From Alphaproteobacteria bacterium (lineage in GTDB: Bacteria; Planctomycetota; Phycisphaerae; UBA1845): 64,000 bases of DNA. Numbering within the stretch: the stretch's first letter is position 1; the number at the start of each line of letters is the position of its first letter. This document shows positions 1 through 64,000 of this stretch, one piece after another. The DNA lies in NCBI GenBank assembly GCA_028285105.1, contig JANQQE010000031.1, positions 62,001-126,000 of the forward strand, read 5' to 3'. The notes beneath the pieces were generated by a model, which was not told the origin of the DNA, did not search any database, and was given only the letters and a program-made list of their open reading frames with translations. The translations under genes and the position numbers were made by a program.

Positions 1-1
1 C

Positions 2-3000
2 CCAAACGAGTCAAAGATCTTCGCGCTCAACAAGGTTACGCTGGCCATACTGATTTCGTGTGCGACGACGGTTGCCGAATCGACGACGAACGATGTGTCT
101 TCGATCGAACAAACGTTACATCAACTTTCGACAACGCCCGGTGAATTCAATTCCGGATTGCTCCCCGAAGGCGTCACGCTGGCGCATCACGAATGGCGTA
201 ATGGCCTGCTTCGTGTCGAATTGAATCTTCCATTGCACACACCTGATTGGCAGACCAGCTTATTTGACATGCAGCGAATCTCTCACGCACTAGGACATCG
301 ATTCGAGCACCGTGAAGATTTTCGCGGTGTAGAAACGTGGATTCGATCATCCAGGAAACAGAAACTCCAGAGCCTTGAATCGTTCGCAATTCGACATGAC
401 GCATCAAAAGAGGTCCGCGACACAAGCGCAGCTCAATACGCGATTGACACTTCCGAAGACCGGGCTGTGCAAGAGTCTACCGCTATGTTTAGCGAAAGCA
501 CACGATCAGGAATCGGTGGTCCCACGGCGAGCGCGCCGACGCAACCGACCGGCGCGCTTACTGGCGTGGTCGTGTACTGCGCCGCTGGACACGGGTGGAC
601 GGCCGGTACAACACAGTGGGCGCTGCAACGCGACGCCGAATTGTTCGGTATGAACGAAGACTACGGCAACATCGACCAACTGAATTATTTCGTTCACTAT
701 GCGTTCAATGCCGGAGCGACCGTTGTTCCGTTTCGCCCCGTCGGATATCAAACCGAAGAGATCGTTGTCGACAATGCCGTCCCTGAGGTGACTTACAGTG
801 GCGCATGGACATCGAATACAAGCAATCCGACGTACTATGGACAAAATGCCGGGGATCGCTATCGCTTTTCTTCCGCCAGTCCAACGGAAACCGCAACTGC
901 CCGCTACACCCCGAATATCAGCGTGACCGATTTCTACCCGGTTTACTGTTTTGCCATCCCGGGCACGAATCGCGTTCCGCAGACTTATCGAATCAAGCAC
1001 AGCGGAGGGATCGGAGAGGTCGTTGTCGACCATCGCGAAGTTGGAAACGGTTGGGTGTGGTTGGGCGAGTATCACTTCGTCGCTGGTGAGGACAACTACG
1101 TCGAAATCTCCAACGCATCACCGACCATCGGCGTGGTGATCGCCGACGCAATCCGCTGGGGCAACGGCATCGGCGATATCCCCGCTACCAGCCAAAACAT
1201 AGTGAGCGGTTACCCGCGCGACGAGGAGGCTCAACGCTATTGGGCGCAAAGCGAGTTGGGCAACAATGCAAACGGTTACAATGCCGCCAGCATTTGGGAT
1301 TCCGCGGGGTCGCATGTTTCCGACAACATCAGCACCGGAAGCCGTTGGGCGCGGGAGATGAATCAGGTGCCGGCAGGTGGCGTACTTGCGGATCGTTGGA
1401 AGCGCATCTACTTGGAATTCCACACCAACGCCTCCACCGGAGCTGCGCGGGGCACGATTGCGCTAACCAGTTCATCAAACCCGACCACGAACCAAACCAC
1501 TTATGCGACGACCATCGCCGAGGAAGTCGAAGGGGACATGCTTGCCTTGAGTGGACCAACGGGAATCTTTGAACACGATTGGGCCGACCGTCCGTTCCCG
1601 ACCCTGGCTGGTTCGTTCGGGGCGATCAGCACAACCGGAAACAGCAACGAATTCGACGCCACGATTATCGAAGTCGCTTTTCACGACAATGAGCAGGATG
1701 CCGAGTTGTTGCGTGATGCCCGCGTTCGGGCGGCGGTGGCTCGCTCCAGTGTTCAGGGGATTATCCGATTCCTCAATGGCCTGCCCGGCAGTCAGGTTCC
1801 TTTGGTGTTTCCGCCCGCCCGACCTAGGGCTGTTCATGTATCTGATTTAGGAGACGGTGACATTACCCTCGCCTGGTCCGAGCCAACGGTCGACGGTGCC
1901 CATGGCGATGCCCCCGATGGGTACGTCGTTTATTCCTCGACGAACGGGTTCGGGTTTACGATCGAAACCATGGTCGAAGATGCCCAGTCCGGGACTCCGC
2001 CCACAACAGTGACACTTAGTGGCATACCCAGGAACAAGACCATGTACTATCGCGTGTCCGCTGCCAACGACGGTGGCGTATCCGCACCATCTGGAACCAT
2101 CGCGATTCGTCGGCCGCCGAGTGGGGCGGCAGCCATCTTGGTGGTGAATGGTTACGACCGCCTGCGAAGACAGCAAAATCCGGTGACGTTGTTTACCCAG
2201 CCGCCATCGGTGGCTGGGCTTGCCCCGGAGCGACCCGTGTGGCGTCGGATCAACTCATTCGATTACATCGTAGAATACGCTCAGGCGATTGCGGGGACAG
2301 GACGCGGTTTCGTTTCCTGCGAAAACGAAGCGGTGGAGCAGGGGCATGTGTTGCTTTCCGATTATGAAAACGTGGTGTGGGGTTGCGGGGCGGAGAGTGT
2401 TGAGGACACAACCTTGTCTGCGACGGAGCAGACCCTGCTGGCGGATTACCTCGATGCGGGGCGCGGGTTGTTCATCACTGGGTCCGATCTGGCGTTCGAT
2501 CTTGTGGATCAAGGGACGGGAGCGATCTTCGCCAGTACCGAACTGGCGATTACGTTTTCCGCCAACGATTCGGGCACGTTTGACGTCGATGTTCTTGGGG
2601 GCGGGATATTCTCAGCCCTTACGGGTTTTGACTTCGACCCGGGATCCGGTGCCCGCTACGAAGTCGGCGAACCGGATGTGCTTGGTGTCAACGTGGGCGG
2701 TGAAGCGGCGCTTGAGTATGCGGGCGGGAGTATCGCGGGTGTGCAGTTCGACGCACCGGGCTATCGAACCGTATCGTTTGGTTTTCCGTTCGAGACCATC
2801 TCATCGGAGTCTGCCCGTATTGACGTGATGGCCGCAGCGTTGACTTTTCTGGATGGGGCGTCGGTTCCATTGTTGTTGGACGCTGATGGCGATGGTGATC
2901 TCGACCTGACTGACTATCAGATCATGAATCTCTGCCTCGCTGGACCAGACGTCGATTATCCCGACGGCAACTTCTGTCTCGTTTCAGATGGCAACGAGGA

Positions 3001-3064
3001 TTTGACCATCGATCTCGCCGACTTCCACCTGCTTCAGCAACTTTTCACTGGACCGTTGCCCTAG
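2..3064 (+). CDS. Secreted N-acetylmuramoyl-L-alanine amidase-like protein with golvesin-like, FN3 and dockerin-like modules (5' partial)
   Basis: The frame stays open to the left edge and codons 2-94 encode a hydrophobic signal peptide (VTLAILISCATTVAES), so the first start-like codon (GTG at 95) is not the real start and the gene is cut by the window. Numbering from that GTG, an amidase_3-type fold begins near residue 155 (CAAGHGW, likely zinc His), is interrupted by a golvesin/Xly-like beta domain (about 220-360), and resumes with EFHTNAS (second zinc His) and IIEVAFHDNEQ (catalytic Glu). An FN3-like domain (about 575-680), a region reminiscent of a class I glutamine amidotransferase fold, and a C-terminal dockerin-like pair (DADGDGDLDLTDY, later DLTIDLADF) follow. 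Predicted role: cleaving stem peptides from peptidoglycan outside the inner membrane. The domain order is clear; the exact substrate is inferred. Confidence 0.8.
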   Translation, partial: PNESKIFALNKVTLAILISCATTVAESTTNDVSSIEQTLHQLSTTPGEFNSGLLPEGVTLAHHEWRNGLLRVELNLPLHTPDWQTSLFDMQRISHALGHRFEHREDFRGVETWIRSSRKQKLQSLESFAIRHDASKEVRDTSAAQYAIDTSEDRAVQESTAMFSESTRSGIGGPTASAPTQPTGALTGVVVYCAAGHGWTAGTTQWALQRDAELFGMNEDYGNIDQLNYFVHYAFNAGATVVPFRPVGYQTEEIVVDNAVPEVTYSGAWTSNTSNPTYYGQNAGDRYRFSSASPTETATARYTPNISVTDFYPVYCFAIPGTNRVPQTYRIKHSGGIGEVVVDHREVGNGWVWLGEYHFVAGEDNYVEISNASPTIGVVIADAIRWGNGIGDIPATSQNIVSGYPRDEEAQRYWAQSELGNNANGYNAASIWDSAGSHVSDNISTGSRWAREMNQVPAGGVLADRWKRIYLEFHTNASTGAARGTIALTSSSNPTTNQTTYATTIAEEVEGDMLALSGPTGIFEHDWADRPFPTLAGSFGAISTTGNSNEFDATIIEVAFHDNEQDAELLRDARVRAAVARSSVQGIIRFLNGLPGSQVPLVFPPARPRAVHVSDLGDGDITLAWSEPTVDGAHGDAPDGYVVYSSTNGFGFTIETMVEDAQSGTPPTTVTLSGIPRNKTMYYRVSAANDGGVSAPSGTIAIRRPPSGAAAILVVNGYDRLRRQQNPVTLFTQPPSVAGLAPERPVWRRINSFDYIVEYAQAIAGTGRGFVSCENEAVEQGHVLLSDYENVVWGCGAESVEDTTLSATEQTLLADYLDAGRGLFITGSDLAFDLVDQGTGAIFASTELAITFSANDSGTFDVDVLGGGIFSALTGFDFDPGSGARYEVGEPDVLGVNVGGEAALEYAGGSIAGVQFDAPGYRTVSFGFPFETISSESARIDVMAAALTFLDGASVPLLLDADGDGDLDLTDYQIMNLCLAGPDVDYPDGNFCLVSDGNEDLTIDLADFHLLQQLFTGPLP

Positions 3065-3129
3065 GGGCGTCGGGCCAATCCGTCGAATTCCATTTTCGCC
3101 GATCGACGGTCAGCGCTCACTCGTCTTGG

Positions 3130-5259
3130 TCAGGGAGCCATTAAGCCTTGAAACAGACTGAAGTCCTCAAGGTCCAGATTCCCGTCTCCATCGAGGTCGC
3201 ACTGGAGGCAAATATTTCCATCGGGATAGGTTGTCACCGGGCCTAGCAAGCACGCGCCCAGAAGCGTGTAGTCATCGCTGTCGACGTCGCCGTCGGAGTC
3301 TGCGTCGCATGGCACGGGGATGCTACCTAACTGCACATCGACCCGGGTCACCTCACCCGCGATCACCTGTACATTTTCGACCAGCGCAGTTCCGACGCTC
3401 GGCTTGTCGAATGTTAATTCGTATGTACCCGGAGGAATTTTCAACATTGAGTAGAGGCCGTCGCCCGACGAGAGTGCTGTGTATCCCGATCCGTTGCGGG
3501 TCACATGGGCGTCGACAATCGGTTCGCCTGAGTTTAGATCCGTGACCGTACCGATGAGGATGCCCAACGTTGGCGTGTCTTTCCACGGCATCATTGGCGT
3601 GGCCGCGAGGTTTTCATATGGCCCACCAATGTTCGAGTAGCTTGGCCAATAGTTGTTGCTGTCGAAACTGCTGTAACTGAAAACGACGTTTCCGTCTCCT
3701 CCGATCACCTTGGTGCTGTCGACTTGACTAAGGAGTTCACTCACGCCCAGCGACGTGACTTGCCCACCATAAATATGGCGCCCGGCATTGTTGGCCACCC
3801 AGTCCGGTAAGACTTCGCTGTAGTCTGGATTGGCTCCGCCGTCTGCCCAGTAAATCTGCGGAACAATAAAGTCTTGCGCGCCAGCCGCCAGCCACGCCTG
3901 GGCATCCTGGTAGACGCATGTCTTACCGTACTGAAAACCACATGCACTCTGCGGATATCCTGGGTAACGACTTCCTTCATACAGGCCCAGCGGAGCCGAA
4001 CTGACTTTTATCTCGGGCTTGACTTCGGCGATCTGCGCGTAGATGTCGCAGAGAAAACGCGTGAACTGATCGCGGGTCCAGTCGCCAAAATTCAAACCGT
4101 CCGGGTTTCCTTCCCCTGCGCGGCGCGCTGTAGAAATCGGATCGTAGGAAAACTCAATACCGGGCGAGCGAATGCGATCAAAGTGAATGCCGTCTACGTC
4201 GTAATTCTCCACGACATACATAACCTGCTGGCGGGTGTAAGCCGACGCGTCCGGGACGCCTGGGGCGATCCAGATGTAGTTGGATTCTTCGCACTGCACG
4301 GGGTTGCCAAGATCATTGTGAATCAGCCAATCGCGAGCGCCGGGGTTGTCCGCATCGAAGTGTTCCCAGAATACATGGCTCAAATCGTAAGTCGGTTTCT
4401 GCGGTGCGGCCGGGCAACCGCCGGTTTGCCAGGCGGTGTGCGTGTTGATGTACGCATGAAACTCCAGTCCGTGGGCATGGGCCTGATCGATGGCATACTG
4501 CACTGGATCGAATGTCCCCCATCCGGGTGGTTTGCTGCCGTTTCCGGAAAGAATCGGCGACCACGGTTCGAACGGCGAGTCATAGAGCGTGTCGGCTTGT
4601 CCTCGTATTTGGAAGAGCACGGCATTGAAGTTGTGGGTGTCGAGGTCGGACATGATGTTGCTGATGTTGTTCTGCACGACGGCGAGGTTGGTGCTTGGCC
4701 ATTCGAATCGTGAAGCCCACATACCCCGAAACTCATCCGGAGTAGTACTGCTGTCTTGGGTGAATCGGACGGCATCAGCGATGACAACGCTCGGTGATGC
4801 GTCGCTGCTTAGCGAAACATAACCGCTCGTACCGGGGTCGAACCAATAACTCCCAATCGAATTCCAAGTCCCACCGCCGCTTTGCTGATTCACGTTTACA
4901 TTGGTGGTCCCAGCGGCGTGGTGGATCGTGTACGGCGCATCCGAAGCTCGGTTTGAGCCCTCGGGGTAGTAGACTTCCACCAAGTATTGCCAACCGGTGG
5001 TGATGTTCGGCCGCCATTCCGCCTCGGCTGTTCCACCGCTTGAGGTTGTGACGAACCGGTAGTTGTTGAGATACTTATCGCTTGACGAACTGGCCGTGGT
5101 CCAGGTTCCCGCATTGATGGCGAAGGTTCCATCAACATTGTTGGCGTTGTCGTTGTCGACGACGACTTGCTGCGCAACCGCGTACATCGGTAGCATCGCG
5201 ACGATGGCTAGAGAACGAAAATTTTTGGTCAGATAAACGGCGGGGTTGCATCGTAACAT
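3130..5259 (-). CDS. Secreted GHL10-family (DigH/YngK-like) glycosyl hydrolase with golvesin-like and dockerin-like modules
   Basis: The 709-residue product begins with a hydrophobic leader (SLAIVAMLPMYAVAQ), so it is exported. A golvesin-like beta domain (about 33-165, ending VVIADAVRFT) precedes a GHL10/DUF187 barrel (about 170-560) with landmarks EFRGMWASRFEW, FQIRGQADTLYDS, HAHGLEFHAYINTHTAW and VDGIHFDRIRSPG; the last carries the likely acidic active-site region. A carboxypeptidase-regulatory-like beta domain (about 590-650) and dockerin-like calcium loops (DADSDGDVDSDDY, DLDGDGNLDLEDF) close the protein. E. coli DigH of this family cleaves peptidoglycan glycan strands stripped of peptides. 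It converges on the amidase gene 65 bp away and shares its golvesin and dockerin modules, which suggests a joint role in wall turnover. An AGAGGAG-like site lies 12 bp before the ATG. Confidence 0.85.
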   Translation of the reverse strand: MLRCNPAVYLTKNFRSLAIVAMLPMYAVAQQVVVDNDNANNVDGTFAINAGTWTTASSSSDKYLNNYRFVTTSSGGTAEAEWRPNITTGWQYLVEVYYPEGSNRASDAPYTIHHAAGTTNVNVNQQSGGGTWNSIGSYWFDPGTSGYVSLSSDASPSVVIADAVRFTQDSSTTPDEFRGMWASRFEWPSTNLAVVQNNISNIMSDLDTHNFNAVLFQIRGQADTLYDSPFEPWSPILSGNGSKPPGWGTFDPVQYAIDQAHAHGLEFHAYINTHTAWQTGGCPAAPQKPTYDLSHVFWEHFDADNPGARDWLIHNDLGNPVQCEESNYIWIAPGVPDASAYTRQQVMYVVENYDVDGIHFDRIRSPGIEFSYDPISTARRAGEGNPDGLNFGDWTRDQFTRFLCDIYAQIAEVKPEIKVSSAPLGLYEGSRYPGYPQSACGFQYGKTCVYQDAQAWLAAGAQDFIVPQIYWADGGANPDYSEVLPDWVANNAGRHIYGGQVTSLGVSELLSQVDSTKVIGGDGNVVFSYSSFDSNNYWPSYSNIGGPYENLAATPMMPWKDTPTLGILIGTVTDLNSGEPIVDAHVTRNGSGYTALSSGDGLYSMLKIPPGTYELTFDKPSVGTALVENVQVIAGEVTRVDVQLGSIPVPCDADSDGDVDSDDYTLLGACLLGPVTTYPDGNICLQCDLDGDGNLDLEDFSLFQGLMAP

Positions 5260-5947
5260 CGAATTAACAGTCTCCTCTCTGGATCTGCAACTTCTTAAGG
5301 CGGTCGGATTGGTGCGTGCCCACCCTAAACTTCCACCAGATCTTCATTTTTGTATCGTCGACCGGCACATGCGTTATTGGTCGGGTTCGCGATCCTGGCA
5401 ATTTGGTTCGCACAATGAATCAAACCGTCTGTCAGCTGACAGGTTAGCAGAACCGGCATACTCCATGATAGACCTGACGTTCGTGCATCGTCCAATTTTC
5501 AGCCCTGAGTACGCCAAACTGCATTTTGGGCCGTCTCAGGGTTTTAAACGCATGTGAATTAATGACTTAGAGATGTATTTCCTAGTTCGCTGCGACGTCC
5601 GAGAATAAAATCCGTAACTGAATTTTATGTGGCTTTCACGTTGCATTCGGCACTCAACTTTGGATAAGATGGAAAGAGGAAGTGGATTTAAGAGAGAGAG
5701 CGTACTGCGCACGGCGTAATTTGTGCGGTGTGGCGCTCACGTAGAGAACCCATATCGCAGTTCATTTCGCCACCGAGGAGAAGCGCCATACGGCGTTATG
5801 CCCCTCGGGGTCACTCGCGTCGCGATCCTCGCGACGAGAATAACCGCGCATAGATTCTAGAGCCGAAACCGCATGAAAAACATGCACTATTTTGTACGCA
5901 GGCATCTTTAGCGCTCTCAACTGCGCGTCCTTAAGGAGGAGTCAGAT
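5260..5947. other. 688-bp intergenic region between the GHL10 gene and the PEP-CTERM gene
   Basis: The region carries the divergent upstream sequences of the two flanking genes. A 103-codon open frame at 5246-5557 lacks a ribosome site, overlaps the GHL10 start and resembles no family I know, so I do not call it. The half next to the PEP-CTERM gene holds two strong hairpins, listed separately. No sigma70-like promoter stands out. Confidence 0.6.
5773..5835 (+). promoter_or_regulatory. Structured leader upstream of the PEP-CTERM gene (nested hairpin plus a 7-bp stem)
   Basis: CCGAGG at 5773-5778 pairs with CCTCGG at 5803-5808. Inside it, 5-bp arms at 583-87 and 5792-5796 (offsets within 5783-5796; one G-T pair) enclose ATAC. 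Directly after, GTCGCGA at 5819-5825 pairs with TCGCGAC at 5829-5835 around TCC. The hairpins end about 98 bases before the AAGGAGGA ribosome site at 5933-5940. They may fold in the mRNA leader or may end a short upstream transcript; no T-tract follows. I recognise no riboswitch class. Confidence 0.45.
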
Positions 5948-6652
5948 ATGAAGAAGTTACTAGCTATGGGAATTGCGATCGCTTTCTCTCAGCCCGCGAT
6001 GGCGACCTTTATCGTAGAGGCCACCGGCGGATTGGCCAGCGGAACCAACGTGACCGCGACGGGGGGAAGTCCCTCGACCCCGAGTTCCGCAGTGGGGTTG
6101 ACCAGTTCCAACAGTTTGTTCGGAGGAAATGCTGTAGCCCCTGACAGGGACACCTATACATTCTCATACACACCGGGAACGGACGCCGACAACGACACTG
6201 GCGCGATCACCGCAGGTACTTTGCTGGGCGATTCTACGGTTACCGCCCCGGATACCTTCACTTCGGGCGATTTGTTTGCAACTGGGCTGACCGGTGGCGT
6301 CTCCGGTTTCTATGATGTGTATATCACTTGGCCCGAGACCACCAATGCCAATGGGGCTGGTTCGACAATCACCATCGAGAGCGATGGCAGTGACATTGTT
6401 CTCGATCCGATCATCCAGAATTCGACAGCTCATGGCCCGGGTGCCAAGGGCAACAACGCCTGGCTTAAGATTGCCTCGGGGATAAGCTTGACGGCTGGCA
6501 ACACCTACAACGTATCGGTGGAAGCAAATGTTAATTCGTTCGTGTCGCAGCGCGTGCATGGCGTAATGTGGGAACGCAACCTGGTTCCTGAACCGGCTTC
6601 GCTTTCACTGTTGGCGCTTGGCGGCATCGCGATGCTGCGTCGCCGTCGGTAG
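5948..6652 (+). CDS. PEP-CTERM sorting-signal protein
   Basis: The 234-residue product starts after a textbook AAGGAGGA (5933-5940). It has an N-terminal signal peptide (MKKLLAMGIAIAFSQPAMA) and a C-terminal tripartite sorting signal: the VPEPASL motif, a short hydrophobic stretch (LLALGGIAM) and the basic tail LRRRR. Such proteins are exported and then processed by an exosortase. The middle (about residues 70-200) is rich in Gly, Thr, Asn and Asp, as expected for a beta-sandwich surface domain (GGVSGFYDVYITWPETTN), but I cannot name the domain. The gene stands alone, with a structured leader before it and a terminator after it. No exosortase gene is in the window. Confidence 0.88.
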   Translation: MKKLLAMGIAIAFSQPAMATFIVEATGGLASGTNVTATGGSPSTPSSAVGLTSSNSLFGGNAVAPDRDTYTFSYTPGTDADNDTGAITAGTLLGDSTVTAPDTFTSGDLFATGLTGGVSGFYDVYITWPETTNANGAGSTITIESDGSDIVLDPIIQNSTAHGPGAKGNNAWLKIASGISLTAGNTYNVSVEANVNSFVSQRVHGVMWERNLVPEPASLSLLALGGIAMLRRRR

Positions 6653-6653
6653 A

Positions 6654-6710
6654 CCTGACTGGTCAGGCACAACCTGACTGGTCAGGCACAACCTGACTGT
6701 TCAGGCACAA
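6654..6710. repeat. Three tandem 19-bp repeats, each holding a palindrome
   Basis: CCTGACTGGTCAGGCACAA occurs at 6654-6672 and 6673-6691, and once more at 6692-6710 with one change (TGTTC for TGGTC). Each unit contains the inverted repeat CCTGAC-TG-GTCAGG (imperfect in the third). The array starts two bases after the PEP-CTERM stop codon and ends 21 bp before that gene's terminator, so it lies in the 3' untranslated RNA. Confidence 0.9.
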
Positions 6711-6731
6711 GGTTAAGCATTCGATCAAGGG

Positions 6732-6761
6732 CCGCCTCACCGGAATCGGTGGGGCGGTTTT
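6732..6761 (+). terminator. Intrinsic terminator of the PEP-CTERM gene
   Basis: CCGCCTCACCG (6732-6742) pairs with CGGTGGGGCGG (6747-6757) over 11 bp with one G-T pair and a GAAT loop, followed by TTTT. It ends the transcript after the 19-bp repeat array. Confidence 0.85.
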
Positions 6762-7109
6762 CATTTAAGGTGGTTTCGCGCCGGGGTTTTCATTCGGTTG
6801 CCATCGTTTTTGGGAAGGCGGTCCGGTAACGGGAGACGAAACGGCTAAAAAAAATCAAAAACTGAATTAAATAGCCCTTTCATTTGGGTGCGCCCGCAAG
6901 CTATCATAGCGCAGGGGTGCTGTGCGTGGAAACAAGGCCACCCAAGGTCGAGTTTTTAAGCCCGGAGGGGCATTTCTTGGAAAATCCCACAGTCAAACGA
7001 AGTTGTCGTATTGAGCCTTCATTGACAGCCCCAGGCGAATCAATCATTGGCCTCACCATGAAGTTCGTGAGCGACATAACTATCGAAGGGAATAAGGAGC
7101 ACGGGAATC
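6762..7109. other. 348-bp upstream region of the 1425-residue secreted protein
   Basis: No supported gene lies here. An 80-codon frame at 6884-7126 overlaps the next gene's start and is rejected. An AT-rich patch (6845-6880) and a TATCAT hexamer near 6902 could be promoter parts but lack a convincing -35. AAGGAG at 7095-7100 serves the ATG at 7110. Confidence 0.5.
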
Positions 7110-10100
7110 ATGCGGAACTCGTTTAACCAGCGCGCAGGAGCAGCCGTTCTGGTATGCCTCTTTGCGACGACCACGTTTGGACAGTTTCTATCGGAGACAG
7201 TCGACTTCAATAGCTCACCCATTGGGTCGGCTGAGAACTCGCAGGAGATGTTTCAAATTCCAGAGTTCTCAAACTCCACCGACCGATACGTTGTGCCGAA
7301 CTTACCGGCAAGCTTCAACAACAATTCGACATTTCGAAACGACTTGCTCACGGCACCTCCGGCTCCGAACCCCGCCGCGCTCGAGACTATATTTACATGG
7401 GTCGATCCGAGCGATGCAGATGCGTGGGTCCGACTCACGACGAACAATGGTCCAATTACTCCAAATCCTGCATTAAGCACGGCTGGAAAAGTTCGTTTGA
7501 TCGTTGTGGGTAATCCGTTTGGTGCGTCGATGGGTTTGGCCATTGGTGTACGGGAGACAGGTCGCGACGTTCCTCAGTTGGCAGACGGTGGAACAGATCA
7601 GGCCGGTGGCGAACCAGCTGCTATCGAATGGGTTGGTGTGACCACTGACAATACGACGATTCTCGCCAACTCAAACGGTATCGAGTCCACACTTGGCGGT
7701 GACGATGTCTTCGTGACAACCAGCGGTCTGCAAGCGATTAACTGGGGTCCTAATCAGATTCTTGAATCTACACTTGGTGGCGACGACGAGTTTGCATCTG
7801 GATTCATTTTCGCTCGAGATGGAGGGCGCACGCCCATTCCCGCGCTGGTGATCCCTTCATTTCCTGTCGGACGACTCATCGAGTGGGATCTGGCCGCAGG
7901 TACGGTTCGCATTTCATCCGATACCACTCCGGGCAACTTCGGTGCCCCAATGGGCGGGTTCGGCGACTTTACGGGTAACGGTACATTGGCCGATTCGCCC
8001 AACGGGCGAGGCACGTTGGAGCACCTCGCGATCACCAACATCGCCACAGACCTCACCACCCAAACCAACATGTCTATTGACAACCTCGTGTTCGAGTCTC
8101 CGGTGGCTGAGCCGGCCGTCGCGCCAACTATTGTTGAGCCGATCATCGACGGTGACCCGAGTATTACAGTGACGGATCTGGTTCTCGGCGTGAATGAAGT
8201 GCGCGTCTTCCGCAACACGCAAGCAGCCCCGGAAACTTCGCTGTTTATCGCCACCAACGACGACCTAGACGTGACCCTGTTGTCACCGGCAGCCACCGGT
8301 GATGTTTTCTGGGCGAAGCAGGTTACGGCCGACAGTGGTTCCAGTGGATTCTCCGAACCTGTCACGGTTGTTCCACCGGGCCTGCTGCTCGTCGAGACAT
8401 TCGACACCTACGCCGATGATGCGGAAATGAAGACGGTCTGGAACAATTCGATTGCGGGCCCGACGGATGAATTGCGCCTCGAATCGGGCAACGCCGTAAG
8501 TTGCAACAACTTCATCGAAGAGTTTAACGAAAACAGCACGACTTTTTTCGAGGCCCGCGCGTATCGCGGTTTCGGAAGCGTCAACGGAAGTGACGCCACC
8601 CCGCTGAATGCGACGTGGCGATTCCGGCATACTGGAACGAGTGGGAACATGCGAACACGGTTCGAGTTGGCGCGATTCCCTGGCGAAGGTTGGACAGCTG
8701 GCCCGCGCGCCAACGGAACCACGGGTTTTGGGTTCACCAACAACCTTGGCGGCGTGTTTTCTTCGCAGTATGTGATCATGCTTCGTTCCGCGACGGACCC
8801 TGACGGTGGAGGCAGTGTCTTCCAGTTGGATACGTCGACCAATTACTATTGTGCGGCGACTGGCGTCTCTAGGTCTGCCGACGTGTGGCACAAGTTTGAC
8901 ATCATAATCGATTCGGACTTCATCAATTACTTTGTCGACGACGAACTCATTATTCTACCCGGTTTCCCCGACGGTGTTCCGCGTCCAGACGCCGGTCCGT
9001 ATCAATTCAACGTCTTGGGCGTTGGGCTTAGCACGAACGACGGACAAATGCAGTGGGACGACATCGCGGTAACGACGGGTTCCCCGGTTTTGCCGTTCGG
9101 AGATCCGCCCCCGCTTTCACCACAATTTGCCGGGGCACTTCTACCCGGTCAAACGAGCGTGTCCGTCATCGACGTCAACACGAATGCGACGCGTGTGTTC
9201 GTCCTTGATGATGCAACGACCATCGGATTCGCCAACTCAAACGGTGAGTTTGAGACCACGACGCTTACGATTCCTGTTTCTCCCCTGCTTGAAGGGTCGT
9301 TGTTGACGGTGCGGCAGGTCGTCGACGGTGTGGAAAGTTGTGATTCCCAACCGGTTCCATCGGGCGGCGTCCCGGACGCACCGAACATCGTTACGCCAGT
9401 CGAAGCCGACGATCCCACCGTGACGGTGGAGAATATCGATCCGTCGGCCAGCCTCGTCACCGTCTTTGCCAACAGCAACGCCATCGGTTCCATCGATCCG
9501 GGAGGGGCGACTACCGTTGCTGTTCCGGTTATCCCGCTCGTGGCGCTGGATATTCTGGAGGCAGCCGCCTCGAATCCAATTGGCCAGGGCGCGTTTTCGG
9601 ATAGCGTTGAAGTGGGTCGAGGAAACGGAACGTTCCTCTTGTCTGTTGGTGTGCGTGAAACTGGCCAGACGGAAGGACCGGTTGGTGCCGACGGCGGATT
9701 CTCCGGCGGCATCGAATGGGTCGGACCGTCGGCCACATCAAATGGTGCCCCACAGGGCATTCAGATCACGCCTGGTCCGACCTGGCAGCCCATTACGTTC
9801 GACCCGACATCGGACCCAATTCTTGGATTTGCGGGTGGCTCAGCAAATGGGACTATCGCAGGGACCTGGGGGACATTGGAACACTTTGCCATCGCGGTGG
9901 ACTCGAGTTCGCCAAACCGCTCGGTCGGTGCGTATAGCATTTATATTGACAACATCCAGAGCGGTTCCGACTTGCTGACAGATTTTGAATCGTTTGGTAC
10001 GGGCAGCACCGATGTGCTGCTGAGGTCTCCGAGTTTCTCCGGATCGACTTCAAGCAATCTGAATCCACCCCCGAACGTCTCGCAAGTGGCGGGTATCGGT

Positions 10101-11387
10101 AACCCAGGGAAGTCGCTCAATTGCCAGTTCTACTTCGAAGATACATCGTCGAATCGATGGGTGCGTTTGACCTCGTTCAACGTAGCCACGTTGGGCAACC
10201 CCCTGATTCGCCTGGATCAACCGCTTACATTCGACTTGTTGGTTCTGGAAAGTCAGCCGCCACCAGCACCGTCGCTGGAAAGTCCGTTGGAGGCGGGCGA
10301 CACCACGGTCACGGTGAACGACATTCTCGTCGATGCGTTGTCGGTGGATGTGCTTGCAGATGGCGCGGTCATCGCCACGGAGGATCCGGCTGGTTCGACC
10401 AATGGTTTTGAAATCGATGTTCCCCCGCTGGTGCATCTCGAAGAGATCACCGTCCGGCAGGCCACGATCGACGGGGCTAGCCCCCAATCTTCCAGCATCG
10501 AGGTTGGTAAGGGCAACGGCGTGATTACGCTTTCATTGGGTGTCCGCGAAACCGGTGACGCCGGACCGATCGGGTCGGAAGGATCGACATCTGGCGAGAT
10601 CACCTGGATCGGCGCATCGGGTACAGCGAGCGGTGCACCGATCGGTATCCAATTGTCACCTTCCAACAACTGGCAGACCGTAACCTTCGATCCCTCGGTG
10701 AACACGCTGGGTTTTGTCGCTGCGAATGATACTTTGGATACTGCAACCGGAACGATCGAGCACTTGGCTGTTTCTGTCGCGCCTCTTTCGCCCAATCGAA
10801 GCAGCGGGGTGTACCGCATGTTTATTGACAATGTGGTCAATGCCGATGTTGGCGGTCCCGGCGTGGATACCCTCATTACCGATTTTGAGGGTTTCCCGTT
10901 CGACGAAGAAGTCATTTTCCAGGAACCAACATTGTCCGGTAGCACGGACTTCAACCTGCTTTTCCCGCCATCGGCGAGCGCCAACAGCGACGACTACAAC
11001 AACGGTGGGGAACGTTCGCAGTTGTTGACTTGGTTCTTCAGGGACACGTCAGAAGGACGTTGGACGCGGATTACGACGTTTAACACCGAATCGCTCGCTT
11101 CCCCGATTGTCGATCTCACCAAACCGATTGAGATGGACATCTTGCTCTTGGCCGGTTGCTCCACTGCCTTCGGTGACATGGATGGTGATTGTGACATCGA
11201 TGCCGACGACACGACACTGTTTAACGGGTGTCTCGCCTCCGGTCCTGACAGTTCTTCGGGCACTGGTTGCACATGTGCCGACTTCAACGGAAACGGACGC
11301 GTTGACCTCTTCGACTATCAGGCCTTTCAAGAGGCCGCCGGTGTTGAAGATGCCAACGGAGGTACGATTCCCGATTGTACCCCATAG
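7110..11387 (+). CDS. Large secreted repeat protein with a dockerin-like C-terminus
   Basis: The 1425-residue product has a signal peptide (AGAAVLVCLFATTTFGQ), and AAGGAG lies about 10 bp before the ATG. A recurring module starts with GVRETG near residues 146, 846 and 1143, continues with an Asp/Gly-rich stretch and IEWVG or ITWIG, then GTLEHLAI (or GTIEHLAV) and a conserved IDN strand. Ig-like linkers of about 80 residues (APxIVxPxxxxDPTVTV) separate modules. Around residues 430-650 sits a different, LamG/concanavalin-like beta domain (FVDDELIILPGFPDG). The C-terminus has dockerin-like loops (DMDGDCDIDADDT, DFNGNGRVDLFDY). It is probably an extracellular adhesion or structural protein. I do not recognise the GVRETG module. 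Confidence 0.75.
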   Translation: MRNSFNQRAGAAVLVCLFATTTFGQFLSETVDFNSSPIGSAENSQEMFQIPEFSNSTDRYVVPNLPASFNNNSTFRNDLLTAPPAPNPAALETIFTWVDPSDADAWVRLTTNNGPITPNPALSTAGKVRLIVVGNPFGASMGLAIGVRETGRDVPQLADGGTDQAGGEPAAIEWVGVTTDNTTILANSNGIESTLGGDDVFVTTSGLQAINWGPNQILESTLGGDDEFASGFIFARDGGRTPIPALVIPSFPVGRLIEWDLAAGTVRISSDTTPGNFGAPMGGFGDFTGNGTLADSPNGRGTLEHLAITNIATDLTTQTNMSIDNLVFESPVAEPAVAPTIVEPIIDGDPSITVTDLVLGVNEVRVFRNTQAAPETSLFIATNDDLDVTLLSPAATGDVFWAKQVTADSGSSGFSEPVTVVPPGLLLVETFDTYADDAEMKTVWNNSIAGPTDELRLESGNAVSCNNFIEEFNENSTTFFEARAYRGFGSVNGSDATPLNATWRFRHTGTSGNMRTRFELARFPGEGWTAGPRANGTTGFGFTNNLGGVFSSQYVIMLRSATDPDGGGSVFQLDTSTNYYCAATGVSRSADVWHKFDIIIDSDFINYFVDDELIILPGFPDGVPRPDAGPYQFNVLGVGLSTNDGQMQWDDIAVTTGSPVLPFGDPPPLSPQFAGALLPGQTSVSVIDVNTNATRVFVLDDATTIGFANSNGEFETTTLTIPVSPLLEGSLLTVRQVVDGVESCDSQPVPSGGVPDAPNIVTPVEADDPTVTVENIDPSASLVTVFANSNAIGSIDPGGATTVAVPVIPLVALDILEAAASNPIGQGAFSDSVEVGRGNGTFLLSVGVRETGQTEGPVGADGGFSGGIEWVGPSATSNGAPQGIQITPGPTWQPITFDPTSDPILGFAGGSANGTIAGTWGTLEHFAIAVDSSSPNRSVGAYSIYIDNIQSGSDLLTDFESFGTGSTDVLLRSPSFSGSTSSNLNPPPNVSQVAGIGNPGKSLNCQFYFEDTSSNRWVRLTSFNVATLGNPLIRLDQPLTFDLLVLESQPPPAPSLESPLEAGDTTVTVNDILVDALSVDVLADGAVIATEDPAGSTNGFEIDVPPLVHLEEITVRQATIDGASPQSSSIEVGKGNGVITLSLGVRETGDAGPIGSEGSTSGEITWIGASGTASGAPIGIQLSPSNNWQTVTFDPSVNTLGFVAANDTLDTATGTIEHLAVSVAPLSPNRSSGVYRMFIDNVVNADVGGPGVDTLITDFEGFPFDEEVIFQEPTLSGSTDFNLLFPPSASANSDDYNNGGERSQLLTWFFRDTSEGRWTRITTFNTESLASPIVDLTKPIEMDILLLAGCSTAFGDMDGDCDIDADDTTLFNGCLASGPDSSSGTGCTCADFNGNGRVDLFDYQAFQEAAGVEDANGGTIPDCTP

Positions 11388-11423
11388 GCGCACGTCGCCG
11401 TCGCAAGGTCTGAAACCCAAACC

Positions 11424-11460
11424 GCCCCTTTCGGTAAGATGCTTACCGGAAGGGGCTTTT
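11424..11460 (+). terminator. Intrinsic terminator of the 1425-residue protein gene
   Basis: Fifteen-base arms at 11424-11438 and 11442-11456 pair with one G-T pair around an ATG loop, followed by TTTT. A second terminator, for the opposing gene, lies at 11649-11697; apart from these two I see nothing in the 324-bp gap 11388-11711. Confidence 0.9.
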
Positions 11461-11648
11461 CTTTGACGATCGTGCAGTTCGCACCTGTCGAACAAATTGA
11501 CTTTGCCCGATCAAGCTGGTCCAAACGTTGTGTCAGGACTTTAAGTTTTGACGCTTATCCCATTTATGTGAGGAAATGGTGGCATATTAGAGGGTCACTG
11601 AATCGACTGCGCAATGCTCGATTGGTGCTAAACCTCGAATGGCGTGCG

Positions 11649-11697
11649 AAAAAACAGCCCAACCAGCAGTCGCCAAGATTTCATGCTTGGTAGGCTG
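11649..11697 (-). terminator. Terminator of the alpha/beta hydrolase gene
   Basis: Read on the minus strand, CAGCC/GGCTG outer arms (11693-11697 with 11655-11659) and inner CCAAG/CTTGG arms (11686-11690 with 11673-11677) form a two-part hairpin, followed by six T residues (A run at 11649-11654). The position just past the minus-strand stop fits. Confidence 0.6.
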
Positions 11698-11711
11698 AAC
11701 CTGCAATCAAG

Positions 11712-12560
11712 CTAGACTTGGTCCGTATTCGGTTCGCCAATCCATCTAACCAAGTCTTCAAAAAATTCCTCCCGCTGTGGGCCAAATTCCAGCGTGTGGC
11801 GGGATTTTTCGTAGGTGCTGATTCTGGTGTTTGGCCAGTTCAGCGATCTTACCAGTTCTCTTGAGCGTTCGTTGTCGATGATTCGTTCGTCGCCGGCGAG
11901 GAACATGTGGAGGGGGACTGGCGGGGCTTTGGTGATTTTGGCTACTAACTTGTCCATCCTTCTTGATGCGAGATAAAAGCCGGCTGTCGCCTGGTGGAGT
12001 TGGATGGGGTCGTTTTTCAGGTACTCGATGTATTCGGGTTGGTCGGTAAAGAGTTCCGGATCGTTCAGCGGTATGTCGTACGAGCGCGTCGGTTCGGAGA
12101 TCATCGAAAAGCCAATGCGAAATTTCTCGGCGCTCGATACCGAGATGATCGGATAGATGCCCGGTGCGATCAGCGACAGGCTGGCGAATCGCTTCGGGTC
12201 GGTCACGTGCATCGCCGCGGCTAACTTGCCTCCCCAACTCACGCCGACGAGGTGAATGCGATCGGTCCGGGAAACTTCGGCAAGATGCTGGGCGTAGTAC
12301 AGGCCGTCGGCGATCAGTTGCTGCGACGAATCGGCATGACCACGGGCCTGTGAGTTCTTGCCCGACCCACGACGATCCGGCTGCAACACGGCGTAACCGG
12401 CTTCGTTGAGGGCGGCTGCTGTCATTTCGTACCACCCGGCATGTGATTGAATTCCGTGCAGGTGAAGCACGGCTTCGCTGCAACCGGGCCGCGGTGAATA
12501 CCTTGCGTAGGCTTCGTAACCGTCGTCGAGTTTGATGTGTGTTTCCTCAAATGAAGGCAT
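11712..12560 (-). CDS. Alpha/beta hydrolase (serine aminopeptidase S33 / monoacylglycerol lipase-like)
   Basis: The 282-residue product shows the whole fold: oxyanion region HLHGIQSH (33-40), QPDRRGSG after strand 4, nucleophile elbow GVSWGG with Ser108, acidic residue in FLAGDERIIDN and catalytic His in KSRHTLEF. No signal peptide is visible, so it is probably cytoplasmic. The family hydrolyses carboxyl esters, often of lipids; the substrate here is unknown. It is transcribed away from the uracil-DNA glycosylase gene, 57 bp separating the two starts. Confidence 0.85.
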   Translation of the reverse strand: MPSFEETHIKLDDGYEAYARYSPRPGCSEAVLHLHGIQSHAGWYEMTAAALNEAGYAVLQPDRRGSGKNSQARGHADSSQQLIADGLYYAQHLAEVSRTDRIHLVGVSWGGKLAAAMHVTDPKRFASLSLIAPGIYPIISVSSAEKFRIGFSMISEPTRSYDIPLNDPELFTDQPEYIEYLKNDPIQLHQATAGFYLASRRMDKLVAKITKAPPVPLHMFLAGDERIIDNERSRELVRSLNWPNTRISTYEKSRHTLEFGPQREEFFEDLVRWIGEPNTDQV

Positions 12561-12617
12561 CGCGGTATATTAAGGTAATTCCGCCATCGTGTTAAATGAA
12601 CTTGCGCGCCAGCACCC

Positions 12618-13376
12618 ATGCAAAGCAAACCGCAAACCCAACGTGTCAAACGATTGTTGCAAGCCGACCGCTTGTTCGGAATAACGAGCGTGCCGGTTCC
12701 TTCGGTGCTGCGCGAAGTTGTTGATGATGGTGCGAAAGGTGCAGGCGTTTTATCAACTGGCACAGTGTCGGTTGATTCGAAGCGCACGCAACTTGACGTT
12801 CTCGATCGCGAGCAGGTAAGGGGTTGTGAGAAGTGTCGCCTTTGCGAGAAGCGGACGAACACGGTGTTCGGCGATGGCGATGCCAATGCGCGGTTGATGT
12901 TCATTGGCGAGGGGCCGGGGTTTGATGAAGATCGACAAGGCGTTCCGTTCGTCGGTCGCGCAGGGCAGCTACTTAATAAGATGATCGCGGCGATGGGTTT
13001 GAAGCGCGAGGACACGTACATCTGCAACATCGTCAAGTGTCGCCCGCCGAACAACCGCGACCCTGCTGCTGACGAAGTGATCGCGTGTACGCCGTATCTG
13101 CATGACCAAATCCGGATCATCGAACCCGACGTGATTGTGGCGCTCGGTGCACCGGCATCGAAGATGCTGCTCGATACGCAGACCGGCATCGGTAGGCTCC
13201 GAGGAAGGTTTCACGATTACCACTACACGAATCTGTCGGACGAGGCGGTCAGCATTTCATTAATGCCAACGTATCATCCGGCGTATCTGTTGCGAAGCCC
13301 AAGCGAAAAAAAGAAGGCATGGGACGATTTGCAAATGGTGATGAAGCTGTTGGGACTTCCCATGCCGAAGCGTTGA
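12618..13376 (+). CDS. Family 4 uracil-DNA glycosylase (iron-sulfur type)
   Basis: The enzyme excises uracil from DNA to start base-excision repair. Motifs include GEGPG (97-101), GVPFVGRAGQLL, NIVKCRPPNNR and the active-site HPAYLLR near the C-terminus. Cys70, Cys73, Cys141 and Cys157 have the spacing of the four Fe-S ligands of Thermus UDGa (3 and 16 residues within the pairs). A further Cys76 makes the first motif CEKCRLC. About 60 residues precede the core with no recognisable domain. The gene stands alone between a divergent hydrolase and a symporter. Confidence 0.93.
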   Translation: MQSKPQTQRVKRLLQADRLFGITSVPVPSVLREVVDDGAKGAGVLSTGTVSVDSKRTQLDVLDREQVRGCEKCRLCEKRTNTVFGDGDANARLMFIGEGPGFDEDRQGVPFVGRAGQLLNKMIAAMGLKREDTYICNIVKCRPPNNRDPAADEVIACTPYLHDQIRIIEPDVIVALGAPASKMLLDTQTGIGRLRGRFHDYHYTNLSDEAVSISLMPTYHPAYLLRSPSEKKKAWDDLQMVMKLLGLPMPKR

Positions 13377-13435
13377 ATGGCAAGCAATGCCCGCCCTTCG
13401 ATGTTCGCTCCATCGATGCCGATCTCAATTCGCAA

Positions 13436-13463
13436 TTGATTCGGCGGTCATCCTGCCTACAAT
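13436..13463 (+). promoter_or_regulatory. Sigma70-like promoter for the AGCS symporter
   Basis: TTGATT (13436-13441), a 16-bp spacer and TACAAT (13458-13463) lie about 55 bp before the predicted start codon. Confidence 0.5.
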
Positions 13464-13520
13464 CGGCGATCAATCCTCCACTTTGCACAAAACAAAAGCG
13501 GGCGCTAATCGGAGATGCAC

Positions 13521-15386
13521 ATGCACTTTCTAGCCAACATCGATGGCTTGTCGGAAATCGCAGTCAAGATTGGAGACGCCATTTGGGGCATGCCTCTCTT
13601 TTTGCTCTTGCTTGGTTGCGGAATCATCTTTTCGGTGATGACGAAGTTCGTGCAGTTTCGCGTGTTGACCCATGGCGTCGCGGTGATTCGAGGAAAGTAC
13701 GACAAGCCCGACGATGCGGGACAGATCAATCACTTTCAGGCGTTGTGTGCGGCGCTGAGTGCAACGATCGGGCTGGGCAATATCGCCGGGGTCGCGACGG
13801 CGGTGTCGATCGGTGGGCCGGGCGCGATCTTCTGGATGTGGATCGTCGGTTTCTTCGGCATGGCGATTAAATTCTTCGAGTGCGGATTGGCGACGATGTA
13901 CCGCGACGAAAAAGACGTGCCAGATCCTGGCGCGCCGGCGTATGTCGATGACGATATTGAATCGCATCAATTGGATTACCCGGATCAACCTCACCCGAAA
14001 GCAAAAACGAAGTCTGCATCGCGCGGTGAAGTGTCGGGCGGTCCGATGTGGTACGTACAGAAGGGACTGGCTGAACCAGCGAAAGCAGCCGGCAAAGAGG
14101 GTTTGTACGTCCTGTTTCGCGGGCTGGCGATTCTGTTTGCAGCCGTTACTTTCGTGGCGTCGTTTGGGGGTGGTAACAGTTATCAATCATTCAACGTTGC
14201 CGAATTGATGGAATCGCAATGGCAAATCAATCGCTATTGGACGGGGGCGGTGACGGCAATTCTGGTTTCTCTGGTCATCATCGGCGGCATCAAACGCATA
14301 GGTGCAGTCGCAGGAAAACTCGTTCCCATGATGTGCGTGATTTACGTGCTTGGCGCGTTGTACATCATCGGCGCAAACCTGTCCGACGTTCCGAAAATGC
14401 TTGGGGAGATTGTCGGGAGCGCATTCGGCACCGCTCAAGCCGGCGGAGCGTTTGTGGGTTCGACAATCATGATCGCCTTTCAGCAAGGGTTGCGTCGCGC
14501 CTTGTTCAGTAACGAAGCTGGTCAAGGAAGCGCCGCAATTGCGCACGCTGCGGCTAAGACCGACGAACCAATTCGCGAAGGTGTGGTCGCAGGAATCGGC
14601 CCATTTATCGATACGATTCTGATCTGCACGATGACGGCATTGGTGATCATGTTCAGCGGTGTTTACAACCGTCCCGAGGTCGGCGTGGTGCGCGTGGTCG
14701 AGGGTTACAACATCTACGTGACGGTCAATGAAGATGTTCCGCAGAAACTTCAGCAGGTATATCGATCCGAAATTCGAGACGATGACAAGACGCGGAAGGG
14801 AAAAGAACTTGATCTCTGGTTGACGAAGGATCAGGTGCAGGGACGCGAACCTGAACGAGTCAGCTCGGACATCGGCGGAGTCGGAACCGTCGAAAGCGAA
14901 AACTGGTTGGGCGCTACCGAATTCATTCTGTCTGCCGATCCAGAAAAATTGGAGCTTCCGTCCGACAAGGATGTGTCAGTAATCACACCTGGATTGCCCG
15001 TTCATCTCAAGCTCGACGGTGCGAGCATGACGCGCGTGGCGTTTGACACGGGTATCTTCGGTTTCGGAAAATACATGGTGACAATGGGTGTACTGCTCTT
15101 TGCGTTCAGCACAATGATCAGCTGGAGTTATTACGGCGAGAAGGGGGCGGAGTTCTTATTTGGGCGCGGGTTTGTACTTCCTTACAAATTCATGTTCGTA
15201 ATAGTGGTCTTTCTTGGGTGCGTGGTGGAAGAATTCGAGATCGTCTACAACATGGGCGATGCGTTGGCCGGTGCGATGGTGTTTGTGAACCTGCCGGCGG
15301 TCCTGCTGCTGATGCCTCGCTATCGTCGAGCGGCGGCGGGGTACTTCAGGCGACTTGACAATGGTGAAATGCACCGGAATCCCTAG
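13521..15386 (+). CDS. AGCS-family sodium:alanine symporter with two hydrophilic inserts
   Basis: This integral membrane protein is predicted to import alanine, glycine or a similar amino acid with Na+. Family landmarks are GCGIIFSVMTKF, LSATIGLGNIAGVATA, GGPMWYVQKGL, NEAGQGSAAIAHAAAKT and FIDTILICTMTALVI. I place the start at 13521, six bases after GGAG, rather than at ATG 13515. At 621 residues it is longer than the usual 450-550. The extra length lies in a charged loop before GGPMWYV (about 135-170) and a polar stretch of about 120 residues after the CTMTAL helix (about 380-505). The last helices and the C-terminus look normal. Confidence 0.9.
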   Translation: MHFLANIDGLSEIAVKIGDAIWGMPLFLLLLGCGIIFSVMTKFVQFRVLTHGVAVIRGKYDKPDDAGQINHFQALCAALSATIGLGNIAGVATAVSIGGPGAIFWMWIVGFFGMAIKFFECGLATMYRDEKDVPDPGAPAYVDDDIESHQLDYPDQPHPKAKTKSASRGEVSGGPMWYVQKGLAEPAKAAGKEGLYVLFRGLAILFAAVTFVASFGGGNSYQSFNVAELMESQWQINRYWTGAVTAILVSLVIIGGIKRIGAVAGKLVPMMCVIYVLGALYIIGANLSDVPKMLGEIVGSAFGTAQAGGAFVGSTIMIAFQQGLRRALFSNEAGQGSAAIAHAAAKTDEPIREGVVAGIGPFIDTILICTMTALVIMFSGVYNRPEVGVVRVVEGYNIYVTVNEDVPQKLQQVYRSEIRDDDKTRKGKELDLWLTKDQVQGREPERVSSDIGGVGTVESENWLGATEFILSADPEKLELPSDKDVSVITPGLPVHLKLDGASMTRVAFDTGIFGFGKYMVTMGVLLFAFSTMISWSYYGEKGAEFLFGRGFVLPYKFMFVIVVFLGCVVEEFEIVYNMGDALAGAMVFVNLPAVLLLMPRYRRAAAGYFRRLDNGEMHRNP

Positions 15387-15533
15387 GCGATGTTTCAAGC
15401 TGATGCGGACGGTATCGATTCTCGGTAGCAATTGCGGCGAATTGGCGTCGGTTGGCCGTGCTTAAAGTTGACGGCGCAGTTGTGTGCATCTATTCTCGTA
15501 CGGGTCAGGTGTGCGGGTTCGGAGAATAAATCG

Positions 15534-16517
15534 ATGTTGACTCGAATGATCGGAATCTCGACTGTTGGTTTCTGTGCGATGGGGATTTGCGCAATTTCCA
15601 CTGTCGGTGGTTGTAGCGAACCGGAACCATCCCAGCCGTACAACCGCAACATGTCGGTGTCGGAAAGTGGGCGGCAGTTGTTACCGGTAGCGCGCACGGT
15701 GGCAGGCTCGCGCGACCCGAGCATTCTCGACAATGCCCAGGCGGATATTATCCGGCGCGACGAGATCGACACGCCTGAAGCGATGGAAATGATCAACACG
15801 CCGTCGCCATCGGCGGCAGGTTCGGGTGCAAATACGATTGTCCTGACCGAGGCGACGAATCCCGCCGAAGCGCTGAGCAACGTAGGCAAGGCGTTTTTTG
15901 GAAACCTGGCTGGCATGAAGGTGAAGGGTGCGGGCATTGACAACGAAACTTCCGATTCGTCGGAAGGATCGGCATCGGCAGGTGGTGCAGGTGAGGCAGA
16001 CGCGCGGAAGGTTCTTAAGGAATATAGTCAGGAGTTGGCGGCAGGTCGGTATCTGCAACTGTCCGCGCTCTGTGCCAGCAATCAGCGTTCCAACGCGGGC
16101 GCTTATTTTGTAACGCTCGATGAGATGAACACGAGTCTTGCGTCGCTTCTTGCCGCGTACGAGAAAAGCTCGCCGGGCGTTAAGGTGAAATTCCAGCAGA
16201 TGCTTTCCAACAAACGGTCGGCGCCGTCGATCGATCGTGTCGACATCAACGGTGCCAGCGCGACGATCAGCGTTTCGGGTGGTGATGGAACGACGTCTTC
16301 CATTTCAATGATGGCTGAGGACGGCAGTTGGCGTGTGATCCAGCCGGTTGTGGCAGCTGCCAGCGATTGGTCATCGTTGGAAGATGAACTTGATTCGCAG
16401 ATCGAAACGCTTGATGACGAAGTGAGCGAACTGACCGGTGGCGGAACGGCAGATGCGTCGAAACTCGATAAATTGATTGAAGAAACCATCGATTATCTCA
16501 GTGCGATGCCCAAGTAG
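15534..16517 (+). CDS. Lipoprotein of unknown function
   Basis: An upstream frame is open from 15432, but ATG 15534 gives a clean lipoprotein signal (MLTRMIGISTVGFCAMGICA, lipobox VGGC with Cys27) and has GGAGA about 10 bp before it. The mature part is Ser/Gly/Ala-rich to about residue 160. Then comes a compact region (ADARKVLKEYSQELAAGRY... to DGSWRVIQPV) that looks like an NTF2/DUF4878-type fold, and a Glu/Asp-rich helical tail. I do not recognise the family. Confidence 0.7.
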   Translation: MLTRMIGISTVGFCAMGICAISTVGGCSEPEPSQPYNRNMSVSESGRQLLPVARTVAGSRDPSILDNAQADIIRRDEIDTPEAMEMINTPSPSAAGSGANTIVLTEATNPAEALSNVGKAFFGNLAGMKVKGAGIDNETSDSSEGSASAGGAGEADARKVLKEYSQELAAGRYLQLSALCASNQRSNAGAYFVTLDEMNTSLASLLAAYEKSSPGVKVKFQQMLSNKRSAPSIDRVDINGASATISVSGGDGTTSSISMMAEDGSWRVIQPVVAAASDWSSLEDELDSQIETLDDEVSELTGGGTADASKLDKLIEETIDYLSAMPK

Positions 16518-16589
16518 TGCGACGGCGCCGGTATTCGGTGCAATGGTTATTTTGCAGAAGGTGGTTCTAGTCTAAAATGACGGATAGTA

Positions 16590-17189
16590 ATGGCTGCTGA
16601 TTGTCTTCCCGCCAAGAGTTTCGTCGAAGCTTCTCTGTATTTTCTGGTTACACCATGTCCCGTATGTCAATCGGATCGACTCGATCCGCAAGACCCGACT
16701 TCTACGGATGATTCAAACACGGTCGCGATGGTCGGTGTCTGTCGAAACTGCGGCAGTTCAGAGTCATTTCGATTTGCGGTTGAGAACCTTCCGCACGCTA
16801 AAGATCGCCACGATCCGATTTCCGGAACCCATGCGATCAATCTGGGATTTTCTCACTCGCGACTCATCGACCTGGTGCAATGGGTGACGCTGCACGAGAT
16901 TCTTCTCGAAAAAGCCAAGTCGCAACCGAACGTCGCCGAAGCGCGCTGGCTTAAGGTACGTGCGGGTCAGTGCCTCGACGAAGCCGCGAAGTTCTTCGAC
17001 GCGGGCATCGATGCGCCGCCGAAGGATGCAACGTTTATCGAATCGAGTCTTAAGAAGATCAACGAGCACCCCGATCGGTACAAACGTTCAAGACTGTCGG
17101 AATTGCGGAGCCAACTGCCTTCTGAGAATGCATTTGACGAAGTGCAATCGAAAGGCGAACCTGAACGCCCGTGGTGGAAAATTTGGTAG
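16590..17189 (+). CDS. Hypothetical protein with N-terminal zinc ribbon
   Basis: The 199-residue product has two Cys pairs, CPVC and CRNC (about residues 23-26 and 51-54), spaced as in a zinc ribbon. A helical region follows with conserved-looking stretches (SHSRLIDLVQWVTLHEILLEKA, split here by eye, and ARWLKVRAGQCLDEAAKFFD). There is no signal peptide. It lies seven bases before the next lipoprotein gene, so the two are probably co-transcribed. A TTTGCA-16-TAAAAT pair (16551-16578) could be its promoter with a very short leader. I do not recognise the family. Confidence 0.65.
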   Translation: MAADCLPAKSFVEASLYFLVTPCPVCQSDRLDPQDPTSTDDSNTVAMVGVCRNCGSSESFRFAVENLPHAKDRHDPISGTHAINLGFSHSRLIDLVQWVTLHEILLEKAKSQPNVAEARWLKVRAGQCLDEAAKFFDAGIDAPPKDATFIESSLKKINEHPDRYKRSRLSELRSQLPSENAFDEVQSKGEPERPWWKIW

Positions 17190-17195
17190 AGGGCA

Positions 17196-18776
17196 ATGAT
17201 GATCGTGACAAATCTCTGCAACAAGCCGGTTCAAGCGAGTATGACAGCGATTCTGTTCATGTTCGCACTTACGTCTTTCGGCTGCACTGTGAATGGTAAG
17301 CAGCATTCGATGCTTGCCAGTTCAAGCAGATCGAAAGTCAGCGGGCTTGCAGGGGTTCAGACGAGACTTCGCCGTATGGTTCCTGGCGACGTGCGTGACG
17401 ATTTGTATTTTGCGATGTTGGACCGACCCTACGATCGGGCGACTTTGGCGATTGCACTGAGATCGAGCGAAGCACTTGCCAACGATTTGAAGTTGCGTCA
17501 GCACGATGCTGGAAGCATTTCAAAGCAAAATCGGAAACGGGCAACCGCTTGGTTGGAACGTGCGGTGAATCGCATCGGGCGGGATGCGCGGTCTGCTCCT
17601 CATTCAATGGGCGACACCAATTGGAGCGATTGGGTCCGCAATGGCAGCAGTTCCGGGGATGGGCCGGCATCGGTGTTTGCATTCGTCGATCGAACCAAGA
17701 GTCGTGAAGGGTCAAGGCGGTTTGGTGATTTTGAACTGGTCATGTCAACCGGCCAACCGTTCTACCCGGTCGTATCGGGGGGCGGCGCGATGGTTTCCGG
17801 CGGCGCGTCCCTGCAACAGTATGCAAGTTCGCTTGACATACCACTGGTTCCAATCGGAAGCGGCGCTGCTCAAGTGGCGTCGTCGGGCGGATCGACATTG
17901 CGGTCAGCCAACCTTCGCGAGATCATGACGCGTTCATCGGGAAACTTCGCAGTCACCGACGCGGCTGAGGGCGAATCGTGGGGAGCGATGATGGCCCGCC
18001 GCGCGTTGGTTCGCGGGTCAAACAATTCGCATACTTATAGTGCATTCGGAATCTCGCCCCCAAAGGGCGAACGACAAAACCTGGCCGAACGAACCCGCGC
18101 TGCAATGTGGGTGCAGGCCATCGACGGGCAGCGCCTCGGGGTGGTCGAAGGTTGGCGCGACGCGACACTTGCCGGTGGCTCAACATTTCCATCGCGACTA
18201 GCCGACCCCGAATGGTTGGAAGCCGTCGCGCATACCTCGATGGAAATCCGCAAGCAATCCGAGTTGCTGGAACCATTTCGCTATGAACGAAAGATGGCCG
18301 TCCTGATCGACGCCAGCGCTCTCGATTCGCGCAACCCCAACGCATGGTCCGCAAAGTTTACCGAACTTGTCGACGCACTGGTCGACTGGCAGGTTCCGTT
18401 TGACATCGTTGCCAACAATGCCGCGGCGAACATGCGTTACGAGTACAAGCTTCCTTTCAAACCACAAGCCGGGTTTTCGGCTGACGCGGCTGGTAAGGAG
18501 GCATCGAGATTGCTCAGCGATCGCGCACCTGAGCTTCGCCAAGTCATCTTGTTCGAATCGGATCGCGAACCAGCAGACGATGTCTACGTCAGGCAGTCAG
18601 CCGATGCAGGCTGGTTGGCTGTTGTGAACTTGAGCGGGCAGAGTCGAAGCCTCAAAATGCTAACGCCAGATGGGAAAACCGCGTCGAAGGCCTATGTCGA
18701 TCGGTTGACCAGTGAGACCGTGCGGCGGCGTATTCCCTTGGAACCCTATGGTGTTCGGATTCTTGCTCGCAAGTAA
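17196..18776 (+). CDS. Lipoprotein of unknown function
   Basis: The product has 526 residues and a lipoprotein signal (helix before TSFGC, lipid-bearing Cys30); ATGATG lies shortly after GAGGG. Beyond the signal it has a helical N-terminal third, a Ser/Gly-rich stretch (about 150-245) and a C-terminal half. The C-terminal half has a Rossmann-like part (KMAVLIDASALDSRN, PFDIVANNAAANM) and a final small beta region (LAVVNLSGQSR...PYGVRILAR) that recalls the last domain of glycoside-hydrolase-type proteins. No catalytic residues can be named. It follows the zinc-ribbon gene by seven bases. Confidence 0.65.
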   Translation: MMIVTNLCNKPVQASMTAILFMFALTSFGCTVNGKQHSMLASSSRSKVSGLAGVQTRLRRMVPGDVRDDLYFAMLDRPYDRATLAIALRSSEALANDLKLRQHDAGSISKQNRKRATAWLERAVNRIGRDARSAPHSMGDTNWSDWVRNGSSSGDGPASVFAFVDRTKSREGSRRFGDFELVMSTGQPFYPVVSGGGAMVSGGASLQQYASSLDIPLVPIGSGAAQVASSGGSTLRSANLREIMTRSSGNFAVTDAAEGESWGAMMARRALVRGSNNSHTYSAFGISPPKGERQNLAERTRAAMWVQAIDGQRLGVVEGWRDATLAGGSTFPSRLADPEWLEAVAHTSMEIRKQSELLEPFRYERKMAVLIDASALDSRNPNAWSAKFTELVDALVDWQVPFDIVANNAAANMRYEYKLPFKPQAGFSADAAGKEASRLLSDRAPELRQVILFESDREPADDVYVRQSADAGWLAVVNLSGQSRSLKMLTPDGKTASKAYVDRLTSETVRRRIPLEPYGVRILARK

Positions 18777-18841
18777 GAACGCCATGCTGATTTTCCGTCG
18801 ACACTTTCGCATCTTTTTGATGTATTCGTCCCCTATGCAGA

Positions 18842-18869
18842 TTGACATTCTTGCCCTCTGCCGCATGAT
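18842..18869 (+). promoter_or_regulatory. Possible promoter of lpxD
   Basis: TTGACA (18842-18847), a 16-bp spacer and CATGAT (18864-18869). The -35 is perfect and the -10 is weak. It lies about 40 bp before the GTG start of lpxD. Confidence 0.4.
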
Positions 18870-18910
18870 TAGAGCATATTGAGAAACTTCGACTGAATTG
18901 GGACGAGACC

Positions 18911-20008
18911 GTGCAGACGCTGACACTGGGTGATCTTTCTAAGTATTTGTCCGAACAGGGATTGGCCAACGAAATTCGGGGAGACAGCGACCGTGTCATC
19001 ACCGGATGCAACACGCTAGACGATGCCAACGACGGTGATATTACCTTCTTGAACAATCCCAAGTATCGTGAAAAGATCGCAACGACCCAGGCGTCGGCGA
19101 TCATCATGCAGGACGACGATTCCCTGCAGCCGGTCATCCCCCAGATCATCTGCCCCGACCCTTACCAAGCTCTGACCATTTCGATTCAGAAAATCTATGG
19201 AGAGCGATGCCATCCCAAATGGGGATTGCACGAAAAGGCCTGGATCGCGCCGTCGGCATCGATTGGCGAGAATTCAAACATCGCACCGCTGGCCTACATC
19301 GGTGAGAACGCTAGAGTCGGAAAGAATGCCAATATCTATCCCGGAACGTTTGTCGGGCCCGGTGCAATCGTCGGCGACGACGTGACACTCTATGCGAATG
19401 TGACGGTATACGACGATTGCAAGTTGGGCGATCGGGTGACGCTGCATTCAGGCACGGTGATCGGTCAGGACGGACTCGGTTACGCGCCGGCTGGCGAAAC
19501 CTGGATGAAGATTCCGCAGGTTGGCAACGTCGAAGTTGGCGACGATGTCGAGATGGGCGCGAACTGCGCGATTGATCGTGCGACGATGGGCACGACGCTT
19601 GTCGGCCGCGGTTCGAAGTTGAGCGATCTGATCGCCATCGGACACGGCTGCAAGATCGGCGACAACTGCATGATCGTCGCGCAAGCAGGTTTGGCTGGCA
19701 CGGTGACAGTCGGTAAGAACGTCATCATCGCGGGGCAGGCTGGCATCGTCGGGCACATTTCCATAGGCGATAAAGCCAAGGTCTATGCCCAATCCGGTGT
19801 GGGCAGTTCCGTCAAAGATGGCGAGAGCGTATTGGGCACACCCGCAACAGAAGTTCGCAATGCGCGTCGTCAGATGGTCGCGATGCAGAAATTGCCCGCG
19901 ATGCGGACGCGGCTTCGCGAGATGGAATCCGAAATGGCGGAGCTTCGGGAAATGGTGAACAAGTTAACCGGGACAAAATCCGACGCGGCTGACGAGAGTG
20001 GTCCGTGA
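18911..20008 (+). CDS. lpxD: UDP-3-O-acylglucosamine N-acyltransferase
   Basis: LpxD adds the second acyl chain to UDP-3-O-acyl-glucosamine in lipid A synthesis, in the cytoplasm. The N-terminal uridine-binding domain (TLGDLSKYLSEQ, ITGCNTLDDANDGDITFLNN) is followed by a left-handed beta-helix of hexapeptide repeats (about 105-330), including HSGTVIGQDGLGYAP and the catalytic-His region AIGHGCKIGDNCMIVAQAG. A short C-terminal coiled coil (LPAMRTRLREMESEMAELREM) fits the trimer. The 365-residue length is normal. GTG is chosen as the start because of the GGGACGAG upstream. lpxI follows. Confidence 0.95.
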   Translation: MQTLTLGDLSKYLSEQGLANEIRGDSDRVITGCNTLDDANDGDITFLNNPKYREKIATTQASAIIMQDDDSLQPVIPQIICPDPYQALTISIQKIYGERCHPKWGLHEKAWIAPSASIGENSNIAPLAYIGENARVGKNANIYPGTFVGPGAIVGDDVTLYANVTVYDDCKLGDRVTLHSGTVIGQDGLGYAPAGETWMKIPQVGNVEVGDDVEMGANCAIDRATMGTTLVGRGSKLSDLIAIGHGCKIGDNCMIVAQAGLAGTVTVGKNVIIAGQAGIVGHISIGDKAKVYAQSGVGSSVKDGESVLGTPATEVRNARRQMVAMQKLPAMRTRLREMESEMAELREMVNKLTGTKSDAADESGP

Positions 20009-20051
20009 GTCGCTCGCAGCGCGCCGTGTCGTCAAACGAAGTATATCAAGC

Positions 20052-20912
20052 ATGACAGTCCCGTTACGAGAAAACAATGTGCTGGGTTTGATCGCGGGCG
20101 GTGGGGCGATGCCCCGCATGGTCGTCGAAAACGCCAAGCAAGCCGGTCAGCAGGTGGTGGTGCTTGGGCTTCGCGGGTTTGCCGATCCGAAACTCGCCGA
20201 GATTGCCGATAAATTCTACTGGTGCGGTGTCGCCAGGATGGGTCGGGCGATACGACTCTTCTTAAAGGAAGGCGCGTATCGGATGATCCTGGCGGGTTCG
20301 GTGAAGAAGTCGGACATGTACGGTCGCTTTCGATTGTTTCGATTGCTGCCGGATTGGACGACGCTGCGGTTTTGGTTTTTTCATCTGCCCGATCGGCGCA
20401 CCGATACGATCCTAGGCACATTGGCTGACATCATGAAAGCACGCGGTATCCTCATGGAAAACTGCGTGAAGTATCTTATGGAATCAATGGCAAAAGAAGG
20501 TGTCCTGACGCGTACCATGCCCAGCGCCGCTCAGATGCGCGACATCGAATTCGGTTGGCCCGTTGCCAAAGAGATGGGGCGACTGGATATCGGTCAGGCG
20601 ATTGCGGTCAAAGAGCAGGACGTGATTGCGGTCGAAGCGATCGAAGGGACGGACCGCATGATTGTTCGTGCGGGCGATTTGTGTCCTTCCGGCGCCTGGG
20701 TCTTGATCAAAGTGTCCAAGCCGAATCAGGACATGCGTTTCGACGTTCCCACCGTTGGCCCCGACACCATCGAAAACCTCAAGACACATGGCGCTGGGGC
20801 ACTCGTGATCGAAGCCGAAAAAACATTCGTCGTCGATCACGATGACATGGTTGAACGGGCTGAGAAGTATGGCATTGTGATCGTCGCACATCGTGGTTCT
20901 TCAGAAGAATAA
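20052..20912 (+). CDS. lpxI: UDP-2,3-diacylglucosamine pyrophosphatase, LpxI type
   Basis: LpxI (DUF1009) hydrolyses UDP-2,3-diacylglucosamine to lipid X, replacing LpxH. The sequence opens with LGLIAGGGAMPRMVVENAKQ and contains RAIRLFLKEGA, the GTLADIMKARGI segment and the C-terminal catalytic domain with EGTDRMIVRAGDL, RFDVPTVGPDTI and IEAEKTFVVD. An in-frame GTG at 19998 overlaps lpxD, but ATG 20052 starts at the family core and gives 286 residues, close to the usual 270-280. It forms an operon with lpxD. Confidence 0.93.
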   Translation: MTVPLRENNVLGLIAGGGAMPRMVVENAKQAGQQVVVLGLRGFADPKLAEIADKFYWCGVARMGRAIRLFLKEGAYRMILAGSVKKSDMYGRFRLFRLLPDWTTLRFWFFHLPDRRTDTILGTLADIMKARGILMENCVKYLMESMAKEGVLTRTMPSAAQMRDIEFGWPVAKEMGRLDIGQAIAVKEQDVIAVEAIEGTDRMIVRAGDLCPSGAWVLIKVSKPNQDMRFDVPTVGPDTIENLKTHGAGALVIEAEKTFVVDHDDMVERAEKYGIVIVAHRGSSEE

Positions 20913-20949
20913 CCAATCGCCCAACTGCCTCGCCCAAATCAAACCGAAC

Positions 20950-22425
20950 TCAGGTCATATCCGTAAGACGAAAGAATGTGCTGATTCTCGAACGGATGTC
21001 TGCCGCCAGGGTGCGCTGGCGCGCGCTTGGGTCTTTTAAGGTTGCGGTGTGACTTTCGATTTCGGCTTTTCGGCGGGCGAGGGCGACGCTGAGTTGTTTG
21101 GCAATTTCGGGACGCGACGAAAGAATCGGCGCGAGCATTTCGCTGCTGATCTCGTGGACGACGGTCCTGGTGACGGCAGATACCGTTGCGGAACGGGTTT
21201 CGCCGGTCAGAAGCGACATTTCGCCAAAGAATTGTCGCGGTAGCAATTGGGCGACTTTTTTGGATTGCCCCTTTTCTTCCACGGAGACGCGAAGCAGCCC
21301 CTGATCGATGACGAACAGAGACGAACCCTCGTCGCCTTGACGGACGATGGCCTCGCCCGGCGAATAGTCGTGCCGGGTTGCGTGGGGGGCGAGTTGGGAT
21401 AACTCATCGCGATTCAGCGTTCTAAACAAATCGACTTCCTGCAACAGGCCGCAAAGATCGGTTGTCGATTTCGGCGCGGCTTCAGACGATTCGGACGCGA
21501 TCATTTTCACTTCAATCGGATCGTCGGCGTGCCAATGCAGATCGCGCTGCGGGAAGGCGATGACGATTCCAGCGGACTTAAGCAACTTGTCGAGCATCTG
21601 GCGAATGTCGGAACGAACCAATCGTAGCGTCATTTCCTGATTGGTACGCACCCAGAAATAGACGTCGAAAATCAGCGCGTTGTCGCCGAAGTCATCGAAC
21701 ACGACGATGGGCTCCGGACGAGGCAGAACTTTCTCATGTTCGACGACGGAAGTTTTCATCAATTCGATGACTGTATCCACCGGCGAGCCATACTGTACGC
21801 CCACGCGAACGGTGGTTCGGATATCGGTGTCGGACAGTGTCCAGTTAATGACCGTGCGTTCGAGCATCAGGCTGTTGGGAATCAGCATCTCGATACCGTC
21901 GGGCCGACGAACGTGAGTCGATCGCGCACCGATCGACAGGATGTGCCCGACCTTGCTTTCGACTTCGATCAGATCGCCAATCGTCACCTTGCGCTCAGCC
22001 AGCAGAATCCAACCGCTGATGAAGTTGTTGACGATATTCTGCGCCCCGAAACCGAGTCCAATCGCCAGCGCCCCGCCGAGGACCGTAAATACCGTGAGCG
22101 GCACACTGACCAGCCGCAGGGCGATCAGCGTGAATATGCCGGCCATCAAGTAGAAAATGACGCGCTGAAAAGCCAGCGAAGAAGAACTCTGGACGCCAAC
22201 CTGCGGAAGGATTCGCCTCCCGATGACCACGCTGAGTACGCGCGACACCCAAATGCCGACCAGCAAAAACAGAATGCCAAGCACAACCTTGTTGATCGTG
22301 ATCGGCTCGCCATCGACCTCGAAAATTTGATAGTCCCAAACTTGAAGAAATGCATCCCATATGCTCAAAGGAGCGGGAGGGTTCGCCGGAGTCGGATTGG
22401 TTTGGGCAACCAGTGCGTCGATCAT
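20950..22425 (-). CDS. MscS-family channel with C-terminal cyclic-nucleotide-binding domain
   Basis: The membrane part has three helices; the pore helix is ALAIGLGFGAQNIVNNFISG, typical of MscS. The beta domain (VTIGDLIEVESKVGHILSIG, LIPNSLMLERTVINWT) and the alpha/beta domain (to about 310) follow. From about 355 a cyclic-nucleotide-binding domain occupies the C-terminus (YSPGEAIVRQGDEGSSLFVIDQGLL, PRQFFGEMSLLTGETRSATV), including the phosphate-binding-cassette-like FGEMSLLTGETRSATV. The tail is helical. I start at ATG 22425 (491 residues); an in-frame ATG at 22500 would overlap the neighbouring gene's stop. The ligand is not known. The gene is on the same strand as the DUF819 gene and 58 bp downstream of it. 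Confidence 0.9.
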   Translation of the reverse strand: MIDALVAQTNPTPANPPAPLSIWDAFLQVWDYQIFEVDGEPITINKVVLGILFLLVGIWVSRVLSVVIGRRILPQVGVQSSSSLAFQRVIFYLMAGIFTLIALRLVSVPLTVFTVLGGALAIGLGFGAQNIVNNFISGWILLAERKVTIGDLIEVESKVGHILSIGARSTHVRRPDGIEMLIPNSLMLERTVINWTLSDTDIRTTVRVGVQYGSPVDTVIELMKTSVVEHEKVLPRPEPIVVFDDFGDNALIFDVYFWVRTNQEMTLRLVRSDIRQMLDKLLKSAGIVIAFPQRDLHWHADDPIEVKMIASESSEAAPKSTTDLCGLLQEVDLFRTLNRDELSQLAPHATRHDYSPGEAIVRQGDEGSSLFVIDQGLLRVSVEEKGQSKKVAQLLPRQFFGEMSLLTGETRSATVSAVTRTVVHEISSEMLAPILSSRPEIAKQLSVALARRKAEIESHTATLKDPSARQRTLAADIRSRISTFFRLTDMT

Positions 22426-22483
22426 ATTGGGTTTGGTATCCACCTTTGTCGCGAATTGGAATTCAACGGAAGAGTGCCAGTTA

Positions 22484-23761
22484 CTATACCGTATCGGCAC
22501 CGGCGACCATCATTAGCAGTCGCATACACATCAACCCGGCATAAGTGCCCAAGACATAACCCGCAATCGCGAGCAACGCGCCGACCGGTGCCAGAGCGGG
22601 ATGAAACGCAGCCGCAACGACCGGGGCGCTGGCTGCCCCTCCAATGTTCGCTTGTGAACCGACGGCAACAAAGAATATCGGTGCCTTGATGAGTCGAGCC
22701 ACCCCAAGAAGCACAATGATGTGGATGCAGATCCAGATCGCCGCAACCAGAATCAACGGAAGGTTCTCTCTGATGTTGTCAAAGCTAGCGTGCGCGCCGA
22801 TGCAAGCGACCAGCAGGTAGATCATCACTGAACCAATTTTAGACGCGCCCACTCCTTCGAGGTTGCGTGCCTTTGTAAAGGACAGGACCAACCCGATCGT
22901 GGTCGCGAACACATATTTCCATGTGCCGGCTGTGAAGTAATTCGTGATAAACGACAAGCTTTCCCTTTGTTCGAGCCATTTGTTGAGCTTGATTCCCGAT
23001 TCATAACTAAAATACGATCCGCCGAAACCGAGTGCGAGGATCACCATGTAGTGCGCCATGGTCGGGATGCGGCTGATTCGGGCTTGAAATTCTTCCATGC
23101 GACGTTTGAGATCGTCGATGGCTGAGGTGTCTGCGCCGACGAAACGATCGATGGCCTCCTGCTTGCCCGCAGCGAATAAGAGAACAGCCATCCAGATATT
23201 TGCGACCAGCACATCGGGAATGACCATCAGCGCCAACATTTCGTCGGTGACGTTTGCCGCTTTTCCGATGGCGACAAAGTTCGCACCGCCACCGATCCAA
23301 CTACCGGAAAGCGCCGCGAGTCCGCGCCACGATTCCGGGTCGAGTGTTCCTGATGCGAACAGCTTGTTGCAAATCAGCAAGGCGATGGGACCGCCAATAA
23401 CGATGCCGGCTGTGCCGGCCAACAGCATCACGACCGCTTTCCAGCCCAATCTCATAATTGCGGGTAAATCAAGCGCGACGATGAGCAGCAGCAGACTCGC
23501 GGGCAGAACATGTCCCTTTACGAAATCGTACAACGCCGATTCGTGCGGAATGATCTTAAATGTGCTAAGCAACGTCGGGACAAAATAACAGAACACGAGA
23601 ACCGGAACGACCTTGAATACCTTGCCGTATTTTGGGTGGGCATTGATTGCAAACAGAAGCGCAAGGACGGCCAGCAGTACCGACAGAATGCCTGCCGGTT
23701 CATCAATGGCAATGACGTCAGTTTGTTCGGCAAGCAGGGACATTGCCCATGGGCTGTTCAT
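22484..23761 (-). CDS. DUF819 family membrane protein
   Basis: This 425-residue protein has about ten hydrophobic helices and the family landmarks ALDLPAIMRLGWKAVVM, GSWIGGGANFVAIGKA and IPDVLVANIWMAVLL. The hydrophilic loop of about 40 residues after this (to MAHYMVILALGFGGSYF) is also typical. The function of DUF819 (YjcL) proteins is not established; a transporter is the usual guess. The stop lies 58 bp before the MscS-like start, so the two may be co-transcribed. Confidence 0.85.
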   Translation of the reverse strand: MNSPWAMSLLAEQTDVIAIDEPAGILSVLLAVLALLFAINAHPKYGKVFKVVPVLVFCYFVPTLLSTFKIIPHESALYDFVKGHVLPASLLLLIVALDLPAIMRLGWKAVVMLLAGTAGIVIGGPIALLICNKLFASGTLDPESWRGLAALSGSWIGGGANFVAIGKAANVTDEMLALMVIPDVLVANIWMAVLLFAAGKQEAIDRFVGADTSAIDDLKRRMEEFQARISRIPTMAHYMVILALGFGGSYFSYESGIKLNKWLEQRESLSFITNYFTAGTWKYVFATTIGLVLSFTKARNLEGVGASKIGSVMIYLLVACIGAHASFDNIRENLPLILVAAIWICIHIIVLLGVARLIKAPIFFVAVGSQANIGGAASAPVVAAAFHPALAPVGALLAIAGYVLGTYAGLMCMRLLMMVAGADTV

Positions 23762-23865
23762 CCGGTTTCCCTTGTGAATCGTGCAGACGTTACCCGAGCG
23801 AATCGGCAGTTAGGGATTATGCCCGACGATCGCGCATTCGTCGAGTGTGACAGGTCTGCCCTGAT

Positions 23866-24945
23866 TCACACGCCGCTCTTGTCGAGCGTTGCTTCTAGCT
23901 CCTGTGCGTATTGGGGCAGGGCGTTGGAGGTGCGACTGGGTTTGAGCCTCGTCAATGCATCGGGCGATTTTTTGAGGCATGCGGCGATGCGTTTGCTGAG
24001 TTTCGTTTGGCCCGGCGAGAGGTACTCGACGGGTGACTTGCCGTCGGCGATGGCCGCATTGACCTTGGTGGCTTGAAGCTGCGTCAGCGGCAGGTAGTGG
24101 TATACAGGCTTTTTCGACAGGTGATATTGCTGCTGCGTCGAAGTATCGACAGGAGTGTCGCTTCTTGTCAACGCTTCGCCGACGATGGATTTTGCGACGG
24201 CGACCTGCGCGTCGGCTCGTGCGAAAACGCGATGGGCACAGTCCTGTTTCCTGGCTTGTTCGACGAGCGTTTTGAAGGCAAGCACGCTGGAATCGAAATC
24301 GACCTCGACGACTTCAAGATTGTCAAGCATGCCGATTCTGGTTGCGATGACGCCATCGAGTTTGCCGAGTTTCTGTTCACCTTCCCAATAGCAGTGCATG
24401 GCGAAGGTGGCTGTCTCTTTTTGTTTCGGGTTGTATTCGGCATCAACCATCGCGAGAAAGTTGGGTATAGGCTGGTTCGACGCGCGAAGGGCTGCAACCA
24501 TCGCTCGAATCAAACCGCCCGTTGAATAATCGTCCGCGTGACGTGCCATCAAATCTTTGCCGGTGCTGTCAACAAAACGCACCACCGGATTGTTCCACGT
24601 CGGTTCCTTGTACTTTTTGAGAATCTGCTCTTCATCGCCCGGAACATTGTTGTACACGACAGCCGTCTCGAAGAGGGCGCTTGCATCGACGACGATGGGA
24701 TGACTCAGCGGTCCGGTTCCAAACTGCTTGCAAGTTCCGCAACCGGGTACCTCGTCGAAGAGGAGCATCACCGGCTTGCCGGATTTCTTCGCGTTGGCCA
24801 GGACTTTCGGCAGGTCACGCACCCAAGGCACGCGCCCCAATTCAACCGGGTTCACAGAGGCGTTTTCTGCAATCGCAAACAGCGGAAACAAGGCGAGTGC
24901 AATGGCTGGCAACATCGTTAGACACCGAACCGTGGTCTCGTTCAT
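23866..24945 (-). CDS. Exported thioredoxin-like protein fused to an MsrA-like domain
   Basis: ATG 24945 is chosen because AGGAG lies seven bases upstream and the product (359 residues) then begins with a signal peptide ending near AIAEN. Residues 35-165 form a thioredoxin-like domain with VPGCGTC (CxxC at 69-72). Residues 178-290 resemble methionine sulfoxide reductase A: HCYWEGE has Cys185, Tyr186, Trp187 and Glu190 where MsrA has its GCFWxxE, and LEVVEVDFD matches the next strand. The MsrA loop with NPTY and the following Cys is missing. The C-terminal STQQQYHLSKKPVYHY and the region after it are of unknown function. The gene resembles the VPGUxxT thioredoxin-like group, with Cys (TGC) in place of selenocysteine. 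Confidence 0.7.
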   Translation of the reverse strand: MNETTVRCLTMLPAIALALFPLFAIAENASVNPVELGRVPWVRDLPKVLANAKKSGKPVMLLFDEVPGCGTCKQFGTGPLSHPIVVDASALFETAVVYNNVPGDEEQILKKYKEPTWNNPVVRFVDSTGKDLMARHADDYSTGGLIRAMVAALRASNQPIPNFLAMVDAEYNPKQKETATFAMHCYWEGEQKLGKLDGVIATRIGMLDNLEVVEVDFDSSVLAFKTLVEQARKQDCAHRVFARADAQVAVAKSIVGEALTRSDTPVDTSTQQQYHLSKKPVYHYLPLTQLQATKVNAAIADGKSPVEYLSPGQTKLSKRIAACLKKSPDALTRLKPSRTSNALPQYAQELEATLDKSGV

Positions 24946-25220
24946 CTTCAAACTCCTGCATTGTTTTGAGGTGATCGGCGTCTTGAGGTGTTCCGCATCT
25001 TGCAATTTTTCGCCAGCCACCCATTCCGCCCGGAATCGTTGTTGCGCCCGAATCATAGCCATCGTGCGACGTCACATGATATTTCGAGATCAAGACGCGT
25101 ACAAACTTACCGGCAATTCGCATCAACTTGCCGATTGAATCCAGGCCAGCGTCCAATTAGACTGATGCACAATCTATTCCGTAATCAACCGCCCATCATC
25201 CAGCAAGGACGCGAACATCG

Positions 25221-27014
25221 ATGGCGTACATTCCAAGAGGTTCCATGTCATCCAGAGGTGCAAAATCTCCCAAGCAGTGGGTCGTTCAGCCACCCTGGGA
25301 CAACCTTACCCGAGCATCGCACGATTGGCACGTTCCGGAGATCGTCGCTCAGGTACTGTTCAATCGACAGGTGTCGTCCGACGTTGATGCGCGGTCGTTC
25401 ATGGACCCGCACTTGAAGGACCTGCATCCTCCCGAATTGCTGCACGATGCGGTAAAGGCAGCCGGTATGTTGGCGGCTGCCGTTCGCGATGGCAAACGCA
25501 TCGTGCTGTATGGCGATTACGATGTAGACGGCGTCACCGGTGTGGCGATCCTCTGGCACGCGCTCAAGATCGCCGATGCCAACGTTTCGTTTTATGTCCC
25601 GCACCGCATCGAAGAGGGGTACGGGCTCAACATGTCAGCGATTCAAAGTCTGTCCGACGAAGGGGCCGACCTGATCGTTTCGGTGGACTGCGGGATCGGT
25701 TCGATCGAAGAGTGCGCCCTGGCCAAGTCACTGGGTACGACGCTCATCGTCACCGACCACCATGAAACAAAATCGGAACTCCCGCCGGCAGCCGCTCTTG
25801 TGCATCCCGGCCTTGTTCATCGAGAACTGGGCGATACCTATCCGAACCGTCATCTCTGCGGTGCCGGCGTGGCGTTCAAACTGGCCTGGGCGTTTGCCCG
25901 CGAGATGAGCGGTTCGCCAAAGGTGACGCCGGAGTTTCGCGAATATCTCAAGCATGCGTTGGCTCTTGCTGCAATGGGGACGATTGCGGATGTGGTTCCG
26001 CTTGTCGGCGAGAATCGGATTATAAGCCGCTGCGGATTGGCACGTTTGGGCGAATCACCCTGGCCGGGCGTTCGAGCACTATTGGATGTTTCCGGAGTCA
26101 AAGATGGCGACATGATCGACGGGACCACCGTTGGATTCCAAATCGGTCCGCGCCTCAATGCTGCCGGTCGAATGGGACATGCCCGACTTGCGATTGAATT
26201 GTTAACCCGTGCCGACGAAAACCGCGCCCGCGAAATTGCGATGTACCTCGACGATCACAATCGCGCAAGGCAGACGAAGCAGCGACGTCACGTGAAAGAA
26301 GCGTGCGAACAGGTGGAACGCCTCGGCATGGATGGCGACACCCATCGTGGCATCGTGCTTTCGAGCGATCAGTGGCATCCCGGCATCGTCGGCGTGGTCG
26401 CGTCGCGTATCGTCGATCAATACCGCAAACCGGCAGTGCTGATCGCTTTGGAAAATGGCGAAGGGCAAGGCTCGGCTCGCAGCGTGCCGTACTTTGCAAT
26501 GCACGAAGCGCTTGAAGCGTGCAGCGATCATCTGGTCAGCCACGGTGGGCACCAGATGGCCGCCGGCTTGCGCATCGAATCCGACAAAGTGCCCGCATTC
26601 ACAGAAGCATTCATGCAGCACGCCAACAACACATTGTCCGGCGCATCGCACCTGCCGAAACTTCGCATCGATGCAGAAGTGCAGCTGAACAGCCTCGACG
26701 ATCGCACGGTAACCGCGATCCGCAATCTCGGCCCGTTCGGCGAAGGCCACCCCAAACCGCTGTTCGCAACGGATTGGCTGGAACTCGCCCAGGAACCGCG
26801 CTGCGTCGGCAAAAACCAGGACCACCTGCAAGTCGTGCTGTCGGGCGACAACAGCACGATCAAAGGCATCGCCTTCGGCGCCGGCGAATTGGCCGAAGAA
26901 TTGAAAGAACACCGACAATGCCGAGTAGCCTTCGAACCCATCATCAACGAATTCCGAGGCCGCCGCTCAGTCGAAATGCAAATCGTCGATTTCAAGTTTC
27001 CGGGTGAAGAATAG
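25221..27014 (+). CDS. recJ: Single-stranded-DNA-specific 5'-3' exonuclease RecJ
   Basis: RecJ degrades single-stranded DNA in recombination and mismatch or base-excision repair. The DHH-family metal motifs are present: DYDVDG (99-104), SVDCGIG and TDHHE with D179-H180-H181. The DHHA1 domain holds GHQMAAGLRI (GGHxxAxG-type) near residue 440, and the OB-fold domain covers the last 120 residues. The 597-residue length is normal. Start ATG 25221 or 25245 is possible; no ribosome site decides. Confidence 0.95.
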   Translation: MAYIPRGSMSSRGAKSPKQWVVQPPWDNLTRASHDWHVPEIVAQVLFNRQVSSDVDARSFMDPHLKDLHPPELLHDAVKAAGMLAAAVRDGKRIVLYGDYDVDGVTGVAILWHALKIADANVSFYVPHRIEEGYGLNMSAIQSLSDEGADLIVSVDCGIGSIEECALAKSLGTTLIVTDHHETKSELPPAAALVHPGLVHRELGDTYPNRHLCGAGVAFKLAWAFAREMSGSPKVTPEFREYLKHALALAAMGTIADVVPLVGENRIISRCGLARLGESPWPGVRALLDVSGVKDGDMIDGTTVGFQIGPRLNAAGRMGHARLAIELLTRADENRAREIAMYLDDHNRARQTKQRRHVKEACEQVERLGMDGDTHRGIVLSSDQWHPGIVGVVASRIVDQYRKPAVLIALENGEGQGSARSVPYFAMHEALEACSDHLVSHGGHQMAAGLRIESDKVPAFTEAFMQHANNTLSGASHLPKLRIDAEVQLNSLDDRTVTAIRNLGPFGEGHPKPLFATDWLELAQEPRCVGKNQDHLQVVLSGDNSTIKGIAFGAGELAEELKEHRQCRVAFEPIINEFRGRRSVEMQIVDFKFPGEE

Positions 27015-27032
27015 AGTCGTTTTTACGTATTC

Positions 27033-27368
27033 CTATTTCGGCTTGTAACGTTCCCGATCCGCGAAGTAGTCGATGACTCTTACTTTTGTCAGAAACGTCG
27101 CGCCGTGGATGACACCGGCGGGGATGTGGTATGAATCGCCTGGGCCGTATTCTTTTTCTACTCCGCCGATGGTCAGCTTCATTCGGCCTTCGAGGACGAC
27201 GCCCCATTGTTCGCCGTGGCTGTGCGGGGTGACTTCGCCGATGGGTTCGATGTCGAAGAAGCAGACTTGGTGATCTTCGGCTTGCGAAATCCATGCCCGC
27301 ACGCCGGGGAAGGGAATGTCGGCTTCGGGTAGGTCTAAAATCGTGTCGCAGTAGAATTGATCTGACAT
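27033..27368 (-). CDS. Small cupin-domain protein
   Basis: I start at MSDQFYCDTI (ATG 27368, GGAG upstream), giving 111 residues of a single cupin barrel. The metal-binding first motif is HSHGEQWGVVLEG (two His and a Glu) and the second is PGDSYHIPAGVIHGA with a further His. Such proteins may be metal enzymes or sensors; no substrate can be named. The stop is 19 bp from the recJ stop on the other strand. Confidence 0.85.
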   Translation of the reverse strand: MSDQFYCDTILDLPEADIPFPGVRAWISQAEDHQVCFFDIEPIGEVTPHSHGEQWGVVLEGRMKLTIGGVEKEYGPGDSYHIPAGVIHGATFLTKVRVIDYFADRERYKPK

Positions 27369-27473
27369 TTCTTGTTGTCTCCGTTTCGGTTGATTTTGCA
27401 TTCTGTTGAAATTCGATCTGAAGATTTACTGGGTGGCGAATACCGAGTGGCATACTTGCTTACATGAAGAAAA

Positions 27474-27866
27474 CTAAAAGTAACCGATACTTGTAGCGAT
27501 GACGCCCAGCGCCACAATGATAATCGAAATCAAAAGCACCACCTGCGCCCAGCGTTCGGTGCGTTCGTAATTGGCCAGCGCGTACCATGAGAAGAACGCT
27601 GCGGCAAAACCGATCTTCATGGTCACAACGCCGTAAACCCGCCACGCATCGGTGTAGCTTTGACTCAAGCCATCGAATGAATCCCCGGGGTAGCGATCAT
27701 ACGGCAGAAACACTCTGCCGATACTGAGATTGATTACGGCGATGGACAGGAAGAACAGCGGCGCGCAATAGCCCAGCAGAATGACGATGTGTCCCGGGTC
27801 CTTCAGATGGTCGCTGGCTGTCGTTTCTGTGTCGTCGCCATGAAACATGCCCGAGTATCGCGACAT
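27474..27866 (-). CDS. Small membrane protein of unknown function
   Basis: The frame is open upstream into the divergent HEAT-repeat gene, but only the part from ATG 27866 (MSRYSGMFHGDD) looks like protein. The 130 residues contain three hydrophobic helices: VILLGYCAPLFFLSIAVINL, YGVVTMKIGFAAAFFSWYAL and VVLLISIIIVALGVIATSI. No family is recognised. It is divergent from the HEAT gene with 123 bp between. Confidence 0.65.
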   Translation of the reverse strand: MSRYSGMFHGDDTETTASDHLKDPGHIVILLGYCAPLFFLSIAVINLSIGRVFLPYDRYPGDSFDGLSQSYTDAWRVYGVVTMKIGFAAAFFSWYALANYERTERWAQVVLLISIIIVALGVIATSIGYF

Positions 27867-27989
27867 CGATTCGCACTCCGAAAACCAGTGAATCGCCAGC
27901 CCGAACCGGATTATATGCGAACCCGGCTGATTGGGGCGTAAGGGGCGGTTTTGCAAGCCGTATCGCCGTTTGGGCCGATATGAGTCGTA

Positions 27990-29936
27990 ATGTCTGCGCT
28001 CGATCTGACAACCCTGCCACCGGTCTATGCGGAGCTTGCTCGCTCGAAGAATACTGCGGCTGACGCTGCTTTGGTCGAGGGGCTTGCCCATATGGAACCG
28101 GAGTATCAAGCGCATGCGCTGGCGGTGCTTTTGCATCGTGGGCATGACTCGGCGCTGTCGCAGGTAGTCGCACTTTATTCGCATGCCGAGCCGGCCCTTC
28201 GGATGCTCCTGATTCAGAACGCCGAGATGCTGGCTGGCGGTATACGACTTTGCATCAAGCAGGCACTGTTCGAATCTCGCAAGTCGGCGATCGAGTTCAT
28301 CGCGCATAGCCGCCACGGCAAGTCGGCATATTTACTCAGCGAGGCGCTGACGGAGGCATGCCGGCATACATCCGGTTTGGCTGCCAGCGTGCTGTTGAAG
28401 TTGGCTGAGTTGGCGATAACTGAATCGAAGCAGTTCGCCAAGTCATCAAAGCATTTGCAACAGGGGCAGATCGATTACATTTCGTCTGCAGTCGCGCGGG
28501 CGCTATCGAGTTGGCCGCTGCATTTCAGAAACGAAGTCATCCTGGCTGCGATCCAGTTAGTCGGTCCGCTCGAAGACACGATCGTGCGTTTGGCGCAGGA
28601 CCCGCGGACGCACATCGCCCGAGCATTGAACAACGCGGTGGCTGGTTCGCAGGATCATCGGTTGGTCGGTTACTGCCTGCGTGCAATTCGGTGCGAACCG
28701 TTGCGCGAGTCGGCGCTTAAATGCCTGGCGAAACTTTCCGGTCCCAAAGCCGAAGCAGAATTGGCCCGTCACGGTTGGCTCATCGCCGATCCGGAAATCG
28801 CCCGGGCATGTTCGCGACTGGCGAAAGCTCCCGGCTTTGACCGAGAACACTTTGACTATGTGGCTCGAAGTCCGAGGCAGGCTCGGTCCATGACACGCAT
28901 CTTTCGGGCGACGGGTGGCAAGTCGGCACAAAAATGCGCGACGCTGGGCGATCTGGCGCTTAACGCCGATCCGGCGATGCGCCGTGCAGCGTTCTGGGCG
29001 CTGGTCGAAAACGAACATCCCAAAAGTACCGACATGCTTCAAGCGATCGCGGTGCGAGGGCGCGGTTCGCACGCATCGCTAGCCGCGTTGGAATTGCGCC
29101 GGCGAAACGGCATGCGATTGGCACACGAATCGGTCGAAGCAGAGTACGCCAGCAACGACGGTGTGCATTCTACCCGCGAGATCGACAATGTGTTCGAACC
29201 ATTTTGGGCAGAGAGCGACGCATTGGAACCGTCGAAGCGCAAGGCTTTGGCGCGAACGGTTGCAGATGGTTTGCCGGAATTCGATCATTACCTGCGAAGC
29301 AAATGGGCAACCCATGATGTCGGCGTGCAGATACGGGCGCTGAAGATTGTCGAGGATGTCGATCACGTTGCGGCGTTCTACGATGAGATTCACCATGCGG
29401 CAGAGTCGGAAAACCCCGTGCTGCGAAGCCTGGCCGTTCGCCTGCTCGGAACCATCGGCGATGCCAAAAGCGTACGCCTGATCCGCAAAGCCCTCGACGA
29501 CGAGGACAACCGCGTGCAGGCCAATGCCGTGGAATCTTTCGCTAAGTGCGGACAGGAGGATGCGGCTGCCCATTTGCGAAAGAAGGTCAACGCCAATCAC
29601 AACCGAGTGCGGGCAAATGCGATCATGGCGCTGATGAAGATGCGCGTTCGCGATGGGGCTGAGGCGCTGATCAAGATGCTTCAAAGTCCGACCAGCGGTC
29701 ATCGCACGAGCGCCTTATGGGTGGTCGAGCATTTGAACCTTGCCTTGATGATCGAGCGCATCGCCAACCTTGCAGAAACCGATCCAGACGAGCGCGTCCA
29801 AAAACGTGCCCAACGCATCGCCGAGAGATTCAAGCTGCAATCGTTGCAAGCAGCGCCACAAACAGGCGGGCAGCGTGCAACACCAAATCCAAACGCGCAA
29901 AACCAATTGCCCGCGAAGAAGGAGGCGGTGCGCTGA
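27990..29936 (+). CDS. HEAT-repeat protein
   Basis: The 648-residue product is almost wholly alpha-helical and made of HEAT-like repeats of about 30 residues. The clearest lie near residues 470-600: ENPVLRSLAVRLLGTIGDAK, EDNRVQANAVESFAKCG and HNRVRANAIMALMKMRVRDG. It has no signal peptide or membrane helix. Such solenoids act as scaffolds. Its stop overlaps the start of the next gene (TGATG), so a partner role with that membrane protein is likely. Confidence 0.8.
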   Translation: MSALDLTTLPPVYAELARSKNTAADAALVEGLAHMEPEYQAHALAVLLHRGHDSALSQVVALYSHAEPALRMLLIQNAEMLAGGIRLCIKQALFESRKSAIEFIAHSRHGKSAYLLSEALTEACRHTSGLAASVLLKLAELAITESKQFAKSSKHLQQGQIDYISSAVARALSSWPLHFRNEVILAAIQLVGPLEDTIVRLAQDPRTHIARALNNAVAGSQDHRLVGYCLRAIRCEPLRESALKCLAKLSGPKAEAELARHGWLIADPEIARACSRLAKAPGFDREHFDYVARSPRQARSMTRIFRATGGKSAQKCATLGDLALNADPAMRRAAFWALVENEHPKSTDMLQAIAVRGRGSHASLAALELRRRNGMRLAHESVEAEYASNDGVHSTREIDNVFEPFWAESDALEPSKRKALARTVADGLPEFDHYLRSKWATHDVGVQIRALKIVEDVDHVAAFYDEIHHAAESENPVLRSLAVRLLGTIGDAKSVRLIRKALDDEDNRVQANAVESFAKCGQEDAAAHLRKKVNANHNRVRANAIMALMKMRVRDGAEALIKMLQSPTSGHRTSALWVVEHLNLALMIERIANLAETDPDERVQKRAQRIAERFKLQSLQAAPQTGGQRATPNPNAQNQLPAKKEAVR

Positions 29937-30382
29937 TGCCAAGCGGATATTTGTTAGCCCAGTTCAATGCCTCATCGGATACGACAGTCGCCCCGATCGA
30001 TCGCCTGCACGGAATCCGCGACCGCTTCGCCACCGGCGGTTCGATCGCCGATTTCATCCTGGCCATCACGCTGATTCTGGTCGCGCTAGCCGCACTCTAC
30101 GGCATCATGCGGTGGGGCATGCGCCGACGCCAAGGTGCGTTCTACAACCCCCGAAAGATGTTCGAGAAGACAATCCGCGCACTGAGCCTCCGAGTAGACC
30201 AACGCGACCTCGTCAGAAAAATCGCCAAAGACCTCCGCCTCAAGCACCCAACAGTGCTGCTACTAAGCCCGCAACTGCTGAACCTGTACGGCAATCAATG
30301 GATGAGTGCAACCAACAACGCCACCGAATCCCAACGCGAACAAATTGACACACTGTCCGCTCACATCTTTAGCAAACGCTAG
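29936..30382 (+). CDS. Small single-pass membrane protein coupled to the HEAT-repeat gene
   Basis: ATG 29936 shares bases with the upstream TGA, and AAGGAGG at 29919-29925 lies inside the upstream gene, so translation is coupled. The 148-residue product has one hydrophobic helix (ADFILAITLILVALAALYGI, about 40-60), a basic stretch (RWGMRRRQ) and a soluble C-terminal domain with VLLLSPQLLNLYG. I do not recognise the family. Confidence 0.75.
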   Translation: MPSGYLLAQFNASSDTTVAPIDRLHGIRDRFATGGSIADFILAITLILVALAALYGIMRWGMRRRQGAFYNPRKMFEKTIRALSLRVDQRDLVRKIAKDLRLKHPTVLLLSPQLLNLYGNQWMSATNNATESQREQIDTLSAHIFSKR

Positions 30383-30556
30383 CCCGAAGCCACTTGAACA
30401 GACAAATTCCTTCAGTTGTGCCATCGCTTCCAACAGCAGTGTGGGCCAATCTTCATTCGCAAATAATCGTTTTCTTGATCGACCATCGCGATGGCCATAA
30501 ACTTGCGGTCAGTTTGCTCGAAGAAACGGCCTGCGCCACAAACGGAGGTACAGCCG

Positions 30557-30748
30557 ATGTTTGACGACTTTCAGCCGAATTACGTGACACCAACCCCAGA
30601 GCAAGTCCTCATGTTATTGCGAGATTGGCATCGGCAGTCATGCCTAATCGAATGCGGTGAAGAGCCGCTCGAAGAGCTTTCGATGGATACTACGGTTAGA
30701 CAATGGCGAGCTGAAGCCGATATGGTTGGCTGGAGGGAACTTGGCTGA
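30557..30748 (+). CDS. Small hypothetical protein (63 residues)
   Basis: ATG 30557 has GGAGG eight bases upstream, better than the earlier in-frame start at 30491. The acidic product (MFDDFQPNYVTPTPEQVL... ending MVGWRELG) has no membrane helix or recognised motif. It may be in one operon with the 183-residue protein that follows 78 bp later. Confidence 0.5.
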   Translation: MFDDFQPNYVTPTPEQVLMLLRDWHRQSCLIECGEEPLEELSMDTTVRQWRAEADMVGWRELG

Positions 30749-30826
30749 AATTACAACGAACGATGGGGAATTGACGTTTCAAAAAAAGACTGGTGCCGGG
30801 TATTTAATCCCCAAAGAAAGCGCACC

Positions 30827-31378
30827 ATGCGCGACGTTTGTGAGTTTCTGGCGTCAAGAGTGCATTTCCCTCGCGTCAAGGCGGCTAGGTTACTGGGTCG
30901 CGATTGTGTACCCGCCGGAGCATTCTTGACCATCCGCGCGCTGCTGGATAAAGAGGGTGTGGATGTGAAGGGCATATCACCTTCAACCCCATTGGCGGAT
31001 TACACTCGGAGTCACTTCACGAACTTCTTTGGCGCAATTTCCCAACATGCGCCGAGGGCGATTCCGGACGTGAACGAGGGTAAGCACCCGTATTATTCCT
31101 GCAGCTTTGGAGCGGTGGCAATCGGCATGCTAACTGTGGCATTTAGCGGAGGGCTGGGTAGTTTATTTGAAAACGCTATGCCACTTATTGCACTAAGCTG
31201 CATTGGCTTATTCGGATTCTTGATGACATCAATGGGGCTGTGCGCTCTAGCGTTCGGCAGATTCTTCGTTCCCGTTCCCGAGTTAAAGTTTGGGGAACTT
31301 CGGACCTTCCGCGATCTGTCCGAATACATTGCATCGCGAATAGCAAGGGAACCTATTGAGCCCACTGCCGCAACCTAA
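30827..31378 (+). CDS. Hypothetical membrane protein
   Basis: The 183-residue product has a soluble N-terminal half (MRDVCEFLASRVHFPRVKAA, and PSTPLADYTRSHF) and two adjacent hydrophobic helices (about 95-115 and 120-145). A short C-terminal stretch, ELRTFRDLSEYIASR, recalls the end of acyl-carrier-like helices. The ribosome site is weak (AAAGAAAG), so the start is uncertain. No family is recognised. Confidence 0.55.
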   Translation: MRDVCEFLASRVHFPRVKAARLLGRDCVPAGAFLTIRALLDKEGVDVKGISPSTPLADYTRSHFTNFFGAISQHAPRAIPDVNEGKHPYYSCSFGAVAIGMLTVAFSGGLGSLFENAMPLIALSCIGLFGFLMTSMGLCALAFGRFFVPVPELKFGELRTFRDLSEYIASRIAREPIEPTAAT

Positions 31379-31506
31379 AAATTCCGCCGACTATTCATCT
31401 TCAGTTTCAGCCAGCAGAGTTGACCATCGGCGTTTTCCCCGCAAAATGACTTGCGTAGAATGTTTAAGACATTTGTTCTAACCAATTCGCTACTGGGAGG
31501 TGGCTG

Positions 31507-32031
31507 ATGTTTTTGAATCGAAACGGTTTTCGTCGGTCGGTTGCGTGGACGTTTGTTTGCGGTGCGGTGGTGCTTGCCGGCTGTTCGCAGTTTCAGACGG
31601 CATCGAAGCCGAAGATCGATCCGTCGAAGTTTGCGTTGTATGAGCAACCCATCGACATGCGGTTTCACTTTGCCACCGACAAACCGACCAACGGTTATAT
31701 GAAAGTCACCGATCCCGATGGCGGGACTGCTTACGTCGAACCGATTCCGCTTCTGACTGAGCAGGATGTCGTCTCAGCCAGTGCCCAGCATGACAGTGCG
31801 GATCGTCCCAGCGTGATGGTCACCTTCAACGACGCTGCCGGCGCGCGGTTAAACGCCATTACGGCTGACAGCATCGGCGAGAAGATGGCGATATTCGTGG
31901 ACGACGAACTGGTTTCGTGCCCGAAGATCATGTCGGCAATTGGCAGCAGGGCCCAGATTTCAGGCGACTTCACCGAGGAGCGCGCTCAGCAGATTGCATC
32001 GGCGCTTAGCAAGCGATCGAATCGCCAGTAA
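31507..32031 (+). CDS. Lipoprotein carrying a stand-alone SecD head (P1-head) domain
   Basis: GGGAGGTGG lies just before ATG 31507. The lipoprotein signal ends in VLAGC (Cys26). Residues 80-170 match the SecD/SecDF periplasmic P1 head: LTEQDVVSASA, VMVTFNDAAGARLNAIT, GEKMAIFVDDELVSCPKI and ISGDFTEERAQQIASAL. SecD proper has this domain between membrane helices, which are absent here. A possible role is a periplasmic or outer-membrane accessory domain; this is inference. Confidence 0.75.
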   Translation: MFLNRNGFRRSVAWTFVCGAVVLAGCSQFQTASKPKIDPSKFALYEQPIDMRFHFATDKPTNGYMKVTDPDGGTAYVEPIPLLTEQDVVSASAQHDSADRPSVMVTFNDAAGARLNAITADSIGEKMAIFVDDELVSCPKIMSAIGSRAQISGDFTEERAQQIASALSKRSNRQ

Positions 32032-32039
32032 GGTATTCA

Positions 32040-32771
32040 TCAAGCGCTGGCGAATGCGGCATAGCAAAACTGCATGTACAAATAACCGGTGATGGCAAGG
32101 GCCAGAGCGTAAAGGTAGACGTTTACGCCTCGCGTTTTCGGGCCAACAAAGATCATTGTGATGGCACACAACGCCAAGACTGAAGGCGTAACAATTCCCA
32201 AGTAAATATAGATTGGAATGTTGGCCAATTCTCCACCTAACTCACGTGACCATATCGACCATATCAGTGCCCCGAAGTAGACCGAATAGGATGTGACCAA
32301 CAAGTGCTCGCCTCGAATTTGAAATGCATTTTTCGCGGCAAGCGTTGATTTGATCGTGCGGCCACACTCAGGACAATTGGCGCCAGCCGTCAACCCTCGA
32401 AGGTTGTAGCCGCATGCGACGCACTCGGTGTCTTCAGTAAGCTCGACCGACGAGACCTGCGGGTTAGTAATTCGATTGAATGCGGTCGTCCCATCGTCCA
32501 AGTTTTCAGTTGCAACCCGTCCCAGTTTGTGACGCACAAAAAGTACCGACATCGCCAATATGCAAACCGCCTTCCATCCAAGCAGCCACCAAGGGCGCCA
32601 CCAAGCACCCGTCTGCGCTTCGACGATGTCAGTAACACCAAACAGTACAAACGCCAATGCGGCGCAGAATGTGCGAATCCGACTTTGTGGCTTTGCCAGC
32701 CCGTAACCGGCAAACGCCAAACCGACGATGATCCATAATCCGGCTTCGATGTGGTTGGCGGTTTCAAACAT
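32040..32771 (-). CDS. Membrane protein with a CGYNLRGL-type zinc ribbon
   Basis: The 243-residue product has two to three N-terminal helices, a central zinc ribbon (CVACGYNLRGLTAGANCPEC, about 119-138) and further hydrophobic helices to the end. The CxxCGYNLRGL...CPECGR motif is common in planctomycete membrane proteins of unknown function. It converges on the SecD-head lipoprotein, eight bases separating the stops. A related ribbon is at 54931-55350. Confidence 0.7.
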   Translation of the reverse strand: MFETANHIEAGLWIIVGLAFAGYGLAKPQSRIRTFCAALAFVLFGVTDIVEAQTGAWWRPWWLLGWKAVCILAMSVLFVRHKLGRVATENLDDGTTAFNRITNPQVSSVELTEDTECVACGYNLRGLTAGANCPECGRTIKSTLAAKNAFQIRGEHLLVTSYSVYFGALIWSIWSRELGGELANIPIYIYLGIVTPSVLALCAITMIFVGPKTRGVNVYLYALALAITGYLYMQFCYAAFASA

Positions 32772-33017
32772 AAAAATCTTTTGCCCTGGCCAGTCACTCA
32801 GATGGTTCAGCGCATTGCAGAAGATACCCTAACCTAAGTCAGCCCCTTCGAGGTGCAATCACACCGCATCCTTATACGCTACTTCATGCCGAAATACCTA
32901 TCTTCACATGGGGCAATTACCTCTGGCGGATTTCACTTTGGTTGGCCCATCGTTGGGTTATACTATGCCGCTTAGTGGACTACGTCATTTCTATAGGCCG
33001 GGCGAAGGAGAAAAGTT

Positions 33018-33848
33018 ATGAAGTCGAACCATTGTTGTACGTTGGCGTTGGTGTTTGGGCTTGCGTTTGGGGCGGTGCAGGTGAATGCACAGTGCGGTGA
33101 CCCGGACCCGAGCAATGTTATTCTCGATGATGCCGACATCTGGCACATCACCGGCGGCGACTTGTTAACGGTGCTTGCGAATCCTTTTCCGAACAACAGT
33201 CAGGTCGGAAACTACATTGCGGCGCGCACCGTCATCGATCAGCCGATCGAGTACTTCCGCATCATTTCCAACCAGCATTTCGCGCAGAACAACACCAGCG
33301 TGTTCACGGTGGCAGAAGACCTTGAAAACGAAGGGGGTAGCAACTGGTGGTTGTTCTTCGAGTCATCGACATTCGACATTGTCGGATCGATCGAATGCGA
33401 AGATTGCGAGTTCGACGATGATTGTGACGATGGCGACGAATGCACGACCGACGAGTGTAACGAAGACGATGAGGTTTGCGTTTACACACCCATCGATTGC
33501 GATGACGGCAATGCTTGTACGGCTGACAGTTGCGACGATGGCGACTGTTTCAACGACGTGATCAGTTGCGACGACGGCAACGCTTGTACGATCGATTCGT
33601 GCGACGCATCTACCGGATGCGACAACGAACCGATGGACTGCGACGATGGCGATGCTTGCACGGCTGACAGTTGCTCGGCTGGCGTGTGCGAAAGCGATCC
33701 AATCTGCGGCGCAGATGATGGTTGCTGCGACGAAAGCTGCGATCCGGGAAGCGACCCGGACTGTTTTGTTTGCGGCGAGCGCTGGGATCGTTGCTCGAGC
33801 AACTCGGACTGCTGTTCCAACAAATGCCGACGGAGACGGTGTAGGTAA
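33018..33848 (+). CDS. Secreted cysteine-rich repeat protein
   Basis: GAAGGAG precedes ATG 33018 and a TATACT box lies at 32959-32964, with only a weak -35 (TTTGGT). The 276-residue product has a signal peptide (ALVFGLAFGAVQVNA). Residues 32-115 form a beta-type domain. Residues 120-240 hold repeats of the form D-C-D-D-G-(N/D)-A-C-T-(A/I)-D-S-C, at least four clear copies. The C-terminus is a second Cys cluster (CGERWDRCSSNSDCCSNKCR) like small disulfide knots. It is probably an extracellular disulfide-stabilised, calcium-binding-type repeat protein. Confidence 0.75.
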   Translation: MKSNHCCTLALVFGLAFGAVQVNAQCGDPDPSNVILDDADIWHITGGDLLTVLANPFPNNSQVGNYIAARTVIDQPIEYFRIISNQHFAQNNTSVFTVAEDLENEGGSNWWLFFESSTFDIVGSIECEDCEFDDDCDDGDECTTDECNEDDEVCVYTPIDCDDGNACTADSCDDGDCFNDVISCDDGNACTIDSCDASTGCDNEPMDCDDGDACTADSCSAGVCESDPICGADDGCCDESCDPGSDPDCFVCGERWDRCSSNSDCCSNKCRRRRCR

Positions 33849-33953
33849 ATCGGCGACTTCAAGCATCATTCATGTGCCGGGCAACAAGAAATTGTCAGGG
33901 CCGTTCATTCCAAACGGTCTGTGGGTTCTTTTTCTAAACTGGAGGAAGGTACC

Positions 33954-34841
33954 ATGATCAAGTCGCGCAGCAGTCGAATCAGACTTTTAACATGCGTCGT
34001 TGCACTGGGTGGAGTCGCGTCTGTTCCGACGGTCGTAAAGGCTGGACCGGTTGGCATTCCGTTCCCGTTCTTCACGCCCATCGCTGAATGCGGCAAAGTG
34101 GGCGTCGTGGGTTCGTGGCTTCCAGATGTGGACGAATGCAAGGTTTGGTTCTCTTCAAGCGGTAGCCCATTTCTGGTTGCAGGAATCGATGCGTTTGAAG
34201 TGGGCGACGAAGTGTTCGTAGAAGGATTGATTTGCAATACGTGCCTGACGACGTGCTTTGCGGGTGCCATCCTTAACGCGACCGTGACGGAAGGATGCAG
34301 CAGTGCCGCGTCGAAGGAAGGTGTACCGACCATCAGACGCCTGGACAATGAACTGGAGTTGTTTAACCAGACGGAAGGACAAGACTTTTTGCTCACCGAT
34401 GTCCAGTTTGGCATTGAGGGCGATTCGATTGTCATCACCCAAGCCGGTGTGGATTACGAGCAACCGGTCACCTACGAAACCAATGCCCGTGAAGTCGCAG
34501 CTGAATCCGTCATCATCGACGGCACACAGATGAACGATGCCGCAGCCGACAACAAGTTATTGCGCTCAGACGCCGACGAAGAAAATGCAAACCAATCGCA
34601 AGATGATTTTTCCAAAGACAGCACCGAATTGGAAACTGTTTCGCAATTGGAGGCATCGGTACCCACCGGTGAATTGCCTGCAAGCAAGGGCGGTTTCGGC
34701 TTTGATTGCTCCACCTGCGTCGAATCATTTTGCGGTGGAACGATGCACTGCACACTCGTCGATTGCGACGTGTTTTGCAACTACGCCTGCACGTGGGTCA
34801 TCTGCGATCCGGGAATCATCGAACCGCCGGTTGGCCCGTAG
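33954..34841 (+). CDS. Secreted protein with a Cys-rich C-terminus
   Basis: GGAGGAAGG lies directly before ATG 33954. The 295-residue product has a signal peptide (LTCVVALGGVASVPTVVKAG). The N-terminal domain contains four Cys including CNTCLTTC. The middle is acidic and of low complexity, and the last 45 residues hold nine Cys in close pairs (CSTCVESFCGG, CTLVDCDVFC). No family is recognised. It follows the Cys-rich repeat protein by 105 bp and is followed by a strong terminator. Confidence 0.7.
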   Translation: MIKSRSSRIRLLTCVVALGGVASVPTVVKAGPVGIPFPFFTPIAECGKVGVVGSWLPDVDECKVWFSSSGSPFLVAGIDAFEVGDEVFVEGLICNTCLTTCFAGAILNATVTEGCSSAASKEGVPTIRRLDNELELFNQTEGQDFLLTDVQFGIEGDSIVITQAGVDYEQPVTYETNAREVAAESVIIDGTQMNDAAADNKLLRSDADEENANQSQDDFSKDSTELETVSQLEASVPTGELPASKGGFGFDCSTCVESFCGGTMHCTLVDCDVFCNYACTWVICDPGIIEPPVGP

Positions 34842-34889
34842 TCAGACCCGGCTTAGCGGGCAAGCAAGCAATACCAATCGATCTTTGAG

Positions 34890-34919
34890 GCCCCAGTCGT
34901 ACGTCGGCTGGGGCTTTTT
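34890..34919 (+). terminator. Intrinsic terminator
   Basis: GCCCCAG (34890-34896) pairs with CTGGGGC (34908-34914), followed by TTTTT. It ends the secreted-protein gene 33954-34841. Confidence 0.85.
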
Positions 34920-35177
34920 AGTTCATGCAGATTGTGAATTGTTGATACCTGTTGTTTCTGAGTTGGCCAGAATCCGTGTTGAAGTATCGCGAACGCGACC
35001 TTCAATCTTGCATGATTGACGATGCCTCGTTTTATGCCTTGAAGCCTTCCGATGAAATGGATATACCGTTCGCTGGCGCGGGCGGGTTCACAATTTTTTT
35101 GAGCCACCTGCGATTCGTGTCGTCTTGATAATGACTATGGTCGGCGATTGCTGGCCACATTCACGGAGGAAAATGCA
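34920..35177. other. Upstream region of the 35.2-kb lipoprotein gene
   Basis: Together with the terminator this makes a 336-bp gap after 34841. I see no gene. The only useful site is GGAGGA at 35165-35170 before ATG 35178. No convincing promoter pair was found. Confidence 0.5.
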
Positions 35178-35732
35178 ATGATGAAAAGGTTTCTTTGTGC
35201 GGCGCTTGTTGGTTCGATGCTGATGGCGTCGTCGGGTTGCAGCGTGACGGGTGCGGCGTGGCAGGCGGCGAGCATCGGCAAGAACCTGTCGAAGAAGGAT
35301 AGTTATTTGGGATTATCGCTCGACGGACTCGAGGCCAAGCAGAACAAATTGAAGAAGGGCTTTGCGGGATACGCCAAACATAAGATCAAGGGCACGGTCA
35401 GCACGGCTCCGACGTTCAAGTTCACCTTCAAGGATCCGACGAAGTTTGGCCGCATCACCGGTACGAACATGCAGATTCACCAGGCATTCGAAGCCGACTA
35501 TTCCCACAAAGCCGAGTTCGTGATTACACCGCGCGGCAGTGGTGAATCATCGCTGATGAAGCCCGATCGCGCCTACAACCTCGGCAGCATCGGTAGCGAA
35601 TTCAACGTTACAGATTTCGATGGCAACAGCGTTGGCGGTGTCACATTGAAACCGGGTATGGACTATATGCTGGTGTTCAGCGTCAGTGGCGATCGAAGTG
35701 AAACGATGCAAGTACACTTCAGCACGAAGTAG
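35178..35732 (+). CDS. Small lipoprotein of unknown function
   Basis: ATG 35178 has GGAGGA seven bases upstream. The signal ends with lipobox SSGC (Cys21). The mature 164 residues are Lys/Gly/Phe-rich and beta-type (APTFKFTFKDPTKFGRIT, AEFVITPRGSGESS, GVTLKPGMDYMLVFSV), suggesting a small beta-sandwich. No family is recognised. A perfect hairpin terminator follows. Confidence 0.7.
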   Translation: MMKRFLCAALVGSMLMASSGCSVTGAAWQAASIGKNLSKKDSYLGLSLDGLEAKQNKLKKGFAGYAKHKIKGTVSTAPTFKFTFKDPTKFGRITGTNMQIHQAFEADYSHKAEFVITPRGSGESSLMKPDRAYNLGSIGSEFNVTDFDGNSVGGVTLKPGMDYMLVFSVSGDRSETMQVHFSTK

Positions 35733-35761
35733 ATCGTCGTTTGAGAATCAAGACAAAAAGA

Positions 35762-35798
35762 AAACCGCGGATCAGTTTTGGTCCGCGGTTTCTTTTTT
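35762..35798. terminator. Bidirectional intrinsic terminator
   Basis: AAACCGCGGA (35762-35771) pairs perfectly with TCCGCGGTTT (35782-35791). TCTTTTTT follows on the plus strand, and on the minus strand the hairpin is followed by a T-rich run (A-rich 35754-35761). It can therefore end both the lipoprotein gene and a minus-strand gene. Confidence 0.88.
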
Positions 35799-35822
35799 GT
35801 AGGTAATTGCCCGAGGCAGATC

Positions 35823-36320
35823 TTAGTGCGCATTCGATTCGTCATTAAGTCGAGTGTACGCATCCTTGAGGTCACGTTGGCCTTGATGTTTTAGTCGGCA
35901 CCAGCGGAAATCAACCATCTTTGCAACAGCGATCCTCCAATGCATTGCCTCTTTGAGCCTAACGTACCTACGAAATCGCCTGTTGTCGCGCGTTCCATGG
36001 ATGATGCCTCGACGTCTCGCAAAATCGACATTGCACCACTCGTTGGCCTCAATTCCAAATCGAAGAAACGCCTCCATCATGACCGAACCCAGCGCAATCT
36101 TGCAATTGGGCACCACGCAATCGTCGTTGGCACGAACCCAGGACACACCTTTCCACTTTGCAGTGCAAATGTGAAAAAGGAATTCCACATTGCGGCGACC
36201 AAGGTAACAGGTAATCAAGATTCGGAACATGGCATCTCGCCCGATGCCTTTGTTCGAGTAGGCGAGCGATAATTCCCATGTTGAGAATCGGGTTGGAGGA
36301 ATGAGGGCAGAGCTAACCAT
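35823..36320 (-). CDS. Hypothetical protein, uncertain
   Basis: A 165-codon minus-strand frame whose composition (Trp, Cys, His, Arg rich) does not settle whether it is coding. No ribosome site precedes ATG 36320 or the inner ATG 36230. In its favour, the bidirectional terminator at 35762-35798 lies just past its stop. A shorter plus-strand frame (35940-36272) overlaps it. If neither is real, 35799-36379 holds no gene. Confidence 0.35.
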   Translation of the reverse strand: MVSSALIPPTRFSTWELSLAYSNKGIGRDAMFRILITCYLGRRNVEFLFHICTAKWKGVSWVRANDDCVVPNCKIALGSVMMEAFLRFGIEANEWCNVDFARRRGIIHGTRDNRRFRRYVRLKEAMHWRIAVAKMVDFRWCRLKHQGQRDLKDAYTRLNDESNAH

Positions 36321-36379
36321 TGAATGAGCGCACTTTAAGTTGCGAATGTAGCGATGTAGGGTGTGGTTTGCCGCACCTG

Positions 36380-36868
36380 TTACTTGTCTAGATCAATATC
36401 TTTGTTATCCGACTCGTCTTTATTCGCCATCGAGTAATCGGTGTCCTGGCGTTTGTGGTTGACGCCGAGTTTCTTCATGTAGAGTTCTTTGATGTCGTCG
36501 GCATTTAGCCCGACGCACTGGGCCATGCTGATCCAAAAGAACAGTAGATCGATGACCTCGACGCGGGCATTTTGCAGATCGTGGATTTCGTAGCGGCGAC
36601 CTTCCTTGGCTTCCTTGCACCAATGTTTCCAATAGGTGCTGTCGCGAAGTTCTTCGAGTTCGTTGCTGGCGGCTGCGATGTAGTCGTTCAGCCATTCGCC
36701 GGCTAACTTCGGATCGAAGGATTCCCTAAGTGCCGCACAATCAAATCCGATGCGCTTGTTCAATTGTGCCTGGGCTTCAAAAAGTTCATGCAACACGGGG
36801 CGTCCTCCATTGGGTTTCACCGAAGCGCCGAATCGTCGGGCTGTCGGGTGACTGGCATTTCTGCTCAT
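36380..36868 (-). CDS. All-alpha dUTP diphosphatase (dUTPase_2/MazG-like fold)
   Basis: The 162-residue helical product shows ELFEAQAQLNKRIG, the metal-site helix ASNELEELRD, a Trp-rich stretch (TYWKHWCKEAKEG), the second metal helix ARVEVIDLLFFWISMA and LNADDIKELYMKKLGVNHKRQ. These match the type 2 dUTPases that hydrolyse dUTP to dUMP and keep uracil out of DNA. It is divergent from the rph-rdgB operon. The uracil-DNA glycosylase at 12.6 kb serves the same purpose. Confidence 0.8.
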   Translation of the reverse strand: MSRNASHPTARRFGASVKPNGGRPVLHELFEAQAQLNKRIGFDCAALRESFDPKLAGEWLNDYIAAASNELEELRDSTYWKHWCKEAKEGRRYEIHDLQNARVEVIDLLFFWISMAQCVGLNADDIKELYMKKLGVNHKRQDTDYSMANKDESDNKDIDLDK

Positions 36869-36981
36869 GCGACGGTTGTGAACAACGAATCATTGCGATT
36901 GCAGCGAGGATAGCAAGATGGCGACCTCCACCGCGTGCCATTGGCATTCGTACGGCCAACCCGTGCGTGATGTGGCGGTGG

Positions 36982-37010
36982 TTGACACTCTTTTCCGCCC
37001 TCCGTACCTT
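36982..37010 (+). promoter_or_regulatory. Sigma70-like promoter of the rph operon
   Basis: TTGACA (36982-36987), a 17-bp spacer and TACCTT (37005-37010), about 45 bp before the start of rph. The -35 is perfect and the -10 is weak. Confidence 0.5.
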
Positions 37011-37054
37011 CTGTTTTTACGGCAGAATTTTGCGTCGAATCCAATCTCAAAGGG

Positions 37055-37792
37055 GTGCCATTGGCCAGAAAACACGGACAGCGTACAAACGAGTTAAGGC
37101 CGATGAAGATCACCCGCGGATTCACGCAGCATGCGGCTGGCTCGGTGCTGATCGAATGCGGCGACACGCGAGTCATATGTACGGCTTGTCTGGAGGAGGG
37201 CGTGCCCCCGTGGCGCACCGGGACCGGTTCGGGCTGGTGTACGGCAGAGTACGACATGCTACCGGGTGCCACGAACAAGCGCAAAGGTCGCAACCGCAGC
37301 AAGATTGACGGCCGCACGCAAGAGATTCAACGACTCATCGGGCGATCGCTTCGGGCAGTGATCGATCTTGACGCATTGGGTGAGCATTCCATTTTGATCG
37401 ATTGCGATGTATTGCAAGCCGACGGTGGGACGCGGACGGCAAGTATCACCGGTGCGTACGTCGCCATGTGCGATGCGGTAAACGTTGCGCGAAAGCGCAA
37501 ATGGATCAAGACGAATCCGGTGACCGACAGTGTCGCTGCCATAAGCGTTGGGCTTGTCGATGGGACGGCCGTTCTCGATTTGGCGTATGAAGAAGACGTT
37601 CGCGCTGACGTAGATATGAACGTGGTGATGACCGGTTCGGGCGATTTTGTCGAAGTGCAGGGGACGGCAGAGGGTTCAACGTTTTCGCGCAAAGACCTGG
37701 ATCGTTTGACGACGTTGGCGGCGAAAGGGATACGCCAGTTGCATGTCGAACAAACCAAAGCGTTGCGCAGGCGAATGAAAGTGAACGCATGA
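37055..37792 (+). CDS. rph: Ribonuclease PH
   Basis: RNase PH is a phosphorolytic 3'-5' exoribonuclease that trims tRNA 3' ends. The family landmarks are [14 protein letters not shown] near the start, [26 protein letters not shown], the [19 protein letters not shown] stretch and [19 protein letters not shown], with [13 protein letters not shown] near the end. The 245-residue length is normal. Start is GTG 37055 or TTG 37061 (AAGGGG fits the latter better). The next gene starts inside its stop codon (ATGATGA). Confidence 0.95.
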
Positions 37793-38679
37793 TGAATTCT
37801 GTGAAGATACTTTGCATCGGAGCGGTGACGGCGCTCGGTTTGTTCATCCCCGGGTGCAGTGAAGGTTGGGCTGACCAATGGAATATGGACTGGGGCGGTG
37901 GCTGGGGCAAGGGCAACCCGCAGGGCGATCTGGCAAATGTCTACCACGCCCCGTCGAAACGCGGCTGCGACGAGTGGACAATCCTCGCGCGCGAATGTTT
38001 CGGTTCGGGCAGGCGCAGCGAAGCCAACAAGATTGCGACTGCTCTTAAGAAAACGCCGGGAGTTAAACCGGAGCGCGTATACGTCGTTCACAACAAGAAG
38101 GATTCCCGCGTGTATTACGGTAGTTACTGGCGCACACCGAATGAGCAGACAGGGCGGTTTAATATCACCGACGACATGCGGCAGGACTTGGCGCTGATCA
38201 AAGACTTTACGACTTCGGGTGAGCGGTTCTTTTTCGACGCACGGATTTCACCGACGCCGACCCCTGATGTCGGCAACGAAGCATGGGAACTCAGCCGAAA
38301 CCGCGGTTACTATTCTTTGAGGGTTGCGCTATTTTACAATGAACCGGGTTTCCTGAATCGAAAGGAAGCCGCAGCAAAGTACTGCGAGGAATTGCGCGAA
38401 AAGGGACACGAGGCGTATTACCGCCATACCGAAATTGTCAGCGAAGTATTCGTCGGAAGTTTTGGCAAAGACGCCCTGGTGAAGGGTCGGCGACTTGGTG
38501 TTGTGGCACACCTGCCAAGTAAGGAAGTCCAGGAACTCATGAAGAAAGAGCATTTCAAGGTCGAGCTACGCAACATGCAGGTGTACTCCACGCCAATGGG
38601 GCAGCGCCGCACGGTTCAATTGGCGAGACTTTTTAAGGTCGATGAAGACCCCTCCGACTTCGGCGACGATTTCGAATGA
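37789..38679 (+). CDS. Lipoprotein with two SPOR-like regions
   Basis: The start overlaps the rph stop. The 296-residue product has a lipoprotein signal ending FIPGC (Cys23). Two regions look like SPOR-type repeats: about 62-105 ([14 protein letters not shown]... to SRVYYGSYW) and about 165-225 ([20 protein letters not shown]... to SEVFVGSFG). SPOR domains bind peptidoglycan glycans lacking stem peptides. The protein is therefore probably envelope-located. Its place between two RNA/nucleotide-cleaning enzymes is probably only transcriptional. rdgB starts in its stop codon (ATGA). Confidence 0.7.
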
Positions 38680-39266
38680 AGCGCGAAATTCTGGTTGCGA
38701 CGACCAATGAGGGCAAGATCTGCGAAATCCGCGCGGTGATGAGCGACCTGCCGATCGCGTGGTCATACCTTGCCGATCATCCACCCGTATCCGCACCGAT
38801 CGAAGACGCCGCAACGTTTGAAGCCAACGCCATACTTAAAGCGCGATACTACGCCAACAAATTCGATAAGTGTGTGCTGGCTGATGACTCCGGGCTGGAA
38901 GTCGATGTACTCGACGGCGCTCCGGGCGTGCATTCGGCGCGTTACAGCGATGAAGGGACCGATGCAGCCAACAATCGCAAACTCATCGCAGCGTTAACAG
39001 GGATACCGCAAGCCAGTCGAACAGCCCGCTTCGTGTGCTGTTTGGCGTTGGTTCAAGATCACGACGTGCTGTTGACATCGATGGGTACGATCGAAGGACG
39101 GATTGTCGATGAAGCGCGCGGAACCAATGGATTCGGTTATGACCCGCATTTCTACGTTACAAATGAAGGCATGACCACGGCTGAGATGCCTCCGGAACAA
39201 AAGAACAAATTGAGTCATCGCGGGAGAGCTTTGGCGTCCATCAAAAGCGGGATGGCCAATCTCTAG
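38676..39266 (+). CDS. rdgB: XTP/dITP diphosphatase (RdgB/HAM1)
   Basis: The enzyme removes deaminated purine nucleotides (ITP, dITP, XTP) from the pool. Motifs are VATTNEGKICEIRAVM at the start, VLADDSGLEVDVLDGAPGVHSARYS, the GTIEGRIVDEARGTNGFGYD segment and KNKLSHRGRALA. The 196-residue length is normal. The start overlaps the SPOR lipoprotein stop by four bases, so rph, the lipoprotein and rdgB form one operon. Confidence 0.95.
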   Translation: MKREILVATTNEGKICEIRAVMSDLPIAWSYLADHPPVSAPIEDAATFEANAILKARYYANKFDKCVLADDSGLEVDVLDGAPGVHSARYSDEGTDAANNRKLIAALTGIPQASRTARFVCCLALVQDHDVLLTSMGTIEGRIVDEARGTNGFGYDPHFYVTNEGMTTAEMPPEQKNKLSHRGRALASIKSGMANL

Positions 39267-39337
39267 AGTCCCGAGGGTACGGCAATCAACGTCTCGCAGG
39301 CCAACAGGGATCGCCTCATGGATCATGGTCAGGCGTC

Positions 39338-39365
39338 TTGTACACTGTTGTCCCACCCCTATAAT
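39338..39365 (+). promoter_or_regulatory. Sigma70-like promoter of the polyamine cassette
   Basis: TTGTAC (39338-39343), a 16-bp spacer and a perfect TATAAT (39360-39365), about 45 bp before the arginine decarboxylase start. Confidence 0.65.
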
Positions 39366-39411
39366 CATGCCACTTTCAAGCGTAACCATTCGCCCTTCAG
39401 GAGCATGATGC

Positions 39412-39966
39412 ATGAGCGAAACGATGGTCCCCCGGCAGATGTTTTTCACCAAAGGCGTTGGAAAACACCGCAACAGTCTTCAGTCATTCGAAGCGGCGCT
39501 TCGCCATGCCGGCATTGCCCAATTCAACCTTGTTCGGGTGTCGAGTATTTTTCCCCCCAACTGTAAAATCGTTTCGCGCGCCCGCGGACTGAAAGAATTG
39601 CAACCGGGCGCGATCGTCCATTGCGTTATCGCTGAGATCAGAACCAATGAGCCGAATCGGTTGGTGGCGGCAGGTATTGGGTTGGCTCTTCCGGCCAAAA
39701 AAATCGACTACGGATATATCTCCGAGCATCACGCATATGGGCTGAACAATCGAAAGTGTTCCGACTACGTCGAGGATATGGCCGCTTCAATGCTTGCGAC
39801 GACGCATGATATCGAACTCGATCCCGAAAAAGCGTACGACGAGCGGTTGGAAATCTACAAGAGTAAGCGGCTTGTGATCAAAACCAGAGCCTTCTGCCAA
39901 ACGGCAGAGGGTGACAAGAACGGTCTTTGGACCACAGTGGTGGCTGCGGCAGTCTTTGTCCACTAA
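39412..39966 (+). CDS. Pyruvoyl-dependent arginine decarboxylase
   Basis: The enzyme converts arginine to agmatine with a pyruvoyl group made by self-cleavage. AGGAG lies eight bases before the ATG. The 184-residue sequence has the cleavage site VSSIFPP (Ser44-Ser45, Ser45 becoming pyruvoyl), LQPGAIVHCVIAEI, an acidic SEHHAYG region and the C-terminal KTRAFCQTAEGDKNGLWTTV, including the family's catalytic Glu region. It starts a cassette with a deoxyhypusine-synthase-like enzyme and an agmatinase. Confidence 0.93.
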   Translation: MSETMVPRQMFFTKGVGKHRNSLQSFEAALRHAGIAQFNLVRVSSIFPPNCKIVSRARGLKELQPGAIVHCVIAEIRTNEPNRLVAAGIGLALPAKKIDYGYISEHHAYGLNNRKCSDYVEDMAASMLATTHDIELDPEKAYDERLEIYKSKRLVIKTRAFCQTAEGDKNGLWTTVVAAAVFVH

Positions 39967-40059
39967 ATTGCTCGTCTCGAAACAAGTTCCAGGAGAGCGC
40001 TTGGTGACGGCCTGCCGTTGAGGTCCGGTTGTAGGTTCGCTTGGCGTCGGAGAATACCA

Positions 40060-41262
40060 TTGAGTGAAGACCGATACCCATGCGGAACGAAGCGACCGGA
40101 TTCAAGTTCGACCGGCGAGTCGAATAAGAATAACACATCCGGAAAATCGCTCGACTTGGATAAGTTGCCGGCGATCAACCCGCTGCAATTGAGTGGCAAC
40201 ACTGACGTCGCCGATATGATCGACGGCGTGTTTGCCAAAAGCGGTTTCAATGCGCGGCGACTGGCGGAAGGTGCGCAGCTTTATGCAAGGATGATCGACA
40301 ACAACACCACGATCGGCATGACGTTGGCTGGCGCGATGACGCCAATTGGTATGAGCGGTGTCATCATCGATTTGATGAAAGCCGGTTTCATCGACTTCAT
40401 TATTTCGACGGGTGCCAATCTTTATCACGATCTGCATCGCGCATACGACATGCCCATGGTGCAAGGCGATTTTCTGGCCGACGACAACATGCTGGCCGAC
40501 GAGAGCGTCGCGCGAATCTATGACGTATTCATCCACGACGACGACACGCTCGAGGGTACCGATGAGGTCATTCTTGAGGCGATGCGCGACCTCGACCCGG
40601 CGAAGCCATTCTCCAGCGCGAAATTGCACGATCAGATTGGACGACACGTCAACAAATCGGCATCGCATCCCGAGCGGTCATTGGTGGCATGGGCGGCGAA
40701 ATTGGGTGTGCCGATCTACACATCGTCACCGGGCGATTCGTCCATCGGAATGAATCTGGTCGTGCCTTATCTCTTTGACAAACCCATGAATCTGAATCCG
40801 GTCTTGGATGTGATCGAGACAGCGGCGATCGTGCGAGACGCCGAGACGAATGGCGTGGTAGAGGTGGGTGGCGGGTCGCCGAAGAATTTCTATCTGCAAA
40901 CGCAACCGACCCTGCATCAGATTCTGCATGACGACACCAAGGGCGGTCACGATTACTTTTTGCAATTGACGACCGACTCGCCGCATTGGGGCGGGTTGAG
41001 TGGAGCGACACCTTCCGAAGCGCGGAGTTGGGGGAAGGTCAAGGATGCGGTGTTAAATAATGTCGTGGTGTATTCGTGTGCATCGCTGACGCTTCCGTTG
41101 ATCGCACAGTATGTATTGACGAGGTGCAAAGCGCGCGAGCAGCGACGCCTTCTCGATCGATTGGATGCGATGGTGAAAGATTTGCGAAAGTCCGCCGAGT
41201 CCAATGAACTGCTTCGCAAAACGTACGCCGATCATTACGAATTTCCATCAATCAAAAAATGA
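40060..41262 (+). CDS. speY: Deoxyhypusine-synthase-like enzyme, probable homospermidine synthase
   Basis: TTG 40060 is preceded by GGAG at eight bases and gives about 400 residues. The NAD-binding fold shows GMTLAGAMTPIGMSGVIIDL, FIISTGANLYHDLH and the GGGSPK motif whose Lys275 corresponds to the lysine that carries the aminobutyl group in deoxyhypusine synthase. Bacteria lack eIF5A; the Anabaena homologue SpeY makes homospermidine from putrescine. Its place between arginine decarboxylase and agmatinase fits that role. The stop overlaps the agmatinase start (ATGA). Confidence 0.85.
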   Translation: MSEDRYPCGTKRPDSSSTGESNKNNTSGKSLDLDKLPAINPLQLSGNTDVADMIDGVFAKSGFNARRLAEGAQLYARMIDNNTTIGMTLAGAMTPIGMSGVIIDLMKAGFIDFIISTGANLYHDLHRAYDMPMVQGDFLADDNMLADESVARIYDVFIHDDDTLEGTDEVILEAMRDLDPAKPFSSAKLHDQIGRHVNKSASHPERSLVAWAAKLGVPIYTSSPGDSSIGMNLVVPYLFDKPMNLNPVLDVIETAAIVRDAETNGVVEVGGGSPKNFYLQTQPTLHQILHDDTKGGHDYFLQLTTDSPHWGGLSGATPSEARSWGKVKDAVLNNVVVYSCASLTLPLIAQYVLTRCKAREQRRLLDRLDAMVKDLRKSAESNELLRKTYADHYEFPSIKK

Positions 41263-42128
41263 CGCACGATTTCCTGGGACTGGAAGCGAAGCACAGCGAC
41301 TATCGCAAATCACGGTTTGCGGTTTTGCCTGTGCCATACGATGCGACGGTCAGCTATCAGGTGGGTACGCGCAACGGACCGATGGCGATCCTCACCGCGT
41401 CGCAACAAGTTGAATTGTTCGACGAGGAACTGGGCACTGAACCATTCCGAGCCGGTATCAGCACGCTAGGTCCTGTTGAAGTTGCAAGTGAAGGTCCGGC
41501 AGCGATGCACGAAGCGATCTACCTTGCGGCTCGCAAGCCGGTTCGCGATGGGAAGTTCTTGTTCGGACTGGGTGGCGAACACGGTGTGACCAGCGGGCTC
41601 GTTCGGGCGGTGGCTGACAAACACAAGAAGCTTTCGATACTTCAAATCGACGCACATTTGGATTTGCGAGACAGTTACGACGGCACGCCATATTCCCACG
41701 CTTCGGTGATGCGACGGTGTCTCGATCATGTTGATACCGTAGTTCCAGTCGGCATCCGCAACGTCGCCAGGGAGGAATCGACTTTCCTCAAGAAGTCTGG
41801 CATCGATCCAATCTACGCACGCGATTGTTGCAGCGGTGGCGAATGGATCGAACGTGCGCTCGATGGGCTTGGCGATACGGTTTATGTCACCATCGACATC
41901 GATGGATTCGACCCTGCATATGCACCGGGAACCGGTACGCCGGAACCGGGCGGACTCGACTGGTATAAGGTGACAGCACTCCTCCACTGCGTCGCCCAGC
42001 AGCGCAAAATCGTCGCCGCCGACATCGTCGAAGTGCTGCCCATTCCCGGGCAAGCCGTCACAGAATTCCTTGCAGCACGACTCGCATATCGACTGATGGC
42101 ATACGTAACTGCCGCCGCCGCCAAATAG
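41259..42128 (+). CDS. speB: Agmatinase (arginase family)
   Basis: Agmatinase hydrolyses agmatine to putrescine and urea using two Mn ions. The metal ligands are visible in GGEHGVTSG (His), IDAHLD (Asp131, His133, Asp135) and DIDGFD (Asp213, Asp215, followed by PAYAPGTGTPEPGG). The 289-residue length is normal. The start codon overlaps the previous stop by four bases, so translation is coupled to the deoxyhypusine-synthase-like gene. Another arginase-family activity cannot be excluded, but the upstream decarboxylase favours agmatine. Confidence 0.9.
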   Translation: MTHDFLGLEAKHSDYRKSRFAVLPVPYDATVSYQVGTRNGPMAILTASQQVELFDEELGTEPFRAGISTLGPVEVASEGPAAMHEAIYLAARKPVRDGKFLFGLGGEHGVTSGLVRAVADKHKKLSILQIDAHLDLRDSYDGTPYSHASVMRRCLDHVDTVVPVGIRNVAREESTFLKKSGIDPIYARDCCSGGEWIERALDGLGDTVYVTIDIDGFDPAYAPGTGTPEPGGLDWYKVTALLHCVAQQRKIVAADIVEVLPIPGQAVTEFLAARLAYRLMAYVTAAAAK

Positions 42129-42147
42129 CAGCCATTTTTCACCCGCG

Positions 42148-42176
42148 TTGTGACAATCCGGCCACCCTCCTATAAT
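42148..42176 (+). promoter_or_regulatory. Sigma70-like promoter of thiS-thiG
   Basis: TTGTGA (42148-42153), a 17-bp spacer and a perfect TATAAT (42171-42176). It begins 19 bp after the agmatinase stop. No TPP-riboswitch signature lies between it and thiS. Confidence 0.7.
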
Positions 42177-42232
42177 CGCCATCGAAAAGAAACCAGAGGA
42201 ATTATCAGCGCGGACGCTAGGTGTTCAGGGTC

Positions 42233-42433
42233 ATGCAAATCGTGGTCAATGGCAAGGAACGAGAGCTTGAAAACGACACAAACGTGTCGCAATTGCTGGC
42301 GATGTACGAACTTGAACCGATCCGAGCAGCCGTCGAGATCAACGAAGAACTCGTACCCCGCGCGACGTTTGCAGAAACAACAATCAAATCCGGCGATCGC
42401 ATCGAGATCGTGACTTTTGTGGGTGGGGGATAG
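42233..42433 (+). CDS. thiS: Sulfur carrier protein ThiS
   Basis: ThiS carries sulfur as a C-terminal thiocarboxylate to thiazole synthase in thiamin synthesis. The product from ATG 42233 has 66 residues: [20 protein letters not shown] at the start, a ubiquitin-like fold with [11 protein letters not shown] and [13 protein letters not shown] at the end, with the required Gly-Gly terminus. An in-frame GTG at 42221 would add four residues; neither start has a good ribosome site. thiG begins directly after the stop. Confidence 0.93.
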
Positions 42434-43261
42434 ATGAATTCGGATACGTACAAAGTAGGATCGTTTAATTTCTCGTCGCGATTGTTTGTCGGTACGGGCA
42501 AGTACGAGTCGTTCGAGCAGATGGCGGCTGCGCTTGATGCATCGGAAGCCGAAGTGGTGACGGTGGCTGTCCGCCGCGATTGTTTAACCGAGGCTGGCGG
42601 AGCGCGTGAGGATTCAATCCTCGACCACATTGACATGAAGCGGTTCACGATCCTGCCCAATACGGCTGGCTGCTTCAATGCGAAGGATGCAATTCGCGCT
42701 GCGAGGCTTGGTCGCGAATTGCTCGAGGGTCAGGGAAACAAGGGGTACAACTGGGTCAAGCTTGAAGTGCTGGGCGATCGAAAGACGCTATTGCCCGATC
42801 CGATCGGAACGCTCGAAGCCACCGAGAAACTGATCGAACTTGGTTTCGAAGTGCTGGTCTACACGAACGACGATCCGATCCTGGCCAAGCGCTTAAAGGA
42901 TGCAGGAGCTGCAAGCGTGATGCCCGCCGGCGCGCCGATCGGTACGGGACTTGGGATTGTCAATCGCAACAACATCCGCCTGTGTCTGGAAAGTTTGAAG
43001 GACGGCGATTCGGATTATCCGGTCATCGTCGATGCGGGCGTGGGTACAGCGTCGGATGTGGCGGTTGCGATGGAACTCGGCGCCGACGGCGTGCTGCTCA
43101 ATACGGGCATCGCCGGCGCGAAAGACCCCGTCAAGATGGCCAAGGCGATGGCGCACGCGATTCGGGCAGGACGCCTGGCCTACCATGCCGGACGAATTCC
43201 GCGAAAGGCATACGCCACGGCATCGTCCCCGATGGAAGGATTGATCGAAGCGACGACGTAA
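42434..43261 (+). CDS. thiG: Thiazole synthase ThiG
   Basis: ThiG builds the thiamin thiazole ring from deoxyxylulose phosphate, the ThiS thiocarboxylate and dehydroglycine or an equivalent. The TIM barrel shows [28 protein letters not shown], the Schiff-base lysine in [18 protein letters not shown] and the C-terminal phosphate sites [10 protein letters not shown] and [10 protein letters not shown]. The 275-residue length is slightly over the usual 255. It abuts thiS with no gap. Confidence 0.96.
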
Positions 43262-43336
43262 AATACCTTCGTCAAGCAACCGGTTCAAGGGTTCATTCCA
43301 CACGCGGTACCAAGCTTGCAGACAGGAGCTGTTTCA

Positions 43337-43789
43337 GTGCGACGCATTTTACGAAACCGCTTACTGATTTCAGTCATCGCGCTGGGGCTGCTTAATTTTG
43401 CCGTCTACACGTTTTTCTATTGGTACTTTCAGGGAGACGCCAGCAACGGTTTCATCCGCGACGGGCAGTATTTCCTGAAAGGTCACTTCCTGCGAATGCC
43501 CGACGGACAAGCCAGCGAAGCCGTTTCAAAAGGCGTGTGGATCTACAGCTACTTACATTCCATCACCATTTGGCCGACCGCGGGTGCAGTGGTGATTGCG
43601 ATGCTGATCCTGTCGCGGCCACACATCATTGCAACGATCAACTCGGATTCGTTCTTCGACGGAAGGTTGCTGGTCAATGGCTGCCTGCTGTTCGTCGCTG
43701 CCGTCAGCGTCATCAGCATGGGCATCTTCATTCTGAACTTCGTCCAAGCCTTAGAAGCCATCCGCACCGGCAGCAATTTCGGATTGTAG
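43337..43789 (+). CDS. Small membrane protein of unknown function
   Basis: GTG 43337 has AGGAG eight bases upstream. The 150-residue product has three hydrophobic helices: LLISVIALGLLNFAVYTFFY, SITIWPTAGAVVIAMLIL and GCLLFVAAVSVISMGIFIL, with a polar loop of about 50 residues between the first two. No family is recognised. The stop codon lies inside the left arm of the inverted repeat at 43786-43850. Confidence 0.7.
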   Translation: MRRILRNRLLISVIALGLLNFAVYTFFYWYFQGDASNGFIRDGQYFLKGHFLRMPDGQASEAVSKGVWIYSYLHSITIWPTAGAVVIAMLILSRPHIIATINSDSFFDGRLLVNGCLLFVAAVSVISMGIFILNFVQALEAIRTGSNFGL

Positions 43790-43850
43790 GGTCCGCTGTG
43801 CGGACCGGTTGTTGCAGGAATTACCGAATGGTCCGCACAGCAGACCCTAC
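43786..43850. repeat. Long inverted repeat overlapping two convergent stop codons
   Basis: Arms of 21 bp (43786-43806 and 43830-43850) are complementary with one G-T-type mismatch, around a 23-bp loop. Each arm carries the TAG stop of the gene running into it (43787-43789 plus, 43847-43849 minus). The hairpin could end transcription in both directions, though no T-tract is present. The arm core GGTCCGC(T/A)GTGCGGACC-like is itself palindromic. Confidence 0.9.
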
Positions 43851-45697
43851 CCGTTCGGGTCGTCCGAGTCGTCGAAGGCCAGTTCCACGTTGTTGTAGCG
43901 GAGCAGGGTGCCTTTGGCCCGCTCGAGTTCGATGATGCCGATGCCATAGTCGATCATCGCAGAGAGGAGATCGTTGCGGGCGGCAGCTAGGCTTTGCCTT
44001 GTGTTCAACTCATTGTTGAGCGTCAAAAAGTCTTGTTTTTCGGCACGTTCAATGATCGACTCGACTTGATCTTCGCGGGCGTCGGCTGAAATGAGGCTTG
44101 GTTCGATCTGATCGGCTTGGGCGACGAGATTGCGAACGGCGACATTCGTTTCGAGAATGACCTGCTCAAACGTTTGCTTCAGAGCGGCGATCGCTTGTGC
44201 CTGTTGGAGTTTTTCGCGCTTCAGCGCTGCCCGCCTCGCCCGGTTGCCAATCGGAATCTCAAAATCGATCCCGATGAAGTATTCGGTGAAATCGTTTTTG
44301 GTCAACTGGCTGAACGAATCGTGACTGCTCGGTCCGAGGCCATCGACCGTGTAGCGGAAAGTCACATCGAGTTGGGGCAGGGCTTGATTCTTGGCAACGC
44401 CCGTACGAATGTTCGCCGACGTGATCGCCAGCTTGGCTTCGATGAGTTCCGAGCGACTGTCGAGTGCGGTGTTGACTTCGTCGAGTCGATCGACGGCGAT
44501 CGGTAAATAGTTGGGCACGCTCACCGGAACAATCTCGAGATCGTTGGCGAGGTTCAGTTCGGGGTCATTGATCAGCGCGATCAGCCGATCTTCGGCGTTT
44601 TGTACGTTGGCGGTGAGTTGAATGAAATCCGCTTTTGAAGCTTCCAATCGTGCGCGGGTGTCGGCCAACTGAATCGTGTACACGTCAAATTCGCGGCGGG
44701 CGTCGAGCTTGTTGTATATCTGCTCAAAGCTTTCCAGCAGGCGGGCTGACACAACCAGCGCCCGACGGGCCTGCACCAAACGCCAATAGGCTTCTTCAAC
44801 GTTGCGGATCGTATCGCGAATCTGGCGTCGATACTGCTGGGTTGCCACCCGCCGTCCCAATTTACTTAAGCGAATCTGCGAGCGGTTGGCGTCCAGTCCG
44901 AATCCGCGAAGCAGCGGCTGTCGCATATCGACGATGAATCTCGAGAACCATTGCGGATTTAGCCCTTGGAACTGAAAGTTGTTGCTCGAACGGCTGAGCG
45001 AGTAGAACGTTTGGAGTTGCATGCCGCTGGGCAGAAGCTTTCGGATTCCGGTCTGTAGATCGAACTGTTCAATTCTGGAACCCTGAAGGGCGTTTGCCGT
45101 CGGCTGATCAACCTTGTTATTGGTTAGATTCATGAAGTACGCCGCATCGAACGCGCCTTCCGCTTCGATGACGCGGGTTTGTTCAATCGCCGGGTTGTAG
45201 CTGGAGACGCGAATTGTGTAGCTGTTCGTGAGGGTGCGTTCAATCGTATCCTCAAGCGTGAGGTAAACTTTCTCGGGGCGACTGATCGAGTCGATGCGGT
45301 TGATTAATCGTTCAATCGGTCCGATGCGGATCGGAAGATCTTCACCTGCCAAGCGCTTGGCTGCGTCGTTACGGGCGTCGATGGGATCGGGCAGATGGTG
45401 GAGTACGTGATCGATGAACTCGCTTTCATTCATCGGTGTATCGAATCCAACGGCATCGCGCCCGTATTGTTTTTCAATCGATCGTGGGTCTTCGACGATG
45501 CTGTCGCTGGTCTCGGTTCGCTGATTCGAGTCCATGCGCGCAACCGTGCCTTGACTGCTGCCGATTGCGGGCGACGATACCGATGTCGGTTGACGCTTCT
45601 CATCAACCATCACTGGCTTCATCGGAAGCGGTTCGGACGGGCCTGCCGCGAATGGAATCAAGACGGCGGCTGCTTTGAGCAGAACGGGGACATCCAT
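43847..45697 (-). CDS. TolC-family outer-membrane efflux protein
   Basis: The 616-residue product begins with a weak export signal (VLLKAAAVLIPFAAG). An acidic, low-complexity stretch of about 130 residues precedes the TolC-like part (about 140-600). That part is rich in long amphipathic helices such as IRDTIRNVEEAYWRLVQARR and RAALKREKLQQAQAIAALKQ, with beta segments RFIVDMRQPLLRGFG and FTEYFIGIDFEIPIGNRARR. The Gly-Leu/Phe turn LLRGFG is typical of the family. It is longer than the usual 420-500 because of the N-terminal stretch. No pump genes adjoin it. Confidence 0.85.
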   Translation of the reverse strand: MDVPVLLKAAAVLIPFAAGPSEPLPMKPVMVDEKRQPTSVSSPAIGSSQGTVARMDSNQRTETSDSIVEDPRSIEKQYGRDAVGFDTPMNESEFIDHVLHHLPDPIDARNDAAKRLAGEDLPIRIGPIERLINRIDSISRPEKVYLTLEDTIERTLTNSYTIRVSSYNPAIEQTRVIEAEGAFDAAYFMNLTNNKVDQPTANALQGSRIEQFDLQTGIRKLLPSGMQLQTFYSLSRSSNNFQFQGLNPQWFSRFIVDMRQPLLRGFGLDANRSQIRLSKLGRRVATQQYRRQIRDTIRNVEEAYWRLVQARRALVVSARLLESFEQIYNKLDARREFDVYTIQLADTRARLEASKADFIQLTANVQNAEDRLIALINDPELNLANDLEIVPVSVPNYLPIAVDRLDEVNTALDSRSELIEAKLAITSANIRTGVAKNQALPQLDVTFRYTVDGLGPSSHDSFSQLTKNDFTEYFIGIDFEIPIGNRARRAALKREKLQQAQAIAALKQTFEQVILETNVAVRNLVAQADQIEPSLISADAREDQVESIIERAEKQDFLTLNNELNTRQSLAAARNDLLSAMIDYGIGIIELERAKGTLLRYNNVELAFDDSDDPNG

Positions 45698-46067
45698 GAT
45701 GAATACACACTTTGTCTAACGCGATGTTAAGATTGAGATCGCAATCGCGGAGGCGCCTGCGATTCGCTGAGGGCGACGGAAACGCCAGATGCCGCGCCGC
45801 ATCTTGATCGACCCCATCGTCTCAGGTTTTCAAGCCAGCCGCGATGTTAGCACCGGTTCGCGGGGTGCGTCAACACATTCCGATGTAACGATCCGTCGAT
45901 TTTCGTCGATGCAAAACGAGTGCGACAGATCGCGATGGTAACGCCAATTCGCCAGACAACTAGTGAGCTGGCGATAGATTTGCTACCATATTTGATTCCG
46001 GCGGAGACAATCGGTTCCTGTGGTTTTTTGTCGGACGAAGGATTTCTGTCGATAGGACGATTCAATC
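45698..46067. other. 370-bp divergent region between the TolC-like gene and the phosphohexomutase
   Basis: This gap should hold both promoters. A 72-codon minus-strand frame (45847-46065) has no ribosome site and no recognisable product. I see no convincing promoter or hairpin. Confidence 0.5.
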
Positions 46068-47639
46068 GTGCAGCCCGTTGAAGACTATTACCGATATTGC
46101 CCGAATCAGCCGGAACTTCTGATCTCCGACGCGGTGTGCTTCGGACGGCGGCGGGCGAGCTATCCCTATTGTCACGGCTGCCAATTCAACGATGACGAGA
46201 AAGGCGGTCCGCAGAAGTCGGTCGTACCCAGAGGCTCACGGATTGCAGAGGAAAGATCGGAAATGATCGAAAACGTATTTAAGGCCTACGACGTTCGCGC
46301 CACCTATCCCGACATGCTCAACGAAGATGTCGCCTGGCGGATCGGTTTTGCGACGGCATCGTTTCTCAATACGGCGATTCGCGGGATGGATCGAGCCGTC
46401 GGTGGGGCCACGACCATCGTCGTAGGGCGTGACATGCGAAAATCGAGTCCGAAACTCAGCAGCGCGTTGATCGATGGCATCCGGTCGGCTGGCTCGCCAG
46501 TGGTCGATATTGGCATGATCGACACGTCGCAGATTTATTTTGCGATCAACCATCTCAAGGCCTGCGGCGGGATCCAGACGACGGCCAGCCACAACCCAGC
46601 CCACTACAACGGTTTCAAAATTTCAGGTTTGAAAGGCGTTCCCGTTGGCGCCGATACGGGATTGATGGATATTTGCCGCATTGCCCAGAACACGGTGAAG
46701 CATCTCGGATCGCAGATCGGCGATTTGTTCGAGCGCGATCTGTCTGAAGACTACAAACGTTTCGTTCGCGGATTTCTGGACACCCCGCGCAAAATGCGAA
46801 TCTGCGTCGATGCGTCAAACGGAATGGCCGGTAAATGGGTTCCGATTATTTTTGGTGACGTGCCCGGTATCGATTTGTATTGCATCAACATGGAACACGA
46901 CGGTGAATTCGCTCACGAACCAAACCCGCTGGTCGATGCCAACCTCGAACAACTGCAGAAGCTGGTGCAAAACAAGCGGGCGGACTTCGGTGTCTGCTTC
47001 GATGGCGACGCCGATCGATTGATCGTTGTCGATGAGAATTCAGACATTATTCGTTGCGATTTACTAACCGCGCTTCTCGCGCGTACGTTTCTTGAAAACG
47101 AACCGGGAGCGACGGTCGTCTACGACTTACGCAGCAGCCGCGTCGTCGCTGAAGAAATCAAAGACGCCGGTGGCGTTCCCCGTCGCGAGCGCGTTGGCCA
47201 TGCTTACATGAAGAAATCGCTGAGCGATACCAAGGGCGTTTTCGGCGGCGAACTGTCCGGGCACTTTTACTTTAAAGACAACTATTACTGCGATTCGGGC
47301 ATGCTCGCGTTCGCCCATGTGATCAACGTGCTGACCAAAACCGGATCGAGCCTCAGCGAATTGATCGACCCGCTGCGACGGTTCTGCTCGAGCGGCGAAC
47401 GCAATTTCCACAACGAGGACAAGGACGAAGCAATCAACGCATTGGCCGAGCGGTATTCCGATGGTCGCGTCGATTTTCTCGACGGCGTCACCGTGCAATA
47501 TCCGAATTGGTGGTTCAACGTTCGCAAGTCGAACACCGAACCCTTGCTGCGATTGAATGTCGAAGCCCGCTACGCCGCGCACTTGGATGAGAAGCTCGAA
47601 GAGTTGGCCCCCATGCTGGGCGAACCGGAAGAACATTAG
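46068..47639 (+). CDS. Phosphomannomutase/phosphoglucomutase with N-terminal Cys cluster
   Basis: The enzyme interconverts hexose 1- and 6-phosphates for sugar-nucleotide synthesis. The four-domain core begins at about residue 66 (MIENVFKAYDVRATYP). It has the phosphoserine loop TTASHNP (Ser174), the metal loop DGDADR, the sugar loop GGELSGHFYF and the phosphate-binding RKSNTEPLLRL. Starting at GTG 46068, an extra segment of about 60 residues holds Cys11, Cys24, Cys35 and Cys38, which could bind zinc. ATG 46263 would remove it; AGGA lies upstream of the GTG. Confidence 0.9.
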   Translation: MQPVEDYYRYCPNQPELLISDAVCFGRRRASYPYCHGCQFNDDEKGGPQKSVVPRGSRIAEERSEMIENVFKAYDVRATYPDMLNEDVAWRIGFATASFLNTAIRGMDRAVGGATTIVVGRDMRKSSPKLSSALIDGIRSAGSPVVDIGMIDTSQIYFAINHLKACGGIQTTASHNPAHYNGFKISGLKGVPVGADTGLMDICRIAQNTVKHLGSQIGDLFERDLSEDYKRFVRGFLDTPRKMRICVDASNGMAGKWVPIIFGDVPGIDLYCINMEHDGEFAHEPNPLVDANLEQLQKLVQNKRADFGVCFDGDADRLIVVDENSDIIRCDLLTALLARTFLENEPGATVVYDLRSSRVVAEEIKDAGGVPRRERVGHAYMKKSLSDTKGVFGGELSGHFYFKDNYYCDSGMLAFAHVINVLTKTGSSLSELIDPLRRFCSSGERNFHNEDKDEAINALAERYSDGRVDFLDGVTVQYPNWWFNVRKSNTEPLLRLNVEARYAAHLDEKLEELAPMLGEPEEH

Positions 47640-47755
47640 TCGCAGGATATGAATTGATCCATTGCCTTCCACTTTCGCCGAACGAATCGGCGCTGAAATA
47701 AGTCAAAAGCAAATGACCGTAACCACAGAACCATCCAACCGAATCGAGCGTGCCG

Positions 47756-48991
47756 ATGGCTGATGCCGTTCAAATGCAACTGGACTGCGGCATCGGGTTA
47801 GCCGTATTGGAAATGCCGCATCGACGGGCAGTCGCGTCGGAGATGCGCGTGCTGACCGGTGTCGTCAACGAGCCGGCAGACAAGTTGGGACTCGCCCATC
47901 TCGTCGAGCAGACCGTCGACAAAGGCACGCAGGATCATACGGGGCGCGAGTTGCAGGATGAGTTCGACAAGATTGGAACCGGTGTCCATAGCTGGTGCGG
48001 TAAGCAGGCCAGCGGGTTCACGTCGCTTTGTCTGCCCGAATATTTCGCCCGCAACATCGAACTGCAAGCCGAACTGCTCCGCACGCCAACGTTTCCGAAA
48101 GATTCGTGCGACGTGGCGATCGAACTTGCCCGGCAGGAGTTGATGTCCCTCGAAGATGATGCCCAAGGGTTGGCTGACAAACACATCGGCAGGCAGGCGA
48201 TGGGGCCGCTGCTGGGTCGGCATACATCCGGCGAATCCGAAACGCTCGCGAACATCTACCGCGACGATTTCGTTTCTTTCTGGCAGTCGAATTACGCAGC
48301 CGGCAAGATGCAGGTCTCGATTGTGGGGCCCATGTCACCGAGTCAGGTGGCTGACATCATCGAAGCACGGTTCAGCGGATTCGGTGACAAGACGCAAACC
48401 AATCGCGACATCGTCCCCGTCGAATTTGATGCGGTCGCCAAGCATCACGACAAACAAACCGAACAGGAACACATGGTCATCGCTCTTCAAGGCGTGCGCA
48501 AGTCTGGCGAGTCGTACAGTGCCGCGCGAATACTAATGGGTGTGTTGGCCGGGGGGATGAGTGCCCGGTTGTTTACGGAAGTGCGCGAGAAACTGGGGCT
48601 GGTCTATTGGGTCGGCGGTTGGCAGGAGCATCCGCGGGGGGCTGGGTTGATGTACTTTGGAGCGTCCACCACGCCGGAGCGCTGCTCGAAAACGTACGAA
48701 ACGATGCTGGCAGAGTTGGCGCGGGTTGGCAAAGACGTGACGCAGGAAGAAGTGGATCGCGCCCGGACAGGAATTGAAGTGCGTTTCGATATTCGTGGCG
48801 ACGTCACGCGGGCGCTTTGCAGCGAACTTGCCGACGATTTGATGCACTTCGGCAGACCGGTTCCTCGCGAAGACAAACTCAAGCGTTTGCGGGATGTGAC
48901 TATCGATGACGTGAAGCGGTTTTGGGAGGGGTATGTGCAAGATGCTCCGCGCAGCGTGGTCACATTGGGACCGAAGGCGCTCGATTCCTAA
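47756..48991 (+). CDS. M16-family peptidase homologue lacking a zinc-site His (partner subunit)
   Basis: The 411-residue product has the double alpha/beta M16 fold. The HxxEH zinc motif reads HLVEQ (48-52), so the second His is Gln and the subunit should not bind zinc normally. The C-terminal half keeps the substrate-binding Arg and Tyr of REKLGLVYWVGG. The next gene has the reverse pattern. ATG 47756 is chosen over GTG 47750. An overlapping 16-codon frame from ATG 47713 ends just past the start. Confidence 0.85.
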   Translation: MADAVQMQLDCGIGLAVLEMPHRRAVASEMRVLTGVVNEPADKLGLAHLVEQTVDKGTQDHTGRELQDEFDKIGTGVHSWCGKQASGFTSLCLPEYFARNIELQAELLRTPTFPKDSCDVAIELARQELMSLEDDAQGLADKHIGRQAMGPLLGRHTSGESETLANIYRDDFVSFWQSNYAAGKMQVSIVGPMSPSQVADIIEARFSGFGDKTQTNRDIVPVEFDAVAKHHDKQTEQEHMVIALQGVRKSGESYSAARILMGVLAGGMSARLFTEVREKLGLVYWVGGWQEHPRGAGLMYFGASTTPERCSKTYETMLAELARVGKDVTQEEVDRARTGIEVRFDIRGDVTRALCSELADDLMHFGRPVPREDKLKRLRDVTIDDVKRFWEGYVQDAPRSVVTLGPKALDS

Positions 48992-49028
48992 CGCATTCAA
49001 AAAAAGGCAAAACGCGAAAGCAAAGAGC

Positions 49029-50267
49029 ATGGGCGATCAATTCACCATCAGCAAATTGTCGAACGGTTTAGACATCGCCATCGAGCGGATGGAAGGCGTT
49101 AAGTCTGTCGGCGCAGGGTTTCTCGTGAAAACCGGTGCCCGCGACGAAACGTCCGACCTTGCCGGTGTGTCGCACTTTTTGGAACACATGTGTTTCAAGG
49201 GGACGCCCAACCGCAGCGCCGCCCAACTCAACATCGACTTCGATCGCATCGGCGGAAACCCCAACGCATTCACGTCGCACGATCGCACGTTTTACCACGG
49301 ATTGGCCCGATCAACGGATTTTTCGCGGCTGCTCGAGATCCTCGGCGACATGATGCACTCGACGTTACCGCCCGACGAATTCGACATGGAAAAAAACGTC
49401 GTCCTCGAAGAGATCGCAATGTCCAACGATCGCATCGAGCATGTGGCGTTCGATCAAATCATCGAATCGGTGTTCAAGGGCAACAGTCTCTCATGGCCCG
49501 TACTCGGTTACGATCGAACGGTGAAGGCAATGTCCCGCGATCAGATGAACGATTACTTTCAGACGCGATACACGCCTGCCAACATGGTGCTGGTGGTCGC
49601 GGGCGCAGTCGATCCGCAGGAAGTCATCGCAGAAGCCGAAAAAATGTGCGGGCATTGGCAAGCTGGCGAGCCCCGTCCTGATCGAACCAAGCCGGTGATG
49701 GGCAAGGGAATCGTTCAAAAGACGATCGACCGCTTCAATCAGCAGGTGGTCGCGATCACCTTTGAAGGACCGGGGGCGATCGATCCTTTGCACGACACAG
49801 CCGAGGCAGCCGCTTCGATCCTCGGCGGTGGTAACTCGCGGTTCTACTGGAACATCGAACAGACCGGCCTCGCTCCATACGCTGGTGCGTATCGGTTAGA
49901 CTTCGGCGATTGCGGGTTGTTTATTTTGATGGCCCAATGCGATCCGCAGAATACCGAACGCGTGATTGAGGCATTACGCAAAGAAGCCAAGGAGTTCGCA
50001 ACCGGTCCGGTGTCCGAAGAAGAAATCCAGCGGGTCAAAAACAAGCGGCGGACCGGGTTGGCTGTCGAGGGCGAGTCGCCGCACCATCGGTTGGTTCAGG
50101 TAATGGACGATGTCGATTATCGAGGCAAACCCCGCACGGTCGAGGACCGCATCGCTGCCGTCAATGCGGTCGATCGCGATTCACTGCATGATCTTTTCGA
50201 TGCATTTCCGGTCGATGGCGAATGGCTGCTGGTGAGCGTGGGCCCGCTGGCATCGACGGCGGCTTGA
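49029..50267 (+). CDS. M16-family zinc peptidase, catalytic subunit
   Basis: ATG 49029 begins at the family core (MGDQFTISKLSNGLDIAIER); an earlier in-frame start at 48933 would lie inside the previous gene. The zinc motif HFLEH (49-53) is intact and the distal Glu is in NVVLEEIAMSNDRIEH. The C-terminal half shows QTGLAPYAGAYRLDF where the Arg/Tyr pair of paired M16 subunits would be, and that pair looks altered. With the preceding gene it fits a heterodimer like bacterial M16B pairs. 412 residues, normal length. Confidence 0.88.
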   Translation: MGDQFTISKLSNGLDIAIERMEGVKSVGAGFLVKTGARDETSDLAGVSHFLEHMCFKGTPNRSAAQLNIDFDRIGGNPNAFTSHDRTFYHGLARSTDFSRLLEILGDMMHSTLPPDEFDMEKNVVLEEIAMSNDRIEHVAFDQIIESVFKGNSLSWPVLGYDRTVKAMSRDQMNDYFQTRYTPANMVLVVAGAVDPQEVIAEAEKMCGHWQAGEPRPDRTKPVMGKGIVQKTIDRFNQQVVAITFEGPGAIDPLHDTAEAAASILGGGNSRFYWNIEQTGLAPYAGAYRLDFGDCGLFILMAQCDPQNTERVIEALRKEAKEFATGPVSEEEIQRVKNKRRTGLAVEGESPHHRLVQVMDDVDYRGKPRTVEDRIAAVNAVDRDSLHDLFDAFPVDGEWLLVSVGPLASTAA

Positions 50268-50372
50268 TCCACATCCGAAAGACCCTATCCTTCGCGTTCA
50301 ATAATGACGCCCATCGCCCCGCAAGCCCAAATGCAGTGATGGTCCAACGCTGAAACCTACACGGTTATTGCC

Positions 50373-53234
50373 ATGACATTCGCACAAATACGCCAACAGT
50401 TTCTCGACTTCTTCGCAGACAAAGAGCACGCCATCGTCGATTCGTCACCGGTCGTTCCGCACGACGATCCGACGCTGCTCTTTACCAATGCGGGGATGAA
50501 CCAATTCAAGGATGTGTTTCTTGGCAGCGGTTCGCGTCCATATGTGCGGGCGGCTGACTCGCAGAAATGCATTCGGGCTGGCGGGAAGCACAACGATCTC
50601 GACGATGTTGGCAAGGACACCTACCACCACACGTTTTTCGAGATGCTCGGCAACTGGTCGTTCGGCGATTACTTCAAAGAAGATGCCATCAAGTGGGCTT
50701 GGGAACTGCTCACGGAAGTGTGGGGCATCGAGAAGGATCGGTTGTATGCGACGTATTTCGAGGGCGATCCGGATTTGAATCTCGAACCCGATCTCGAAGC
50801 CGCAGAGCTTTGGAAAAAACTGACCGATATCGATCCGACGCACGTGATACCCGGCGACAAGAAGGACAACTTCTGGGAGATGGGCGCGACGGGACCATGC
50901 GGGCCATGCAGCGAAATACACGTCGACTTAACGCCGGATAAGTCGGGCGGATCGCGTGTCAATCAGGATGATCCGAGCGTCATCGAGATTTGGAACCTCG
51001 TGTTCATTCAGTTCAACCGGGTGGCTGACGGAACGCTTCATCCGCTGCCCGCAAGGCACGTCGATACGGGGATGGGTTTTGAACGCATTTGCGCCGTACT
51101 CCAAGGCAAGAAGAGCAACTACGACACCGATGTCTTTACGCCCATATTCGATGCGATTCAGAAAAAAACCGGAGCGGCTGCGTACGGTGGGTTGCTTGAA
51201 AGCGACGTCAAGAGGCAACCCGACAAGCGTAACGATTTGATGCGCGATGTGTCATACCGTGTCATTGCGGATCACCTGCGATGTCTGACGTTTGCATTGA
51301 CCGACGGTGCGGTGCCCAGCAACGAAGGGCGCGGGTACGTGCTTCGGCGAATCCTGCGTCGCGCGGTGCGCTATGGTCGCCAATACTTCGACATGACCGA
51401 ACCTTTCCTTTGCGATCTCGTCAAGTCCTTAGCCGATCACATGGGCGATGCATTTGCCGAACTGCGCAGCGCCAACCAAGGCAAGAACGTCGAATACGTC
51501 GCCGAACTCATCCGCGATGAAGAGGTTTCTTTCGGACGCACGCTCGACCGTGGCATCAAACTGTTCGACGAAGCGGCTGAGCGGGCTGACGGTAACCGCG
51601 TTCGGGCTGACGATGCGTTCATGCTTCACGATACGTATGGTTTCCCTGTCGATCTAACCGAGTTGATGGCCGAAGAACGCGGTATGACGGTTGATACGGC
51701 TGGGTATGAGCGACTGATGGACGAAGCCCGCGCGAAGGCGCAAGCTTCTGGCGCTGGCGACGATGCGTTCAACATGAACATCATCGACGCCATGCCTTCC
51801 ACCGACGATGCGGCGAAGTACACCGACACCACGTTGTGCGGACAACTGGTCGGATACATTCATGACGGGCAGTTCATAGACGACGGCGATGTGCCTTATG
51901 GCGAGACCGTTGCGCTGGTCCTCGACGAAACGTGCTTCTATGGCGAGCAGGGTGGTCAGGTTGGCGATCGCGGCGACATGGAAGCCACGGGTGAATCGCC
52001 CGGCGCATTCGACGTGCCGGGGTTTCGCGTGACCGACACCAAACGATTCGGCGACACCGTGCTGCACATCGGCGAGTTGATTTCGAGCGAGTTTCCGCTG
52101 GTGGTCGGCACGAATTTGAAGCTCAGTGTCGATCCCGATGAACGCATTCAGATCGTGCGCAACCACACAGCCACTCACCTATTGAACTGGGCGCTGCGTG
52201 AAGTGCTTGGCAGCGGTGTCGATCAGCGCGGTTCGCACGTCGATTCCGAAAAGACGCGCTTCGATTTCACTTGTCGCAAACCCGTAGAAACCGACGAACT
52301 CGATCGCATCGGGAAGCTTGTCGAAGATAAGATCGCAGCGAATCTCGCGGTGCATACCCAGGAGGTGGCTGAGACCGATGCCCGCAAGATCAATACGCTT
52401 CGTGCGGTCTTCGGCGAAAAGTACCCCGAGCGCGTACGCGTCGTTTCAATCGGCGCAGACATAGACGCCATGCTCGCATCGCCCGATGACGAGTCGTGGA
52501 TGCAATTCTCCGTTGAGTATTGCGGTGGCATCCATGTCGACAAAACTGCGATCATCGATCGTTTTGTGTTGACGGCAGAGGAAGGCGTTGCGAAAGGCAT
52601 CCGCCGAGTCGTGGGTATCACCGGAGAGTCAGCCGCCAATGCCATCCGCGAAGGCGAGAATCTTTCGACCGAACTTGAATCGATCGCGCAGAAAATCGAA
52701 GCCGGCGAATCGGTCGAGTTAGCCGACATGCAGCAGTGCCTATCCGACGCAGTCATTCCGATCTCCGTCCGGCATGCACTGCGCCAGCAACTCACCGACC
52801 TTCAAAAGAAACTCAAGAAGTCGCAAAAGGCATCGTCAGCCGCATCAGCCGACGCTGTCTTTGCAATCGTTGATGAACTTGTCGCGAGCGCATCATCCCT
52901 GAGCGACATCGCCATCGTCACCGGCGAAGTACCCTCGGCGAACGGTGACGCCCTGCGAACCGCAATCGATCGCGTGCGACAAAAAACCGAAGGGTCGGCT
53001 GTCCTGCTGGCAACGCACGACGGCGCGAAGGTCACGTTGATGGCCGGTATGAGCAAGTCGGCGATTGCGGCTGGCTTGAAAGCAGGCGACCTGATCCGCG
53101 AGGTAGCCCCGCATGTAGGGGGCAAGGGCGGCGGACGACCCGACATGGCCCAGGGCGGCGGCGGAAATCCCGAAGGAATCGCGCAAGCCGTGACTGCAGC
53201 AAGGGATTGGATTCGTGGCAAACTTGGTAGCTGA
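50373..53234 (+). CDS. alaS: Alanyl-tRNA synthetase
   Basis: AlaRS charges tRNA-Ala. The aminoacylation domain shows SSPVVPHDDPTLLFTNAGMN, the CIRAGGKHNDLDDVG region and TFFEMLGNWSFGDYFK. The editing domain has HTATH (His598, His602) and CGGIH (Cys717, His721), all four zinc ligands. The C-terminal domain ends with GGKGGGRPDMAQGGG. The 953-residue length is slightly long. It follows the M16 pair by about 105 bp. Confidence 0.97.
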   Translation: MTFAQIRQQFLDFFADKEHAIVDSSPVVPHDDPTLLFTNAGMNQFKDVFLGSGSRPYVRAADSQKCIRAGGKHNDLDDVGKDTYHHTFFEMLGNWSFGDYFKEDAIKWAWELLTEVWGIEKDRLYATYFEGDPDLNLEPDLEAAELWKKLTDIDPTHVIPGDKKDNFWEMGATGPCGPCSEIHVDLTPDKSGGSRVNQDDPSVIEIWNLVFIQFNRVADGTLHPLPARHVDTGMGFERICAVLQGKKSNYDTDVFTPIFDAIQKKTGAAAYGGLLESDVKRQPDKRNDLMRDVSYRVIADHLRCLTFALTDGAVPSNEGRGYVLRRILRRAVRYGRQYFDMTEPFLCDLVKSLADHMGDAFAELRSANQGKNVEYVAELIRDEEVSFGRTLDRGIKLFDEAAERADGNRVRADDAFMLHDTYGFPVDLTELMAEERGMTVDTAGYERLMDEARAKAQASGAGDDAFNMNIIDAMPSTDDAAKYTDTTLCGQLVGYIHDGQFIDDGDVPYGETVALVLDETCFYGEQGGQVGDRGDMEATGESPGAFDVPGFRVTDTKRFGDTVLHIGELISSEFPLVVGTNLKLSVDPDERIQIVRNHTATHLLNWALREVLGSGVDQRGSHVDSEKTRFDFTCRKPVETDELDRIGKLVEDKIAANLAVHTQEVAETDARKINTLRAVFGEKYPERVRVVSIGADIDAMLASPDDESWMQFSVEYCGGIHVDKTAIIDRFVLTAEEGVAKGIRRVVGITGESAANAIREGENLSTELESIAQKIEAGESVELADMQQCLSDAVIPISVRHALRQQLTDLQKKLKKSQKASSAASADAVFAIVDELVASASSLSDIAIVTGEVPSANGDALRTAIDRVRQKTEGSAVLLATHDGAKVTLMAGMSKSAIAAGLKAGDLIREVAPHVGGKGGGRPDMAQGGGGNPEGIAQAVTAARDWIRGKLGS

Positions 53235-53403
53235 CCGAACTCTTTCAGGTCGGAGTGCCAACCGATGATCCCCCAGTTTTCACCTGAAAACAGCCCAATT
53301 TCACGCAAATACGACGCGAGAATGTGAAGCGTACGTTGGCATTTGGACGATATCAGGCGTGCCGGAGTCACATACGCCGGTTTCTGATGTCGTTTCCCTA
53401 GAG

Positions 53404-54612
53404 ATGCCGATGGCCTACGTTGCAGACAATCGATCCAAAACCAACGCGCAAGTGAAGCGTCCGCGCACGAAGGTTTTGGTGGTCGGACCGGTGACAGCCG
53501 TTGGCGGCATCGGCCAAGTCGCCCGCATGTCGGTCAACGCGATGGACGCGAAGCGCTTCGACATCGCCACCTGCGACACGACAAAAGACACGCCGGAAAA
53601 TCGTAGCTTGTTCTCAGCCCTGTGGTCCCACGCCCGCAGATTCGTGAATCTGATCCGCAATATCCGAACGCATAAACCCGATGTAATTCACCTGCACACG
53701 TGCAGCTACCTGACGTTCTTCCGCACGCTGGTCGATGTCACGGTGTGTCGCTGCATGCGGCGCAACTATGTGCTGCACATTCATGGCGGACTCTTTGACG
53801 AGTTCCTTGGGTCGCTTTCCGGCTGGAAAAAAGAGTGGGTCTCAAATGCGCTTTGTCATGCAGGTCGGGTGATCGTACTCGGTGAACGCTGGCGAACGAA
53901 TTTGATGCGGCGGGTGGCAGGCATGAAGATCGCGGTGCTTCCCAACGCCATCGAGCTTTCGCACGAAGCCCGCAAGCGTGCAGAAATCGAAGCGTCGATG
54001 GGCGTTGTGTTCATTGGCGATTTGTCGGAACCGAAGCGCCCGGAGGATTTGATCGTTGCCTACGCGGCGCTTCCCAGTCCGATGCGAAAATCGTTTCAGC
54101 TTCATTTTGTCGGCGGCGGAACACCACAGCGGCGCGGACACTTGCGTTCGTTGACCGAGCGGTTGAATCTAACCGACCGCGTGATCTTTCACGGTTCGCT
54201 ACAACATGAAAAGGTGACCGAACTGCTTCAAGATGCGGATCTGTTTGTATTGCCAAGCCGCGCGGAAGGTCAGCCGATCGCACTGCTCGAAGCGATGGCG
54301 GCAGACCGTGCGTCGATCGTAACGAATGTTGGTGCGATTCCTGAGACGGTCGCCGATGGGGTAGAGGCCCGCATCGTCGAACCCTGCAATCCCCTGCAAC
54401 TGGCCAACGCCATGCGAGAATTGCTAGCCAACCCAGCCAAGCGGCGATCTATGGGGCAAGCCGCTCGTCTCCGCGTCGAAAACGACTTCTCAACCCAGCG
54501 TTTCGTCCAGAGTCTCTCAGCAATCTGGGAATCCGAAGCCCAAAAGCAAATCAGCAAAGACGCAGTCCCGATCCCACGATTGGCTTCCACCTCGTTTCGC
54601 TCGATTCTCTAA
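53404..54612 (+). CDS. GT4-type glycosyltransferase
   Basis: The product of about 402 residues has a GT-B fold. The N-terminal half opens with VLVVGPVTAVGGIGQVARM and contains VIHLHTCSYLTFFRT. The C-terminal half has VVFIGDLSEPKRPEDLI, LHFVGGGTPQRRGHL, IFHGSLQHEKVTELLQDADL and LPSRAEGQPIALLEAMA, the last being the family's nucleotide-sugar EX7E-type region. It is probably involved in exopolysaccharide or glycolipid synthesis. GTG 53359 is an alternative start; neither has a good ribosome site. Confidence 0.85.
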   Translation: MPMAYVADNRSKTNAQVKRPRTKVLVVGPVTAVGGIGQVARMSVNAMDAKRFDIATCDTTKDTPENRSLFSALWSHARRFVNLIRNIRTHKPDVIHLHTCSYLTFFRTLVDVTVCRCMRRNYVLHIHGGLFDEFLGSLSGWKKEWVSNALCHAGRVIVLGERWRTNLMRRVAGMKIAVLPNAIELSHEARKRAEIEASMGVVFIGDLSEPKRPEDLIVAYAALPSPMRKSFQLHFVGGGTPQRRGHLRSLTERLNLTDRVIFHGSLQHEKVTELLQDADLFVLPSRAEGQPIALLEAMAADRASIVTNVGAIPETVADGVEARIVEPCNPLQLANAMRELLANPAKRRSMGQAARLRVENDFSTQRFVQSLSAIWESEAQKQISKDAVPIPRLASTSFRSIL

Positions 54613-54737
54613 TTCCGAGTCGCCCGCTCTCAGGCCCTCCCCAGTCACAGACTCAGCCGAATTCCCCAATTCTTCACAAAAAGCGGGCTCCGTTGTCAGA
54701 TTTGGGCGGCCTCAAGCTATTATTCTATGGAGAGAGC

Positions 54738-54878
54738 GATCCTTTGGGATCAACGGATTCCTGGCCTGCGTGGGGGTGGGCAGGGAGCGGTTCGATAGGA
54801 GGGCGATTGCGCCCTCCTGTCTTCGTTTGAGCACCGGCGCTCTTTCAAATTCGTACTCCTCCAAGAGAGAGCGCCGGT
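54738..54878 (+). ncRNA. Candidate structured RNA with four consecutive hairpins
   Basis: The 318-bp gap 54613-54930 contains four stems in 141 bases. These are GATCC/GGATC (54738-54751), CCTGC/GCAGG (54765-54784), a 9-bp stem AGGAGGGCG/CGCCCTCCT-like (54797-54818) and an 11-bp stem ACCGGCGCTCT/AGAGCGCCGGT (54833-54878, 24-base loop). A possible promoter is TTGTCA-19-TATTAT upstream (54694-54724). No open frame is present. It may be a small RNA or stacked terminators; no known RNA family is recognised and the strand is uncertain. Confidence 0.4.
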
Positions 54879-54930
54879 CTTTGACGACTTTGCGATCATT
54901 CGTGCATCCTGCTACCTAACTCACATTCAT

Positions 54931-55350
54931 TTATCCGTTTTTAGAATTCCAGTTTAGTTCGTCTCGGCATGAGTCAACGGGGCGCCCGCACTCTGGGCAA
55001 CGCGGTTCCACAAGTCCGCGCAATTGATACCCACAGCGAATGCAAATTGAAATTCCGAGCTTGTTGATTTCCTTTCGGAGACGGTAGGCAATACTACTTC
55101 TATATACGAAGTGTGGGAAGTAAATCACCCCAACGCCGAGGGTGAACCAGACGTATGCGACTTGTGACAGTTCCTCCCATCCATCACCCAGAGATCGAAA
55201 CCAGTCTCGAAGTACAAACCACACGGCACCAAGAAGCACGATCATGGTTACGGTTAACCAGAGTTTGTGTTCTGACGCCGCTATGAGCGTTTTGCGCCGT
55301 AGCTTCTTGTCTTTTATAAGCTTCAATTCCGGAAACAGGGACTCAAGCAT
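54931..55350 (-). CDS. Small membrane protein with a C-terminal CGYQLRGL-type zinc ribbon
   Basis: Longer starts (to 55593) overlap tRNA-Leu. ATG 55350 has AGGA six bases upstream and gives MLESLFPELKLIKDKK, 139 residues. Two helices (WLTVTMIVLLGAVWFVL and VAYVWFTLGVGVIYFPHFVY) precede a zinc ribbon, CIRCGYQLRGLVEPRCPEC, near the C-terminus. It is related by motif to the protein at 32040-32771. The function is unknown. Confidence 0.65.
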   Translation of the reverse strand: MLESLFPELKLIKDKKLRRKTLIAASEHKLWLTVTMIVLLGAVWFVLRDWFRSLGDGWEELSQVAYVWFTLGVGVIYFPHFVYRSSIAYRLRKEINKLGISICIRCGYQLRGLVEPRCPECGRPVDSCRDELNWNSKNG

Positions 55351-55482
55351 TAGCATTCCTAATTCACAATCGTGCGTGCCGGTATCGCACGCCGAAACAA
55401 CGAGTGCTACTCCGATGATCTTAACGCAATGCATTGGTTCTAACCCCGTATTTGCCTCCATTCTCAGTGTTTCCCGCCCGTA

Positions 55483-55511
55483 TTGACAGCATTTGCTTAC
55501 AATTCTAGGAT
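55483..55511 (+). promoter_or_regulatory. Sigma70-like promoter of tRNA-Leu
   Basis: TTGACA (55483-55488), a 17-bp spacer and TAGGAT (55506-55511), about 52 bp before the tRNA. Confidence 0.65.
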
Positions 55512-55563
55512 GCGTCGCTCGCTGGTGGGTTGTTGCGTTCTTGACACCTCTCGGCCGAGGACA

Positions 55564-55647
55564 GCCCGGGTGGCGGAATAGGCAGACGCGCATGGTTGAG
55601 GGCCATGTGCCCGCAAGGGCGTGCTGGTTCGACTCCAGTCCCGGGCA
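55564..55647 (+). tRNA. tRNA-Leu (anticodon GAG)
   Basis: The acceptor arms GCCCGGG (55564-55570) and CCCGGGC (55640-55646) pair fully, with A as discriminator. The anticodon stem CATGG/CCATG encloses TTGAGGG, giving GAG. A long variable arm (GCCC-GCAA-GGGC) marks a class II tRNA, as expected for Leu, and the T loop is TTCGACT. CCA is not encoded. Confidence 0.96.
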
Positions 55648-55726
55648 GTTCTTTGTTCAAAACCTTTCCGGCTTGGCCCATCGCCGAGCCTTTTCAGCAG
55701 TCCTCGTTGCGCGGGAGAACGGATTC

Positions 55727-57553
55727 GTGGTCCGCATCAAAGGTTTCTTCCCGCTCAGTCCATCATGCATGCATCGGATGCCCGGTTTCGGATCGCTGCT
55801 CGCGATGGTGGCAGTTTTTTGCGCGGGTGGCTGTGTTGCGCAGAAGGTCGAACGCTACCTGGGAGCATCGCCTGCGAAACTCGTTGGCGAATATTCCGAC
55901 GTTTTTGAGAATCAGTACACTGTCATCGCCGATTTCGAGTCAGCCCATCAACTCAAACTGTTTTCGATCGACGGCCCTGACGGCGCTACGAAACTGAAAC
56001 GTGATCGAAAGAGCAGCGTTCCGGTCACCGGGGCGGGCGGGATGCGGTTTGTGCTGCGGTCCTCGGCTGACACGCTCGTTGCAGACAATCGTAATGAACC
56101 GGCGCTTTCACTGGTCAGTGATTGGCGCGAATTCCGTTTGCTACAAACGAGTTTATATTGCCCGCTGCAAGGGTTGGAGTTGGAGACGGCGATTCGTTCG
56201 GGTAGTGGCGAGGGAAAGTCCGAAGCGCTCTCGGTGGTTCCGCTCAAGCAGGGGTGGAACTTGCTTCGACTCGATCTGTCCGACGCCGAAGACGTTGTCG
56301 ATTTGTCGAACGTCTCGAGTCTGAGCTTTCGGATTTCCGAATTGGCGGCCCCGGTCGAACTGTACATCGATGACATCATCCTTGCCGACAACCGAACAAC
56401 GTTCGCCGGTTCGCCAGGAGAAGGCGAGGGTGGATTGTACGTGCAACAGGAGGGCCGGCTGATCAACGTCGGGTCGCCTGGGCGATTTGAACTCGGTTTC
56501 GGCAATGGCCAGATCGTACGCTGGTTTGCACTCCATCGCGACGCAAGAAAAAAGACCAATCTCGTAGGCTCAGCCGGCGCTTTGGGGCCGATCCCCGTGG
56601 TGATGACCGATCCCGATCATGTGTTCGACGATGAGATTCCCCTTGTACCTGAGGGGTTTTCGTCGCTCGGCGGTTTGGTTTCCGCACGCCAGCGCATCCT
56701 CGAAGCCAACGATGTCGTCGTGCTGGTCGAATGCACCTGGGCGTTTCCGGAATCGGTGCAAGACGAAATCGATTACCGCACGCCGTTTCAGCGATGGACG
56801 TACGCGATTTATAAAACCGGGCAGGTGTTCGTCACCGTCGAATGCACGTCCGAGCGCGGTAGCTTCAAACCCGATTCGATCGGTATGGTGGTCAGCCGCA
56901 AGTTGGTCGATGACATGGTGGCTGGCAAGCACGAACCGGCAGGCCTGCACGACGATCCGCTGCTCCAACATCTTTCGTTCGCCTGGATGGAAGAACCAAA
57001 ATCGAAAACGGGCTTGCTCTGGGTGATACAAAACAGCCGGCAATATCCGCAGCTTCGCGGACTCGTCGATAAGCAAGCCGACATCACGAGCGTTGCTGCG
57101 TTTGGCGGACGAGTCGATTACCCGACGCATCGACCGGCATCGATGATGACGGTTTGGCCGGCAGGCAATTGCGCCCAGCTCACCCGCGAAGCTCAGGCGA
57201 TATACTATTGTCAGAAGATGGACGTCGAGATTGTCGTTGGCGAAGCGCTGACGGAGACAACGGGCGACCTCGATGGCAATGGATTCAATGAACGTCTCGG
57301 GGCTTATATGGTCAAGCCCGACGCCAATCAGGTCCATATCAAACTCGATGGCCGAAGGCAGCGGCTTATCGATCCTGTGTTCTGCGTCGAAGGCGTTGGA
57401 GATCGCGATGCGTCGGTGTATTTTGATTACGCGATTCACGAGAACGTTGCGCGTCTCAGTGACGGCAAACTGCTGATTCAAATCCCCGAAGCCATCGATG
57501 GCGAATCGGTTCTCGAGGTGTACTTGAAGAACGCATCGTCGGGCACGCCGTAA
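55727..57553 (+). CDS. Large lipoprotein of unknown function
   Basis: The frame is open through the tRNA, so the real start must be later. GTG 55727 has GGGAG nine bases upstream and leads into a lipoprotein signal ending in CAGGC; ATG 55769 is the alternative. The product of about 608 residues is mostly beta: a galactose-binding-like region (about 60-215, ending PVELYIDDIILADN) and a long C-terminal part with WAFPESVQDEIDYRTPFQRW and LDGNGFNERLGAYMVKPD. This may be a carbohydrate-active or polysaccharide-binding protein. No catalytic motif is recognised. Confidence 0.7.
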   Translation: MVRIKGFFPLSPSCMHRMPGFGSLLAMVAVFCAGGCVAQKVERYLGASPAKLVGEYSDVFENQYTVIADFESAHQLKLFSIDGPDGATKLKRDRKSSVPVTGAGGMRFVLRSSADTLVADNRNEPALSLVSDWREFRLLQTSLYCPLQGLELETAIRSGSGEGKSEALSVVPLKQGWNLLRLDLSDAEDVVDLSNVSSLSFRISELAAPVELYIDDIILADNRTTFAGSPGEGEGGLYVQQEGRLINVGSPGRFELGFGNGQIVRWFALHRDARKKTNLVGSAGALGPIPVVMTDPDHVFDDEIPLVPEGFSSLGGLVSARQRILEANDVVVLVECTWAFPESVQDEIDYRTPFQRWTYAIYKTGQVFVTVECTSERGSFKPDSIGMVVSRKLVDDMVAGKHEPAGLHDDPLLQHLSFAWMEEPKSKTGLLWVIQNSRQYPQLRGLVDKQADITSVAAFGGRVDYPTHRPASMMTVWPAGNCAQLTREAQAIYYCQKMDVEIVVGEALTETTGDLDGNGFNERLGAYMVKPDANQVHIKLDGRRQRLIDPVFCVEGVGDRDASVYFDYAIHENVARLSDGKLLIQIPEAIDGESVLEVYLKNASSGTP

Positions 57554-57577
57554 CACATTCCTGCGACGCCACATGTC

Positions 57578-57606
57578 TTGACACCCCAGTGGGTCGCATC
57601 TATACT
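57578..57606 (+). promoter_or_regulatory. Strong sigma70-like promoter of the dksA-like/lspA/ribD operon
   Basis: A perfect TTGACA (57578-57583), a 17-bp spacer and TATACT (57601-57606). It is the best promoter match in the window and lies about 75 bp before the start. Confidence 0.8.
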
Positions 57607-57679
57607 CCGGCGTTCTGAATTCGTTTGAGTTCTTTATTGACAATAGTTTACGTTAATTTCGGCTTGATTGGAACGGGCT

Positions 57680-58405
57680 GTGGCCAAGAAGAAAAAGACC
57701 GCAAGCGTCAAGAAAAAGGCGACCAAAGCCTCTCGAGCGTCTGGCACCAAGAAGAAGGCCAAGGCGACCAAGAAGGCTGCGTCCGCCAAGAAGCGCGCCC
57801 CGAAGAAGTCTGAATTGAAAAAGAAGGCGGATTCCAAAAAGAGTAAAGCCAAGAAAAGCGCAGTCAAAAAGGCCAAGAAATCGACGACCAAGAAAAAGTC
57901 GGTCACCAAGAAGTTGGTAAAGAAGAAACCGGCGAAGAAAAAATCAAAGGCGTCGCTTTCGGGCGGGCATGACAGTAAAGCACACGTCGAGGAATCATAC
58001 GTCGAGCCGGAGATTCCCAAAACCAAACTATCTGATAAACAGCTCACCGAATTTCGGCAATTGCTTCTCGACAAGCGCCGCGAATTGTTGGGCGACGTGC
58101 GGATGTTGACACGCGATGCGCTGGGAAAACCGCGGCAGGAATCGTCGGGCGATCTCTCCAATGTTCCCATCCACATGGCCGACGTTGGCTCGGACAATTG
58201 GGAGCAGGACTTCACGATCGGTTTGATCGCCAACGAAAGGCAACTCGTTCGCGAAATTGACGATGCACTGGAGCGCATCCAGGATCGAACCTATGGCATC
58301 TGCCTCGGTACATTCAAGCGAATTGCCGTCGCGCGACTTCGGGCAAAACCATGGGCCAAGTACAGCATTGAATACGCCCGCGAGTTGGAACAGCGGCGCA
58401 GGTAA
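57680..58405 (+). CDS. DksA/TraR-like regulator with a lysine/alanine-rich histone-like N-terminal tail
   Basis: GTG 57680 (MAKKKKTASV) is preferred to TTG 57668; 241 residues. Residues 1-100 are almost only Lys, Ala, Ser and Thr, as in histone H1-like DNA-binding tails. Residues 115-241 match the DksA coiled coil (LTEFRQLLLDKRRELLGDV, DALERIQDRTYGICLGTFKR). The zinc finger is degenerate: Cys208 remains, but its partner is Thr and the second pair reads YSIEY where Cys-x2-Cys is expected. Regulation of RNA polymerase by a DksA-like coiled coil is possible; the tail probably binds DNA. lspA follows. Confidence 0.8.
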   Translation: MAKKKKTASVKKKATKASRASGTKKKAKATKKAASAKKRAPKKSELKKKADSKKSKAKKSAVKKAKKSTTKKKSVTKKLVKKKPAKKKSKASLSGGHDSKAHVEESYVEPEIPKTKLSDKQLTEFRQLLLDKRRELLGDVRMLTRDALGKPRQESSGDLSNVPIHMADVGSDNWEQDFTIGLIANERQLVREIDDALERIQDRTYGICLGTFKRIAVARLRAKPWAKYSIEYARELEQRRR

Positions 58406-58440
58406 AGTCAACGACGGTCCTATTTCCAGGAGCGAAAACC

Positions 58441-59238
58441 ATGTCTGAAGCGCCTGGAACATCCACGCCAGCAGACTCTCAATTCGATCAGCAAGACACC
58501 AACGGCGATGGTCAGATGCCGCTGGAGTTTCAAGGCGGGGCGATGCGCAGTTTTGCCTCGCACATGCGTTTGTGGATTGTCGTGGTCTTCGGATTGGTCG
58601 CCGACCTGTGGTCAAAGAGTTGGGCGTTTTCTGCACTTGAACCCAACGACGAACCGCGACACTTCATCCCGGGACTGCTCGATTTTCAACTGTCGCTCAA
58701 TTCCGGGGCGTTGTTCGGGATGGGTTCCGGATTGGTTTGGTTGTTCATATGCGCGTCGATTATCGCATTGGTCTTTGTGCTGTATTTGTTCGCGAGCAGT
58801 CATCCATCTCAGCGGATTGTTCATTTGGCCTTGGGGCTGATCCTGGCCGGCGCCCTGGGAAACCTTTACGATCGAATTGCACATCAGTACGACATGGTCA
58901 CCGTGAAGGCGACAGACACGACGCCGCGATATGCGGTCCTTGGGGCACACATTCCAGGCGGAAGGAACGACGAGGATCTGGTGCGCATCCGTCCGTGGTG
59001 GGAAACCGGCGGGGACCGGGCATTTGCCAAGAGTCAACTCGCAGGCGAAGTCAAACGTGTCGGTGTGGTCCGCGATTTCGTGAAAATCACGCCAAAGGTC
59101 TGGGGGAAAGATATCTGGCGCTGGGTGTTTAACGTTGCGGATGTGTTCCTTGTCGTTGGCGTTTCGATGCTGTTGATTTCTTTTTGGTTCCAACGTCCGA
59201 TCCCCGCATCGAATTTGAAAAGTCCGTCTGCGAACTGA
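58441..59238 (+). CDS. lspA: Lipoprotein signal peptidase (signal peptidase II)
   Basis: LspA cleaves prolipoprotein signal peptides in the inner membrane. The core shows VADLWSKSWAF, LNSGALFGMG, ALGNLYDRI (Asp144) and WVFNVADVFLVVG (Asp234), the two catalytic aspartates. They are 90 residues apart against about 27 in E. coli; an insert of about 60 polar residues (TPRYAVLGAHIPGGRNDEDL region) accounts for this. A 40-residue polar extension precedes the first helix. Many lipoproteins in the window need this enzyme. The gap to the preceding gene is 35 bp. Confidence 0.93.
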   Translation: MSEAPGTSTPADSQFDQQDTNGDGQMPLEFQGGAMRSFASHMRLWIVVVFGLVADLWSKSWAFSALEPNDEPRHFIPGLLDFQLSLNSGALFGMGSGLVWLFICASIIALVFVLYLFASSHPSQRIVHLALGLILAGALGNLYDRIAHQYDMVTVKATDTTPRYAVLGAHIPGGRNDEDLVRIRPWWETGGDRAFAKSQLAGEVKRVGVVRDFVKITPKVWGKDIWRWVFNVADVFLVVGVSMLLISFWFQRPIPASNLKSPSAN

Positions 59239-59274
59239 TTGCCGCAAACTTCACTCGACAGGGCTTGATCCTCA

Positions 59275-60426
59275 ATGCCCAAAAACAAATCAAGCGAATT
59301 CACTGAAGACGACCGCAGGTTCATGGCCGCTGCGCTGACGGCGGGCCGAAAGGGTCTCGGCTGCGTCGAACCCAATCCAATGGTCGGGTGTGTGATCGTC
59401 AAGAATCGCCGGATTGTTGCTACTGGCTGGCATCGAAAGTTTGGCGGTCCTCATGCCGAGATCGATGCATTAAGACAAGTCAGATCGAAAGCGGCAGGGG
59501 CGACCGTCTACGTCACGCTGGAACCCTGCTGCCACGTGGGTAAGACCGGTCCATGCTCCGGGGCGTTGATCGAGGCCAAAGTCGGCAGGGTCGTCATCGC
59601 CTGTCGCGATCCATTCCCGAAAGTTTCCGGTGGAGGAATCAAGGCGCTTGGGCGGGCTGGCATTGCGGTGGAAACGGGCTTGATGCAATCCGAAGCCGAA
59701 GCGCTGATCGCACCGTTTCGCATGCTCGTCAAAGAGCGCCGGCCTTACGTGATCGCCAAATGGGCGCAGAGTCTCGACGGAAAAATCGCAACAAGGTCCG
59801 GCGACTCCAAGTGGATTTCGAACGCCAAGTCACGCCGCATCGTGCATGAACTCCGAGGTCGCGTTGATGGCATCATTGTAGGATTGCGCACCGTGCGGCT
59901 CGACGATCCGATGTTAACCGCCCGCGACGTTCGCCCTAAACGCATCGCAAAGCGCATCGTTTTCGACAGTCGGTTGCAGCTTTCGCTCAAATCGAAATTG
60001 GTGCAAACGGCTAACGCATATCCGACTATGTTGATGACCACGCATGCAGCCAAACGCGCCAACCGCACCCGCTGTGAATCGCTAAAAAAGAAGGGCATCA
60101 CAGTGTTGGCGTGTGCTTCAAAAGCTGAGCGCGTCAGTCCGACGAGCGCGCTTCGGCACTTTTCCAAAATGAACATGACCAATGTTCTCGTCGAAGGCGG
60201 GGGCTCGCTGATTGGGTCATTTAACGATGCCGGTTTTATCGACGAAGCCCATGTTTTCACAGCCCCGATTCTGGTGGGTGGCGACGGACCGACCGGTTGT
60301 GACGGTGAGGGCAAAAACAAAGTTCGCGATGCGGTCAGGGGTGATATTGTGAAGCGCAAACTGATCGACGGCGACCAGTACGCAGTTATTCGATTTGCAA
60401 ATCGCAAAAGCCGGATGCGCCAATAA
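59275..60426 (+). CDS. ribD: Riboflavin biosynthesis protein RibD
   Basis: RibD is a bifunctional pyrimidine deaminase and reductase. The deaminase domain has HAEIDAL (zinc His and catalytic Glu) and EPCCHVGKTGPC (zinc Cys). The reductase domain has KWAQSLDGKIATRSGDSKWI, GRVDGIIVGLRTVRLDDPML and NVLVEGGGSLIGSF. The 383-residue length is normal. It lies 36 bp after lspA and is probably in its operon. Confidence 0.95.
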   Translation: MPKNKSSEFTEDDRRFMAAALTAGRKGLGCVEPNPMVGCVIVKNRRIVATGWHRKFGGPHAEIDALRQVRSKAAGATVYVTLEPCCHVGKTGPCSGALIEAKVGRVVIACRDPFPKVSGGGIKALGRAGIAVETGLMQSEAEALIAPFRMLVKERRPYVIAKWAQSLDGKIATRSGDSKWISNAKSRRIVHELRGRVDGIIVGLRTVRLDDPMLTARDVRPKRIAKRIVFDSRLQLSLKSKLVQTANAYPTMLMTTHAAKRANRTRCESLKKKGITVLACASKAERVSPTSALRHFSKMNMTNVLVEGGGSLIGSFNDAGFIDEAHVFTAPILVGGDGPTGCDGEGKNKVRDAVRGDIVKRKLIDGDQYAVIRFANRKSRMRQ

Positions 60427-60559
60427 CCGATCTATGTCGTATACTGAAGCTAGAGGGGATTCATTTGCTCGCCCGAGCGAAATTGGTGGTCGAGAATTGA
60501 AGGTAGCGACCTTTTCTTGTTGCCGAAGCGACGCGGCCACCGGAAAGGAGAGCGTCCCA

Positions 60560-60784
60560 ATGGCATCCGCAAAATCTCCAACGCCCAAATCCCATACATC
60601 ACCGGTTCAAGCCGGGACTTCCAGAGCGGATGATCGGCAGATGCAAGGCGAAGTTGAGCGCTTTGAATCTGTACTGAAACTGCGCGACACCCATCCATTC
60701 GGCCCCAAGAGTACATTCGCCCGCTGGCTTGGCGAGTTCGCCGAAACGGGTGAGGACGGCGTCAGTCCGCCACCGATGGCCTAG
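60560..60784 (+). CDS. Small hypothetical protein (74 residues)
   Basis: AAAGGAGAG lies nine bases before ATG 60560. The product is hydrophilic (MASAKSPTPKSHTSPVQAGT... then VERFESVLKLRDTHPFGPKS) and Pro-rich at both ends. An upstream open frame from 60395 overlaps ribD and is not favoured. No family is recognised. Confidence 0.55.
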   Translation: MASAKSPTPKSHTSPVQAGTSRADDRQMQGEVERFESVLKLRDTHPFGPKSTFARWLGEFAETGEDGVSPPPMA

Positions 60785-60803
60785 CCGTCAAAAGTTGCCG
60801 ACC

Positions 60804-60831
60804 TTGACACCGATTCCGCATCCCGGATAAT
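60804..60831 (+). promoter_or_regulatory. Sigma70-like promoter of the tsaC-ywlE fusion/rpiB operon
   Basis: A perfect TTGACA (60804-60809), a 16-bp spacer and GATAAT (60826-60831), about 20 bp before the start codon. Confidence 0.65.
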
Positions 60832-60852
60832 CAGTTTTTCGGGACGGAGATC

Positions 60853-61977
60853 ATGCCCACTGAAGTTCTAAAGTATTCTGATAAAGAAACTTACGACGTA
60901 ATCGTCGCCAAGGCGACGGACTTGCTCATCGCGGGTGAGTTGATTGCGTTTCCGACAGAGACGGTGTATGGCGTCGGGGCACGTGCCGACTCTGCTGCAG
61001 CGATCAAGACGCTTAAACAGGTCAAAGGGCGTGAGGCCAACAAGCCGTTTTCGCTGCACATCGGTTCGCCTGAGGCGGTCCATCGCTATGTTCCGAAGCT
61101 TTCGCGAATGGCGACACGTTTGATCCGCCGCGCTTGGCCGGGCCCGCTTTCGGTGGTGTTTCCGGTGGAATCGCCAGGCGAATCAAAGATCGTCAAGGAT
61201 CTGGGGCCCGACATCGTCAAACTGCTGTACCATGAGCAGACGATCGGGGTTCGTTGTCCGGATCATCGTTTCGCGGTTGATCTCTTATCTCGTGTACCGC
61301 ATCCGGTCGTAGCCGCCAGTGCGAATCGTGCCGGGCATGCTCCACCGCGCGACGTCGCGGGTGTGCTGGCTGAATTGGATGGCGACGTGGCGTTGGCGAT
61401 CGACGGCGGCGAGACGCAGTACGACGGGCCGTCTACCGTGGTCCGCATTGGGAAGAATGGTTTTGAAGTCCTGCGCGAAGGCGTGGTCGCATCGCGCACG
61501 CTGAAGAGATACATGAGCGTCAACATACTATTCGTGTGCAGTGGCAATACGTGTCGCAGTCCGATGGCGGAAGCGCTCTGCAAGCAGGCGATTGCCAGGG
61601 AACTGGATTGCAGCGCGGATGTGTTGGCCGACCAGGGCATCTTTGTTCGTTCGGCAGGAGCGAGTTCGTTTGGAAGTGGGCCGGCATCTTCCGGAGCGGT
61701 AGAAGCCGTGAAGAAATTCGGCGCCAACCTCGACGGTCACTGCGCTCAGTCGCTCGATCAGGAGTTGCTCAATTCGGCTGACCATGTCTTCTGCATGACC
61801 CACAACCATCGCGAAGTTGTCGTGTCGATGGTTCCTGAAATCGGCGACAAAGCGAAACTTCTAATCGAAGGACGCGACGTCGGCGATCCGTTCGGTGGAT
61901 CGGCAGAAGAATATCGACGATGTGCCGAAGAGATAGAGTCTGCGATCAAGAACCGGTTGAAGGAAATCGAATTATGA
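60853..61977 (+). CDS. Fusion of TsaC/YrdC threonylcarbamoyl-AMP synthase with a YwlE-like low-molecular-weight phosphatase
   Basis: Residues 1-215 are a YrdC/Sua5-type domain (AFPTETVYGVGARADS, KGREANKPFSLHIG, SANRAGHAPPRDV, DGPSTVVRI) that makes threonylcarbamoyl-AMP for tRNA t6A. Residues 221-374 are a low-molecular-weight phosphatase: P-loop CSGNTCRS (Cys229-Ser236), then MTHNHREVV and DPFGGS with Asp345. Thr233 matches the Thr that favours phosphoarginine in Bacillus YwlE. In Bacillus the same genes are separate neighbours, ywlC, ywlE and ywlF (rpiB). The stop overlaps the rpiB start (ATGA). Confidence 0.92.
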   Translation: MPTEVLKYSDKETYDVIVAKATDLLIAGELIAFPTETVYGVGARADSAAAIKTLKQVKGREANKPFSLHIGSPEAVHRYVPKLSRMATRLIRRAWPGPLSVVFPVESPGESKIVKDLGPDIVKLLYHEQTIGVRCPDHRFAVDLLSRVPHPVVAASANRAGHAPPRDVAGVLAELDGDVALAIDGGETQYDGPSTVVRIGKNGFEVLREGVVASRTLKRYMSVNILFVCSGNTCRSPMAEALCKQAIARELDCSADVLADQGIFVRSAGASSFGSGPASSGAVEAVKKFGANLDGHCAQSLDQELLNSADHVFCMTHNHREVVVSMVPEIGDKAKLLIEGRDVGDPFGGSAEEYRRCAEEIESAIKNRLKEIEL

Positions 61978-62429
61978 AAATAGCCATTTCCAGCGATCAC
62001 CGCGGATACCAAGCCAAGAAGCGCATCATCGAAATGCTCAAAAATGCGCAACATGAGGTAAATGATTGCGGATGCGACAATGCCGAAAGTTGCGACTATC
62101 CGGACATGGCCAGGATTGCGGCGGGTCGCGTGTCCAAGAGCGAGTCGGATCGGGCGATTCTCATTTGCGGAACTGGCCTTGGCATGTCGATCGCGGCGAA
62201 CAAGTTGCGCGGTGTGCGTGCGGCGCTATGTCACGACGAGTTGACCGCACAGTTTTCACGAAAGCACAACAATGCAAACGTACTTTGTTTGCCGGCTGAC
62301 CTGATTGGCGATCAACTGATGAGCCTGGTCGTGAATTCGTGGCTGAATACCGATTTCGAGGGTGGGCGGCACGCGCGCAGGATTGAGAAGATCGACGCCA
62401 TCGAAAAGGATTTCTGCGAAGGGGCATAG
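61974..62429 (+). CDS. rpiB: Ribose-5-phosphate isomerase B
   Basis: RpiB interconverts ribose-5-phosphate and ribulose-5-phosphate. The 151-residue product shows ISSDHRGYQAKK, a DYPDMA segment, the active-site loop AILICGTGLGMSIAANK, the VRAALCHDELTAQFSRKHNN stretch and NVLCLPADLIG. ATG 61974 overlaps the upstream stop, so translation is coupled to the fusion gene. Confidence 0.95.
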   Translation: MKIAISSDHRGYQAKKRIIEMLKNAQHEVNDCGCDNAESCDYPDMARIAAGRVSKSESDRAILICGTGLGMSIAANKLRGVRAALCHDELTAQFSRKHNNANVLCLPADLIGDQLMSLVVNSWLNTDFEGGRHARRIEKIDAIEKDFCEGA

Positions 62430-62605
62430 TCCTTTGGCTGATTGAAAACAGTCATTTCCATTTGCCACAGCACGAACCGTTCTGTCGAGTTTGGCCCTTT
62501 GACCACTGCGCATCTATGATAAGCGGTTCGCCCGAATGGGGTGATCGTTGGATGCCGGCGCTGTTGATTCTATATGAGTCGTGTGCCGATTGAGGTTATG
62601 AATTC

Positions 62606-63934
62606 TTGGATACCAAGCGTTTAATTGAAACCAACCCTGCCGCCGAACCGGAGCGGTCGATTCTGGTGAAGCTGATTACGCCGGATAACGCTTCAACGGT
62701 CGATGCACGCAATCCGCTTGGCGAACTTAAGATGTTGACCGAAGCTGCCGGCGCGGAAGTCGTCGATGGTCTGCTGCAAAAGCGGATGAAGGCATCGACC
62801 CGATCGCACATCGGTAAGGGAAAAGTCGAAGAGTTGGCAGAGCGGGTCAATGCCTCTGAGGCCAACCTGATCATTTTTGACGACGAGTTGACCCCTGCGC
62901 AGATTCGTGCGATCGAAAAAGCCACCGACTGCCGTGTCATCGATCGCAGCGAGTTGATTCTTGACATTTTCGCGTCGCGCGCCCGAACGCGCGAGGCGCG
63001 GTTGCAGGTGGAAATCGCCCAACTGGAATACACGTCGCCGCGGCTTCGCGGTATGTGGACGCACCTCGAGCGCATTGCGGGTGCTGGCGGTGGTGGGCAA
63101 GCCGGTTCCGTCGGTGGAATCGGAACGCGCGGTCCCGGTGAGCGGCAGATCGAAGTGGACCGCCGCATTGTTCGCGATCGGTTGACGTTCCTTCGCAAAC
63201 AGATTCAACAGATCGACGATCGCAAGACGCGCACCGTGCAGTCGCGTAGCGATCAGTTCACGATTTCGCTGGTTGGTTATACGAACGCGGGCAAAAGCAC
63301 GTTGATGAACGCACTGACCGACGCTGGCCAAGATGCGCGGGATATGCTTTTTGCAACACTCGATACCAAGACGGTCCGCTGGGAGTTGGAACCCGGCAAG
63401 CACGCTCTCATCAGCGATACGGTCGGGTTCGTTCGCAACCTGCCGCACAAGTTGGTCGCTTCGTTCAAAGCCACGCTCGAAGAAGCCATCCATGCCGATC
63501 TGCTTTTTCACGTTGTCGATGCGTCGTCCAAAGATGCGATGCGACAGGTAATGGTGGTCAAGGGAGTCTTGGAAGAGTTGGGTTGTGGCGATCGCGATGC
63601 GCTGGTGATGCTCAACAAAATCGATCAGGCGACTGACCTCGGTATGGTCGATGTGCTGGAGGAGAAGCACGCCCCGGCGTTTCGGATTTCGGCGAAGACC
63701 GGTGAAGGTCTGGATGCGGTTAAGGAATATATTCTGGGAGAGTTATCGACCCAGCAGGTTGATGTGACCGTCCGACTGGCGGCATCGGATGGCAAGCTTT
63801 TGAATCTTTTGACCCAACACGCCGAGATTCACGATCAATCCTACGACAACAACACCGTTACGTTGGAGTTGACGGCTGACCGTACGTGGCTGGCGCAAAT
63901 GCAGTCGCGTTACCCATCGCTTGAAACGGTTTAG
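62606..63934 (+). CDS. hflX: GTPase HflX
   Basis: HflX is a ribosome-binding GTPase that rescues stalled ribosomes. The N-terminal domain shows HIGKGKVEELAERV and FDDELTPAQIRAIE. A Gly-rich linker (GAGGGGQAGSVGGIGTRGPG) and GERQIEVDRR follow. The GTPase motifs are GYTNAGKST (G1), DTVGFVRNLP (G3) and NKID (G4). Start is TTG 62606, about 11 bases after GAGG; no ATG is available in frame. A TTGGCC-18-TATGAT pair (62491-62520) may be the promoter. 442 residues, normal length. Confidence 0.94.
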   Translation: MDTKRLIETNPAAEPERSILVKLITPDNASTVDARNPLGELKMLTEAAGAEVVDGLLQKRMKASTRSHIGKGKVEELAERVNASEANLIIFDDELTPAQIRAIEKATDCRVIDRSELILDIFASRARTREARLQVEIAQLEYTSPRLRGMWTHLERIAGAGGGGQAGSVGGIGTRGPGERQIEVDRRIVRDRLTFLRKQIQQIDDRKTRTVQSRSDQFTISLVGYTNAGKSTLMNALTDAGQDARDMLFATLDTKTVRWELEPGKHALISDTVGFVRNLPHKLVASFKATLEEAIHADLLFHVVDASSKDAMRQVMVVKGVLEELGCGDRDALVMLNKIDQATDLGMVDVLEEKHAPAFRISAKTGEGLDAVKEYILGELSTQQVDVTVRLAASDGKLLNLLTQHAEIHDQSYDNNTVTLELTADRTWLAQMQSRYPSLETV

Positions 63935-64000
63935 CCAACCTCATTCATTACTACTTCGCGATTTGGGGTTCGGTTTTGTTCAAGTCTTGATTTTTAACGT

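Follow-up and report, generated by a model that had tools for sequence, protein, structure and literature searches.

Results

A convergent pair of secreted enzymes

What does an uncultured planctomycete do with a predicted peptidoglycan amidase and a predicted glycosidase that are encoded end to end and share golvesin and dockerin-like modules? Planctomycete peptidoglycan was itself doubted until 2015. GHL10 enzymes, the class to which the glycosidase belongs, are found by profile in many bacteria and, to our knowledge, few of them have a tested substrate. Two characterized members are Cwp19, a peptidoglycan lytic transglycosylase (PMC6016235), and DigH, a denuded-glycan hydrolase (PMC12288456). 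The features of the locus, numbered within the window (the whole stretch of 64,000 nucleotides analysed), are as follows.

2-3064, + strand: predicted secreted N-acetylmuramoyl-L-alanine amidase; Amidase_3 split by a Golvesin insert, fn3, dockerin-like C-terminus (profiles)
545-1807, + strand: Amidase_3 catalytic domain together with the Golvesin module that splits it (residues, AF2, Foldseek)
761-1156, + strand: Golvesin_C module within the amidase domain (94.6 bits; Foldseek)
1820-2101, + strand: fibronectin type III (fn3) domain (25.4 bits, cut-off 25)
2879-3061, + strand: dockerin-like pair, linker CLAGPDVDYPDGN (best match, in both directions, with the dockerin of the GHL10 protein)
3065-3129, no strand: gap separating the convergent genes (65 bp)
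3130-5259, - strand: predicted secreted glycosidase; Golvesin, GHL10, CarboxypepD_reg, dockerin-like C-terminus (profiles; Cwp19 5oq2, E=3e-38)
3154-3306, - strand: dockerin-like pair with CLLGPVTTYPDGN linker (profile and dockerin comparison)
3328-3552, - strand: CarboxypepD_reg domain (50.5 bits)
3784-4731, - strand: GHL10 catalytic domain, "DRIR" subfamily (HFDRIRSPG, INTHTAWQ; 131 bits, motif table, tree, Foldseek)
4759-5163, - strand: Golvesin_C module of the GHL10 protein (116.9 bits; xanthan lyase module 6f2p, E=1e-19)

These coordinates place the genes 65 bp apart and convergent, as first described. Because they converge, the two genes do not form one operon, and a simple scan of the gap found neither terminator-like nor promoter sites. 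The amidase start lies outside the window, at a GTG (L006:11946) or, better, at an ATG (L006:11997) located 5 bases ahead of window position 1.

The amidase and its inserted module

By family, the 1039-aa product of 2-3064 is a MurNAc-L-Ala amidase, an activity predicted from sequence and model. The Amidase_3 profile (PF01520; 30.6 bits, cut-off 27) matches the second half of the domain only, because the domain is split. All four catalytic residues are present, namely the zinc ligands His (590-592), Glu (656-658) and His (1421-1423) and the catalytic Glu (1670-1672). In domain numbering these are His16, Glu38, His293 and Glu376, and they are invariant in 33 aligned amidase homologues. A separate homologue set includes one paralogue without the last two, His293 and Glu376. 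The AF2 model of the domain (pLDDT 90.7) is matched in Foldseek by the Ami1, Rv3717, CwlD and CwlV amidases. Contig C6 of the same genome encodes a paralogue, 47% identical, with no GHL10 in the surrounding sequence examined.

The golvesin-like domain was said to be common to both enzymes, and profile scores of 94.6 and 117 bits bear this out. Its position had to be corrected: the module sits inside the amidase catalytic domain, after the Zn-Glu region and ahead of the second Zn-His, in 33/33 aligned homologues, and the additional domains are fn3 in the amidase and CarboxypepD_reg in the GHL10 protein. In Foldseek the amidase insert best matches the C-terminal module of xanthan lyase (PDB 6f2p), followed by CBM6 and CBM35 modules. 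Fold and sequence family (Golvesin_C, PF25275) are those of the xanthan lyase module, whereas golvesin here lies within a catalytic domain or is fused to GHL10. All seven Golvesin domains of the genome belong to amidases, GHL10s or one NAGPA glycosidase. The golvesin papers found concern Dictyostelium and were of no help here.

Both proteins share the linker CL(A/L)GP...YPDGN noted at the outset. Their dockerins are reciprocal best matches, and YPDGN occurs only in these two among the ~45 dockerins checked. Co-targeting, which had been read from this similarity, is not supported in the specific form of binding to cohesins. Dockerin pairs are generic in this genome (102 Dockerin_1 matches) and a profile search of it gave no match to cohesin (PF00963), and cellulosome-type targeting through cohesins was rejected on this ground. 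The preliminary description also drew on SPOR-like repeats in a lipoprotein at 37.8 kb as a further link to denuded glycans; the SPOR profile scores 13.8 bits, below the Pfam cut-off of 21, and this support was rejected.

The glycosidase belongs to a GHL10 subfamily distinct from DigH

The 709-aa partner matches GHL10 (PF02638) at 131 bits against a cut-off of 27.9. Its TIM barrel, modelled with moderate confidence (pLDDT 65.7), aligns with that of Cwp19 (Foldseek E=2.9e-23; 29% identical by fold alignment). The DRIR subfamily has HFDRIRSPG and INTHT where DigH and Cwp19 have FDDYFY and FNPYR. In the motif table, the window GHL10 accordingly lacks both DDYFY (Asp195-Asp196-Tyr197) and NPYR (Arg132). 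As Asp196 of Cwp19 is replaced by Arg and Arg132 by Thr, the reaction may differ. The label "DigH-like" is thus sound at the level of the GHL10 family and does not extend to close likeness. The DigH-type GHL10 of this genome is a separate gene, C4:448k, the only one of its GHL10s with DigH motifs, which groups with DigH at 100/98 in the tree. Motifs and tree together rule out the window GHL10 as a DigH orthologue. The window GHL10 probably cuts stripped sugar chains.

Conservation of the pair

Three further species of the genus (G001, G002 and G004) have the convergent pair as well, and both genes are absent from G003. The conserved block comprises a pseudopilin, the amidase, the GHL10, a PEP-CTERM protein and a 1425-aa protein. 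Since the pseudopilin and the 1425-aa protein are kept as well, synteny within the genus is not specific, and genus synteny alone was rejected as proof of coupling.

In family f4 of the same order, related amidases stand in a co-directional row of MurQ - sodium symporter - GHL10 - amidase - GHL10, and some rows of this type also carry NamZ or a classic amidase. A GHL10 gene lies within 10 kb at 10/14 loci of the window amidase's clade and at 0/27 loci outside it, against an expected proximity of ~2% per genome. Golvesin-amidases occur in 17/21 genomes with a DRIR-type GHL10 and in 17/93 without, counts that ignore kinship. Members of three GHL10 subfamilies are found repeatedly next to this one amidase clade, and the DRIR tree shows adjacency to the amidase in two distinct clades. 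The closest DRIR relative outside the genus (70% identical) is not beside the amidase of its genome, G054, and among the family-f5 genomes none has amidase and DRIR-type GHL10 adjacent. The preliminary description had staked its reading on adjacency in relatives; the adjacency is kept, with different GHL10 subfamilies and gene order. The pair is real and no local accident.

Catabolic neighbours

MurQ (TIGR00274) and a symporter are encoded in the amidase row at six loci (L084, L085, L088, L093, L096 and L055), the symporter in relatives' rows being of the SSF type. NamZ lies beside golvesin-amidases at six (L055, L086, L116, L117, L118 and L148). The window row is without MurQ, which this genome encodes on contig C10. 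Two further rows of the genome are MurQ - SSS - GHL10 (L008) and LD-carboxypeptidase - GH20 - Golvesin-GHL10 - GlcNAc epimerase (L009), and a NamZ - NlpC/P60 - DUF1611 row lies 42 kb upstream on the window's contig. A BadF-like 387-aa protein beside MurQ in L084 had no Pfam, NCBIfam or PDB match, and we do not claim it as a MurNAc kinase. A literature search for a peptidoglycan utilisation locus that contains MurQ and an amidase found no paper under that name. As judged from gene content, the context points to MurNAc and peptidoglycan catabolism rather than remodelling of the cell's own septum.

Discussion

In related species the gene set of the pair adjoins cell-wall-sugar genes, which makes cell-wall digestion its most likely role. 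We favour, with a probability of roughly 0.6, a secreted peptidoglycan-breakdown pair that serves food or recycling and feeds MurNAc catabolism. The amidase, a predicted zinc enzyme with a carbohydrate-binding module within its catalytic domain, would cut MurNAc-L-Ala bonds, and the GHL10 enzyme would then cut the glycan chain so produced or a different, partly stripped one. Amidase action first and stripped-glycan cutting second is a plausible order. The symporter and MurQ on C10 would channel the sugar products into MurNAc catabolism, and the NamZ and NlpC/P60 endopeptidase of the same contig may join in the breakdown. The window pair would be a detached piece of the MurQ - symporter - GHL10 - amidase - GHL10 locus that is intact in other Phycisphaerae. 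Of the first interpretation, the functional link between amidase and glycan cutter survives, and the close DigH likeness, cohesin targeting and SPOR link do not.

We also considered whether the pair remodels the cell's own wall, acting at the septum like the E. coli amidases and DigH to make and remove denuded glycans in division. The two activity classes are those of E. coli division, and the golvesin-amidases are the only two Amidase_3 proteins of the genome. Against this, the genome has three Amidase_2 proteins for other roles, the golvesin-amidase is patchy for a core division enzyme (34/114 genomes of the order), the SPOR lead fell short and the DigH-type GHL10 is encoded by another gene. 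The neighbours in relatives (MurQ, symporter, NamZ) are catabolic rather than division genes, so that breakdown feeding MurNAc catabolism is favoured, and we regard the septal role as quite improbable. That the block was simply inherited in its convergent form, with no coupling of function, would fit the conserved block within the genus. It is very hard to reconcile with the co-directional f4 arrangement and its three GHL10 subfamilies, the two separate DRIR clades, the reciprocal dockerins and the lack of both genes in G003, and we give it almost no weight.

Alternatively, the GHL10 enzyme might act on a capsule, exopolysaccharide or matrix glycan, with the amidase present by coincidence or trimming the wall for access. 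The resemblance of golvesin to the xanthan lyase module, the departure from the Cwp19 catalytic site and the distance of the f5 DRIR type from amidases are in line with this, and a Deinococcus GHL10-type enzyme is said, in a paper's title (PMC9967864), to act on starch. Yet the three subfamilies recur at one amidase clade together with MurQ and NamZ, and the DRIR type itself occurs in MurQ rows (G051, L088, L093). We therefore consider a non-peptidoglycan substrate unlikely and infer that DRIR GHL10s act on peptidoglycan, the pair serving nutrition or recycling and not cell division. A bolder version, which we put forward tentatively and with considerable doubt, is that DRIR GHL10s, their catalytic site unlike that of Cwp19 and DigH, cut only amidase-stripped peptidoglycan. 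Golvesin would then be a stripped-glycan binder common to both partners, and PVC bacteria would have their own secreted two-step system with an exchangeable glycosidase (GHL10 or NamZ).

We regard the gene set as a variant of known MurNAc-recycling clusters. In the Bacillus subtilis murQ-murR-murP-amiE-nagZ-ybbC(namZ) cluster (PMC5061867), etherase, transporter, MurNAc-L-Ala amidase and glycosidases are likewise encoded together, and breakdown is extracellular and stepwise, as proposed here. Here, in contrast, a CBM-split Amidase_3 replaces AmiE, a sodium symporter the PTS and GHL10s NagZ, and in this genome the components are scattered across contigs C10, C24 and C1. With E. coli DigH and AmiA/B/C (PMC12288456) the locus shares the Amidase_3 and GHL10 families and a stripped glycan as proposed intermediate; it differs in its GHL10 subfamily (without the Asp196/Arg132 motif), modular secreted proteins and catabolic neighbours. 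Clostridioides difficile Cwp19 (PMC5765458, PMC6016235; PDB 5oq2) has the GHL10 TIM barrel in common but differs at both substituted positions and in its attached modules. Tannerella forsythia, with murTKQ and an adjacent peptidoglycan-scavenging operon (PMC10465942), imports external MurNAc and uses it with MurQ, and NamZ enzymes are known there; its transporter is another one, and the portion of that source consulted describes no golvesin-amidase/GHL10 pair.

The row that ties GHL10s to amidase, MurQ and NamZ offers a specific and cheap test of the functions of GHL10 subfamilies. It also suggests that uncultured Phycisphaerae can feed partly on the walls of dead bacteria or recycle their own.

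Amidase and GHL10 protein at the left edge of the window

The window (G000:C24:62001-126000) lies in a 4.8-Mb genome of 36 contigs (G000), whose close relatives are Phycisphaerae/Phycisphaerales MAGs. The convergent amidase/GHL10 pair of the preliminary description is borne out, with domains assigned by Pfam and an intergenic gap of 65 bp:

2-3064, forward strand: amidase, 1039 aa, gene start ~5 bases before the window; Golvesin_C, Amidase_3, fn3
3130-5259, reverse strand: GHL10 protein, 709 aa; Golvesin_C, GHL10, CarboxypepD_reg, weak Dockerin_1

Families, residues and clustering of the pair are computed observations. The Golvesin module of the amidase does not flank the Amidase_3 domain and is inserted within it, past the strand after the Zn-binding Glu, an arrangement common to all aligned homologues (Phycisphaerae, Pirellulales, Verrucomicrobia and Sumerlaeota). 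The conserved motifs AGHGW, MNEDYGN, LEFHTNA and IIEVAFHDN hold what we take, from established Amidase_3 enzymes, to be the Zn ligands and catalytic Glu. In an AlphaFold2 model (pLDDT 90.7), the amidase part resembles Ami1, Rv3717, CwlD and CwlV, and the insert resembles the xanthan lyase C-terminal module and CBM6/CBM35 modules. A third golvesin-amidase of genome G011 (L060, 7891-12027), with the second Zn-His replaced by Gln and the catalytic Glu by Leu, is probably inactive. Three golvesin-amidases stand in tandem at a Pirellulales locus (L137, 7035-13919).

The 709-aa protein clearly belongs to GHL10. Its nearest solved structure is Cwp19, whose Asp196 and Arg132 are discussed in PMC5765458; the window protein has HFDRIRSPG and INTHT in their place. 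Across the 18 aligned Phycisphaerae members, the motif's first Asp does not vary. In a tree of 51 GHL10 domains, the DigH, DYIRFP, DYIRY and DRIR types group apart from one another, with G000 copies at C4:448k, on C10, at C4:843k and in the window, respectively. Because the window protein falls in the DRIR type, apart from the DigH type, its proposed likeness to DigH is true of the family but not of the subfamily. A NAGPA phosphodiester glycosidase-Golvesin fusion (C4:443.5 kb; L007, 543-1877) lies ~2.7 kb from the DigH-type gene.

Co-targeting of the two enzymes through their dockerins had also been proposed. These dockerins are reciprocal best matches (67 bits vs 52 for the next; 65 vs 55) and, among those compared, alone contain YPDGN, a similarity that would favour exchange between neighbours or shared targeting. 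However, G000 has 102 Dockerin_1 matches (E up to 1) and no cohesin match, which makes the dockerin a common surface or secretion feature. The SPOR assignment of repeats in the 37.8-kb lipoprotein was unsupported.

Adjacency among relatives

Within the genus, G001, G002 and G004 (contig broken) retain the convergent pair, and neither gene is present in G003. Further neighbours are also kept, so genus synteny on its own shows little. A paralogous block lies on contig C6 (L020), where an amidase paralogue (47% identical) adjoins a pseudopilin and a 1548-aa protein 30% identical to the window's 1425-aa dockerin protein (7110-11387); this block has no GHL10 in the stretch examined. A second convergent pair in G002 (C45; L062, 2-3490) joins a classic Amidase_3 gene, a fragment in the stretch examined, to a 914-aa Golvesin-GHL10 of another subfamily. 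In G011, a short GHL10 remnant (68 bits; L059, 12018-12944), perhaps a decayed partner gene, directly follows a golvesin-amidase.

The adjacency also held in f4, another family of the order, where the same amidase clade occurs in co-directional rows: MurQ, sodium symporter, DYIRFP-GHL10, in some DRIR-GHL10, golvesin-amidase, then DYIRY-GHL10 (G044, L084; G051, L055; G054, L096; also L085, L088 and L093). The equivalog model TIGR00274 confirms MurQ, which several rows place beside a divergent classic Amidase_3 lipoprotein. In the amidase tree, all GHL10-adjacent amidases fall within the window copy's clade (17 rows, 14 distinct loci, support 100/97): GHL10 lies within 10 kb at 10 of the 14 loci vs 0 of 27 rows outside, some with short flanks (~2% expected per genome). 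DRIR-GHL10 adjacency turns up in two distinct clades of the DRIR subfamily, suggesting repeated origin or retention. In other Planctomycetota (L116, L117, L118, L148) the amidase neighbour is NamZ instead of GHL10, and Pfam confirms NamZ in L117 and L055. Since the NamZ family comprises exo-N-acetylmuramidases, the partner varies while the theme is constant.

A probable role in peptidoglycan catabolism

Elsewhere in G000, a single row on C10 (L008, G000:C10:140000-150000, 2090-6236) comprises MurQ, a sodium:solute symporter and DYIRFP-GHL10, with MurQ-GHL10 spacing that recurs in G001, G002 and G010. A same-strand row on C1 (L009, G000:C1:195000-206000, 286-7886) holds LD-carboxypeptidase S66, GH20, Golvesin-GHL10-Golvesin and GlcNAc 2-epimerase. 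On the window's contig, ~42 kb upstream of the pair and 38-43 kb left of the window start, NamZ, an NlpC/P60 endopeptidase carrying SH3 and a DgcN-like DUF1611 gene (DgcN match under that model's cut-off) form a putative muropeptide catabolism row (C24, L215, 9020-14160; ~19.0-24.2 kb). With these three rows, G000 encodes a path leading from the wall into MurNAc catabolism, though its genes are dispersed. All seven golvesin domains of G000 lie within amidases, GHL10s and one NAGPA-type glycosidase.

Most likely, the secreted amidase would remove stem peptides from peptidoglycan, GHL10 would then trim the glycan chain, and the released sugars would pass into MurNAc catabolism; for the DRIR GHL10 substrate, step order and physiological use, we infer. 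The closest described logic is murQRP-amiE-nagZ-ybbC(namZ) of B. subtilis (PMC5061867). The preliminary interpretation is partly supported: the pair itself stands, but peptidoglycan catabolism is preferred over division as its role.

Follow-up and report, generated by a model that had tools for sequence, protein, structure and literature searches.

A probable operon for homospermidine formation with a pyruvoyl arginine decarboxylase, a SpeY-type protein and agmatinase in a planctomycete

Bacteria, to our knowledge, lack eIF5A. A gene for a protein with the deoxyhypusine synthase (DHS) fold, placed between genes for a pyruvoyl-dependent arginine decarboxylase (PvlArgDC) and an agmatinase (SpeB), raises the question of what this protein acts on and which polyamine the three products make together. 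The genes lie in the window, the 64,000-nucleotide stretch of DNA analyzed here (G000:C24:62001-126000), which comes from a bin of 4.8 Mb (98% complete); those of its near relatives that carry names are metagenome genomes from Phycisphaerae and other Planctomycetota. We favor, with a probability of about 0.88, the reading that the three genes form one operon leading from arginine via agmatine and putrescine to homospermidine. In this pathway, PvlArgDC would cleave itself to generate a pyruvoyl group and decarboxylate arginine to agmatine, SpeB would hydrolyze agmatine to putrescine and urea, and the middle protein, SpeY, would use NAD+ and an imine on Lys326 to pass the aminobutyl group of one putrescine to another, giving sym-homospermidine. 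This compound is probably the only triamine made by the cell. The same simple model was put forward in a first-pass annotation, and family assignment, tree topology and genome content all support it.

The three genes and their boundaries

The genes stand head to tail on the plus strand in the order PvlArgDC, DHS-fold protein, agmatinase, and matches to PF01862, PF01916 and PF00491 confirm the genes, order and strand given for this cassette in the first-pass annotation. With dN/dS values of roughly 0.03-0.05 in comparison with the nearest relative, all three are real genes under strong purifying selection. The first (39412..39966, plus strand) encodes a PvlArgDC of 184 aa that matches PF01862 (E 1.6e-59; 201 bits, cut-off 22.7) and TIGR00286 (130 bits, over the cut-off of 107) and falls just under the narrower NF009064 (200.9 bits against a cut-off of 207). 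Alignment with M. jannaschii 1n2m places the predicted self-cleavage at Ser44/Ser45 (39541-39546, plus strand), and Asn39, Ser44, Ser45 and Glu105 are invariant in every relative covering these positions; the protein has the Ser-Ser site, the active-site Asn and Glu and the above-threshold model score that characterize the family. The earlier view that a pyruvoyl enzyme stands here in place of the PLP-type SpeA of Anabaena is well founded. The third gene (41259..42128, plus strand) encodes a ureohydrolase of 289 aa, SpeB, with matches to PF00491 (E 3.2e-69) and TIGR01230 (240 bits, cut-off 174). Its metal ligands H108, D131, H133, D135, D213 and D215 are invariant in 52 relatives; the above-threshold score and the full set of six Mn ligands identify an agmatinase, with agmatine as the predicted substrate.

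The middle gene encodes 400 aa (40060..41262, plus strand). The ORF caller began it at 40018; the conserved start is a TTG at 40060 preceded by GGAG. Relatives show ATG, TTG or GTG at this position, and the closest ones also have GGAG upstream. The product matches PF01916 (E 1.6e-76), and its AlphaFold model (pLDDT 87) returned only deoxyhypusine synthases, archaeal and human, as top Foldseek matches (E 2e-17). Both the DHS fold and the imine-forming lysine expected of SpeY are present, the latter being the invariant Lys326 of the motif SWGK (41035..41037, plus strand), which aligns with human DHS Lys329. The lysine of GGGSPK, previously named as catalytic, does exist in the protein but corresponds to human K287. 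Two further DHS-like subfamilies of planctomycetes (L086, L100, L102-L105; L089, L090, L110) have Arg or Gly in place of this GGG..K lysine.

Overlapping stop and start codons had been proposed for the cassette; this holds for genes 2 and 3 (ATGA) and fails for genes 1 and 2, which are separated by 93 nt. The SpeY/SpeB overlap is a feature of the genus, with gaps of 14-266 nt elsewhere. Position 39338, formerly taken as the start of the cassette, instead opens a probable promoter (TTGTAC, 16 nt, TATAAT; 39338..39365, plus strand) ahead of the first gene at 39412. Here CTTGTACAC together with TATAATC is retained in four members of the genus, while the flanking DNA diverges; a generic promoter scan misses the site because its -35 element matches the consensus at only 3 of 6 positions. 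Beyond the cassette, a promoter-like site (TTGTGA-17-TATAAT, 10/12; 42148..42176, plus strand), likewise conserved in the genus, lies upstream of thiS-thiG and points to 42128 as the likely end of the cassette. With genus-conserved promoter-like sites on either side, the cassette looks like a transcription unit of its own. An Rfam search of the cassette region gave no match.

Subfamily of the middle protein

The best NCBIfam model for the middle protein is PRK00770 (homospermidine biosynthesis protein), at 414.5 bits, whereas every other DHS-family model gives 253 bits or less. This score is below the 450 bits of strict PRK00770 membership, a cut-off that the lineage itself straddles, with three more distant members at 473-522 bits and two others at 409-438. 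In a tree from a quick search, with SH-aLRT as its sole measure of support, the protein falls inside a clade of 39 rows (SH-aLRT 99), apart from the PRK02492 clade. We assign it on these features to SpeY, the bacterial homospermidine synthase, and predict that it works like SpeY though it scores below strict membership. PRK02492, the model of caldomycin synthase (CdmS), gives it 179 bits against a cut-off of 500, and the four PRK02492 members tested score 509-592. Models of deoxyhypusine synthase proper give 114-253 bits against cut-offs of 304-434, and the pocket residues Asp243, His288 and Tyr305 of human DHS are replaced by Met, Asn and Gln.

The CdmS pocket, in which a docking model has given the residues their roles (PMC10981699), offers a further comparison. 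Its columns were fixed by the Trichormus PRK02492 protein, which has all six residues at the expected spacing; counting distances from the catalytic lysine was rejected, as it fits Trichormus only and indels spoil the other rows. At the columns of CdmS Ser67, Glu136, Asp143, Phe204, Leu286 and Glu293, the window protein carries Ala, Asp, Asp, Met, Leu and Glu, and it does not retain the full modelled guanidine pocket of Ser67, Phe204, Glu136, Asp143 and Glu293. All members of the SpeY group have Ala where CdmS has Ser67 and either Met or Leu where it has Phe204, whereas nearly all CdmS-type relatives keep both Ser67 and Phe204. Leu286 and Glu293 are not diagnostic of CdmS, archaeal DHS carrying both. 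Comparison of subfamily and gene content is a means of separating SpeY from caldomycin synthase, two enzymes easily confused in databases.

Gene content and the probable substrate

The identity, conservation and operon layout of the genes were observed directly; we infer the substrates and the product from the families, the content of the genome and that of its relatives. In the 98% complete bin, no AdoMet decarboxylase (AdoMetDC), canonical spermidine synthase (SpeE) or AguA was found; there is one PF00491 protein, and the single PF02784 protein is LysA. This inventory points to putrescine made by the operon as the likely aminobutyl donor and acceptor. It is also the reason why spermidine is not an obvious donor: AdoMetDC and canonical SpeE are missing, and the only PF02784 protein is LysA. 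The nearest things to SpeE in the genome are two large membrane fusions, L112 on C6 (open frame of 884 aa) and L113 on C4 (763 aa), in which a spermidine-synthase-like domain is recognized only weakly, at 35-43 bits. SpeY homologues produce homospermidine from putrescine (PMC9992855), and cultured planctomycetes contain sym-homospermidine, which is the sole polyamine in several genera (PMC4334474, Table 8).

The order PvlArgDC-SpeY-SpeB recurs in 16 other genomes of the same taxonomic order and in G228, a member of another family (SpeY identity, 49%). A profile search found no PF00491 protein in G297, G309, G313, G321, G329 (97-100% complete) and G345 (55%), absence being judged here in metagenome bins, where a contig may be missing and some of which have 4-6% contamination. 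The SpeY proteins of these six genomes are 57-66% identical to that of the window and, with that of G333, form a clade (SH-aLRT 100) nested in the 39-row SpeY clade. All six have AguA (325-382 bits) adjoined by AguB, and the five checked each have a SpeA-sized arginine decarboxylase, one of them identified as SpeA (912 bits). In these ureohydrolase-free genomes of the SpeY clade, which have AguA and AguB, SpeY is expected to use putrescine, except if a guanidino product is itself processed by AguA/AguB. A ureohydrolase occurs in about 22 of 24 CdmS-type genomes, as opposed to 76% overall, a difference too small to serve as evidence. Also set aside was a PF02784 protein that scores 180 bits with the LysA model (cut-off 298) and adjoins a SpeY from the more distant 44% group.

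The decarboxylase varies among these relatives. A SpeA-sized PLP decarboxylase is present in 14 of 14 scanned members of the order (SpeY clade, outside genus g211) that lack a full PvlArgDC and in none of nine scanned genomes that have one, the genomes being phylogenetically nonindependent. One of the 14, G309, also has a partial PvlArgDC match on a 4.5-kb contig. In the g211 genomes, which have SpeY and SpeB, neither PvlArgDC nor SpeA was found; two of the three encode an AdoMetDC-like protein of 133-134 aa with a very low score (L150:4953-5354, L151:4947-5345). Related layouts occur with other DHS-like proteins. In G001 (L092:3012-5536), the layout of the window cassette is repeated by PvlArgDC, SpeB and, between them, a protein from a different DHS-like subfamily (best model PRK00805, 365 bits, under its cut-off). 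In G278, of the same class, three consecutive minus-strand genes (L095:4010-6412) encode an AdoMetDC-like protein (candidate SpeDA), a PRK02492 protein (571 bits) and SpeB, and may form a planctomycete operon for the caldomycin route. On a Sphingomonas plasmid (L069:3479-5948), a PRK02492 protein adjoins a type III PLP decarboxylase.

Several other substrates have to be weighed against putrescine. The middle enzyme might act on agmatine like caldomycin synthase, with the ureohydrolase working afterwards. Such chemistry exists in Thermus, where a DHS homologue is paired with a ureohydrolase (PMC10981699); the SpeY and SpeB genes overlap; and the window protein shares Leu, Glu and Asp at the positions of CdmS Leu286, Glu293 and Asp143. 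We nonetheless consider it quite improbable, given the PRK02492 score of 179 bits (cut-off 500) against 414 for PRK00770, the replacement of Ser67 and Phe204 by Ala and Met, the nondiagnostic nature of the shared Leu286/Glu293 and the orthologues in six genomes without any ureohydrolase. The first-pass annotation had raised action on agmatine as a new route. These orthologues leave the idea unsupported for the window protein, and the route is already known from Thermus caldomycin synthase (2024; PMC10981699). Nor does the position of the gene ahead of agmatinase, which had been offered as a clue, provide an argument: we rejected substrate assignment from gene order, as SpeY and SpeB are often apart in relatives. 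Also improbable is that, in the cassette lineages specifically, SpeY also or mainly couples agmatine and SpeB hydrolyzes the resulting guanidino-polyamine; were this true, the SpeY clade would have two substrates, set by gene context.

DHS-fold enzymes often use spermidine (PMC10981699), and transfer of an aminobutyl group from externally supplied spermidine, the reaction of the plant-type homospermidine synthase, would fit that habit. It is very unlikely in a genome that lacks AdoMetDC and canonical SpeE and whose operon would itself make putrescine. Least credible is modification of a protein lysine (e.g., in EF-P) in the manner of true deoxyhypusine synthase. The fold and the catalytic lysine are retained, but the pocket has other residues than DHS at the positions numbered 105, 106, 137, 167, 243, 288 and 305 in the human enzyme, the DHS models reach only 114-253 bits, under their cut-offs, and bacteria are generally held to have no eIF5A.

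Comparison with known systems

Several described systems resemble the cassette in part. In haloarchaea, DHS and agmatinase genes also cluster and PvlArgDC makes agmatine; there, however, the target is aIF5A, an agmatine-transfer model being proposed but unproven, and the cluster includes aIF5A, whereas no aIF5A gene adjoins the window cassette (PMC5178350). Thermus thermophilus CdmS and TtSpeBap likewise combine a DHS-fold enzyme with a ureohydrolase to give homospermidine, but caldomycin synthase belongs to the PRK02492 subfamily, has Ser67/Phe204 where the window SpeY has Ala/Met, and couples two agmatines before the ureohydrolase yields homospermidine (PMC10981699). The SpeDA-SpeB-SpeY clusters of Marinimicrobia and others encode a pyruvoyl arginine decarboxylase, agmatinase and SpeY, with homospermidine as the proposed product. 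Their decarboxylase derives from AdoMet decarboxylase (SpeD), whereas the window has the unrelated PvlArgDC, in the order PvlArgDC-SpeY-SpeB (PMC10407285). Anabaena, according to the account of Burnat 2018 given in PMC9992855, carries out the same three reactions with SpeA, SpeB and SpeY, a DHS homologue making homospermidine, but its arginine decarboxylase is PLP dependent, in contrast to the PvlArgDC of the window.

Our literature search found no paper describing PvlArgDC together with SpeY and SpeB. The pathway itself is known, and the novelty is limited to an archaeal-type PvlArgDC in an interchangeable decarboxylase slot. The cassette would thus add another nonhomologous arginine decarboxylase able to feed the same homospermidine synthase, and it suggests how many planctomycetes produce their characteristic polyamine.
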